From contig JAFGPC010000156.1 of assembly GCA_016926155.1 (NCBI GenBank), positions 1 through 42,345 on the forward strand: DNA of 42,345 bases. The letters run 5' to 3'. The position numbers were made by a program, and so were the translations under genes. Within the stretch, counting starts at the first letter, position 1. Every line of letters starts with the position of its first letter. A model generated the notes under the pieces. That model saw only the letters and a list, made by a program, of their open reading frames with translations. It searched no databases and was not told the DNA's origin. Shown piece after piece: positions 1 through 42,345 of this stretch. Source of the DNA: Sedimentisphaerales bacterium (GTDB taxonomy: Bacteria; Planctomycetota; Phycisphaerae; Sedimentisphaerales; Anaerohalosphaeraceae).

Positions 1-1
1 A

Positions 2-61
2 TACACCGAAAAGAGCGGCAAGACCGCCGTATCGCTTTCTCCCGCTGAGGTCTGCTGCTAG
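2..61 (+). CDS. C-terminal end of an unidentified protein (partial)
   Basis: The window opens inside an open frame that reads 19 residues, ending SLSPAEVCC, and stops at TAG 59-61. A good intrinsic terminator follows at 124-151, which supports a real + strand gene ending here. The tail has the look of a beta-sandwich domain ending of a secreted or carbohydrate-active enzyme, but 19 residues are too few to name a family. The rest of the gene lies outside the window. Confidence 0.4.
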   Translation, partial: YTEKSGKTAVSLSPAEVCC

Positions 62-123
62 TCAATCCTTCGTGTGAATAATCCACACGAAAGAATTGTT
101 CCAACTCAGGTTTTTGACTTTAT

Positions 124-151
124 GGGTGGTCCGGATGGTCCACCCTTTTTT
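124..151 (+). terminator. Intrinsic terminator after the partial left-edge gene
   Basis: A GC-rich hairpin has arms GGGTGG (124-129) and CCACCC (140-145). The arms can be extended inward by two G-C pairs after one mismatch. A run of six T follows at 146-151. This is a standard Rho-independent terminator for the + strand, about 60 bases after the stop of the left-edge gene. Confidence 0.75.
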
Positions 152-414
152 ATACTCCCTATTTCCTACAATCCCTATTTGAAAAACCGTTCACCTTCTC
201 AGTACAATACTTTAAAGGATAACGATGGTAACTTTCCCGGGAGTCGGTTACGATCGGCATGCCCCCGGTGTTTCCGGATCTTCGTGATAAGGCTATTCTC
301 GCTGCTCCTATGGATAAGCGAGTGACCTAAAAAGGGGATCTTGCACGGCCTGCGAACTCTCATGAATGCTCTGTTGAGCATTTTACCTTAGAAGTGTTAC
401 ACGAAAGAACTGGT
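152..414. other. Intergenic stretch without a recognisable gene
   Basis: No reading frame here has a start, ribosome site and protein-like composition together. Two short + strand stretches in different frames look faintly protein-like: one reads DNDGNFPG near 219-242, and another reads GMPPVFPDLRDKAILAAPMD before a stop near 330. They could be remains of a decayed gene, but nothing identifies it. Confidence 0.3.
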
Positions 415-1422
415 TCAATGAGAGTCTGAGTTTTGTACATGGCTGTTTCCGTACACCTTGACAATCGCATCAAGTTGTGCGTTCGTTAAGGGAATCATAC
501 AACCATGACGGGCGTTCGTGGGGACTTCGTAATCCCCGCAATAGACATCGTACCAGGGCCCCGCCAGATGAGGAGCAGTGGACAGTCCGTAGGAGACAGC
601 GGGATATTGCTCGTAGTAGAGGTACCAGCCCTTGCCATCAAGACGGGGGATCAATGTCGGCGCTTCCCGGAAATTGGGTGTAATTTTCGGACCGGGTTTT
701 GTATACGGTCCAAGCAGGTTTTGGGAAGAGCAAATACGAATGGTTTTTCCAGTCGGCCAGTCAAAGGAAGGATATTTTTCATCTTTGATGAAAGCGTAAT
801 ACACATTCTTTTCCTCGCGAATGACGACGTCGATGGTAGCCATCTCAAAATCAAAAAGGCGTCTGGGATTCGAAAACGTCTTCAGGTCTTTACTGGTAAC
901 ATAGAGGGTTCGCATGCCCCGCCAGAATTGCTCTGTATCCTCCTTGATGGGTGGCTCTATGGTGCTGTGCCAGGTAATCAGATATTGTGAGGAAGACGCA
1001 TCGAAAAAGATTTTGGGTGCACCCAAGTAAAGGAGAGTCGGCTTGAAATTGGGAATTTTGTATATATCGGGCGCAAACCGGCCGAACCTTTTCCATGTGA
1101 CCAGGTTGTCGGACACCCACAAAGAAATTGACGGCTTGCGCTCGTAATTACCGATCAGGTAATATTTCCCGTCATGCCCCTGACAAATATCCGGATGCCC
1201 ACGATAGTCCTCCCCCAGAACACGCTTGCCTTTATTGAGTAATTCCCAGTGCAATCCATCGCTGCTGATCGAATAATACAACCGGCCGTAATCCTGTTTA
1301 GTCATATGGGCAAACAGATACCCTCCATAGGCGATATCCCCTGTATCGGCAGCCCACAAATAACTCACCAAAAACAGAGATAATCCTATAACGAAATGAT
1401 ACTTTCCGATGGTCTTTTTCAT
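415..1422 (-). CDS. Secreted glycoside hydrolase family 43-like protein
   Basis: The 335-residue protein begins with a signal peptide (MKK, hydrophobic core at about 10-22, cleavage near ADTGD). The remainder reads like a five-bladed beta-propeller of the GH43/GH32 superfamily, with repeated blade strands such as LYYSISSDGLHWE and LWVSDNLVTWKRF. Candidate acidic residues are Asp78 in GHPDI (general base position), Asp141 in the FFDASSSQY blade, and Glu253 in REAPTLIP (general acid position). GH43 enzymes usually release arabinose or xylose residues from plant or algal polysaccharides, but the exact substrate cannot be read from sequence. The gene lies 36 bases after the PD40/TPR gene on the same strand, so the two are probably co-transcribed. 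Family confidence is moderate; some propellers of this kind are non-catalytic. Confidence 0.65.
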   Translation of the reverse strand: MKKTIGKYHFVIGLSLFLVSYLWAADTGDIAYGGYLFAHMTKQDYGRLYYSISSDGLHWELLNKGKRVLGEDYRGHPDICQGHDGKYYLIGNYERKPSISLWVSDNLVTWKRFGRFAPDIYKIPNFKPTLLYLGAPKIFFDASSSQYLITWHSTIEPPIKEDTEQFWRGMRTLYVTSKDLKTFSNPRRLFDFEMATIDVVIREEKNVYYAFIKDEKYPSFDWPTGKTIRICSSQNLLGPYTKPGPKITPNFREAPTLIPRLDGKGWYLYYEQYPAVSYGLSTAPHLAGPWYDVYCGDYEVPTNARHGCMIPLTNAQLDAIVKVYGNSHVQNSDSH

Positions 1423-1458
1423 CTTTTAACATCCTGACAGTAATGTCTATTCGACAGA

Positions 1459-3732
1459 CTACAGGTTATGTTGATATTCTCTTGCCTGTTCCAGGATCTG
1501 ATTGGCCTGTTGGACCTGCCCCAAAGCCCGGGCAATCGCGGCGGCCTTTTCGGCGGAGGCAACCGCTTCGGCAAACCGTCGTTCTTTTGCATATTTCTCC
1601 GCCAGCCAGAGGTGCAATTGAGGCGAGCGGTCTATGGAGGGATCTTTTGTTACGGCCGCCTTATAATGTTCGAGGGCCTGGTCAATCTTACCGGTCGATA
1701 TCAGAGCGATGGCCAGATCATAACGGTTCTTGAGATTGTCAGGTGCAAGCACAAGAAGGATCTCTAAAGACGGGATGGCCTTTGCATACTGCCCTTCGAT
1801 AAAGTATGCCCTGGCCAAAGTAGAGTGCATCCGGAGGGCATTATACTGCATATTGACACCCTTGGGAGCCAGCTCCACCGCTTTTGACAAATGCTCAATC
1901 GCCCTTCCCGCCTGCCCCTCCAACAAGAGTGCATATCCCAGATCATAGTGGGCAAATACGTTCCCTGGATCCAGTTCCAGAGCTCGTTGCGAATGGTCTT
2001 TACCCTGCCGGATCTGATTTTTAACATGATACAAAAGAAAACCCAATTTGACGTGAGCTCGCACACTGTTTGGATTCAATTCGAGTGCCTTGTAGTAATT
2101 CGTGATAGCGCCGTCGGCATCGCCGGCACGGTAGAACTGATCTCCGACACGTACAAACGAATAATCGTCCAGAAAACTTTCATGAATGCAGGTGATGGCT
2201 TCCGGAGCAAGATTGACAAACTCCGGGATATTGGCCGCCCGGTTGGAGGTAGTAAAACGATCCAGAAGAATCGGTGGGGTCGTTCTCCCCTGTTCATCAA
2301 AATGCGTCAGGAACAACTGGGTATAGTCCGAATACACCTTGGAAGAGAATACCAGCCACCGTCCATTGGGACTGAAACTATGCCAGGAATTCATTCTTTC
2401 AGTATTGCACTCTAACCGACGCGCTTTCCCGCCTTCCGCAGGGATTACATACAATGCACTATCCGGCTGAAGGAGCATGTAGTTTTCAGCCTGACAGAAA
2501 ACGATCCATTTGCCGTCCGGAGAGAATTTGGGGAAGTAATTACTTTTGCTGTTATGGGATGCACCTTCGACCGGTTCCGGAATTCCCCCTTGCCCCTCAT
2601 TGTAAGGAATTCGATAAATGTCGAACTTGAACTCCTTCTTTTCTTTAAGAAATTCGCTGACCTGATCGGATGTAAGCAGAATTTGATCCTTATCGGCGGC
2701 TCTTAACTCATAGGCCGGAGCTCGAGCAAACAGGATATATCTTCCATCCGGACTCCACATTGGATTGCTCTGTACATACGCCGGATCATCCGCCCCGGGG
2801 AGAGCCTGGAATGTTTCAGTCTGTCGATTGTATACGGCAAGGATGCCTTTGATGGGAAAAAACAACTGTGAAAAAGCCAATGGTTCGGTAGCGACAAATA
2901 CGGATCGGTCCTTGACGGTACTGACTACAAGATTGCCGTCAGGCGAGACCTGGCTGAGAAGACCGAAAGTCTGCCTGCCATCTTCTTTTTTATAATCATT
3001 CCAGGTCATAATATCTGTGGTGGCAAGAACCATCTGTTGCGCCGTCTGTGTAATAACATACGAGCCCTTGCTGCTGGCATAATCGACATCCATCCCGATA
3101 ATCCGACCATCGCGCGAAAACGAGTGGCAATTGCCACAGACGGGAAGATTCTCCAAGACAACAGGTGGTTGCGTTGAGCTCGATACCGAACCGAATCGCC
3201 ATCGAATTTTAGTTGGGTCTTTAACCGCATCATTGAAGGGAAGGTTCACTTCACGATAAAAAATGGGTGCGGCAACCGGATCCGGTGCAATGGAAAAAAC
3301 GACGGAACCGGTTTTGACAATATCCACCGCATTGGAACGGTTGGCTCCAATAACGAGCAATTGAGCCTGGCCCTGACCGACAAGGGATCGAATTCGATCC
3401 CATTGCCGGCGGGTTGGTATCCATCGATTCTGCCCTGTCAGAAATGACAGTTGCGCAGGCTTGCCGGTTCTTTCAAAATGGATAACCCATACATCAACGG
3501 AAGGATCAGATACCCATTGGAAAGTCGGTGAGGCAAAATCCTTCGGATATATCGCGCCATTGAGGGGTTGCATGATGGAAAGAGAAGCAGGCGGTCTTTG
3601 CTCTCTGTAGACACGCAGAACGCGAATCATAAAGAATCTGTCTTTCCACAGGAACCACCCACAAAGAAAGATTGTGGCAATTCCCACAAAAAGCAGACCG
3701 AATACCTTAACTCTCCTACACCGATCATCCAT
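1459..3732 (-). CDS. Membrane-anchored PD40 (TolB-like) propeller and TPR protein with one CxxCH motif
   Basis: The 757-residue protein has a single N-terminal membrane anchor (about residues 11-29). An Ig-like/carbohydrate-binding-like stretch follows, then a CxxCH heme-type motif at Cys199-Gly-Asn-Cys202-His203 in NLPVCGNCHSFSRDG. Next come PD40/WD40-like repeats marked by SPDGRYILF, SPDGKWIVF and SPNGRWLVF (about 315-470). The C-terminal third carries TPR units (about 530-750). The family is common in Planctomycetota and Verrucomicrobia, but its function is not established as far as I know. The single CxxCH suggests one c-type heme or a structural cysteine pair outside the cytoplasm. A well-spaced promoter lies about 70 bases upstream. 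It probably forms a two-gene unit with the GH43-like gene. No enzymatic role is claimed. Confidence 0.75.
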   Translation of the reverse strand: MDDRCRRVKVFGLLFVGIATIFLCGWFLWKDRFFMIRVLRVYREQRPPASLSIMQPLNGAIYPKDFASPTFQWVSDPSVDVWVIHFERTGKPAQLSFLTGQNRWIPTRRQWDRIRSLVGQGQAQLLVIGANRSNAVDIVKTGSVVFSIAPDPVAAPIFYREVNLPFNDAVKDPTKIRWRFGSVSSSTQPPVVLENLPVCGNCHSFSRDGRIIGMDVDYASSKGSYVITQTAQQMVLATTDIMTWNDYKKEDGRQTFGLLSQVSPDGNLVVSTVKDRSVFVATEPLAFSQLFFPIKGILAVYNRQTETFQALPGADDPAYVQSNPMWSPDGRYILFARAPAYELRAADKDQILLTSDQVSEFLKEKKEFKFDIYRIPYNEGQGGIPEPVEGASHNSKSNYFPKFSPDGKWIVFCQAENYMLLQPDSALYVIPAEGGKARRLECNTERMNSWHSFSPNGRWLVFSSKVYSDYTQLFLTHFDEQGRTTPPILLDRFTTSNRAANIPEFVNLAPEAITCIHESFLDDYSFVRVGDQFYRAGDADGAITNYYKALELNPNSVRAHVKLGFLLYHVKNQIRQGKDHSQRALELDPGNVFAHYDLGYALLLEGQAGRAIEHLSKAVELAPKGVNMQYNALRMHSTLARAYFIEGQYAKAIPSLEILLVLAPDNLKNRYDLAIALISTGKIDQALEHYKAAVTKDPSIDRSPQLHLWLAEKYAKERRFAEAVASAEKAAAIARALGQVQQANQILEQAREYQHNL

Positions 3733-3801
3733 GATTCATTCACGAAATAAACCATTGAAACAGATGCCTTATCACTCAGGATAAGTCCTCACTCACAAAA
3801 G

Positions 3802-3830
3802 ATTATATCAAGTATTCTCCCTCTATGCAA
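3802..3830 (-). promoter_or_regulatory. Sigma70-type promoter for the PD40/TPR gene
   Basis: Read on the minus strand, TTGCAT (3830-3825) is followed by a 17-base spacer and a perfect TATAAT (3807-3802). Transcription would begin near 3795, leaving a leader of about 60 bases before the ATG at 3732. Spacing and -10 match the consensus; the -35 matches at four of six positions. Confidence 0.6.
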
Positions 3831-3907
3831 GGTATAGAAAATGCGGATTTCATATGGAAAAGGCAAAACACGGGACGATAGATATTACAACCGAGTCAAC
3901 AAGCCTA

Positions 3908-5581
3908 TCATATCGCATAGCTATCTGCGACGGCCTCAGAAATCTGCTCTTCTTCTTTTAAGGACTTAATCCGAACGGCCAGAACAGTACGATCATCACT
4001 TTGCATGGCATTCTGACTGAAACAATTTGCTTCCTCGCAGATAACCTCCACAAGACGGCCGACCTTCAACATACGATGGGATTCCAACAACGTCTCAAAA
4101 CGTTCCATGCCGTAATTCTCTTCGTTAATGTTCAGGTTTTCCACGACTCCATCGGAAACGAACACGAGTGTATCGCCCGGCCGCAATGACTCCGACCGAC
4201 ATTGCAGGGTCAGTCTCGGCTGTATTCCCAGAAGTATGTTTCTTGCATTACACAAGGCAGCAACAGGTGCATGTTTGTCGGATGAGATAATCCGGGGCTC
4301 GGGTTGATGGCCACAATTAGCATATTTCAATTGCCCTGTCGACACATCATAAATCGCCATAAACACCGCCGCAAATCCCCCTTCGGGGGCCATTCGATAC
4401 AGATTGTAATTCACCTCGGCCGCAAGAGACTCCAACCCATCGTGATGATCCGCCCAGGCCAAAAAGGAGGTCTTGAGAACGGCGGTGAGAAAAGCAGCCG
4501 CCATCCCATGACCGCAGACATCACTGAATAGAATCGCCACTTTTTTATCGTCAAGCCGGACTACATCAAAATAATCTCCCCCGACCAGCTCAGCGGGTCG
4601 GAAGGAGGCGGCCCAATCCAAATGATACGAAAGAGGCATATGGTTCAAGGCCGGGAGAAATCGCTCCTGTACCCGTCGTGCCTGAACTATATCGTTATTG
4701 ATACGCTCCGTATACCGCTTAAGCTGAGTAAAAGCCTTGCGCAATTGAAAGGCCTTTTCCTCATTGTCATACTCGATGCTCCCCACGATCATAAAGAATA
4801 GGTAGACAAGGCTGAACAAAACCAGAATCGCCAGACACAGAACAACAGACAAATACCACAGTTCATGAAGCAGGGCATAGAACAGACTTGGTCCCATCAC
4901 CACAAGAACGGCTAGTGCACCATAGACAGGGGCACTGCGAAAGAAAACGCGATGATCCCGCAGGTTCTTATGCCGGCTTTCAAACCAGTGCACAAGATGA
5001 CTGAACCGTAGTGTACAATAACTGTAGTCTATCGTTAGTATCCCTTCTCGAATTCGAGTTTCCGTACAGGCAATATGCTGACCGGACTCACAGAAGAGAG
5101 AAAACAGATCATCATTCAAATCCTCCGATAGAATCCGTTTGATTTTACGTTGATATGCCCACAGAAACGCGATTATTTCCCGTATTTGATCCCGCTCAAG
5201 GCGTACGTCAAAATCACAGGTATGAATGCCTATCCATATTAAAAAACGCCATAATGTATTTAATTGGTCGAGCGAGTGATCCCGGATCAATTTTTGGCCG
5301 GCATAAAAGTATTCGATATTCCCTTCGCCAATCAATTCAATTCGAATCTGATTGATGCCTTGCCCTTCCGCATATATTCGGCCCTCCATTTCCAGCCACC
5401 CGGCAAAACGCAAGACATCTGACCACAAATCCGTACGGTGCAACCGCAGGCTCTTAAATAAGACCCAAAACCGGGACGTCAGAGGTAATTGTGTCTTTAT
5501 TGAACTTGATTGTTTATCCGGAATCATATTGACTTCCCACGTATTGACATTTCCCGTACCCGAAACCAATGGAGCCTGCAT
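3908..5581 (-). CDS. SpoIIE-type PP2C serine phosphatase with N-terminal sensor region and two membrane helices
   Basis: The 557-residue protein is split into three parts. Residues 1-212 are soluble and match no domain I recognise. Two membrane helices lie at about 216-236 and 241-266. A coiled-coil linker (270-305) then leads to a SpoIIE/PP2C phosphatase domain. Diagnostic motifs are GGDYFDV (metal-binding Asp336), FSDVCGHGMAAA (Asp354) and FVSDGVVE. Such RsbU-like phosphatases dephosphorylate anti-sigma-factor antagonists and so switch on alternative sigma factors. No RsbV, RsbW or sigma partner is next to it. The start at 5581 has an AGGGGG ribosome site just upstream. It is divergent from the azoreductase gene and shares a 168-base upstream region with it. 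Confidence 0.85.
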   Translation of the reverse strand: MQAPLVSGTGNVNTWEVNMIPDKQSSSIKTQLPLTSRFWVLFKSLRLHRTDLWSDVLRFAGWLEMEGRIYAEGQGINQIRIELIGEGNIEYFYAGQKLIRDHSLDQLNTLWRFLIWIGIHTCDFDVRLERDQIREIIAFLWAYQRKIKRILSEDLNDDLFSLFCESGQHIACTETRIREGILTIDYSYCTLRFSHLVHWFESRHKNLRDHRVFFRSAPVYGALAVLVVMGPSLFYALLHELWYLSVVLCLAILVLFSLVYLFFMIVGSIEYDNEEKAFQLRKAFTQLKRYTERINNDIVQARRVQERFLPALNHMPLSYHLDWAASFRPAELVGGDYFDVVRLDDKKVAILFSDVCGHGMAAAFLTAVLKTSFLAWADHHDGLESLAAEVNYNLYRMAPEGGFAAVFMAIYDVSTGQLKYANCGHQPEPRIISSDKHAPVAALCNARNILLGIQPRLTLQCRSESLRPGDTLVFVSDGVVENLNINEENYGMERFETLLESHRMLKVGRLVEVICEEANCFSQNAMQSDDRTVLAVRIKSLKEEEQISEAVADSYAI

Positions 5582-5749
5582 TATCCCCCTTTTTACGGCA
5601 TTGTATAAATATGGTTCTTACAATTCCTTACGCAGTCTTCCTGCCTTTTTCGTGCTATTCATTCGATTTATAACGAACCGCAGATATGCAGCGGCGTAGA
5701 ACGGCATAAGGACCGGCAGATGGGCCTATAGAACAGGAAAGGTACGAGT

Positions 5750-6403
5750 ATGAGTACATTATTGTATATTCAGGCTTCACCAAGAGATAATCGATCCAAA
5801 TCCACACTGGTTGCCGAGGCCATGGTCAATGCCTATAAACAAGAAAATCCCAATGATCAGGTCGTAACACTCAATCTGTTTAAGATGGATTTGCCCGAAT
5901 TTAATGGCCCTGCGTTGGAAACCAAGTATGCGATCCTGCACGGCCAGAATCCGACAACACCTCAGAAAGAAGCCTGGAAAAAGGTAGAATGGATCATAGA
6001 GCAGTTTAAAAAGGCCGACCGTTATGTGCTGTCTACCCCCATGTGGAACTTTGGGATTCCCTATCGGCTCAAACATTACTTCGATATTCTGATCCAGCCA
6101 GGCTACACATTTTCGTTTGATTCAGAGACCGGTTATAAAGGGCTGGTAACAGGAAAACCAATCGCTGTCGTCTACGCCCGCGGAGGCAGCTATGCCCCTG
6201 GAACGGCGACAGCCTCCTATGACATGCAGAAACCGTATGTAGAATTAGCTCTTCAGTTTATCGGCTTTACATCCATTCATTCCATTGTCGTTGAACCCAC
6301 ACTGCATGGCTCCTCACAGGAGCAGACTCTGGTCATCGAAAAGGCAATCAAACAAGCTGGCCGGATTGCTTCCGAGTTGGCCCGTCAACCTGTCATTCAC
6401 TAG
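5750..6403 (+). CDS. azoR: FMN-dependent NADH-azoreductase-like flavoprotein
   Basis: At 217 residues it matches the AzoR / NAD(P)H dehydrogenase (quinone) family in length and motifs. The N-terminal strand is followed by the FMN phosphate loop ASPRDNRSKST (residues 9-19), then by PMWNFGIPYRLKHYFD (near 100-115) and the PGYTFSFD segment. The enzyme would reduce quinones or azo compounds with NAD(P)H using FMN, in the cytoplasm. A purine-rich site (GGAAAGG) precedes the ATG. It is the first gene of a + strand run leading into the metal-efflux cluster, so protection from redox stress caused by metals or quinones is a reasonable inference. Whether it really shares a transcript with the efflux genes 180 bases further on is open. 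Confidence 0.85.
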   Translation: MSTLLYIQASPRDNRSKSTLVAEAMVNAYKQENPNDQVVTLNLFKMDLPEFNGPALETKYAILHGQNPTTPQKEAWKKVEWIIEQFKKADRYVLSTPMWNFGIPYRLKHYFDILIQPGYTFSFDSETGYKGLVTGKPIAVVYARGGSYAPGTATASYDMQKPYVELALQFIGFTSIHSIVVEPTLHGSSQEQTLVIEKAIKQAGRIASELARQPVIH

Positions 6404-6580
6404 AAGACGGCAACGGTATGGTAACAGAACCTTATCTTATATCCGGCATACAAAAGAAGCACCTCCGTTTGACCTCGACGTGTCCACCAGTCCGGATCCT
6501 GTATTTTTATACGCCTTTACAAACCTGTAGACAAAATGAAGAAATCTGTTTCCATGGATGATCATTCGGGGAAAAATATT

Positions 6581-7873
6581 ATGAAAATGAACATATACAT
6601 CCACCTGCTTGTGATTTTTGTAACTATATCCCTTGTTTTTTACGGATCTTCTTTTGCCTCAGATCCCAATGAATTGGTGAGTTTGCAGGATTATCTTCGG
6701 TATGCCGCCATGCATAATGCCGGATTGCAAAGTCGGTTTGAAGAATTCAAATCCACCATCGAAGAGGTGCCGCAAATGAAGGCTCTTCCGGATCCGCAAT
6801 TTACCTTTGGCTATTTCATCGAAGAGGTGGAAACGAGAGTCGGTCCCCAGGAACAGCGGTACGGGATTATGCAGATGTTCCCCTGGTTCGGCAAGATCGA
6901 AGCTCGAACGGATGCAGCCGCCGCCGCTGCCAAAGCCGCTCGACAACGTTATGAAGCAGAGAAGCTGAAACTGTTCAACGATGTGAAAAATGGATTCTGG
7001 GAATACGCCTATCTGGGCCGGGCTGTGGAGTTGGGTCGGCAGAACGAAGAATTGATGGGGCATTTTGAAGAGGTGGCTCGCGCCCGATATATCGCAGGGG
7101 CAACACCCCATCCTGATGTGATTCGCGCCCAGATCGAACTGGCGATCCTGCAGGACAAATTGCAAACCCTGCAAGAGAAGCGCAGGCCTTTAACAGCCAA
7201 TCTCAACCGGGTATTAAACCGCCAACAATCCTTACTCCTTCCCTGGCCAAAACCGATTGTGCACCAAACGGTAGGAATCCAATGGGACGACCTCGTCGCT
7301 CAACTTCGAAAAGCCAATCCTCGGCTCAAGGCTTTAGATCATGCCCTGGACGGCGCCCGAAGTAAGGTTGTACTCGCCGAGAAACGCTCCTACCCAGATA
7401 TCGGGATCGGAGTGGATTGGATACGCACCGGCGAAGCAGCGATGCCCGTCCACGACAGCGGCAAGGATTCGGTCATCGCCATGTTTTCCGTCAATATACC
7501 CCTTTGGGGCGACAGCTACAGTGCAGGCAGGCGGCAGGCCCGGGCCGATGTTCGGCAAGTACAGGCCCAGCGAGTACAGTTGGAAAACGATCTTGTCGCT
7601 CGGGCAGTCCGTGTGCTATTCGAACTGGAGGATGCCGAACGAAAGGTAAACTTATTCAACGGAATCCTTATCCCCAAGGCCAAAGAGATGCTTGAAGTGG
7701 CTGAAAATGCCTATCGCACCGACACGGTGGATTTCCTGACGTTAATCGACGCCCAGCGAACCCTGCTGAACTTCGAGCTGGCGTATGAAAGAGCAGTGAC
7801 CGATCACCAGCAACGATTGGCTGAACTGGAGATGCTAGCCGGAAAAGAGCTTAATCCCGTTCCATTGCAATAA
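6581..7873 (+). CDS. TolC-family outer membrane channel of the metal efflux system
   Basis: A signal peptide (MKMNIYIHLLVIFVTISLVF, cleaved near SFAS) is followed by the two repeated OEP/TolC domains with long helical hairpins. Typical stretches are the N-terminal LPDPQFTFGYFIEEVE segment, an Ala-rich helix near 110-130, and the C-terminal helix with DFLTLIDAQRTLLNFELAYERA. I chose the ATG at 6581, which has GGGGA upstream and starts directly at the signal peptide. An ATG at 6536 would add 15 residues and has no ribosome site. There is no lipobox. As part of a CusCBA-like complex it would form the outer membrane exit duct. The next two intact genes downstream include the matching adaptor and pump. 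Confidence 0.88.
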   Translation: MKMNIYIHLLVIFVTISLVFYGSSFASDPNELVSLQDYLRYAAMHNAGLQSRFEEFKSTIEEVPQMKALPDPQFTFGYFIEEVETRVGPQEQRYGIMQMFPWFGKIEARTDAAAAAAKAARQRYEAEKLKLFNDVKNGFWEYAYLGRAVELGRQNEELMGHFEEVARARYIAGATPHPDVIRAQIELAILQDKLQTLQEKRRPLTANLNRVLNRQQSLLLPWPKPIVHQTVGIQWDDLVAQLRKANPRLKALDHALDGARSKVVLAEKRSYPDIGIGVDWIRTGEAAMPVHDSGKDSVIAMFSVNIPLWGDSYSAGRRQARADVRQVQAQRVQLENDLVARAVRVLFELEDAERKVNLFNGILIPKAKEMLEVAENAYRTDTVDFLTLIDAQRTLLNFELAYERAVTDHQQRLAELEMLAGKELNPVPLQ

Positions 7874-7916
7874 AATTGCGACACGATTTTAAACCTGACC
7901 ACAGAGAAGTAAGCTT

Positions 7917-8209
7917 ATGAGAAATCGCGGAATACCAGTCGCCGTCTTGCTTTTATTCATCTGCTTCCTGTCGGAATTAACCCACGCCCAAGACATGAAT
8001 GATCCTCAGTCAAATCCTCCTCTTTGGCTGTTTCACCTGGTTCAACCTCTGGGTATAGCAACAGCCTGTTGTCTTTTTTGACATTCTTTGCGGGACTGAT
8101 ACGGAGAAGATTAAAACGTCGTTTTCTGATATTACACCTTAGCCTTGCAATCCTGACAGTCCTTCTCGCCTTCTTCCATGGTCTAATTGTCTTTTATTTG
8201 TTCCGATAA
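7917..8209 (+). pseudogene. Small exported membrane protein of the efflux cluster, broken by a frameshift
   Basis: The frame from ATG 7917 encodes a signal peptide (LLLFICFLSELTHAQ) and PPLWLFHLVQPLGIATACCLF, then stops at TGA 8079-8081. The minus-one frame continues from the same point with LTFFAGLIRRRLKRRF, then a second hydrophobic segment ILHLSLAILTVLLAFFHGLI and a stop at 8207-8209. Joining the two at a run of six T (8074-8079) gives one coherent protein of about 97 residues with a signal peptide and two membrane helices. Its position between the channel and adaptor genes suggests an accessory membrane subunit, perhaps related to short cytochrome-b-like or ferric-reductase-like proteins. 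A one-base deletion, an assembly error in the T run, or a real frameshift during translation would all fit. Confidence 0.6.
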
Positions 8210-8329
8210 CCACCATCCCGATTGTTAAGAATTGACAGGACAAGAAAAGAGGTAAAAAACGAACATTTTCCTAGCAAAAGAGTATGACTTGTAGGATTTC
8301 TTACAGTTTGTAAAATAAGGACTTCCGTT

Positions 8330-9994
8330 ATGACAGGGGTAAAAATTTGGATTGGTTCCTGGATCAAAGACCTGTTGATTCTGGTCTTTTTACTCATCGG
8401 CTTTGCCGTGGGATTTTCCATTCGACCCCTGTTTTCAGGTAATAGTGGCGTATCCCACACGGAGGAGGTTACCGAAAGCCAGACACAGACAATCTGGACT
8501 TGTTCCATGCATCCGCAGATTCGACGATATGAACCCGGTCTTTGTCCTATTTGTGAAATGGATTTAATCCCACTATCTCAAACGGAATCGGCACTGACCC
8601 AAATCGAACTATCGGAAGAAGCCGTCAAATTAATGGAAATACAAACCAGCCCCGTAGAACGAAAATTCATCACCTCCGAAGTGCGAATGGTTGGAAAAAT
8701 AGAATTTGATGAAACCCGGGTCAAGTCAATCACAACGTATGTCCCAGGGCGGATTGACCGGTTGTTTGTCGATTACACGGGCATTACGGTCCGTCAGGGT
8801 GATCATATGGTTGAGTTGTACAGCCCCGAATTGATCAGCGCCCAGGCTGAATTGCTCCAGGCCTTGAATCGGGTGCGCGATCTCTCGCCGGGATCGGCCG
8901 ACACAGTGCGTAATTCGGCCCAAACAAACCTGATCGCTTCCCGCGAAAAACTTGGTCTGTTAGGACTTACTGAAAAACAAATCGAACAGATCGAAAAAAG
9001 CGGGAAAGTTCTGGACCGTTTAACCATTTATGCCCCACGGGGAGGAATCATAATTGAAAAGAACGCCACAGAAGGGATGTATGTGCAAACCGGTACGCGG
9101 ATCTACACCATTGCAGACCTGTCACAGCTCTGGGTCAAGCTGGATGCATACGAATCGGATATGATGTGGCTTAGATATGGCCAGGAGGTGGAATTTACCA
9201 CGGAATCCTATCCCGGTGAGGTGTTCAAGGGCACAATCAGCTTTATCGATCCGGTGCTGAATGACCGCACGCGCACCGTCAAGGTCCGGGTGAATGTGCC
9301 CAATTTTGATGAGAAGCTTAAGCCCAATATGTTTGTTCGCGCCGTAGTACGGTCCCAAGTCGCTTCAGCGGGAAAAGTAATGGATCCGAGACTGGAGGGA
9401 AAGTGGATCTGCCCGATGCACCCGGAGATTGTCAAAGATCACGCCGGAACGTGTGACATCTGCAAGATGGATCTGGTTATCGCACATTCGATGGGTTATG
9501 TTTCCACCGGGGATTCTTTTGAGCCTCCTCTGGTGATCCCGACTTCGGCTGCGTTGATTACAGGCAAACGTACGGTTGTTTATACGTCCGATCCCAACAG
9601 TGAAACACCTACGTATCTACTGCGAGAAATCGTTCTGGGGCCCAGGGCGGGGGATTGGTATCTGGTGGAAAAAGGATTGCACCAAGGACAACAGGTGGTC
9701 ACCAATGGCAATTTTAAGATTGACTCGGAAATGCAGATTCGCGGCAAGATCAGCATGATGAATCCTACCCCGGATTCTATGCAGGAAGAGAGCCAGATGA
9801 CTACACTTGTTTCACGGAGCGAGCAGACAATCTGCCCCGTCATGGGCTTTGCTGTCAACAAAGACATCTTCATTGAATACCAGGGTAAGAAAATATACTT
9901 CTGTTGTGCAGGATGCGAGGAAAAATTTTTGGCGGAGCCGGAAAAGTATTTGACTAAGCTGCCTCAATTTCAAATCAATAGATCAGACAAGTAA
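8330..9994 (+). CDS. CusB-like RND periplasmic adaptor with two heavy-metal-binding domains and a C-terminal YHS domain
   Basis: The 554-residue protein has an N-terminal membrane anchor (about 14-31). A first heavy-metal-binding domain lies at 56-81 (TCSMHPQIRRYEPGLCPICEMDL). The membrane-fusion core follows with barrel-sandwich, hairpin and beta-barrel parts (about 90-345). A second heavy-metal-binding domain lies at about 356-383 (ICPMHPEI ... CDICKMDL), then a membrane-proximal region, and finally a YHS domain at about 500-545 (CPVMGFAVNKDIFIEYQGKK, CCAGCEEKF). CusB-type adaptors link the inner-membrane pump to TolC and pass Cu(I)/Ag(I) to the pump. Having HMBD domains on both sides of the core and a YHS at the end is richer in metal sites than classical CusB. 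Start supported by AAGGA upstream. Confidence 0.92.
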   Translation: MTGVKIWIGSWIKDLLILVFLLIGFAVGFSIRPLFSGNSGVSHTEEVTESQTQTIWTCSMHPQIRRYEPGLCPICEMDLIPLSQTESALTQIELSEEAVKLMEIQTSPVERKFITSEVRMVGKIEFDETRVKSITTYVPGRIDRLFVDYTGITVRQGDHMVELYSPELISAQAELLQALNRVRDLSPGSADTVRNSAQTNLIASREKLGLLGLTEKQIEQIEKSGKVLDRLTIYAPRGGIIIEKNATEGMYVQTGTRIYTIADLSQLWVKLDAYESDMMWLRYGQEVEFTTESYPGEVFKGTISFIDPVLNDRTRTVKVRVNVPNFDEKLKPNMFVRAVVRSQVASAGKVMDPRLEGKWICPMHPEIVKDHAGTCDICKMDLVIAHSMGYVSTGDSFEPPLVIPTSAALITGKRTVVYTSDPNSETPTYLLREIVLGPRAGDWYLVEKGLHQGQQVVTNGNFKIDSEMQIRGKISMMNPTPDSMQEESQMTTLVSRSEQTICPVMGFAVNKDIFIEYQGKKIYFCCAGCEEKFLAEPEKYLTKLPQFQINRSDK

Positions 9995-10028
9995 ATCAGT
10001 AAGTAAAAAATTCGGAAAGGAAAGAACA

Positions 10029-10589
10029 ATGAGTCGGAAAACAATCATGATCGCGGCAAGTCTGATCGCCATGGCATCCATGGCGGTGTTTGCATTACAG
10101 GGCTGCAGAGACAAGGAAGGGAACAGACAGGCCGATCACAGTGGAAGCGGAACAGCCGCCGCAGCAACAGTACAAACATCGTGTCCGGTCATGGCGGGCA
10201 ATCCCATCAATAAAAACATATCCATCGAGTATCAAGGGAAAAAGGTTTACTTCTGCTGTGCGGATTGTGTAGAAAAATTTAAAGCCGATCCGGCCAAGTA
10301 TGTCGTCAATCTCCCTCAGTTCAAAGATGCGGTCAAGGAAGTGGAGATGGCAGCAGACGATGCGAAAAAAACAATGAGCGGCATGGCCGATTCCATGGGA
10401 AAGATGGTCGCCGAGGTAATCGAGCAGAAGACCTGCCCGGTCATGGACGGCAATCTTATCAACAAAGAGTTGTTCATCGAGTATCAGGGGAAAAAAGTCT
10501 ACTTCTGCTGTCCCGGATGTGAAGAAAAATTCAAAGCCGATCCGGCCAAGTACGTCCTCAATCTTCCTCAGTTCAAGAAACCATTATAA
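10029..10589 (+). CDS. Lipoprotein with two YHS metal-binding domains
   Basis: The 186-residue protein begins with a signal peptide ending in a lipobox (FALQGC, Cys26), so it should be lipid-anchored in the periplasm. Two YHS domains follow, at about 51-98 and 136-184. Each has CPVM, an IEYQGKKVYFCC segment, a further Cys two residues after the CC pair, and KADPAKYVxNLPQFK. A short helical linker with an MADDAKKTMSGMADSMGKM-like stretch joins them. YHS domains are short cysteine-rich modules in copper ATPases and metal-resistance proteins. The natural reading is a periplasmic metal chaperone or sponge feeding the RND pump. It starts 34 bases after the adaptor, with AAGGAAAG as ribosome site, and is followed 12 bases later by the pump gene. 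Confidence 0.9.
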   Translation: MSRKTIMIAASLIAMASMAVFALQGCRDKEGNRQADHSGSGTAAAATVQTSCPVMAGNPINKNISIEYQGKKVYFCCADCVEKFKADPAKYVVNLPQFKDAVKEVEMAADDAKKTMSGMADSMGKMVAEVIEQKTCPVMDGNLINKELFIEYQGKKVYFCCPGCEEKFKADPAKYVLNLPQFKKPL

Positions 10590-10601
10590 GCTGGTATTTC
10601 C

Positions 10602-13600
10602 ATGCCGGACGATCTGATTATCACCAACGAAAAGCAGAGTCTGCTGGATAAGGTCATTGCGTTCTGTCTGACCAATCGTCTGGTTGTCGTTCTAGTTACC
10701 ACCGCGATGATTTTAGGCGGGATTGCCGCTGCGCCGTTCGACTGGGACATCGACTGGCTGCCTCGCAGTCCCGTTCCGGTCGATGCGATCCCGGATATCG
10801 GTGAAAACCAGCAGATTGTTTTCACCGAATGGATGGGCCGCAGTCCCCAAGATATTGAGGACCAGATCACCTATCCGCTCAGCGCTGCCTTAAGCGGTGT
10901 CCCTAAAGTCAAAAGCATCCGCGGCAACAGCATGTTCGGCTTTTCAAGCATCTATATTATCTTTGAAGAAGGGGCGGATTTTGACTGGTCCAGGGCTAAA
11001 TTAATCGAGCGACTCAATTCCTTGCCGGTCGGGACATTACCCGATGGAGTTCGACCGGCATTGGGGCCGGATGCGACCGCTCTCGGACAGGTGTTCTGGT
11101 ATACGCTGGAAGGGTATGATCCGGAGGGAAAACCCACCGGTGGATGGGATCCGCAGGAACTGCGATCCATCCAGGACTGGACAGTTCGCTACGCCTTACA
11201 ATCGGCCCAGGGAGTTGCTGAGGTTGCTTCGGTGGGCGGCTTCGTCAAGGAATATCAAATCGATGTCGATCCCGATGCCATGCGAACCGCGGCCATTACT
11301 CTTACCCATGTGTTTGGGGCGATTCGAGCATCCAACCGGGATGTTGGGGCACGAACCATTGAGATGAATAATGCCGAATATGTAATCCGGGGGATCGGTT
11401 TTATCAAATCACTGGAAGACCTGGAAAATGTAGTCCTGCGAGCCAGTGACAATGTGCCCATCCTCCTTAAGAACATAGCCCACGTCAGTTTGGGACCTGC
11501 CCTTCGTCGTGGGGCTCTGGATAAAGCCGGAGCGGAAGCGGTTGGGGGAGTGGTTGTCGTTCGATATGGTGAGAATCCACTCAAAGCCATTCAAAACGTC
11601 AAGGCCAAAATCGACGAAATTGCCCCCGGCCTGCCTAAAAAAACCCTAGCTGACGGAACTGTTAGTCAGGTTCGGATTGTTCCCTTCTACGACCGTACAG
11701 GTCTGATTTACGAAACCCTGGGAACACTGAATGATGCCCTCGGTCAGGAAATTATCGTCACGATCATTGTGGTGATGGTAATGCTGCGGCATATTCGCAG
11801 CAGCGCCCTGATTTCCGGCTTGCTGCCGCTGGCAGTGCTGGTTTGTTTTATCGCCATGCGTCTTTTTAAGGTAGACGCCAACATTGTAGCGCTGTCCGGA
11901 ATCGCCATCGCTATCGGCACGATTGTGGATATGGGAATCGTCATCTGTGAAAACATAGTACGTCATCTGGCTCAGAACGACGGGTCACAATCCCGACTGC
12001 GAATCGTTTATACCGCTTCCCGTGAGGTGGCATCTGCAGTCCTGACGGCCGTCTCCACGACGGTCGTAAGCTTCCTTCCCGTATTCACCATGACCGGCGC
12101 CGAGGGCAAGCTGTTTAAGCCGTTGGCGTACACCAAGACTTTCGCCCTTCTGGCCTCCGTTATCGTAGCGGTTACAATCATTCCGCCGCTTGCTTATACC
12201 CTGTATCGCAGCCGTAAGGATGTCGGTCATTCCGGCGTCCGGAAACATCCTCTCGCAAGTCTCCTGGACTATCTCCTGATTGGTATCGTATTGGTCATTC
12301 TGAGCAACTATTGGCGACCGCTGGGACCGGATCGAGGATTGATTCTGAATCTTATTTTTGTTGTGATCCTTCTCGGTGGGATCCTATTGCTGATGTACGT
12401 ATTACGCCGATTCTATACGCATATCCTGAGCTGGTGCCTGGATCATAAAATACTTTTTCTCTCGATTCCGACCGCTGTGGTTATCAGCGGAGCGCTGATC
12501 TGGCAATCGATGGGCAAGGAGTTTATGCCTGCACTCGATGAAGGCTCGTTTCTTTACATGCCCACAACGATGCCGCATGCTTCGATTGGAGAAGCCCTGG
12601 ACGTCCTGTCCAAGCTGGATACGGCAATCCAGTCGATCCCGGAGGTCGATCAAGTGGTCGGAAAGATTGGGCGTGTTGACAGCGCATTGGATCCGGCTCC
12701 GATCTCCATGGTCGAAACTGTCATCAACTACAAGCCAAAATACAAGACAAATCCTGACGGCCGGTTCGTCCTGGATGAAAACGGCAAGGTGATTCGGCAA
12801 TGGCGCGAAGGCATCGAGACGTCACAGGATATCTGGAACGAGATTGTCAAGGTTGCCCAATTGCCCGGAACGACCAGCGCGCCCAAATTGCAGCCGATTG
12901 AGACTCGACTCGTTATGCTGCAAACAGGAATGCGCGCCCCGATGGGAGTAAAGGTCAAAGGGCATGACCTGAAAATAATCGAAGAAGTCGGGCTCAAAAT
13001 TGAAGACTTGTTGAAACAAGTCGAGGGAGTCGAACCGATCGCCGTATTTGCCGACCGGATCATCGGTAAGCCATACCTGGAAATCCACATTGATCGAACC
13101 GCCATTGCTCGATATGGTCTTCGAATAGACGACGTACAAAACGTAATTGAAATTGCCATAGGCGGCAAACAGATAACCACAACCGTGGAAGGAAGAGAAC
13201 GGTATCCCGTGCGAGTACGTTATCCACGGGAGCTGCGGAGCGATCTCAACACGTTGGAACAAATATTGGTCCCTTCGGCTACCGGAGAGCAGGTTCCACT
13301 CCTGCAGCTTGCCGAAATCGAATATGTGCGCGGCCCTCAATCCATCAAAAGCGAAGATACGTTCCTTGTAGGATATGTACTTTTCGATAAGCAGCCCGGC
13401 TATGCGGAAGTCGATGTCGTACAGGCCTGTCGGCAATATCTGAAAGATAATCTCGATTCCGATCTGCCGCCGGGTATTCATTACGATTTCTCCGGGACCT
13501 ACGAAAATCAGATTCGTGCCCAGAAGACCCTGATGACGGTCATCCCGGCCGCTTTGTTTATGATCTTTTTGATTCTTTATTTTCAATTCAAAAAAGTGTC

Positions 13601-14102
13601 GATTACATTTCTCGTCTTCATCGGAGTGTTTGTGGCCTGGTCTGGCGGTTTTATGATGCTGTGGTTCTATGGACAGGACTGGTTTCTGAACTTCTCTCTG
13701 TTGGGAGTGAATCTACGTGAACTGCTCAATATTCACACATATAATCTCAGCGTAGCGGTTTGGGTGGGATTTTTGGCCTTGTTCGGCATCGCTACTGATG
13801 ACGGAGTGTTGATGGTAACCTATCTGAATCAGCGGTTTGCAGAGGAAAAACCGGATAGTATTGACAAAATCCGTAAAGCGACCATAATCGCAGCGTCCAA
13901 ACGTGTCCGACCGGCTTTGATGACCACCGCTACTACGATTCTGGCTTTATTGCCGGTACTGACCAGCACCGGCCGCGGTTCGGATGTTATGGTGCCGATG
14001 GCGATTCCCTCGTTCGGAGGGATGACCATCGAGATTCTGACGATTTTTTTAACACCTGTTCTCTATTGCTTGCTCAAGGAGTTTCGCGCCGGTAAATTAT
14101 AA
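10602..14102 (+). CDS. cusA: CusA/CzcA-family heavy-metal RND efflux pump
   Basis: At 1166 residues this is a full RND permease with 12 or more membrane helices and two large periplasmic loops. Family marks include DWDIDWLPRSPVPVDAIPDI near the N-terminus, the GTIVDMGIVICENIVRHL helix with the proton-relay Asp, the porter segment MPALDEGSFLYMPTTMPHAS, and TRLVMLQTGMRAPMGVKVKG, which lies where CusA has a substrate methionine. Two stretches look longer than in E. coli CusA: two extra hydrophobic segments at about 550-610, and an insertion before the late helix IATDDGVLMVTYLNQRF. The pump would export Cu(I)/Ag(I) or divalent metals by proton exchange. The surrounding YHS and HMBD proteins favour a soft metal. 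The gene closes the cluster and faces the Gfo/Idh gene end to end. Confidence 0.93.
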   Translation: MPDDLIITNEKQSLLDKVIAFCLTNRLVVVLVTTAMILGGIAAAPFDWDIDWLPRSPVPVDAIPDIGENQQIVFTEWMGRSPQDIEDQITYPLSAALSGVPKVKSIRGNSMFGFSSIYIIFEEGADFDWSRAKLIERLNSLPVGTLPDGVRPALGPDATALGQVFWYTLEGYDPEGKPTGGWDPQELRSIQDWTVRYALQSAQGVAEVASVGGFVKEYQIDVDPDAMRTAAITLTHVFGAIRASNRDVGARTIEMNNAEYVIRGIGFIKSLEDLENVVLRASDNVPILLKNIAHVSLGPALRRGALDKAGAEAVGGVVVVRYGENPLKAIQNVKAKIDEIAPGLPKKTLADGTVSQVRIVPFYDRTGLIYETLGTLNDALGQEIIVTIIVVMVMLRHIRSSALISGLLPLAVLVCFIAMRLFKVDANIVALSGIAIAIGTIVDMGIVICENIVRHLAQNDGSQSRLRIVYTASREVASAVLTAVSTTVVSFLPVFTMTGAEGKLFKPLAYTKTFALLASVIVAVTIIPPLAYTLYRSRKDVGHSGVRKHPLASLLDYLLIGIVLVILSNYWRPLGPDRGLILNLIFVVILLGGILLLMYVLRRFYTHILSWCLDHKILFLSIPTAVVISGALIWQSMGKEFMPALDEGSFLYMPTTMPHASIGEALDVLSKLDTAIQSIPEVDQVVGKIGRVDSALDPAPISMVETVINYKPKYKTNPDGRFVLDENGKVIRQWREGIETSQDIWNEIVKVAQLPGTTSAPKLQPIETRLVMLQTGMRAPMGVKVKGHDLKIIEEVGLKIEDLLKQVEGVEPIAVFADRIIGKPYLEIHIDRTAIARYGLRIDDVQNVIEIAIGGKQITTTVEGRERYPVRVRYPRELRSDLNTLEQILVPSATGEQVPLLQLAEIEYVRGPQSIKSEDTFLVGYVLFDKQPGYAEVDVVQACRQYLKDNLDSDLPPGIHYDFSGTYENQIRAQKTLMTVIPAALFMIFLILYFQFKKVSITFLVFIGVFVAWSGGFMMLWFYGQDWFLNFSLLGVNLRELLNIHTYNLSVAVWVGFLALFGIATDDGVLMVTYLNQRFAEEKPDSIDKIRKATIIAASKRVRPALMTTATTILALLPVLTSTGRGSDVMVPMAIPSFGGMTIEILTIFLTPVLYCLLKEFRAGKL

Positions 14103-14138
14103 AAAAAGGCGAGCCCCGATTTTTATTCATATCACTGG

Positions 14139-15488
14139 TTATAACGTCCAGCCCTCTCGATACGGCGGATTCAGATATTTGTTGGCTTCGTCATTATTCG
14201 TAAATTTCATGTTCGGACCGTCCCATTCGAGTTTTTGACCGAGCATCTTCATGGCGACAATGCCAAGCTGGGCTAGTTCTGTGAGCGGACCGCCATAATC
14301 AAAGTTGGATCCGGCTTTCCCACCCTCTTTTACGGCACGGAGCCAGTCCTGATGATGGCCGGGAACACGGGGGATCGTCTCCTCTGGTCGTTTATATGCC
14401 CGCATCGCCGGTTCCGGAATAATTCGTACGCCACTCGCTCCATGAGAATCATATTGAATAGTACCCTTATCACCATACACAACCGCTCCTGTATCTGGAT
14501 CTTTTCGGCCTACTTCGAGCATCTTCGGGCGGGGAATACGCCGCTGTCCTGAAAACCAGAACAGCGTTACGGGTTTACGGTCACCTTTGGCGGCAAATTC
14601 AAATTTTACGGTATCACCGGGCGGATATGTATCTCTATGTTTTCTCGGATTCCAGCCATCCGCTTGGGCCTGTACACTCACGGGCGATCCCAAGTCAAGC
14701 GCCCAGAAGACCGGATCGACCACATGGCAGATCCAGTCGCCAATGGTGCCCGATCCAAAGGGGGTCCAGCTCCTCCAGCTACCGGGCAGATAGATGGGAT
14801 TGTACCGACGCCATGGAGCCGGGCCCAGCCAGAGGTCCCAGTTCAGCTCCCTGGGAACCTCATGTTCTTCCCCCACACGCGAGAGTTGATTCATTCGGCT
14901 GTTGTTCGCATTGCAGCCGGCATGAATCGTATGGACATCGCCGATCGCTCCATCCCAGATCCACTCGCAGAAGGTACGAATCGTATTGTAGGAATGTCCC
15001 TGATTGCCAAGCTGGGTTACCACGTTATGCTCGCGGGCGGCCTTCATCAGGGCACGAATCTCATAGACTGAATGGGCCAGCGGTTTTTCACAATATACGT
15101 GCTTACCTCGCTTAATCGCTGCCATGGCCGCTACGGCATGCGTGTGATCCGGCGTGGAAACGCAAACCGCGTCAATCTTGTCTTCCATCTCATCAAACAT
15201 CTTGCGAAAGTCCCGATACTGTTTAGCATCCGGAAACTGTTCAAACGCTCCCCCGGCACGACGGAGATCGACATCGCACAAGGCCACTGTATTTTCTCCC
15301 TTGCATCCATCAAGCTGCGCCCCACCCCGACCGCTGATGCCGATATGGGCAATATTGAGCTTGTCACTGGGGGCCGCATGAGCCACTCCGCCAAGGATGT
15401 GCCTTGGAACCACTGTAAAGGCGGCGATACTACCTGCAGTGTTAGAAAGAAATGTCCGTCTGGAAATACCACCAATCTTTTTCCTCAT
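14139..15488 (-). CDS. Tat-exported Gfo/Idh/MocA-family oxidoreductase
   Basis: The protein opens with a twin-arginine signal (GISRRTFLSNTAGSIAAFTV), followed by a Rossmann fold with the dinucleotide loop GISGRGGAQLDGC and the family motif EKPLAHSVYEIRALMKAAREH. The C-terminal substrate-binding half has the WLGPAPWRRYNPIYLPGSWR signature of planctomycete paralogues. Members use tightly bound NAD(P) on sugars or cyclitols; the Tat signal implies export with cofactor bound. I chose ATG 15488, which has GGAG seven bases upstream. A GTG at 15509 would add seven residues without a better site. It follows the sulfatase and the GH36-like gene on the same strand, consistent with a polysaccharide-use unit. 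Confidence 0.9.
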   Translation of the reverse strand: MRKKIGGISRRTFLSNTAGSIAAFTVVPRHILGGVAHAAPSDKLNIAHIGISGRGGAQLDGCKGENTVALCDVDLRRAGGAFEQFPDAKQYRDFRKMFDEMEDKIDAVCVSTPDHTHAVAAMAAIKRGKHVYCEKPLAHSVYEIRALMKAAREHNVVTQLGNQGHSYNTIRTFCEWIWDGAIGDVHTIHAGCNANNSRMNQLSRVGEEHEVPRELNWDLWLGPAPWRRYNPIYLPGSWRSWTPFGSGTIGDWICHVVDPVFWALDLGSPVSVQAQADGWNPRKHRDTYPPGDTVKFEFAAKGDRKPVTLFWFSGQRRIPRPKMLEVGRKDPDTGAVVYGDKGTIQYDSHGASGVRIIPEPAMRAYKRPEETIPRVPGHHQDWLRAVKEGGKAGSNFDYGGPLTELAQLGIVAMKMLGQKLEWDGPNMKFTNNDEANKYLNPPYREGWTL

Positions 15489-15633
15489 ACCAAATCTCCA
15501 AGCTAGCACTTATCGCTTCTAACCAGCATTATTCATCCGTTCCTCTATAGACGGTTCCCAGCAATTATATATTGCAGACAGGATGATTGCAACGGTCGGC
15601 AGCGGGCAATCCTTTATTGTGTATAAGCCTCGA

Positions 15634-17127
15634 TCAGCCGGATGAAGGCATATAAAGCGGATTTCTTTTCGGTATTTTTGCCCCGATGGATTGCAACCAA
15701 GCCTGTAATCGAGAATCAAGCTGCTTTACCTTTTCAGGCATTTTCTCCGATAGATCCTTTTTTTCGGAAAGGTCCTGTTGGAGGTTAAACAGCTCAAATT
15801 GCTTTCCTTGATAATGTTTTATCAGCTTCCAATCGCCCTGGCGGATAATGCTGTAGGGAACGACATCGTTGCCGCGATAATGTGGGAAGTGCCAAAACAG
15901 AGCATCTCGTTGAAGACTTCCTTTTTGTGTCAACAATGGCACAAGGCTTTCTCCATCAATCGGGCGATCTTTTGGAATATCCACACTGGCTACCTGACAG
16001 ACGGTGGGAAGGAAATCGATGCTGGTCACAGGTTCACTGGATATGAAGCCGGCTCTGATTTTTCCGGTCCAGCGTATGATCAGAGGTACCCGTATTCCTC
16101 CTTCATACGGATATCCTTTGCCCTGCCGCAGGGGCAGGTTACTCGTCGCAGCCCAGGGCCCGCGCCCCGCCAGTCCGCCATTGTCAGAGGTGAAAATGAT
16201 CATCGTGTCCCCCGAAAGCCCAAGTCTGTCAAGCACATCGAGCACCTTGCCCAGGGCCATATCCACACTTTCGATCATGGCAGCATAGATCGGATTTTTC
16301 TGATTTGTCGTCTTTCTGGTTTTATATTTCTCAAACAGATTCTCGCGAGCCTGTAATGGGGTATGTACCGCATAATGAGCCAGATACAGGAAAAAAGGTT
16401 GATCTTTGTGTCGTTGGATAAAATCTACAGCCTCGTCGGCTTCTCGATCCGTCAGATATTCTCCCTCCTTTCGCGGAGTCAAAGTAGAAATGCTTCCCTG
16501 GCTGCGGCGATGATAGGGATCGTAATACGTGGGGGGTTGACCAAAATCACATCCGCCAATATTAATATCAAAACCCTGCTTGTCCGGATACCAGTCGTCA
16601 GCGCCGAGATGCCACTTTCCGATGTGGCAGGACACATATCCGGCCGGTTTAATTGCCTCTGGAATCGTGATCTCCTCCAGTTCCATCCACAGAGCATTCC
16701 TGGGTGTCAGCAAGGGCATATCGGGTCGTCCCGCAAAATCATACCCACCGGGATTCTTCTTGTCGGCAGGAATCGTCCCACCCTGAAACCGGGAAATAAT
16801 CCAGTCGGTTATTCCCAGACGAGCCGGGTAGCGGCCGGTCATCAATGCGGCTCTCGTCGGGGAACATACTGCACTGGCGGCATAGGCATCGGTAAACTTT
16901 ATACCTTCACGACACAGCCGATCTATGTTGGGAGTCAGATAGTATTGACTTCCATAACAGGCGGCATCGGTCCATCCCATGTCATCGACCAAAATCAGGA
17001 TGACATTGGGTTTTCGTTTTTCCGAAGCTTTACAAAGATCCGGCAGAAAAGCAGACACCGTAAATGCTGCTATCCCGCCGACAAGCAATTTCAAAAAGGT
17101 TCTGCGATTTAAAACAGATGTTTTCAT
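15634..17127 (-). CDS. Exported sulfatase (arylsulfatase family)
   Basis: The 497-residue protein has a Tat-like leader (NRRTFLKLLVGGIAAFTV). It then has the metal-binding LILVDDMGW segment and the sulfatase signature CSPTRAALMTGR with Cys88. In this family that cysteine becomes the catalytic formylglycine. Further marks are IGKWHLGA and the metal-site segment FTSDNGG. Length is normal for the S1 family. Substrate is probably a sulfated polysaccharide, judged from the neighbours (a GH36-like lipoprotein 29 bases upstream and Gfo/Idh downstream). No formylglycine-generating enzyme or anaerobic sulfatase maturase gene is in the window. The ATG at 17127 is preferred over an in-frame TTG at 17136; neither has a strong ribosome site, which fits translational coupling to the upstream gene. 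Confidence 0.92.
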   Translation of the reverse strand: MKTSVLNRRTFLKLLVGGIAAFTVSAFLPDLCKASEKRKPNVILILVDDMGWTDAACYGSQYYLTPNIDRLCREGIKFTDAYAASAVCSPTRAALMTGRYPARLGITDWIISRFQGGTIPADKKNPGGYDFAGRPDMPLLTPRNALWMELEEITIPEAIKPAGYVSCHIGKWHLGADDWYPDKQGFDINIGGCDFGQPPTYYDPYHRRSQGSISTLTPRKEGEYLTDREADEAVDFIQRHKDQPFFLYLAHYAVHTPLQARENLFEKYKTRKTTNQKNPIYAAMIESVDMALGKVLDVLDRLGLSGDTMIIFTSDNGGLAGRGPWAATSNLPLRQGKGYPYEGGIRVPLIIRWTGKIRAGFISSEPVTSIDFLPTVCQVASVDIPKDRPIDGESLVPLLTQKGSLQRDALFWHFPHYRGNDVVPYSIIRQGDWKLIKHYQGKQFELFNLQQDLSEKKDLSEKMPEKVKQLDSRLQAWLQSIGAKIPKRNPLYMPSSG

Positions 17128-17155
17128 GGATTTCAAGACAATAAGGCTATATGAT

Positions 17156-19504
17156 TCATGAATCGCCCCCGTTCTGTTGGAACTGAATGTTCCAATTCAC
17201 TTGCTCATTCCGGGAAGTTTGAAAGAGAATTCGCACTCCTTCCTTCTCCTTCTTTATAGAGGCCTGCTCTTTTAAACTTGGACTTGCCATGAAGTCTTTC
17301 ACTTGCCAGCCTGCCGGAACAACGATTCGAAGTTCGTACGGATCGTTGCCCACAACCTTACTCGATCCGAGCAGGGTATGGGTCTCGTGATTCCAGGCTT
17401 CCTCAAGGACATCCACAATGCCATGCGTGATATGGCGGCTTGTGCTGATCAGAAAGGGGCGATTCAACATGGGACGAATGGCAATGATCCGACAAGATCC
17501 GCCAGGCAGCTCCCTCTTCAGTGTATCCGTGAACAATGGTACAAATGTATTGGACCAGTAGTCGAATCCAATATATTGTCCGCTTTCGCTCTCCGGTAAA
17601 TCAAGGTCTGTTAACGCTATAGAGACGGCTTGACTGTTCTGCTCATCCCAATTAAACAGGCCAATGACATCGCGGCGAGTATTTGTTCTTGTATCCGCAA
17701 GCTGCCAGATCTGCGGGCGCTCATTGGAAAAAAGATCAATCGGCCGGGCGCAAAGACCATGGTTCGGCATCGTGCGTTTTACAATATCCAGCCGTTCCGG
17801 CGCCAGATTCGGAAGCCATTCACTGACCAGGTTCAACTGACCTGTCAGAGCAATCCAGGAGCCCCACGCTCGAGCCTGATCCAGGGTCAGCGGTTCCCGA
17901 AGCATCAGGCAGTCCGGATCATTATGCCACACACGACTGTGCAGGAAATACAGGCGTGAACCCATATCCACACAGGGCAGGATCTTATCCCAGCGGGCTC
18001 CGATATCGCGGCCGACCCGCATCCCGTCCACCAGACCAAAAGAGCCACCCAGGGTTCGCATATTTTGAGCGATGTTACATCCCAGAATAAAGACATCGCT
18101 GCCGGCGGATTTTCGAACCAGCCGCAAGCCGGAACGATAGGCTTCCAGATTTGTCGCTGTCGGATCATGAAAGACGGCATCTCCAAGACCATCCGGTTGG
18201 TAGTCAGGCCGGGGATAGGTGATTTTGGCGACCAGCCCTGTCCAGAGACCGTCTATCTTCATATACTTATAGCCCCATTCTTTACTCATGCGAGTAATAA
18301 CCTCTTCCAGAAATCCCCTCGCTTCCGGATGCGTCATATCCAGACAAGTCCCCGCCCAATGAACGGTGTACGGCTGGCCCGTATCGCGCTGTTTGACAAA
18401 CCAATCCTGATGATCGGCAAAAAGATCACGCTTATGATCCCAGCCAAAGGGAATATGCCATATTCCGGCCGTCATGCCGGCATTGTTAATTACCTCGGAA
18501 GTATGCTTCATGCCCGATGGATAGGGTCCGTCCGGCTTGTGCGTCGTGAAATCCCGTCCGCTGATCTGCCACTTGTCGTCAATTTGTAGAACCTCAAAAC
18601 CAAATCGGGCTAATTCACTCTCACAAAAATCGGTTAATTCAGCCATTGCTTTTTCGTCGGAGGCTCCTCCATGTGGGCTGGAATACCATGTACAATATCC
18701 GCTGGGAGCCGATTTCAGTGTGACGCCATTGGCTTTGGCAATCAGGTCGGCATACTGTTCCAATCCATCCAGCACATTATCGAAGAAACCAATTGCAAAT
18801 GCCTCTCCCATAACCGTTTCGTGAGGTTCGATCTGCAAACGGCCATATTCACTTCGTCCCGACAATCGCATTTGTAAATCCTGCGGTTGCAAACTCACAA
18901 TGCCGCTGCCGCTGTCATGAGTAGTCCAACCGGTTACAATACCGACTCGTGTCTTCGGATCGGCCATTCCCAGAAAACAGTGACTGACTCGTTCTCGCGC
19001 AGCATTCCTCAAACCATCGCAGCCGAGCACCTGCACCTCAGAAGCAGGCACTCCTAAATTGGGTGTCACCTGCACCGTCGCAATGGAGCCCACCTGTCGC
19101 GTCATTTCTCCCCGGCCGACCAGAGTTCGCTGGATGATCACAAAAGGGATATCCTTATACAGCGCCAACATGGTCACATCCCCGTTGTTGCTGGTAATCT
19201 GCAAACCCTGGCCGTCCCCATGCCGATCCGCCAGGGCAACTTGACTGACCTGATCCCCCGCACCGGGCAAACGCCCATCCTGTAAAAAGAGTCTGCGATT
19301 CGAAGCCACAGCAAAGGCGCGTTCCCGCTGATCCCAATAAATCGTCAGCTTGCCGTTACTGATGGAAGTCGTATGCGCATACCTCTGGTATAGGCCAATC
19401 GCCTTCGGATCCGGATTAAAACCCGTTCCACAACCAAGAGCACCCAATAAGATCAATAGTCCCAAAAACAAAATGTTGACTCGTCGTATTACCCGCTGGA
19501 TCAT
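17156..19504 (-). CDS. GH36/melibiase-like glycoside hydrolase lipoprotein
   Basis: From ATG 19504 the protein is about 782 residues and begins with a lipoprotein signal ending in LGALGC. A beta-sandwich N-terminal region leads to a TIM barrel of the alpha-galactosidase clan, marked by YCTWYSSPHGGASDEKAM, FEVLQIDDKWQ, and GYKYMKIDGLW, where the Asp sits at the expected nucleophile position. A C-terminal beta domain ends the protein. It would act on alpha-linked sugars at the cell envelope, but substrate specificity is open. The start is set by GGAGG directly upstream of the paired ATGs at 19507 and 19504. A longer frame up to 19564 would lack both a ribosome site and a leading signal peptide, and would overlap queE. 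It is the first gene of the GH36-sulfatase-Gfo/Idh trio. Confidence 0.8.
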   Translation of the reverse strand: MIQRVIRRVNILFLGLLILLGALGCGTGFNPDPKAIGLYQRYAHTTSISNGKLTIYWDQRERAFAVASNRRLFLQDGRLPGAGDQVSQVALADRHGDGQGLQITSNNGDVTMLALYKDIPFVIIQRTLVGRGEMTRQVGSIATVQVTPNLGVPASEVQVLGCDGLRNAARERVSHCFLGMADPKTRVGIVTGWTTHDSGSGIVSLQPQDLQMRLSGRSEYGRLQIEPHETVMGEAFAIGFFDNVLDGLEQYADLIAKANGVTLKSAPSGYCTWYSSPHGGASDEKAMAELTDFCESELARFGFEVLQIDDKWQISGRDFTTHKPDGPYPSGMKHTSEVINNAGMTAGIWHIPFGWDHKRDLFADHQDWFVKQRDTGQPYTVHWAGTCLDMTHPEARGFLEEVITRMSKEWGYKYMKIDGLWTGLVAKITYPRPDYQPDGLGDAVFHDPTATNLEAYRSGLRLVRKSAGSDVFILGCNIAQNMRTLGGSFGLVDGMRVGRDIGARWDKILPCVDMGSRLYFLHSRVWHNDPDCLMLREPLTLDQARAWGSWIALTGQLNLVSEWLPNLAPERLDIVKRTMPNHGLCARPIDLFSNERPQIWQLADTRTNTRRDVIGLFNWDEQNSQAVSIALTDLDLPESESGQYIGFDYWSNTFVPLFTDTLKRELPGGSCRIIAIRPMLNRPFLISTSRHITHGIVDVLEEAWNHETHTLLGSSKVVGNDPYELRIVVPAGWQVKDFMASPSLKEQASIKKEKEGVRILFQTSRNEQVNWNIQFQQNGGDS

Positions 19505-19524
19505 CATCGCCTCCATAACAAACA

Positions 19525-20205
19525 TCAGGTTCCCCGCTGCCCATCCCATAGCAGAACCTGCCAACGGGGCGACATGGCAAATCCGGTCTGTTTACATACC
19601 TTGGCCAATATTTGCGATTTGGTTATCAGCTCTTCTTTCGTAGTCGCCTGGGGCATCAGCTGAACTTTGTCCGGATTAACCTGTTTCAATTGCTCCAGAT
19701 ATTGGGCGATTTCATCCAGGTCGGCTGTCGTGTCCACTACAAACTTGAGCTGATATTCATACCTCTCCATTAACTGCTGAACAGCCTCCGGATTCGATCT
19801 CTGCGCTTCATGCTGTTCGGCCTGAAGGGGATCGATAGGAGTTGAATTGCTTAACTTGGGACTGATGCTCATCAGATCGCATGGCAGGTCAGACAAGAAA
19901 GTTAATCCTGCAGTTTCTATTGTAATGTGCATTCGTTTGTGAGCGAATGCTCGAAGAAAAGGAACCAGACCTTCAACCGTCATCGGCTCCCCCCCTGTAA
20001 AGACAATATACCGTGTGGGATACCTGCCAACCTCATGACGTAGCTGCTCCGGAGTATAGGCAGTACCTGCCGTGGGCGACCAGGCATATTTCGTATCGCA
20101 CCACCGGCAGCGCAACGGACAACCGGCCAGACGGACAAAGACACTGGGTGTTCCGGCCAGTCGACCTTCCCCCTGCAGGGAATAGAATAATTCATTGATA
20201 ACCAT
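19525..20205 (-). CDS. queE: 7-carboxy-7-deazaguanine synthase QueE (radical SAM)
   Basis: The 226-residue protein starts with the QueE signature EXFYSLQGEG-like segment (NELFYSLQGEGRLAG) and carries the radical SAM cluster site CPLRCRWCDTKYAW (C-x3-C-x2-C). FTGGEP is the SAM-binding motif. QueE converts 6-carboxytetrahydropterin to 7-carboxy-7-deazaguanine in queuosine/preQ0 synthesis. Other genes of that pathway (queC, queD, queF) are not in the window. It sits between the GlcD/GlpC-type gene and the GH36-like gene on the same strand, about 60 bases downstream of the former. The ribosome site is weak. Confidence 0.92.
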   Translation of the reverse strand: MVINELFYSLQGEGRLAGTPSVFVRLAGCPLRCRWCDTKYAWSPTAGTAYTPEQLRHEVGRYPTRYIVFTGGEPMTVEGLVPFLRAFAHKRMHITIETAGLTFLSDLPCDLMSISPKLSNSTPIDPLQAEQHEAQRSNPEAVQQLMERYEYQLKFVVDTTADLDEIAQYLEQLKQVNPDKVQLMPQATTKEELITKSQILAKVCKQTGFAMSPRWQVLLWDGQRGT

Positions 20206-20265
20206 ACTGCCAGTGTCGCGATTTTGTCGGAAAAAATCAATCCTTTTACTGTTAAGCCGGTAGAG

Positions 20266-23148
20266 TTAATACCCCTCGGCAAGTAGTTTGATCGGATGGA
20301 GTACGGTTTTGTCGGTTAAATGCTCCATCTGCATTTTACAGGCGGCACATTCAGTCAGCGCGTAAGAAGTATCCACGGCCTTGAGTTTCTCGGCCATATC
20401 TTGTCCGATCACTGTGGCGATGTCACGGTTTTTCTTCTGCATCCCGCAGGTACCCGCCAGGCCGCAGCAGCCGCTCATGATATCAACCGTATTGATCGCT
20501 GCCAGTTCCCTGAGCAGTGTAAGGCTCCGGCCGCGAATCCGCAATGCACATACGTGACAGGGCGCATGATATGCATAAACATGGCTCTTTTCCAGTTGCA
20601 TAGTTAAAGGTTTCAAATTGCCTTCCTGCCTTAGGCCTTCCAGATAATCCATCAACTCGAACGTATTGGCGCTGACCAGACGGGCATCCTCGGAATCGAT
20701 GAGCAATCGCAGTTCTTCCTTCAAGCACAAGGCGGCGCTGGGTTCGCTGCAGACGACCTTATATCCTTGCCGGACAAATGGAGCCAGATGTGTAATATTA
20801 TAAGCAAGATCGGCACGAGCCGTTTCCAAATCGCCATATACCATAGCCGGTAAAGGAACAGGGCGTTGATCGGGGAGTACCACTTCGATTTCATTGTGCT
20901 CCAGGACCCTGAGCACGGCAAAACCCAATTCATGATCGTTCCAGTTGGCATAGCTGTCGATAAAATAGACAACACGATCAAGCGGATTCTCAATTTTCGG
21001 ACGTGTTGCTAGATATCGCCTGCCTTTTGTAAGAAACGATCCGCGGAGAAACTTTGGCATGGAACGGAATCGATCCAGTCCCAACATTTTTTCAATCAGC
21101 CATTTGAACAGAGGCAATGATAGAAAGAGATTACTGAGCGGAGAAAACAAGCTGCTCAGAACGCTCATATACCGATTATGAGCAAGGATTTTTTCGGTTC
21201 GCGTATTACCTTTGCGTGCAGCACGCTGGGCCCGGGCTTCGATGACCAGCTTACTGACATCCACACCGGAAGGGCATTCCACCGTACACATCTTACAGTT
21301 TACGCAATGACTAATGACCTCCCAGAATCGCGTCGATTCCAGATCCTGTTCACTGATCTGGCCGGTGATCCAGGCCCGCAGGAGATTGGCCTTGCCGCGT
21401 GAAGAAGTCAGCTCTTCCTGCAAGGCTCGAAACGTCGGACACATCCGGTTGCCGGTCCGGCAGCTCAAACAGACACCACAACCATTGCATTGATCGATCT
21501 CAAAGCGAAATTCATCCGGAGAAAACAACAGATGCGTCTTGAGTCGATCCGGTAAAAGGGCATGCTTGGCCCTGAGGTCTTTCACCATAACATCCGGATC
21601 ATCATTGATGATCTTGCCGGGATTCATCACCCCATTCGGATCAAATATTGTCTTAACCTGTCGGAGCAGTTCATAATAGGCATCGCCATACTGCCGCCGG
21701 ATAAAGGCGGTACGCGCCAGCCCATCGGCATGTTCCCCGCTGATCGTACCTCCCAGCGACCAGGCAATCTCAAAGACCTCCACTGCCATCCGCCGCATCC
21801 GGGCCACATCCTCCGGATCGCTCAGATCCAGGTAGGGTCGAATATGCAGTTCCCCATCCCCGGCATGCCCATAAAAGGCCAGCGGAATGTCATACCGCTT
21901 GCCAAGCTCCTCTAGCCGGACAACATACTCAGCCAGACGGTGATTCTCAACCGAGACATCCTCCATAAAGGCAATCGCATGCTTAGGACCTTTTTCACGG
22001 CTCAATAAGGGGACCGCGTCTTTGCGGCTTGTCCAAACCCGTTGCTGGGCGTCTTCGTCATAGATTTGGACCGATCCGCAGGAAAGGGAACCCACCTCTT
22101 GAATCGTTGTCTCGATCTTTTCGCGAATCTGTGCCTCATTGTCCCCCACATGCTCGATCAGAAGCACAGCGGCACACCGCTTAGGAAAAAGATCCTGGTA
22201 TTGAGGCAGGGCCTGCACCGCCAAGTCCATGAGCCTGCGGTCCATCAGCTCACAAGCCGCCGCACCGGAATCGACAATGATCGGTACCGCCCTGGCCATT
22301 GTTTCAAAGGATTCGAATTCGAGCTGTAACAGCGCCTTACAGGCAGGAACATCCACTGTTCGCAGGGTGATTTCCGTAAACACGCCCAGCGTACCTTCCG
22401 ATCCGGCCATCAGTCGCGCCAGATCCACCCGTCCGTCATGGACAACGCCAACGATATTATATCCGCATCGATTCCGCCTGGTATTGGGCTGGGCGGCCAG
22501 AATCATATCATGTTTATCTTCGAGCATCTGTTGCACTTCCTGGGCCAGTCTCTGCGCTCGTCCGCCCTTCTCATCATCCATACTGGCCGGATCTATATTG
22601 TTCCCCAGATGCACAATGCTTCCATCAGCCAGAACAACCTCCATCGATTCGACCCAGTTGGCAATGTAGCCATATTGCAGTGAGTGAGCCCCGGTCGCAT
22701 TATTGGCAACTACGCCTCCCATCACAGCCCGGTTCCCGCTGGATGGATCAGGACCGATTTTTTTGCCGAATGGGGCCAGATATGCATTTAAATCATCAAG
22801 GACGACACCCGGCTGGACCGTCACCAGAGAGCCATCTTCATTGCTACCAACGATTTGGTTCATATACCGCATCATATCCAGTACGATCCCTGCCGTAAGC
22901 GATTCTCCCGCCAGGCCGCTGCCGGCTCCACGACCGGTTACCGGAATCCCATTCTTCGCTGCATACTGCACTACCGTCGCCGCCTCACGGGCCGTTTTAG
23001 GCCGCACGACACACATCGGTGTGATTTGATACATGCTGGCATCCGTACTGAATCCCACACGACTGAAGACATCCGTCAATACATCCTGGGTTCGGCCCGA
23101 AAGAAGGCCACTCAGATCCATCTGTAATTGATCTATCGTTTTTTTCAC
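20266..23148 (-). CDS. FAD-linked oxidase fused to an iron-sulfur/CCG-domain protein (GlcD-GlpC type)
   Basis: The roughly 960-residue protein has an FAD-binding PCMH domain (PKTAREAATVVQYAAKNGIP, GRGAGSGLAGESLTAG), an FAD-oxidase C-terminal domain with HAGDGELHIRPYLD, a 2[4Fe-4S] region (CNGCGVCLSC ... CP, and CVNCKMCTVECP at about 555-640), and a cysteine-rich CCG domain (YHAPCHVCALR, SGCCGLAGTCG). This is the layout of fused glycolate / D-lactate / D-2-hydroxyacid dehydrogenases that pass electrons to the quinone pool. The exact substrate is not decided by sequence. There is no signal peptide, so the enzyme is cytoplasmic or peripheral to the inner membrane. The second GTG (23148) has AGGAG five bases upstream and is preferred to the GTG at 23154. 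Confidence 0.88.
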   Translation of the reverse strand: MKKTIDQLQMDLSGLLSGRTQDVLTDVFSRVGFSTDASMYQITPMCVVRPKTAREAATVVQYAAKNGIPVTGRGAGSGLAGESLTAGIVLDMMRYMNQIVGSNEDGSLVTVQPGVVLDDLNAYLAPFGKKIGPDPSSGNRAVMGGVVANNATGAHSLQYGYIANWVESMEVVLADGSIVHLGNNIDPASMDDEKGGRAQRLAQEVQQMLEDKHDMILAAQPNTRRNRCGYNIVGVVHDGRVDLARLMAGSEGTLGVFTEITLRTVDVPACKALLQLEFESFETMARAVPIIVDSGAAACELMDRRLMDLAVQALPQYQDLFPKRCAAVLLIEHVGDNEAQIREKIETTIQEVGSLSCGSVQIYDEDAQQRVWTSRKDAVPLLSREKGPKHAIAFMEDVSVENHRLAEYVVRLEELGKRYDIPLAFYGHAGDGELHIRPYLDLSDPEDVARMRRMAVEVFEIAWSLGGTISGEHADGLARTAFIRRQYGDAYYELLRQVKTIFDPNGVMNPGKIINDDPDVMVKDLRAKHALLPDRLKTHLLFSPDEFRFEIDQCNGCGVCLSCRTGNRMCPTFRALQEELTSSRGKANLLRAWITGQISEQDLESTRFWEVISHCVNCKMCTVECPSGVDVSKLVIEARAQRAARKGNTRTEKILAHNRYMSVLSSLFSPLSNLFLSLPLFKWLIEKMLGLDRFRSMPKFLRGSFLTKGRRYLATRPKIENPLDRVVYFIDSYANWNDHELGFAVLRVLEHNEIEVVLPDQRPVPLPAMVYGDLETARADLAYNITHLAPFVRQGYKVVCSEPSAALCLKEELRLLIDSEDARLVSANTFELMDYLEGLRQEGNLKPLTMQLEKSHVYAYHAPCHVCALRIRGRSLTLLRELAAINTVDIMSGCCGLAGTCGMQKKNRDIATVIGQDMAEKLKAVDTSYALTECAACKMQMEHLTDKTVLHPIKLLAEGY

Positions 23149-23230
23149 TTTCACTCCTGTTCTCTTGTCAAACCTGGTCGGGGCATACTATACTGGATTC
23201 AGATCCACTTTACCAGTTTGTATCGTATAA

Positions 23231-23458
23231 GTATCGGCACCGGCCAGCCATACCTGCTATATCTGGGAAAATATCGCAGGTAAAGAGCAATGTCCCACAT
23301 CCGACAAATGGGCCGAGCATATCGTGGCCCGGAAGCCTTGTCATGAAGCGATGGCAGGCGATGTGGATCGGGATGGGGATATCGACATCTGCTCCAAACC
23401 ATGGAGCACAGGAAACGAGCATTTCTACCTGCAAAATCTCAGCATAAAAAATAGGTAG
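23231..23458 (+). pseudogene. C-terminal remnant of an FG-GAP/VCBS-repeat surface protein
   Basis: On the + strand an open frame without a start codon or ribosome site begins after TAA 23228-23230 and ends at TAG 23456-23458. It reads protein-like throughout, with ENIAGKEQC, KWAEHIVARKPCHEAMAGD, VDRDGDIDICSKPW and GNEHFYLQN. DVDRDGDIDI is the calcium-binding signature of FG-GAP/VCBS repeats found in planctomycete secreted proteins. Only the last 75 or so residues survive. The upstream part is replaced by the glcD-like gene, so this is probably a dead fragment left by deletion. It lies wedged between two minus-strand genes. Confidence 0.6.
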
Positions 23459-23462
23459 TGGA

Positions 23463-24209
23463 TCAGGCCTGTTTGCCTTTGGGCGCTTCAAGACCCAATT
23501 CGCTCATGACCTTCTGCATATCATCCCAGACCCGGCGACGGTTGTCCTGCGAGTAATTTCGCAGCAGGTACGCCGGATGATAGGTAGGCATCAGTTTGAC
23601 CGGCGGTAGATCCGGCGAGAAATAATATTCATGAAACCGGCCTCGAATCCGACCGATCGGCAAATCCACCTCCAGCAACGACTTGGCGGCATGAGAACCC
23701 AGAGCGACAATAATCTCCGGCCGGATCGCTTCAAGCTGCCTCTGCAAAAAAGGACCGCAATTCCGTTTCTCATCCGGCTTGGGATCACGGTTACCCGGCG
23801 GGCGGCATTTGAGCGTATTACAGATAAAGACGTCCTCGCGTTTGAGGCCCATCGCCAGGATGATCTTGGTCAAAAGCTGACCCGCCCTTCCGACAAAAGG
23901 ACGTCCCCGAGCATCTTCATCGGCTCCCGGCGCCTCTCCGACAAAGACCAGTCGGGCCTGCGGATCTCCTTCCCCCGGGACCGTATGCTTTCGTGTTCGT
24001 GCCAGTTCCTCACATAAAGTACATACGCTGACTTGGCGGGCAATGTCGGCCAACTCCTTTTTCGGATCACATTCCTGATTTGTGTCCATAGACCCCTCAT
24101 ATGCGGATACGGTCGCCTCAGGAGCCCGCAGGGTAAAATCGCCTGTAAAGAAACGCTCCATTTCAGCATGCTGCTGAATTGCTTTCTTGATATCGATGGC
24201 CTCGTCCAT
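23463..24209 (-). CDS. udg: Family 4 uracil-DNA glycosylase (iron-sulfur type)
   Basis: The 248-residue protein carries an N-terminal extension of about 65 residues before the catalytic domain. Motif A is GEAPGADEDARGRPFVGRAG and the C-terminal active-site region is MPTYHPAYLLRN. Four cysteines fit the [4Fe-4S] site of UDG family 4: CTLC (C-x2-C) near the domain start, and CRPPGNRDPKPDEKRNC (C-x15-C) later. The enzyme removes uracil arising from cytosine deamination. No ribosome site is visible. A promoter-like sequence at 24219-24247 would start the transcript only a few bases before the ATG, so the message may be leaderless. Confidence 0.93.
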   Translation of the reverse strand: MDEAIDIKKAIQQHAEMERFFTGDFTLRAPEATVSAYEGSMDTNQECDPKKELADIARQVSVCTLCEELARTRKHTVPGEGDPQARLVFVGEAPGADEDARGRPFVGRAGQLLTKIILAMGLKREDVFICNTLKCRPPGNRDPKPDEKRNCGPFLQRQLEAIRPEIIVALGSHAAKSLLEVDLPIGRIRGRFHEYYFSPDLPPVKLMPTYHPAYLLRNYSQDNRRRVWDDMQKVMSELGLEAPKGKQA

Positions 24210-24218
24210 AGTATATTC

Positions 24219-24247
24219 AGTCTATATGGAAAGGTATGATCTGGCAA
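24219..24247 (-). promoter_or_regulatory. Candidate promoter giving a leaderless udg transcript
   Basis: On the minus strand TTGCCA (24247-24242), a 17-base spacer and TAGACT (24224-24219) precede the ATG at 24209. The expected start site would fall around 24212, nearly at the start codon. This matches the lack of a ribosome site in front of the gene. Confidence 0.4.
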
Positions 24248-24316
24248 TACGGAAAGACAAGGGATTTTTTCATTACTCACAATCGCGGTTAAAATCTGAA
24301 GAAAAGTCGGAGAATC

Positions 24317-26905
24317 CTATTTTGAAGGACCAAAAAAACACACAATTTGTTGATGAAGCACGTCGGCGACAAGCTGAAGGTTCAAATCGGTTGTGTTAAA
24401 CACCTTCACCACCGAAGCATACTTTTGTGCCTCCGGGACCAATGTTTCCAGGTCGTTTCGCATCTTCATTAACCGATCCATCTTCATACAAGTCCCCCCT
24501 TTTTCGAGAAATAGAGCGGTATAGAATATCTCTGTTTCCACGAGGTCCTGGAAGAAATGGCTTCCATACGATAATTCAGGCATCAAATTACCTTCAGAAT
24601 AGGACATCTCGCAGAGCACCGAAACACGATTGATTTCCGAAAAACGAACGGGGATTCCAAGCGAAGGAGTTGTCGTCCCCCATCGTCCCGGGCCCATAAG
24701 AAGCGTGGCGGGGTGACAGTCGTTCCCGATCATTCGATTCAGCTTTCCTACCAAACGGGCCACCGCATGTTTATCCTGTAACGACAGTCCGACATAACCG
24801 ACCGGATCCACATAGATAACCTGCCCAATGGTTTCGGAAATGTTTCCTCCCATGAAACCACCCTGCGATTTGAAAACAATTCGATCCGGCTGTACTGTCG
24901 GAATTCTCACATGACTCCCTAAACCTCTTGTTTGCAGCGGCCGACACTGAAGAAGGTTGATCTGGGGCGGACGGTCCTGGGGAAAATTCATCGTCAATTC
25001 AATATCAACCGGATAATCGTACTGTTCCTGCAGAGTGCCCAAGAGGCGATGCAAGATGGAAACAAAATCAGTTTTTTCCAACAAAGCATCAAACGTCAAA
25101 ACCCATAACGGTTCACTGGCAATACCCAACTGTTTCATCCGCTTATCCGCCTCGACATCCCTGGATGCAAAGAACTCCGTATAAATACCCTCCTCTTTTC
25201 CTATAACCTGTTTGACCGGAATGGTTTCCTGTGTGTTGGACTCGATATTCAGGACATCCATATAATGCTGTGAAAATTTTCGCAGATTATCCGGACCCGA
25301 AAAAGCACGACTCAGCGGGGCATCCAATGCAACCAGCCTGGGATAATCATGTTCCACTCGATCCACGGCCCGTGTTCCCAGCCCCAGCACGATTCGCAAC
25401 ATACCGGCTTCCGGATCAATTTTCTGATTCCAGACAAACGTATTATAAGAGACACCCACACCGGCTATGTCAGGATAAAAATACTGCTGATGGTACCGAC
25501 CGGAAACCCGCTGGACCAATAACGCCATCTGCTCATCCAACCGATCCAATCCACGCTGCAAACGATAATTCAAAGCATCTTCGTTCATTGCGCTGGCGTA
25601 AATAGTACGCACGGCATTCTCAAATGCCTTGTAACGCTCTTCGAGGGATCCCTGGTTTACCAGGAAAATACTCTCGTACTTTCCGGCAAACGCATTTCCA
25701 TAACTGTCTTCCAGCAAGCTGCTTGATCGTACGATAATCGGCGACTGGCCGAAGTATTCGACCATTTCTTCAAACTGTTCACGAAGATCGCCGGGAAATT
25801 TTCCTTTCAGCAGCCCCTCTGCCAGATCCTGTGCTTTGATAAAATACCCCTCTTTAGTCTTCTGCTCCATGCGAAGTTTCCAGAGACCATTTTGCACGAT
25901 ATAGGTGTGAAAAATGTCGGAGCCGATATAAAATGAATCATGCTTTTCCAGTCGGCTTACCCAATCAAAGGAAGTATCTTCCGTAAGCATCTTTCGAGCG
26001 ACCAGCATCCCGACTGCCTTACCGCCGATATAGCCGGTGCCGATCAGACGCGCCCGAATGTCTAAAAGATCCTGCAGGGAAAAATGCTTTTTCACAAGGT
26101 CCAGCATCCGCTTGTCGCGGCCGATCATAATGCGACAGATTTGTTCGATCGCCGGTTCCTGTTCTTCATGGGATTGAGCGCGGCAAGACAACTCCTCGGC
26201 ATTCATAAAGAGTCGATCCCAATAATCAAGTTTCCTTCGTACCTGCCGCCTACCCTTATCGGAAATATAGGAAAACAGACGGGCCGCGTCGACACTGTTC
26301 ATGATGGGGACAAAACGATCTCCCTCATCTCGATGCGGGAGAAACATCGTGGGAGAGTATCGATTCTCCACCTTCAGGGGGTGTACATAATAAGCGTTTT
26401 CCAGATTGTAAAGATCCAATAAAAGCTGGGTAGTTTCTCGAATACGGGCAATGGTATGGTACGAATGATAATCGCGCAGAATGCCAAAAAAAGCGATGGT
26501 GTCCAGTTCATACAAATAGGGACAGGTAACACAAAAAAAATTGCCCACCATCAGATCGGTAGCCCAGGCCGAAAGCAGGTCGGAAAGGCAATCAAATACA
26601 TAATAGGCGCCAAGTCCCTGCTCAGAAATAATACTGTGAACATTGGTCGAAAAGGTTTCAAAACCGACATCCGCATCCAGTTCAACAATCGACAAACCAT
26701 CCTGTGGCTGGAGAAGAGGCCCATGCTGGGCAAAACGAATGTAAACAAGCTTTCGATTTTCCTGAATCGCACGCGTCACATATGGTGTGACAAATTTCTT
26801 ATAATGCGAGATATCATCCACCTGCCAGACAACATTGTCGCCGTATTGAAGATGTCTGAGCATCTCATCGAGATGGTCCAGTCCCGTGCTTGGGTATTTT
26901 TCCAT
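24317..26905 (-). CDS. Fusion of a KaiC-like domain lacking Walker A with a PEP-synthase-like (PPDK_N) ATP-binding domain
   Basis: The 862-residue protein contains a PEP/pyruvate-binding (ATP-grasp-like PPDK_N) domain at about 280-660, with the signatures GQSPIIVRSSSLLEDSYGNAFAGKYES and INLLQCRPLQTRG. The phosphohistidine swivel domain (TCHAAI type) and the PEP/pyruvate TIM barrel of PpsA are missing. In their place is a C-terminal region with GPGRWGTTTPSLGIPVRFSEI. Residues 1-230 resemble a RecA/KaiC-family module (STGLDHLDEMLRHLQYGD, then AYYVFDCLSDLLSAWATD as Walker-B-like strand), but the Walker A GxxxxGKT is absent. This suggests a regulatory phosphotransferase or nucleotide sensor rather than a glycolytic enzyme; function is unassigned. 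AGGG seven bases before the ATG supports the start. Confidence 0.75.
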   Translation of the reverse strand: MEKYPSTGLDHLDEMLRHLQYGDNVVWQVDDISHYKKFVTPYVTRAIQENRKLVYIRFAQHGPLLQPQDGLSIVELDADVGFETFSTNVHSIISEQGLGAYYVFDCLSDLLSAWATDLMVGNFFCVTCPYLYELDTIAFFGILRDYHSYHTIARIRETTQLLLDLYNLENAYYVHPLKVENRYSPTMFLPHRDEGDRFVPIMNSVDAARLFSYISDKGRRQVRRKLDYWDRLFMNAEELSCRAQSHEEQEPAIEQICRIMIGRDKRMLDLVKKHFSLQDLLDIRARLIGTGYIGGKAVGMLVARKMLTEDTSFDWVSRLEKHDSFYIGSDIFHTYIVQNGLWKLRMEQKTKEGYFIKAQDLAEGLLKGKFPGDLREQFEEMVEYFGQSPIIVRSSSLLEDSYGNAFAGKYESIFLVNQGSLEERYKAFENAVRTIYASAMNEDALNYRLQRGLDRLDEQMALLVQRVSGRYHQQYFYPDIAGVGVSYNTFVWNQKIDPEAGMLRIVLGLGTRAVDRVEHDYPRLVALDAPLSRAFSGPDNLRKFSQHYMDVLNIESNTQETIPVKQVIGKEEGIYTEFFASRDVEADKRMKQLGIASEPLWVLTFDALLEKTDFVSILHRLLGTLQEQYDYPVDIELTMNFPQDRPPQINLLQCRPLQTRGLGSHVRIPTVQPDRIVFKSQGGFMGGNISETIGQVIYVDPVGYVGLSLQDKHAVARLVGKLNRMIGNDCHPATLLMGPGRWGTTTPSLGIPVRFSEINRVSVLCEMSYSEGNLMPELSYGSHFFQDLVETEIFYTALFLEKGGTCMKMDRLMKMRNDLETLVPEAQKYASVVKVFNTTDLNLQLVADVLHQQIVCFFGPSK

Positions 26906-27025
26906 TGTTTTACCCTTATACCCAATCCGTCATGGCGATGCGGTTGACAAATGTTAAACAAGCCGGTTGTATGGCAAAGACCACGACCTTGCGTAAGTTG
27001 TATAGTATAATTCTATAATAAGAAA

Positions 27026-27060
27026 AGAATCCCCTCATCATCCGTATGGGAGGGGATTCT
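27026..27060 (-). terminator. Terminator of the glutamate dehydrogenase gene
   Basis: A perfect 11-base inverted repeat (AGAATCCCCTC at 27026-27036, GAGGGGATTCT at 27050-27060) has a 13-base loop. On the minus strand it is followed by TTTTCTTATT, so it ends transcription of gdhA, whose stop is about 60 bases upstream. The opposite strand also has a T-rich tail, so the hairpin may work both ways. Confidence 0.85.
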
Positions 27061-27118
27061 TCGTTTGTTTTCAAAAGACATCACGGAATGCCGTATCACA
27101 CCGTATTTTAAGATCGAA

Positions 27119-28613
<1,495 letters not shown>

Positions 28614-28675
28614 ACCACCAAGTAGAAGGATGACCAATAATCTTTTATGATAGCCATAATAAGAATTACTTATTC

Positions 28676-29587
28676 ATGAACATCGAAACCTTAAAAATAT
28701 TTTGCGATCTGGTGGAACTGCAGAACTTTTCCCGGACGGCTGAAAAGCACGGGATCAGCCAGTCAGCCGTATCCCAGCAACTGGCTCAACTCGAAGTCGC
28801 TCATAAATGCCAGTTCCTTAATCGTAAGAAAAGGCCCCCGGAATTGACGCAAGCGGGAGAAATTTTCTATTTGGCCGCTCGAGATATCCAGGATCGTTAT
28901 GACCGACTGATTCATGAATTGGCAACCCTCTCAAGACCGGGCAGCCGGATTCGGATCGCCGCGATCTTCAGTATCGGAATGCACACATTACAGCCGTATG
29001 TGACCCGTTTCATGGCAAAATATCCAACTGTACACCTGCGAATTGAATACGGGGACGCCGAAGAAATTTACGATCGACTTCTCAAGGGAGAGATCGATCT
29101 GGGAGTCGTGGCGGTTCCTAAAAAGATGCGCCATATCGATGTCTATCCGTTTGAAGATGAACCGCTGGTTTTGGTCTGCAGCCCCGATCATCCGCTGGCC
29201 GGCGCCGGCTCGGTGGATATTCACAAACTGCAAGGTATGGAGTTTATCGCCTTTGAAAAAGATGTGCCTACTCGAAACTGGATTGACAGCGTCCTGTTCC
29301 AATATAACGTCAATCCACGAATTGTACTCGAATTTGACAATATTGAGACCATTAAGAGGGCAGTGGAGATTAATTCCGGGATCAGCATCCTGCCCGAAAC
29401 AACGATTCGGACCGAACTAGTCAATCAAACACTCAGGGCAATGCCATTCTCAAATGAACGGTTTTATCGTCCGACCGGAGTGATTGTTCGTAAAAACAGA
29501 GTGCTCACCCAGGCCGGAAGGTATTTAATCGAATTGTTGCAAAAAAGCGAGCATGGACATGAACACGATTCGGGCCGTGATATTTGA
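28676..29587 (+). CDS. LysR-family transcriptional regulator
   Basis: The 303-residue protein has the winged helix-turn-helix at residues 1-60 (LKIFCDLVELQNFSRTAEKHGISQSAVSQQLAQLE) and a periplasmic-binding-like effector domain at about 90-295 (RIAAIFSIGMHTLQPYVTRF, LGVVAVPKK). Length is standard. It is divergent from gdhA across a 216-base region with a dyad, so control of gdhA, perhaps by a carbon or nitrogen metabolite, is inferred. Its 3' end overlaps the next gene by 35 bases, which ties the two in one transcript. Confidence 0.92.
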   Translation: MNIETLKIFCDLVELQNFSRTAEKHGISQSAVSQQLAQLEVAHKCQFLNRKKRPPELTQAGEIFYLAARDIQDRYDRLIHELATLSRPGSRIRIAAIFSIGMHTLQPYVTRFMAKYPTVHLRIEYGDAEEIYDRLLKGEIDLGVVAVPKKMRHIDVYPFEDEPLVLVCSPDHPLAGAGSVDIHKLQGMEFIAFEKDVPTRNWIDSVLFQYNVNPRIVLEFDNIETIKRAVEINSGISILPETTIRTELVNQTLRAMPFSNERFYRPTGVIVRKNRVLTQAGRYLIELLQKSEHGHEHDSGRDI

Positions 29588-30161
29588 CCTGGATGGAACC
29601 ATCACTGAGCCGTTCTTTGACTTCGACGCCATTCGGGAAGAAATTGGAATGGATCGGAAAGCCGGCCCGATTCTCGAAGCGATGGAAACCATGACCCCAC
29701 ACCAGCGGCAACGTACGGAAGAAATCCTCAAAAAGCATGAAGATCTGGCCGTCGAACAATCCACCCTGAATCCCACCACCCGTGAAACGCTGGAAGCCCT
29801 CTCTCACAGAGGAATACGAATCGGCATCCTGACACGAAACACCCGAGACAATGCACTTGCCATTTCCTCTCGCCACAATCTACGTTTTGATGCCATCGTA
29901 GATCGTCAGGCAGGTCCCGTCAAGCCCGATCCATTCGGCGTACTTCATATATGTCGAATGTTCCATATTCAACCCGATCAGGCCTTGGTTGTCGGGGATT
30001 TTCTATTCGACCTGCTTTGCGCCAATAATGCCGGGGCCATCAGCGTCTTATTACAACATGACGGTCGTAATGAAGAATTTAAGCAATATGCCGCCTATAC
30101 GATTCGTCGCCTTGAAGAAGTGTTGAAGATCATGGATACTATTAACAACAATGGAAAGTGA
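29553..30161 (+). CDS. HAD-superfamily phosphatase (phosphoglycolate phosphatase-like)
   Basis: The 202-residue protein has HAD motif I FDLDGT (nucleophile Asp12, Asp14), motif II in GILTRNTRDNA, and later KPDPFGVLHIC (Lys) and VVGDFLFDLLCA (motif IV acids). A small alpha-helical cap lies at 25-75. Members act on small phosphorylated metabolites such as phosphoglycolate or sugar phosphates; the specific substrate is unknown. It overlaps the lysR gene and is followed at once by the LolA-like exported protein gene, forming a three-gene + strand run. Confidence 0.85.
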   Translation: MDMNTIRAVIFDLDGTITEPFFDFDAIREEIGMDRKAGPILEAMETMTPHQRQRTEEILKKHEDLAVEQSTLNPTTRETLEALSHRGIRIGILTRNTRDNALAISSRHNLRFDAIVDRQAGPVKPDPFGVLHICRMFHIQPDQALVVGDFLFDLLCANNAGAISVLLQHDGRNEEFKQYAAYTIRRLEEVLKIMDTINNNGK

Positions 30162-30168
30162 GACTTTC

Positions 30169-30999
30169 ATGCGTAAAATCATATATATATTAATGGCCCT
30201 GGTTCTGACTGGCCTATTATATGCGAACAAAGATACAAGTTCCTCTTCCTGCCTCTCACAAGCCTTGACCGCCGACCCGAATGAACAAAATACGGTCAGG
30301 TCGATCCCAGTTCCGGATACGGTCGAAGATATACTCAATCTGTTGCGTAAGAAGAATGATAAAATCAAAACTTATCAGTGTAAACTTCATTACCTGTTCA
30401 TTCAGGAACCGGAACTTCTGGACAGCCGCACGCTCAGTAAAGGGGAATTATTTTACGCTAAAGATCCCAATGACCTCAAACGGTCCAAATTACGGATCAA
30501 TTTCCTGACTCGAAAACAGGACGAGGAAAAGGAAAAACCGCATATTGAACAGTTTTTCTTTGATGGCATCTGGCTGACACGTCTCGATTATCAATTAAAA
30601 AAAGTGGATTACTATCAAAAAGCTCAACCGGAAAAACCGGTTGATGTTTTTGAACTGATCGGTCATAATTTCCCGATTATCGGCTTCACCCGTACCGAAG
30701 AATTGGAAAAGCAGTTCCAAATCACCCTCTTGGACGATCATAAGAATGGACCAGATAAACCAGTACATCTACAACTCAAGATCAAGGAGGATTCCCGATA
30801 TAAAGAAGACTACAAGAATATCGATTTCTGGATAGATCGGAGTTTGTTTTTACCAAAACGCATTTTAACCACATCCACCGAAGGAGATATTTACGATATC
30901 AGCTTTCTTGAACCCAAACTCAATAAAAAGCTTCCAAATGGAGTTTTTGCGGTTGAACCTCCCAATGATTTCAGTAAAAATAAACACCCGTTAGAATAA
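30169..30999 (+). CDS. Exported LolA-like / DUF1571-like protein
   Basis: From ATG 30169 the product is 276 residues with a signal peptide (MRKIIYILMALVLTGLLYAN). The mature part begins with VEDILNLLRKKNDKIKTYQCKLHYLF, the pattern of outer-membrane-lipoprotein-sorting (LolA/LolB fold) or DUF1571 proteins. It continues in alternating strands typical of a half-barrel (WLTRLDYQLKKVDYYQKA, FWIDRSLFLPKRILTT). No lipobox. Such planctomycete paralogues probably bind lipid-like ligands in the periplasm, but that is inference from fold. The frame extends six residues further upstream into the end of the HAD gene; I prefer the internal ATG because the signal peptide starts there. Confidence 0.65.
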   Translation: MRKIIYILMALVLTGLLYANKDTSSSSCLSQALTADPNEQNTVRSIPVPDTVEDILNLLRKKNDKIKTYQCKLHYLFIQEPELLDSRTLSKGELFYAKDPNDLKRSKLRINFLTRKQDEEKEKPHIEQFFFDGIWLTRLDYQLKKVDYYQKAQPEKPVDVFELIGHNFPIIGFTRTEELEKQFQITLLDDHKNGPDKPVHLQLKIKEDSRYKEDYKNIDFWIDRSLFLPKRILTTSTEGDIYDISFLEPKLNKKLPNGVFAVEPPNDFSKNKHPLE

Positions 31000-31000
31000 A

Positions 31001-31035
31001 GGCCTGGATTTTGACTGGGTTTTTTTTGCCAGGCC
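31001..31035 (+). other. Hairpin with a T-rich loop between the LolA-like and flavodoxin genes
   Basis: GGCCTGG (31001-31007) and CCAGGCC (31029-31035) pair perfectly around a 21-base loop that contains eight T in a row. It is not a standard terminator because the T run lies inside the loop rather than after the stem. It may slow transcription or shield the RNA end. Confidence 0.4.
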
Positions 31036-31061
31036 AGTAGAAAAAAATACATGAGGAAACC

Positions 31062-31538
31062 ATGGCAACAGGATTGGTGATCTATTATTCACGAAGCGGC
31101 AACACCCAACAGATGGCCAAAACCATCGCCGAGGCCATGAACCAGGCCGATGTTCCAACCAAATGCAAAAGTGTGGAAGAGGTCAAAATCAATGACATGT
31201 TGGAGGCTGACGCCATCGTCGTAGGGACACCGACGTATTATGGTCGCATGGCGGGGACGATTGCCCAGTTTTTTGACGAATCGGTCAGTAAACACGGCAA
31301 ACTCGACGGCAAGGTTGGGGCCGCTTTCAGCAGCTCGGCCAACATTGGCGGAGGGAACGAAATCGCTATTATAAACGTAATAACGACCCTTTTGGTTCAT
31401 GGCATGATCGTCCAGGGAGATCCACAGGGAGATCATTTTGGGCCGGTATCGGTTGGAAAACCCAACGAGAAAGTTCTCAGTCAATGTACCCGACGAGGCC
31501 GACGAATCGCAGAATTAACCCGTCAATTACATGGATAA
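31062..31538 (+). CDS. Flavodoxin-like NAD(P)H:quinone oxidoreductase (WrbA-like)
   Basis: The 158-residue protein has the FMN phosphate loop YYSRSGNTQQMAKTIAEAM at residues 8-26, the 50s-loop segment VVGTPTYYGRMAGTIAQFFD, and the GAAFSSSANIGGGNE region of WrbA-like proteins. It is a little short for classical WrbA (about 200) and close to flavodoxin length. It would carry electrons or reduce quinones in the cytoplasm. GAGGAAACC precedes the ATG. A hairpin (31574-31593) follows without a T tail. Confidence 0.85.
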   Translation: MATGLVIYYSRSGNTQQMAKTIAEAMNQADVPTKCKSVEEVKINDMLEADAIVVGTPTYYGRMAGTIAQFFDESVSKHGKLDGKVGAAFSSSANIGGGNEIAIINVITTLLVHGMIVQGDPQGDHFGPVSVGKPNEKVLSQCTRRGRRIAELTRQLHG

Positions 31539-31573
31539 TCCAGTCCGGTGAGGATTAAAATATAAGAATATGC

Positions 31574-31593
31574 GGTTTTTGAGCCAAAAAACC
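31574..31593. repeat. Small A/T-rich hairpin after the flavodoxin gene
   Basis: GGTTTTT (31574-31580) and AAAAACC (31587-31593) form a seven-base stem with a six-base loop, 36 bases after the flavodoxin stop and just before the next promoter. No clean T tail follows on the + strand, so a terminator role is uncertain. Confidence 0.35.
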
Positions 31594-31603
31594 ACATTGA
31601 AGA

Positions 31604-31632
31604 TTGACACCGGATCGGACGAGTGGTACACT
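31604..31632 (+). promoter_or_regulatory. Near-consensus promoter of the Hc1-like gene
   Basis: A perfect TTGACA (31604-31609) is followed by a 17-base spacer and TACACT (31627-31632). A start near 31639 leaves a leader of about 45 bases before the ATG at 31685. It is one of the two best sigma70-type promoters seen in the window and suggests strong expression of the small protein. Confidence 0.75.
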
Positions 31633-31684
31633 CTGCAAACTGGAAACAATGGATGTTAACACTCTTTTATGGAGGACTGTTTGG

Positions 31685-31861
31685 ATGCAGGAATATGAAG
31701 ATCTTAAAAAACTGGTAGCGGAAATCGAATCGGATATTAACAAGGCCGATGGAGGCAATAAGGCCGCCGGTACGCGTGTCCGAAAACAAATGCAAATGAT
31801 CAAGCAGGCCGCACAGGCGGTCCGCAATCGGGTTCTAGAGATTCGAACGACCGAACCGTAA
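31685..31861 (+). CDS. Histone H1 / Hc1-like small basic protein
   Basis: The 58-residue product starts MQEYEDLKKLVAEIESDINK, continues with the basic helix GGNKAAGTRVRKQMQMIKQ and ends in VRNRVLEIRTTEP. This matches the pattern of chlamydial Hc1 (histone H1-like) N-terminal helices found as tiny stand-alone proteins in planctomycetes, especially the G-NKAAGTRVRK-M segment. It would bind DNA and help shape the nucleoid. GGAGG nine bases upstream fixes the ATG; a longer frame from 31604 would begin inside the promoter. It has its own promoter and a following hairpin, so it is a single-gene unit. Confidence 0.75.
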   Translation: MQEYEDLKKLVAEIESDINKADGGNKAAGTRVRKQMQMIKQAAQAVRNRVLEIRTTEP

Positions 31862-31888
31862 AACCTGATTTTTAGAGTTGTTAAAACA

Positions 31889-31939
31889 GCACCGCCGGCA
31901 ACATCCGCTTTCCGGTAACAGGAATGTTGTCGGCGGTGT
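31889..31939 (+). terminator. Long hairpin after the Hc1-like gene
   Basis: Arms of 16 bases (31889-31904 and 31924-31939, GC-rich, CACCGCCGGCAACAT against ATGTTGTCGGCGGTG) pair with a 19-base loop and G-U pairs at the two imperfect positions. No T run follows, so it may stabilise the end of the small mRNA or act with other factors as a terminator. Confidence 0.5.
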
Positions 31940-31985
31940 GTGTACATATGTGGTTGATTTGTCCCTATAACTCAGTAGGTGCTTT

Positions 31986-32459
31986 ATGCCCCCGGTCCTT
32001 CTATTTGATATCAAAAACCTCGATTTGAATCATGTCGAGTATGATCATTCGGCAATCTCCGAAGTAAATCCGCAATCCTTTGAAATGTCTCAGCTGGACG
32101 GGATACTCTGGGCAGATCGGGAAAAATTGTTATGCCTGGGATATAAGGACGTTACCGACAGAGAATTCTGGGTTCGCGGTCATATTCCCGGTCGGCCCAT
32201 CATGCCTGGGGTGATTATGGTCGAAGCGGCGGCCCAGCTTGCCAGTTTCTTTATGAAGCGGATTTACGGTCTGGAAGGCTTCATAGGATTTTCCGGAATT
32301 GACCAAACCCGGTTCCGTGAAACCGTGGTGCCGGGGGATCGACTGCTGCTTCTTTGCCATATCTGCAAAATTCGCAGTCGACAGTTCAGTGCGACCATAC
32401 AGGGAGTCGTCGGCGAAAAGATGGTTTTTGACACGATGATTACCGGTATGAGGGTATAA
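31986..32459 (+). CDS. FabZ-like 3-hydroxyacyl-ACP dehydratase
   Basis: The 157-residue hotdog-fold protein has the FabZ active-site block GHIPGRPIMPGVIMVEAAAQ, with His66 and Glu80 in the correct 14-residue spacing. Compared with FabZ the N-terminus is about 12 residues longer. A planctomycete may carry several paralogues, so this one could act in fatty acid synthesis or in another acyl-chain pathway. It lies four bases before the UvrC-like gene; the tight spacing suggests coupled translation. The ribosome site is weak (AGTAGGTG). Confidence 0.87.
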   Translation: MPPVLLFDIKNLDLNHVEYDHSAISEVNPQSFEMSQLDGILWADREKLLCLGYKDVTDREFWVRGHIPGRPIMPGVIMVEAAAQLASFFMKRIYGLEGFIGFSGIDQTRFRETVVPGDRLLLLCHICKIRSRQFSATIQGVVGEKMVFDTMITGMRV

Positions 32460-32463
32460 TCGT

Positions 32464-33669
32464 ATGATCGAAGGGCTTTTCGAGCAGGAGCTGCCCATCG
32501 ATCCTCTTCAAGAAGACCTCGCCGATCAGTTAAGTACTCTTCCGACATGTAAAGGGATTTTACTTCTGGCGGATGAAAATAGTCGGCCGATTCAATTGCT
32601 CATTGCCGCCAATATCCGTCGAACCGCTTTTGCAAGACTTCGACAGACAGATCAACAGATACCTCCAAAAAAGGCGGATCTGGTTGACGTTACTCGGTGC
32701 ATCTTTTATCTGTCCTGCCACAACAGCTTTCGCAGCAGTTTGAACCACCTTCGAACCGCCCGTCAGTTATGGCCGAATCGATATCTCGACCAGGTAACCC
32801 TCCCTCGTCAAAGCTTTATCCATATCGATCCATCCGCTGCATGGCCGGTTTTCACGATATCTTCCAAACCTTTTTCCGAAGAGCAGGAAAAAGGTTTCGG
32901 TTTATTTCCAAACCGCAAAGCTGCAGACGAGTTGACCCAGGTTCTTCTTGATACATTCATGCTCTGCAAACGTCCCGATCTGGCAGACTCCCCGGAAAAA
33001 GCGAAAAGCTGTCCTTATCTGCAAATGGATACTTGTCCGGCTCCCTGTATTGGACGAATCAGCCGGGAGAAATATCTCTCTCAGATTAACACGGCGATTC
33101 AAGTTCTCTCTGACCAACGGGCCGACGTCGTCGCCGAAATGAACCAGCAAATGCAGCAGTACGCCCGGCAGATGGACTTCGAAAAGGCCCAAAACCTGAA
33201 AATACGAATGGAACAGCTCCGGATCCTGGACCGCCCTGCCTATACATGGACCACTGATTTGTCACAATTGATTCTTCTGCATATCGATCGTTCCGCACGA
33301 ATTAAGATCGAGGGGAAACGCACCCGACAGCAAAGCTGGGCCGCCTTTGTCATTCGCCCGGGACGAATTGATGAATTGACGGATTTTTTTATGGAAGATC
33401 TGGAATCAGCACGGCAAAAAATTCAGGCGATAACGAATGAGAAAAAGGAGATGGATTCATCCCGTCAGGCTGTCGAAGAACTCGCCGTGGCCAGTTATCA
33501 CCTGTTCCGAAGCAATCCCGAAGGCATCTGGATCAACATTACGAACAAGTTCCCTTCCACTGATCAACTGCGTCAGCAGATTGAAGAGAGATACAACCAG
33601 AAAGAATCGAAACACGCAGAATGCAACAAAAAAGGTACATCAGTCAAAACCGACGTCCCTTCACAATAG
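32464..33669 (+). CDS. Shortened UvrC-like protein (GIY-YIG-like region plus UVR domain, no C-terminal nuclease)
   Basis: The 401-residue protein resembles the N-terminal two thirds of UvrC. Residues 20-130 correspond to the GIY-YIG region, though the GIY and YIG motifs themselves are not present. A cysteine cluster follows (CPYLQMDTCPAPCIGRISREKYLSQI, about 183-208), as in UvrC. Then comes a UVR coiled-coil motif (MQQYARQMDFEKAQNLKIRMEQL). The RNase-H-like nuclease and helix-hairpin-helix domains of UvrC (about 600 residues) are absent. It may bind UvrB or damaged DNA without the second cut. Its stop codon (33667-33669) overlaps the 3' end of the tRNA-Glu gene on the other strand. Confidence 0.7.
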   Translation: MIEGLFEQELPIDPLQEDLADQLSTLPTCKGILLLADENSRPIQLLIAANIRRTAFARLRQTDQQIPPKKADLVDVTRCIFYLSCHNSFRSSLNHLRTARQLWPNRYLDQVTLPRQSFIHIDPSAAWPVFTISSKPFSEEQEKGFGLFPNRKAADELTQVLLDTFMLCKRPDLADSPEKAKSCPYLQMDTCPAPCIGRISREKYLSQINTAIQVLSDQRADVVAEMNQQMQQYARQMDFEKAQNLKIRMEQLRILDRPAYTWTTDLSQLILLHIDRSARIKIEGKRTRQQSWAAFVIRPGRIDELTDFFMEDLESARQKIQAITNEKKEMDSSRQAVEELAVASYHLFRSNPEGIWINITNKFPSTDQLRQQIEERYNQKESKHAECNKKGTSVKTDVPSQ

Positions 33670-33741
33670 CCCCAAGGGGATTCGAACCCCTGTTGCCGGG
33701 TTGAAAACCCGGTGTCCTAGGCCTGCCTAGACGATGGGGCC
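33667..33741 (-). tRNA. tRNA-Glu (anticodon TTC)
   Basis: The minus strand from 33741 reads GGCCCCATCGTCTAGGCAGG and folds to a full cloverleaf. The acceptor stem is GGCCCCA with TGGGGCT, including a G1-U72 pair. The D-arm has GTCTAG and AGGAC. The anticodon stem is CCGGG/CCCGG around loop TTTTCAA, giving anticodon TTC. The T-arm is GGGGT TCGAATC CCCTT-like. Discriminator is A and CCA is not encoded. The 5' end lies nine bases after the ferredoxin stop codon on the same strand, so the tRNA is probably cut from a shared transcript. Confidence 0.95.
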
Positions 33742-33750
33742 ACGCAATAC

Positions 33751-33924
33751 TTACTCCATGCTGATTGCCTCAACCGGGCACTCATCCACGCAAACGCCAC
33801 AATCGACGCATTTCTCCGGATCTATCACAGCTTTTCCATCCTGCATGGAAATCGCCTCGCTGGGGCAAGCATCCAAACAGGACTCACAACCTGTGCACTT
33901 ATCCGCATCAACCTTTGCCGGCAT
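33751..33924 (-). CDS. Small 2[4Fe-4S] ferredoxin
   Basis: The 57-residue protein has two cluster sites, CTGCESCLDACP and CVDCGVCVDECP, each of the C-x2-C-x2-C-x3-CP type, in the usual pseudo-symmetric fold. It would carry electrons in anaerobic or radical-SAM metabolism. AAGGAG six bases before ATG 33924 sets the start; an extension to 33981 would add 19 residues with no support. The tRNA-Glu gene follows directly. Confidence 0.95.
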   Translation of the reverse strand: MPAKVDADKCTGCESCLDACPSEAISMQDGKAVIDPEKCVDCGVCVDECPVEAISME

Positions 33925-34092
33925 ATTCGCTCCTTTCAACACATTCTCATACGGAAACAGATTCTTTCTTTTCGAAGGCAAGAGATTACGAAATCCAACC
34001 CGGGATTACAAGCGATTTTTGCAAAAAAACATACGATCCCGCAATGGGTATTTATCGTCCTTCTTACGGATTTACCGGAAAAAAGGGGATTC

Positions 34093-36459
34093 CTATGGTT
34101 GCGCCGCTTCGGATGTGTTGGATTCCTGGGGAATCGCTCCTCCCAGGGCCACGGCCATGGCGCGTACCGAAGGATGCGTATCAAAGCGGACTGTCCAGTC
34201 CAATACCTTCTGGAAGGCCTTATCCTGAGAACGCTGCAGTACATACAGGGTCATCAAACGCACCGGCCATTCCTCCGATGATAAATTATTGGAAACGGCC
34301 GTTGTCAGCTCATACTCTAGCGGCACTGGAAGCATCGTCAGGGCAGCCAGAGCCTGAACGCGAACTTTCCAATTAGAATCCTTCAGCCCACGACGAACCG
34401 CATCCACCAAAACCGCTTTTTCGATATAGATATGTCGATATATTGGGCCCGATTTCTTCATGGTATATTGTTCTGCAAGCAATCCGGTAAACAGTTGTCC
34501 AGCCCGGACTTTTTGCCCCTCAAGGCCTTTGGCCAGGGCGTCCAGCCGTTGCAGGAGATAGCTCTGACTGATGTTTACTCCTTCCCGTTTGACCACCACT
34601 GTAGTCGGTTCAATACCCGGGATTCCGTTATAAACGTTTCCCGCCGCATCGAATACCGGATCCAGATAGGCTACAAATTCGATTTGCACCGACGCCTGAG
34701 GATGAGTCAACAACAGATCCCGCAAGGGTCCGGTGATCAAATCCAATCCGACGGAAGCATGTTGTCGGGGGCCGACTTCCGCGCCCGGCCGAATCGTCCT
34801 GTCGATCAATGCCGGAAACGCCGCTGTCACATCCCCTCGCACCAGAGCATCCACTCGGATATGCCCTTGAAAGACTCCCTCCGGAGCTATTACCAAGGGA
34901 CCATCGTTCAATTGATTGACTACTGTAAACTGGGCATCGAGAGAACGACCAAACGAAAACTCCAGTCCACTGACGTTAAATTTGGCTGCTAGTAATTGCG
35001 ATGTCGTTCGAAACTGTGGAACTACCCTACTGCCAAACTGTTCATTCAAAGCCTGAAGAACCGGCTCCGGAGACAACGTCGAAACATATTCCGAATCATT
35101 CGCAAGTAATACCTTTCTGGCCCGATGAGCAACAAGTGACATGACATCCATTTCGATGGACTGTTTCCAACCCTTGATCGCTTCTTCTTTCTTCCCTTCA
35201 GCCAGCAGAATTGTGGCCTGCGTAAAGGCGGCAATCTGGTTGTTGTCCGTCAGATTCGCGATATATTCTTTGGCCAAATCCGGCTGGTTGTTCATGGTCA
35301 GTGCATGAGAGAAAACCGCTTTCACCTGGGCATCGTCCGGATCAGCGGCAAAGGCCTTATTGGCCCAAGCCAGTGCTTTTTCGGGATTGGCATCCACGAA
35401 ACTATAAAACCAGGCTAACTGCAAAGGTTTGACCTGACTGCTCTGCGCATCTCGAGCCAGCAGATTTTCGGCTTCCTGCCCTGCCGCAAGAAAACGCTGG
35501 TATTGTTCTTGATTACCCATTTCCAAAGCCGCGGCTGCTGCGATTCCTTCCAGAAGCAGGTCGAATTGTCCCTGCCGGCGAATTTTCAAGGCAATCTGAA
35601 TGCATTTGTCCTGCTGACGCGTGGTATTGTAGCAGGCCAAAGCCCAGGGTAGATACAACGAAGCCGGAAGGGGCTGATCCGGATACAGATATTCATACAG
35701 GTCCGCACAAAACGTATATGTTCCCACTGCGACACTGTACATCCCCAGCAATTCAGAATACTGCGCGAAGGAGACCGCCGTATCCAGCCGTAATGGATTG
35801 GCCTGGATCGCCAGCCGGAGATGTTTGGCGGCCACATCTTCCAGAATCATCCGACCGGATTGTCGTGCTAATTCATTGACTTTGGCAAAGACGGCCTGAT
35901 TGTAAGGATTGGCCTCATAGGCCATACTAAGATAAGCGGTAGCCGTTTCGTTATCCACCCGCTCGGCCGCCAGAAAACCCAAACGCATCTGCAGATCGCT
36001 TCGCAATAACGTATTTTTGTCCGAGGTTGCTTTTAGAAGTGCCCCCAGTACTTCTTCTCGACGCGTTCGATTGTCCGCCGTGCTTAATAGATAATCGACA
36101 GCTTCTCTGGCCACCTGCAAATCAATATTAGCATCAGCCGCATATTCGGCCAGTACCTGCATGACTATTTCGATATAATTTGGCTGAGTAGAACGAGAGC
36201 ACGCGCGCAGCAAGTCGGCGTACACATAATTAGGCCTGCGGTCTAGACGAGTGACGGCCTCAAGAAACCAGACTGCCTGCGCCAGTTGGTTCTCCGTGAC
36301 GTCGGGGGCGGTATAGATTTCGTGAGCCACCTTATGGAATGTCTCGGCGGTAAGCGGCGAGAAAAGTTCCTGATAAGGATCCTGAATCTGGGACCATGCC
36401 GAAAAAGACAAAATCCCAATAAGCACAGACAACGCAATATATGATCTGTTCCGGACCAT
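34093..36459 (-). CDS. Exported TPR/HEAT-repeat protein of unknown function
   Basis: From ATG 36459 the product is 788 residues and has a signal peptide (MVRNRSYIALSVLIGILSFSAWSQ). TPR-like helical repeats fill much of residues 40-460 (for example YLSMAYEANPYNQAVFAKVNELA and ALAWANKAFAADPDDAQVKAVF). A central beta-rich region lies at about 490-640. Two HEAT-like repeats near the C-terminus (KDSNWKVRVQALAALTMLP, SEEWPVRLMTLYVLQRS) precede the end. No catalytic motif is recognisable. It may be a scaffold in the cell envelope or periplasm. GGAG seven bases upstream supports the start. Confidence 0.75.
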   Translation of the reverse strand: MVRNRSYIALSVLIGILSFSAWSQIQDPYQELFSPLTAETFHKVAHEIYTAPDVTENQLAQAVWFLEAVTRLDRRPNYVYADLLRACSRSTQPNYIEIVMQVLAEYAADANIDLQVAREAVDYLLSTADNRTRREEVLGALLKATSDKNTLLRSDLQMRLGFLAAERVDNETATAYLSMAYEANPYNQAVFAKVNELARQSGRMILEDVAAKHLRLAIQANPLRLDTAVSFAQYSELLGMYSVAVGTYTFCADLYEYLYPDQPLPASLYLPWALACYNTTRQQDKCIQIALKIRRQGQFDLLLEGIAAAAALEMGNQEQYQRFLAAGQEAENLLARDAQSSQVKPLQLAWFYSFVDANPEKALAWANKAFAADPDDAQVKAVFSHALTMNNQPDLAKEYIANLTDNNQIAAFTQATILLAEGKKEEAIKGWKQSIEMDVMSLVAHRARKVLLANDSEYVSTLSPEPVLQALNEQFGSRVVPQFRTTSQLLAAKFNVSGLEFSFGRSLDAQFTVVNQLNDGPLVIAPEGVFQGHIRVDALVRGDVTAAFPALIDRTIRPGAEVGPRQHASVGLDLITGPLRDLLLTHPQASVQIEFVAYLDPVFDAAGNVYNGIPGIEPTTVVVKREGVNISQSYLLQRLDALAKGLEGQKVRAGQLFTGLLAEQYTMKKSGPIYRHIYIEKAVLVDAVRRGLKDSNWKVRVQALAALTMLPVPLEYELTTAVSNNLSSEEWPVRLMTLYVLQRSQDKAFQKVLDWTVRFDTHPSVRAMAVALGGAIPQESNTSEAAQP

Positions 36460-36680
36460 CAAATGTCTCCATTTGCTTGTTTTCTTTGCATCGACCGATC
36501 CAGATCGATACAAAGGCTTATAAGCTGTCAGAAAATCTCAGGTTATGCATATTGCGCAGGGAACCTTACCCTGATGTATCGTCCATAATTGACGATTAGA
36601 TTATACCGGTCCGCACCGATACAGTCAAATCATGTCGAACAAGAAGGACCATAATATTGAGTCCTAGATAAATGAGATGG

Positions 36681-38303
36681 TTATTTCTCTTCAGTCGGAG
36701 GAGTCTCCTTATGCCGATTTGAGCGATTTCCGATAATCAATTGCAACATGGGATTGGAAAAGGTCTTTGCCAATAGGGCATACACTATTCCGCATGTCGG
36801 CACAACGATTCCCAGTCGGGCCAGGTCATATCCAAACGACTGGGGCCAGTTTTTCACGATCCACAGGACAAGACAGCCCACACCTCCCATAATCACCGCC
36901 GCCACAAACGATTTGACCATAATACCAAGCAATCCCCGCATCCCTGCCGAGCCATATCTCTTTCGAAATCCCCAAAGCAGAATAGTCACCTGGAGGTAGG
37001 AACAGATCGCTGTCGAGGCGGCCAGTCCCGCCGTCCCCATCGGCCAGATCAGAGTCAGATTCAGGCACAGGTTCACAAGCACCGCAATGGCAGCCGTGAT
37101 CGCCGGGGAGCGGGAATCCTGGGTACTGTAATAAGCCCGGGTCACGATCTGCTGGGAGAAATAACCGCACAATCCCAACGCATAAAAACTCAATGTCCAG
37201 GCAACCGCCCGGGTGCTGGCCGGTGTGAACTGGCCGTGCTCAAACAGGATAGCGACTAATGGCCGATTGACGAGAATCAGCCCTACTATAGCCGGCAGCG
37301 CAATAAACACAGCCCCACCCAGGCCGCGAGCGGTCGTGGCCAAAAGGGCGTTAAAATCCTTCCGTGCGGCATTGGCGCTCATCACCGGAAAGATTGCCGT
37401 CGCCAGTGAGATTCCCAACACGCCCAATGGAAACTGGTACAATCGCTGGGAATAGTACAAATGGGAAACCGAGCCGCGGAGCAGAGGGTAATCAACCTGA
37501 TGCCCGAAAAAGACAAACGACAAACCCTTGTCCTCCGAACCGCTGAAGACCCAGGCGATCACATCGTCGGCCAGCGTATTGAGCTGAGTTGCCGTCAGGC
37601 CCAGAATCATCGGTCCCATCAGCCAGAGGATCTTACGAAAGGCCTGCGATTGCACCTGCCAGGCCGGACGGATGAGGACGCCATGCCTGCGCAAGGGAAT
37701 CATCTGCATGGCCATCTGGAGAATACCTGTACACAGGACGGCAAGGGCTACAAAATAGACCTGCTGCCGCGGCCCAATCCGCCCGCCCAGACTGGTTACG
37801 ATCAAGGCCCCAATGATCAGGACATTGAGCACAATCGGTGCTGCTGCGGGAGCGGCAAAATGCCGATGGACGTTCAGTATTCCCCCCAGGATCGCCACGG
37901 TACAGATCATCACCATATACGGCAGCATGACCGAGGTGAGATTAAGCACCATCTTCGTGTCATCGGGCGCTTCGACTAGCATGCGATAGAGCACGATACA
38001 CAGCCAGCCCAACAGAACGATCACACTAAGCAATAGAAAAATGACGGTGACCACAGTATTGGCCAGTTTCATGGCGGCCGGGCGGTCCTGCTCGAGCTGC
38101 TCGCTGTAGACCGGAATGAACGAGGCGGCCGCTGCCCCTTCGCCGAACATCCGACGGGCCAGGTTCGGAATGCGAAACGCGATCGTCCAGGCATCCATCA
38201 GCCCGCCTGCCCCGAAGTAATAGCCATAGGCCACATCCCGCAGCATACCGAGAATGCGGCTGGCCAGCGTCAGGGAAGCAATTTGTCGGAAACCTCGAAT
38301 CAT
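36681..38303 (-). CDS. murJ: Lipid II flippase MurJ (MviN family)
   Basis: From ATG 38303 the protein is about 540 residues with 13-14 membrane helices and the MviN/MurJ opening FRQIASLTLASRILGMLRDVAYGYYFG, then FRIPNLARRMFGEGAAAASFIPVYSE. The family moves lipid II across the inner membrane during peptidoglycan synthesis. An in-frame extension to 38411 would overlap comF and adds non-membrane residues with no support, so the internal start is preferred. It lies downstream of the comF gene with a 49-base gap. Confidence 0.93.
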   Translation of the reverse strand: MIRGFRQIASLTLASRILGMLRDVAYGYYFGAGGLMDAWTIAFRIPNLARRMFGEGAAAASFIPVYSEQLEQDRPAAMKLANTVVTVIFLLLSVIVLLGWLCIVLYRMLVEAPDDTKMVLNLTSVMLPYMVMICTVAILGGILNVHRHFAAPAAAPIVLNVLIIGALIVTSLGGRIGPRQQVYFVALAVLCTGILQMAMQMIPLRRHGVLIRPAWQVQSQAFRKILWLMGPMILGLTATQLNTLADDVIAWVFSGSEDKGLSFVFFGHQVDYPLLRGSVSHLYYSQRLYQFPLGVLGISLATAIFPVMSANAARKDFNALLATTARGLGGAVFIALPAIVGLILVNRPLVAILFEHGQFTPASTRAVAWTLSFYALGLCGYFSQQIVTRAYYSTQDSRSPAITAAIAVLVNLCLNLTLIWPMGTAGLAASTAICSYLQVTILLWGFRKRYGSAGMRGLLGIMVKSFVAAVIMGGVGCLVLWIVKNWPQSFGYDLARLGIVVPTCGIVYALLAKTFSNPMLQLIIGNRSNRHKETPPTEEK

Positions 38304-38352
38304 CGGAAGCTTATACCATCCATCAGGCTCGTCTGCAATATAAACTGCAGTC

Positions 38353-39129
38353 TCAGGCCAAATCCTGCATCGCCACGGCGGCGACCAGGGCATATACACG
38401 GGCAGCGCCAACCTCCTTCAGGGTACGCGCACACTCATTCAGTGTCGCGCCGCTGGTAGTGATATCATCGACCAGACAGACGGTTTTTCCCGAAAAATCA
38501 TGCCCGCGACGAACGGCAAAGGCCCCCTTGACGTTGCGTTTTCGCCCGGCCGGCGTCAGGTTCCACTGCCGCATGGTGTAACGAATGCGGACCAGGTCCG
38601 TACTGATCAGTGCTACGTGCGACTTGAGCCCCTTGCATAAAAGGTGGGACTGATTGAAACCCCGCATCAATCTCCTGCGCCAGTGCAAAGGAACAGGCAC
38701 AAAATAGTCAATCCGCCCGACAAACGAAGCCGTCTGCAGGACTGCATCCAGCAACGGACAGAGCTTTCGAGCCAGTTCGGGCCGGTCGCGAAATTTCATG
38801 GCCAGTACCAGATTCCGCAAGGTCGGTCCATACACTCCTGCCCGGGCAATCCCATCCACTTCCAGGTTGAGCCCCTGACACTGCCCGCAACGGCCCTCCA
38901 CCAGTCCATACCGGCTGGCATCACGTCCGCAGGTGGGGCAGTAATCGCCCACTGTGCTCTCCTGCAGGCCCTGCCAGCATTGACGGCACAGTCCCCCTTC
39001 ATTTTCCTCCACTGGCTCACCACAGCAATCGCACACTCCCGGCCAGAGCAGATAATGGACAGACTGCACCAGCTGCGCAGATGCCTTTCGAAATCGACGG
39101 TATAGATTGCCTCCATTCGTGGAAATCAT
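38353..39129 (-). CDS. comF: ComF-family amidophosphoribosyltransferase-like protein
   Basis: The product of about 258 residues has cysteine pairs typical of ComF zinc ribbons (CDCCGEP, CRQCW, CPTCGRD, CGQC) in the first third. The phosphoribosyltransferase binding loop VCLVDDITTSGATLNECA follows near residue 220. ComF acts in DNA uptake in naturally competent bacteria, though many homologues have unclear roles. The preferred ATG at 39129 follows an alternative in-frame TTG at 39153. It precedes murJ on the same strand and follows the three-gene surface operon. Confidence 0.92.
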   Translation of the reverse strand: MISTNGGNLYRRFRKASAQLVQSVHYLLWPGVCDCCGEPVEENEGGLCRQCWQGLQESTVGDYCPTCGRDASRYGLVEGRCGQCQGLNLEVDGIARAGVYGPTLRNLVLAMKFRDRPELARKLCPLLDAVLQTASFVGRIDYFVPVPLHWRRRLMRGFNQSHLLCKGLKSHVALISTDLVRIRYTMRQWNLTPAGRKRNVKGAFAVRRGHDFSGKTVCLVDDITTSGATLNECARTLKEVGAARVYALVAAVAMQDLA

Positions 39130-39177
39130 GCCGGTATTATACGAGGAAGACAATCCGGTTCAACCATCAATTATTCG

Positions 39178-40005
39178 TTATTTCAGGTCGAAGAGAGAAT
39201 TGTTAATCGGATCAAACCAGCCCAGGTTCATCGCCGTCGAGTCCACTCCGTAGATGTTTTCTGCGTCCAGATCCCCCATTTCACGCGGATCAATATGCCC
39301 GTCGGTCCAGCCGATATTGGCACGGCTGCTATGGCGAAAATGGATCGACGGCGACAGGAAAAAGTCCGTCAGCACATTGCCGTCAAAGACGGTAAACGGC
39401 GGCTCGGCAAAGGAGTATTCGACATACTGTCCATCCTGAAGGCTCAGGGCGCAGTCGGCAAACATCAACGTCTCGCCGGGGGAACGCACTTCCGTTGTGC
39501 GAGTCGTCATCGAATAACGGTGCTCATACGACAGGCTCACATCGGATCTCCATAAGGAGCTGCCCAGATACGCCATATTATAGCCGTATCCCCCGCAGCC
39601 CTGCTCGAAATTGGCCGCCCATTGCTGGCCTTGCACAAAAGCCACGAGCTGCGAACACTGTTTGACCTTGCCGTCGGCCAGGAATGTGGCCAGCGGACTC
39701 TGCAGCGGATCGAACGGCTGATCCAGATCCTGCCGCATTCCATGCCATCGTTGCAGGCCGCTGTTGTTCCACATATCAGCCGCAGCAGGAACAAAGAAAC
39801 CCTCACTCTCAGTCGCATAACCCAGATTGGCAAAGACCAATTGCCGCAGATTGGACCGGCAGATTACCGTGCGCACCTGGCTCCTGGCGGCCAGCAAAGA
39901 AGGCATAACCAGACTCATCAGGATTCCAATGACAACAAGCACTACCAGTAACTCGATCAGAGTAAAAGCTTGAACTGCTGTATACTTGGATTGTTTTATT
40001 CTCAT
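39178..40005 (-). CDS. Prepilin-like secreted protein (H-x9-DG family)
   Basis: The 275-residue protein has a type IV prepilin N-terminus (AFTLIELLVVLVVIGILMSLVMPSLLAA) cut before the Phe of FTLIE by a prepilin peptidase. The C-terminal H-x9-DG motif (HSSRANIGWTDGH) is typical of the large planctomycete pseudopilin family (DUF1559-like). The gene lies seven bases after the surface-protein gene and is likely part of its operon, so it could assemble into a short pseudopilus that carries or pushes surface factors. Start is ATG 40005 with GGAG upstream; a TTG at 40011 is less likely. Confidence 0.85.
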   Translation of the reverse strand: MRIKQSKYTAVQAFTLIELLVVLVVIGILMSLVMPSLLAARSQVRTVICRSNLRQLVFANLGYATESEGFFVPAAADMWNNSGLQRWHGMRQDLDQPFDPLQSPLATFLADGKVKQCSQLVAFVQGQQWAANFEQGCGGYGYNMAYLGSSLWRSDVSLSYEHRYSMTTRTTEVRSPGETLMFADCALSLQDGQYVEYSFAEPPFTVFDGNVLTDFFLSPSIHFRHSSRANIGWTDGHIDPREMGDLDAENIYGVDSTAMNLGWFDPINNSLFDLK

Positions 40006-40012
40006 ATCCAAT

Positions 40013-41128
40013 CTACTCCGCTCTCACCCTCCATTCTTCCTCACACAGCCATTCCTGACTGAACGCTATCAGATCCGCCGGAGTTACCCTCAAATCCTGA
40101 TCCGCCATATCGCATCGGCTCGAATACGCCGCTTGTCCAAACTGTGTGCGGTACGCCCCGGAGAGCAATGCAAAATCCTGGAAATCTACCGTTCCATCCA
40201 GATTGATGTCGGCGGCATATCGCTGCTCATGCAGCACGCCAACCGCTTCCAGATCAAATCCACCCGACCCGAACGTCAGCCATACATCATAAATTGGATG
40301 GTCGCTCGCATACGACTGCCGGTCGATTCCCAATGTCGGATCGACAAACAGCGGTGCTTCATCCCGCCAGTCACCGGTCCCGGGGATATCCACCAGTCGG
40401 ACATAACGAACACGACCCAGATCAACCAATCCCTGCAGCACCAGAGGATGGTCCAGCAGATCGGATAAATCGAACGGAGTGCCCATGCTCAGTTTATACG
40501 AATTCGGATGCTTCCCGGCCAGGTTGTGAACATCGCTGATTTGGATGGTTCCATATCGACCCACGGCAGATTCCGTCAGTGAAACCGAGGGAAAGCGTGC
40601 AAAATGTTCCCCGTCCGACGAAACTTCCACAAAAGCCAGTTCAGCAAACATCTGACCGGTTATGGAACCGCTGGGGAAAGTATTCAAGGAGACGAACGCA
40701 TTTTCAAAAACGGCAAAATCATAACCGCGTGAATTACGAATGACTCCATTCGGATCGTCCGGGACATTGGGATCGCCAAAGATCAATGTAATCGTTCCCG
40801 GCGGTTTACCGATGGCGATTTCCTCTGCATCCAGGTCACCGAGACTTACGATATCGTAATTATTTCCTGTAACGGATCCCAGGGCTTTTTTCGGATCACC
40901 CCACTCCCCATTATCCACCAAGATATCATCAGATGGCATATAATCTTTCCACCCTGTCGCCCAGCCGCGAAAAATCGGATGCAGAACAAAATTGGGATCC
41001 TCCCCCGATTGAATCGATCCCCCTTCCGAAACCAGATAGGCGATTATGCCCGGATCAGTATAGGGGCCCGCCCAGACGCAGCAGGCCAATATGTGTCCCA
41101 ATGTGATGAGTATCAATAGCCTTCTCAT
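40013..41128 (-). CDS. Secreted surface protein with a C-terminal dockerin-like repeat
   Basis: The 371-residue protein has a signal peptide (MRRLLILITLGHILACCVWA). Its core reads DIVSLGDL, GTITLIFGDP, RGYDFAVFENAF and AELAFVEVSSDGEHFARFP, the pattern of a family labelled only as cell surface protein. As I recall, that label also occurs beside btuB in Bacteroidota B12-uptake loci; I could not check. The C-terminus (about 310-365) has a dockerin-like calcium loop DINLDGTVDFQDF and a second, degenerate loop. No membrane anchor is visible. It begins 16 bases after the PEP-CTERM gene stop, and the prepilin gene starts seven bases behind its own stop. Confidence 0.75.
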   Translation of the reverse strand: MRRLLILITLGHILACCVWAGPYTDPGIIAYLVSEGGSIQSGEDPNFVLHPIFRGWATGWKDYMPSDDILVDNGEWGDPKKALGSVTGNNYDIVSLGDLDAEEIAIGKPPGTITLIFGDPNVPDDPNGVIRNSRGYDFAVFENAFVSLNTFPSGSITGQMFAELAFVEVSSDGEHFARFPSVSLTESAVGRYGTIQISDVHNLAGKHPNSYKLSMGTPFDLSDLLDHPLVLQGLVDLGRVRYVRLVDIPGTGDWRDEAPLFVDPTLGIDRQSYASDHPIYDVWLTFGSGGFDLEAVGVLHEQRYAADINLDGTVDFQDFALLSGAYRTQFGQAAYSSRCDMADQDLRVTPADLIAFSQEWLCEEEWRVRAE

Positions 41129-41144
41129 GCTTCGTGGTCCATCC

Positions 41145-41906
41145 TTATCGAACTCTTTGTCGAAGGATAAGCCCGCCTACAGCCAACAACGCCAGTGTGG
41201 CCGGTTCGGGGATAATCGAGTCAAGTGCAAAATACGCCGGCGTATTCATACCCCACTGCCCAACGTCACTCGAAGTCAGGGTAAACTCCAGGCTCTGCAC
41301 TACGCCCAAATCGGATAAATCCACATATCTCCATGAATCAAGCAATTCGCTCTTGCCATCCCGAAAATCGGCCAGGGCTGTCTCGACGATTCCGACCACC
41401 TGACCGGCGGCATCCTTGCCGGTAATTGTCAATAGAAACCAATCCCCTTCCGAAAATGGATCGATACCAAACAACGCATCACCGTCTCGCATGGTATAAT
41501 ACGCGTAGTTATTATTCGTCACGGAGAATCCACTTACTAAGCTCGGTTCAGCAAATGTGATTACAGGTATCAGAGAAAATCCAACGAATCCAATGGCATA
41601 ATTCGATCCGCTCAGCGCGCTACCGGTAATCGCATTGTATTGTCCATCCGGACCGCTTATGCCGGCATCGGTCCTATTCGAACAGGCAAAACCTTCCCAT
41701 GAAGTCACACCACCACCCCAGTCCGTGAAACTGTTATTGAAATACCCCATCCCGCTGACAAATCCACCAGAGCCATCCTGCCCGTTCCAGTACGACTCCG
41801 GCCTCAGGGAAAGATCCTCAAAATCACTGAGCATGACCGGCTCAACTGTTCCGAACACAACCGACGTTGCCAAGAGAAATACGCTTGCTTTTGCCCACAC
41901 TCTCAT
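41145..41906 (-). CDS. DUF4465-like secreted protein with PEP-CTERM sorting signal
   Basis: From ATG 41906 the product has 253 residues: a signal peptide (AKASVFLLATSVVFG), a DUF4465-like beta-rich domain (FEDLSLRPESYWNGQDGSGG, FVSGMGYFNNSFTDWGGGVTSWEGFACSN, ISGPDGQYNAITGS), and a C-terminal PEP-CTERM tail (PEPATLALLAVGGLILRQRVR). The tail directs processing by an exosortase and surface display. Start is set by an AAGGAAGG ribosome site. It is the first gene of the three-gene operon behind the cobalamin riboswitch. Binding of cobamides or related tetrapyrroles at the cell surface is an inference from the riboswitch and from my memory of DUF4465 proteins in B12 loci. Confidence 0.8.
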   Translation of the reverse strand: MRVWAKASVFLLATSVVFGTVEPVMLSDFEDLSLRPESYWNGQDGSGGFVSGMGYFNNSFTDWGGGVTSWEGFACSNRTDAGISGPDGQYNAITGSALSGSNYAIGFVGFSLIPVITFAEPSLVSGFSVTNNNYAYYTMRDGDALFGIDPFSEGDWFLLTITGKDAAGQVVGIVETALADFRDGKSELLDSWRYVDLSDLGVVQSLEFTLTSSDVGQWGMNTPAYFALDSIIPEPATLALLAVGGLILRQRVR

Positions 41907-41949
41907 CACGATCACCTTCCTTTCAGAAATCACCTCATAACCTCATGGA

Positions 41950-42159
41950 CCACTGCAGCCCGAATCCGTCAATGCCGGCCGTCGTCGCTGTCGGCAGATC
42001 TGAGCAGCTCCGACGACCGACCCGCAAAAAGTACCGCAGCCCCGCCGGGCTGGAATGGAAATGGCACTACTGTGATTCCCGCAAGCGCACTATGATCCCG
42101 TCCGTCCGGCTCTGGCCGTTCCTTCGAGAAAGCCGGCGGCCTGCCGCCAACGCAGGCAT
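41950..42159. other. GC-rich leader segment between the terminator and the surface operon
   Basis: About 210 bases, clearly richer in G and C than the neighbouring genes, with several small inverted repeats. Two minus-strand frames read as protein-like stretches (one ends PFPFQPGGAAVLFAG..., another ends IDGFGLQWSMRL), but neither has a start with a ribosome site. It may be remains of a gene or structured leader RNA downstream of the riboswitch terminator. Confidence 0.3.
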
Positions 42160-42194
42160 AAAAAAACCGCCGCTTCCGCGAAGGAAACGGCGGT
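42160..42194 (-). terminator. Strong intrinsic terminator of the cobalamin riboswitch
   Basis: On the minus strand a 12-base stem (42194-42183 with 42177-42166, one G-U pair) encloses the loop TTCGC and is followed by at least six T (42165-42160). It lies about 115 bases downstream of the riboswitch aptamer end and before the first gene, as expected for a riboswitch that stops transcription when cobalamin is bound. Confidence 0.9.
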
Positions 42195-42216
42195 CAGAAA
42201 TATATGAGTAATCTCC

Positions 42217-42306
42217 TCATGAATTCTGATGTCGCATATCGGCCCATAAGCCAATACACTCCAAAGCCACGCCGGTATTCCAACTCGCGAGAACTACCGC
42301 ATGCAC
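42217..42306 (-). CDS. Possible 29-residue leader peptide between aptamer and terminator
   Basis: A GTG-initiated frame reads VHAVVLASWNTGVALECIGL and continues WADMRHQNS to a TGA. It fills the gap between the riboswitch aptamer end and the terminator. No good ribosome site is present in front of the GTG, and such a short frame can arise by chance. It is listed only because of its position in the leader. Confidence 0.15.
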   Translation of the reverse strand: MHAVVLASWNTGVALECIGLWADMRHQNS

Positions 42307-42310
42307 TCGA

Positions 42311-42345
42311 TCTCAGGCAGGTTTTCTGACTTGCATCCTGCCGAA
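42311..42345 (-). promoter_or_regulatory. 3' end of a cobalamin riboswitch aptamer (cut by the window edge)
   Basis: On the minus strand the sequence GCAAGTCAGAAAACCTGCC (within 42334-42311 region) matches the highly conserved 3' segment of cobalamin (B12) riboswitches, followed by TGAGA. The rest of the aptamer, including the B12 box, lies beyond 42345. A terminator 115 bases downstream on the same strand completes the expected arrangement. It would lower expression of the downstream surface operon when cobalamin is plentiful. Confidence 0.82.

Follow-up and report, generated by a model that had tools for sequence, protein, structure and literature searches.

The stretch of DNA analyzed here (the window; 42,345 nucleotides of contig JAFGPC010000156.1 from a Sedimentisphaerales bacterium, genome G000) carries near its end three minus-strand genes, tightly packed in the order gene 1, gene 2, gene 3, downstream of a terminator and the 3' end of a cobalamin riboswitch (Table 1). 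The gaps measured from the start and stop positions agree with those of the initial annotation, with 16 bases between the gene 1 stop (41145) and the gene 2 start (41128), and 7 bases between the gene 2 stop (40013) and the gene 3 start (40005). Gene 1 likely starts at the ATG at 41906 (253 aa) rather than at the GTG at 41933. The downstream comF gene (38353-39117) was rejected as an operon member; comF-type genes follow the pilin in a few relatives and have no known B12 link.

Table 1 Features of the riboswitch-controlled operon in the window.
Feature	Position	Strand	Details
Cobalamin riboswitch aptamer, 3' end	42299..42345	-	RF00174 model positions 143-189; remainder is C193:229-4, same genome
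Intrinsic terminator	42160..42195	-	13-pair hairpin and T run, -23.3 kcal/mol (fold prediction)
Gene 1, DUF4465 (BtuJ-type) protein, 253 aa	41145..41906	-	Hydrophobic N-terminus, marginal C-terminal PEP-CTERM signal
NNNYAY, counterpart of DE-helix tyrosine (Tyr146 of BtuJ1)	41499..41516	-	Residues 131-136; alignment, PMC13398666
NTPAY, HI loop with conserved B12-binding tyrosine (Tyr245 of BtuJ1)	41232..41246	-	Residues 221-225; alignment, PMC13398666
Gene 2, 371-aa exported protein	40013..41128	-	Residues ~54-301 likely BtuH-type B12-binding domain; ~300-366 dockerin-like
ENAF (Asn143, Phe145), aligned with B12-contacting Asn399, Phe401 of BtuH2	40694..40705	-	Alignment
Two dockerin-type repeats, gene 2 C-terminus	40061..40210	-	Pfam, family profile, fold
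Gene 3, 275-aa prepilin-like protein	39178..40005	-	H-X9-DG motif, C-terminal GWFDPINNSLFDLK; single specific orthologue in genome
Type IV prepilin N-terminal cleavage/methylation motif QAFTLIELLVV	39940..39972	-	Profile match

By itself, the window holds only the 3' 47 nt of the aptamer (42345-42299, minus strand), scoring 14.6 bits, under the RF00174 gathering score of 31.5 bits. Contig C193 of the same genome holds a full match that passes this threshold (C193:4-229, minus strand; 79.2 bits, E = 1.3e-19) and is the sole RF00174 match in the genome. Window positions 42345-42296 are identical to bases 1-50 of the C193 minus strand, and adding this flank completes the aptamer whose 3' end the initial annotation had recognized at the window edge. 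It is highly improbable that the join is mistaken and that the riboswitch belongs to another operon: the window does stop where its contig ends, with an overlap of only 50 bases, but this overlap is exact, its sequence is present in just these two places, and the identical order lies on one contig in 38 of 41 relatives. The previously noted hairpin with a T run is likewise present, and probably serves as the riboswitch expression platform, lying between the aptamer and gene 1; among related leaders, 56 of 82 have a terminator at or below -12 (shuffled leaders, 2.4). The minus strand showed no gene in the interval from aptamer to terminator, where the initial annotation had allowed for an extra gene that might account for the switch. 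Aptamer, terminator and three packed genes together confirm the observation of a secreted-protein operon under a cobalamin riboswitch.

Gene 1 matched PF14717 (DUF4465) with E = 3.6e-46 (158.2 bits; cut-off 25), in keeping with its initial assignment, and alignment with BtuJ1 revealed that both diagnostic DUF4465 tyrosines are kept. Its PEP-CTERM motif is marginal (TIGR02595, 16.3 vs a cut-off of 16; Pfam PF07589, 17.6 vs 20.7). B12 binding has been demonstrated for eight DUF4465 members, one of them from the planctomycete Mucisphaera calidilacus (PMC13398666); since this is already published, B12 binding by DUF4465 is not in itself new. On these sequence features, gene 1 likely encodes a B12-binding surface protein. 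It shares the domain, the HI-loop NTPAY and the DE-helix tyrosine with other DUF4465/IPR027828 proteins (BtuJ1 and BtuJ2 of Bacteroides thetaiotaomicron, 'Pan' of M. calidilacus), and cobalamin riboswitch control with the B. thetaiotaomicron BtuJ proteins, but has the marginal PEP-CTERM signal where BtuJ has a lipoprotein anchor. Also unlike BtuJ, it shares its operon with a BtuH-type protein and a pilin-like protein, and this operon includes neither a TonB receptor nor ABC genes.

The initial annotation described gene 2 as a dockerin-like surface protein. This description holds for the C-terminal tail, whereas the main part is, by profile and fold, likely a remote BtuH-type B12-binding domain, making the protein a putative binder. 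The gene 2 family profile matched BtuG1/BtuGH (8blw_B, 7e-14) and BtuH2 (7biz_A, E = 4.5e-12), and one distant relative matched both as a single sequence (8blw_B, 4.1e-16; 7biz_A, 4.2e-8). The search of gene 2 as a lone sequence against the PDB gave nothing convincing, so the kinship rests on the profile, the distant member and the fold. With the predicted gene 2 model, Foldseek returned no match at E <= 0.001; VIA-align placed BtuH2 first (7biz_B, Z 12.6, rmsd 3.3, 170 residues), followed by BtuG1 (Z 11.7), with the next-best fold at 9.4. Of the B12-contacting residues of BtuH2, Asn399 and Phe401 have equivalents in gene 2, and Asn143 is invariant in 36 relatives; Gln333 is not kept in the window gene 2 but is kept in distant relatives, and His476, Tyr510, Trp511 and Trp577 could not be aligned with confidence. 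In the tail, the single protein falls below the Pfam cut-off for Dockerin_1 (19.6 vs 22.9 bits) though the family profile matches solved dockerins (2y3n, E = 3.9e-10; fold Z 9.4), and we therefore term it dockerin-like only. Compared with BtuH2 (7biz) and the BtuH half of BtuG1/BtuGH (8blw), both from B. thetaiotaomicron, gene 2 shares the putative B12-binding domain but lacks a PKD/Ig or beta-propeller part, has the dockerin-type tail added and comes from another phylum. This BtuH relative appears not to have been described before.

Gene 3 had been read as a prepilin, and its N-terminal motif scored above the cut-offs of both N_methyl (23.8 vs 21.2) and TIGR02532 (26.3 vs 16.3). The structural model predicts a long N-terminal helix; Foldseek gave no match at E <= 0.001 with this model, and VIA-align gave weak pilin matches only (best 6xxd_A, Z 5.1). 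The prepilin motif and H-X9-DG are shared with the type IV prepilin-like H-X9-DG proteins of planctomycetes and verrucomicrobia, from which the gene 3 group stands apart in usually occurring once per genome, in its own C-terminal motif and in its tie to B12 riboswitches. Orthologues scored 337-390 bits, whereas the other pilins of five genomes reached 118 at most; 29 of 31 orthologues lie on the same strand, 0.15-3.0 kb downstream of a riboswitch. A chance neighbour was rejected on these grounds, and the conserved coupling shows gene 3 to be a dedicated partner of the putative B12-binding proteins. This coupling of a pilin to a B12 cassette appears not to have been described: the open-licence PMC literature yielded no paper on PEP-CTERM with B12 riboswitches or on planctomycete pilins with cobalamin riboswitches, and FEBS Open Bio 2026 mentions neither pilins nor PEP-CTERM.

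The co-occurrence of these families with B12 riboswitches is borne out across genomes. Among 41 DUF4465 loci of the same class, a riboswitch lies upstream in 38 (the other three begin at contig edges), gene 2 is present in 39 and gene 3 in 36. In loci lacking DUF4465, the first gene after the riboswitch usually encodes a different secreted protein, with genes 2 and 3 behind it (40 such riboswitch loci; pilin in 31, gene 2 in 27). The first-slot proteins of the cassette vary. Fusions of DUF4465 with gene 2 exist in both orders, the same cassette is found in Verrucomicrobiota and Hydrogenedentota, and other planctomycetes have a different pilin family (DUF1559) in the pilin slot. Some loci that do not belong to this class, such as L084 and L085, carry DUF4465 under a riboswitch with no pilin downstream, and a pilin is therefore not needed wherever DUF4465 is used.

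The cassette resembles the Bacteroides B12 uptake loci (btuB, btuG, btuH, btuJ, btuF, btuC, btuD) in its cobalamin riboswitch, its several putative B12-binding surface proteins and, in some relatives, adjacent BtuFCD-type genes (BtuFDC genes inside the cassette at L041; a BtuF-type gene after the pilin at L045 and L119), but has a pilin-like gene and no BtuB. In G000, one BtuFCD-type operon lies elsewhere in the genome. A search of G000 for the TonB plug domain gave 0 matches at E <= 0.001, an absence that is not proof in a draft assembly ~96% complete. The plug domain was found in 18 of 28 cassette genomes and not found in 10, including the single-contig assemblies G515 and G105, whereas FecCD permeases were present in all 16 genomes tested. 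These genomes also encode several secretins, with 10 in G000. We know of no studied Gram-negative B12 uptake route that works without a TonB-dependent receptor. The outer-membrane step in G000 may proceed without one, and since no receptor of this usual outer-membrane kind was detected in some carriers, the B12 capture route is perhaps undescribed.

Taken together, the DUF4465 tyrosines, the BtuH-type gene 2 and the riboswitch co-occurrence best support the earlier suggestion of a surface system for catching cobamides: the operon would be a cobamide-starvation system for surface capture of vitamin B12, in which the pilin is a dedicated partner (probability about 0.78). Judging from the leader anatomy, ample B12 would close the riboswitch and the terminator would halt transcription, while a shortage would allow the three genes to be expressed. 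The DUF4465 and BtuH-type proteins would be exported and retained by the PEP-CTERM signal and perhaps a dockerin contact, where Bacteroides uses lipid anchors instead; homology and conserved residues suggest that they bind cobamides outside the cytoplasm. The pilin, most likely a pseudopilin or pilus subunit, may display the receptors on the outer membrane or bring them through it, and the single BtuFCD-type transporter would carry B12 across the inner membrane.

What the pilin does allows for more than one answer. It may be, though we do not favor it, a type II secretion pseudopilin that solely exports or places the B12-binding proteins and never touches or moves B12; the prepilin motif fits GspG and GspH type models best, several secretins are present, and both binding proteins must get outside without a lipid anchor, but a separate pseudopilin for each set of cargo would be out of the ordinary, and the conserved C-terminal domain (GWFGPxDNSLFDL) hints at a specific ligand or partner. 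It is rather unlikely that the pilin forms part of a pilus, retractable or short, that stands in for BtuB/TonB and moves captured B12 across the outer membrane, comparable to DNA uptake by competence pili. The plug-less genomes and the FecCD permeases of all tested genomes would fit such transport, as would, by analogy only, the pili-like fibres that bind dextran in two planctomycetes, Planctopirus and Gemmata, tying pilus-type structures to nutrient capture; these concern macromolecule uptake, with no pilin gene linked to them in the consulted part of that report (PMC5394234). Against it, most cassette genomes do have plug domains, absence from draft genomes is weak evidence, and porins or other routes could serve. 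That planctomycetes and their relatives combine surface DUF4465/BtuH-type capture with a dedicated pilus or pseudopilus as the means by which B12 crosses the outer membrane, with neither BtuB nor TonB, is a correspondingly doubtful generalization.

We consider it improbable that B12 shortage triggers, through the riboswitch, a wider surface or adhesion programme, with proteins binding other ligands such as glycans. The gene 2 fold is also near CBM32/discoidin domains (Z up to 9.4), PEP-CTERM and dockerin proteins are frequently polysaccharide-active, and the variable first slot would suit such a programme; however, DUF4465 and BtuH are both B12 binders where tested (PMC13398666, PMC8941943), and BtuH2 and BtuG1 score above every glycan-binding fold.

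The surface-capture reading would extend the BtuH domain, reported in Bacteroidetes and Firmicutes (PMC8941943), beyond these groups through the gene 2 family, which has no Pfam match to it here, and would make the first-slot cassette proteins further candidate B12-binding families. A B12-controlled cassette with a pilin-like fixed partner occurs in at least three phyla with two pilin families, including genomes with no detected TonB plug domain. This suggests a likely function for one group of the abundant, unexplained planctomycete pilin-like proteins, and raises the question, open to clear experiment, of whether a pilin takes part in vitamin uptake.

We resolved the riboswitch at the window edge with flanking sequence. 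The window is a complete contig (G000:C216) ending within the riboswitch, and by itself it matches RF00174 over just 47 nt (14.6 bits); its last 50 bases recur identically on the adjoining contig C193 and nowhere else in this genome, and C193 bears the entire aptamer (79.2 bits), the sole cobalamin riboswitch found in the genome. The 3' end of a cobalamin riboswitch described in the initial annotation thus became a full aptamer, and the hairpin with T run downstream (13 pairs) and the intergenic gaps of 16 and 7 bases were likewise recovered, so the underlying observation is real. The cassettes of three relatives, G371, G519 and G561, likewise start no more than a few hundred bases from a contig edge, immediately before DUF4465. 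A strong terminator (−12 kcal mol−1 or below) stood no more than 230 nt from the aptamer in 56 of the 82 riboswitch leaders taken from related genomes, vs 2.4 expected from shuffled leaders, an enrichment that would fit transcriptional repression by B12.

Gene 1 encodes a DUF4465 protein (PF14717, E = 3.6e-46) whose nearest PDB relative is BtuJ1 of B. thetaiotaomicron. Because it keeps both tyrosines, that of NTPAY in the HI loop and that of the DE helix, and because eight diverse DUF4465 proteins, including one of the planctomycete Mucisphaera calidilacus, bind B12 (PMC13398666), gene 1 likely binds B12; such binding by DUF4465 proteins is already known and carries no novelty. PEP-CTERM and dockerin assignments on the window proteins were marginal, and the sole Pfam match of gene 2 was a weak dockerin. 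A gene-2 profile (36 relatives) matched BtuG1/BtuGH (8blw_B, 7e-14) and BtuH2 (7biz_A, 4.5e-12), and a single distant member did so at 4.1e-16 and 4.2e-8, respectively. The top fold match of the predicted structure (pLDDT 86.1) was BtuH2 (Z 12.6, 170 residues), followed by BtuG1 (Z 11.7), with others at 9.4 or below. Asn399 and Phe401 are among the BtuH2 residues contacting B12 (PMC8941943); Asn143 (invariant) and Phe145 of gene 2 align with them, and Gln333 of BtuH2 is absent from the window protein and present in remoter relatives (APGQ). By profile, by the distant member and by modelled fold, gene 2 joins a BtuH-type domain to a dockerin-like tail, so the earlier label of dockerin-like surface protein suits the tail but not the remainder.

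The class, taken as Phycisphaerae by inference from relatives L139 and L143, comprised 298 genomes, many of them MAGs, and DUF4465 occurred in 44. A cobalamin riboswitch lay upstream on the same strand at 38 of 41 DUF4465 loci (the other three begin at contig edges), gene 2 at 39 and a full-length pilin at 36, bearing out the anticipated co-occurrence of DUF4465 and the 371-residue protein with B12 riboswitches. Four of the five pilin-less loci reach a contig end; L048 has an ORF without identification up to its contig end. Both DUF4465-gene 2-pilin and gene 2-DUF4465-pilin orders were found, and some loci fuse the first two genes, in either order. RF00174 was present in 274/298 genomes, frequently once. 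At 40 riboswitch loci in DUF4465-less genomes, picked from the best-scoring riboswitches and hence possibly biased high, pilin occurred at 31 and gene 2 at 27; the first gene varied (beta-propeller types PQQ_2 and SGL, PEP-CTERM proteins, or families without a name). First-slot proteins of L098, L109 and L110, without a Pfam family and in the slot that DUF4465 fills at other loci, are candidate new B12-binding families. Four riboswitches (L114, L116, L120, L121), whose leaders lack the strong terminator seen at capture cassettes, instead precede a 716-835-aa gene, which in L114, the one tested, encodes the class III (anaerobic) ribonucleotide reductase NrdD.

Gene 3 encodes a prepilin-like protein (model pLDDT 91.5). 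In five genomes with 29-64 pilin-like matches each, one member per genome scored 337-390 bits across its full length (runner-up at most 118), in all five the cassette member. Twenty-nine of the 31 specific pilins whose genomes' riboswitch positions are known lie 0.15-3.0 kb downstream of a riboswitch on the same strand; by our estimate, chance would place roughly 0.03 pilin in a 6.5-kb stretch at ~30-60 pilins per genome. One exception begins at a contig edge and the other is a second copy. Riboswitch-linked rows grouped together in the pilin tree (2 label changes vs 9.7 in shuffles), and the only 'unlinked' pilin among them, L044_5821, sits downstream of a second riboswitch.

Beyond the class, riboswitch, gene 2 and pilin occurred together in a Candidatus Hydrogenedentota MAG (L136) and a Chthoniobacteraceae MAG (L137, first gene PEP-CTERM), and riboswitch with related pilin in another Verrucomicrobia MAG (L138). 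In L136 the BtuH-type gene and the pilin share one open frame, either a fusion or a lost stop. DUF1559, another pilin family, accompanies the riboswitch in other planctomycete groups: it follows two PEP-CTERM DUF4465 genes in L160, a DUF1559-like pilin precedes gene 2 and DUF4465 in L082, and divergent riboswitches in L083 serve DUF4465 and a DUF1559 pilin. Since two pilin families are joined to the same regulon, a functional link is argued for. At the sequence level, riboswitch, operon, DUF4465, BtuH-type domain, dedicated pilin and their conserved coupling are established; no earlier report of such a cassette was found in open-licence literature, which is weak evidence of novelty.

Coordinates of the cassette genes and of related features
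Feature	Location	Strand
Gene 1, DUF4465	window 41145-41906	-
Gene 2	window 40013-41128	-
Gene 3, pilin	window 39178-40005	-
Assembly break within riboswitch	window 42345 / G000:C193:1-50	
Tandem cobalamin riboswitches, each followed by own pilin-like gene	L044 (G515):3662-3940, 6760-7031	
Divergent cobalamin riboswitches	L083 (G137):8596-8721, 8926-9130	-, +
Second full-length specific pilin, distant from known riboswitch	G418:C1:212144-212944	
First-slot proteins	L098:989-2104; L109:7773-8864; L110:7773-9068	
BtuH-type gene and pilin in single 1024-aa open frame, internal prepilin motif	L136:2802-5876	+
Second same-strand cobalamin riboswitch upstream of TonB plug protein and FecCD permease	G057:C48:25169-36976	
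Four consecutive Acido-Lenti-1 RNA matches, Kiritimatiellota bacterium B12222 chromosome	L163:7817-8596	

This genome encodes a single FecCD permease, whose gene shares a BtuFCD-type operon with those for an ATPase and a periplasmic binding protein; the L041 cassette includes BtuFDC-type genes, and L045 and L119 have a BtuF-type gene after the pilin. A search of 28 cassette genomes detected at least one TonB plug domain in 18 and none in the other ten, which include this genome and two single-contig assemblies. One genome, G057, has a conventional B12 locus alongside its capture cassette. Together with ten secretin matches in this genome, the BtuFCD-type operon and the plug-less genomes make a pilus or pseudopilus route across the outer membrane possible. 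That the pilin itself carries B12 along such a route is unlikely, and its serving mainly for export or display is a tentative proposal; both are sub-readings of surface capture. We favor, at a probability of roughly 0.78, surface capture of B12 induced by B12 starvation: B12 would repress the operon, its DUF4465 and BtuH-type products would bind B12 at the cell surface, and the pilin would act as their partner.
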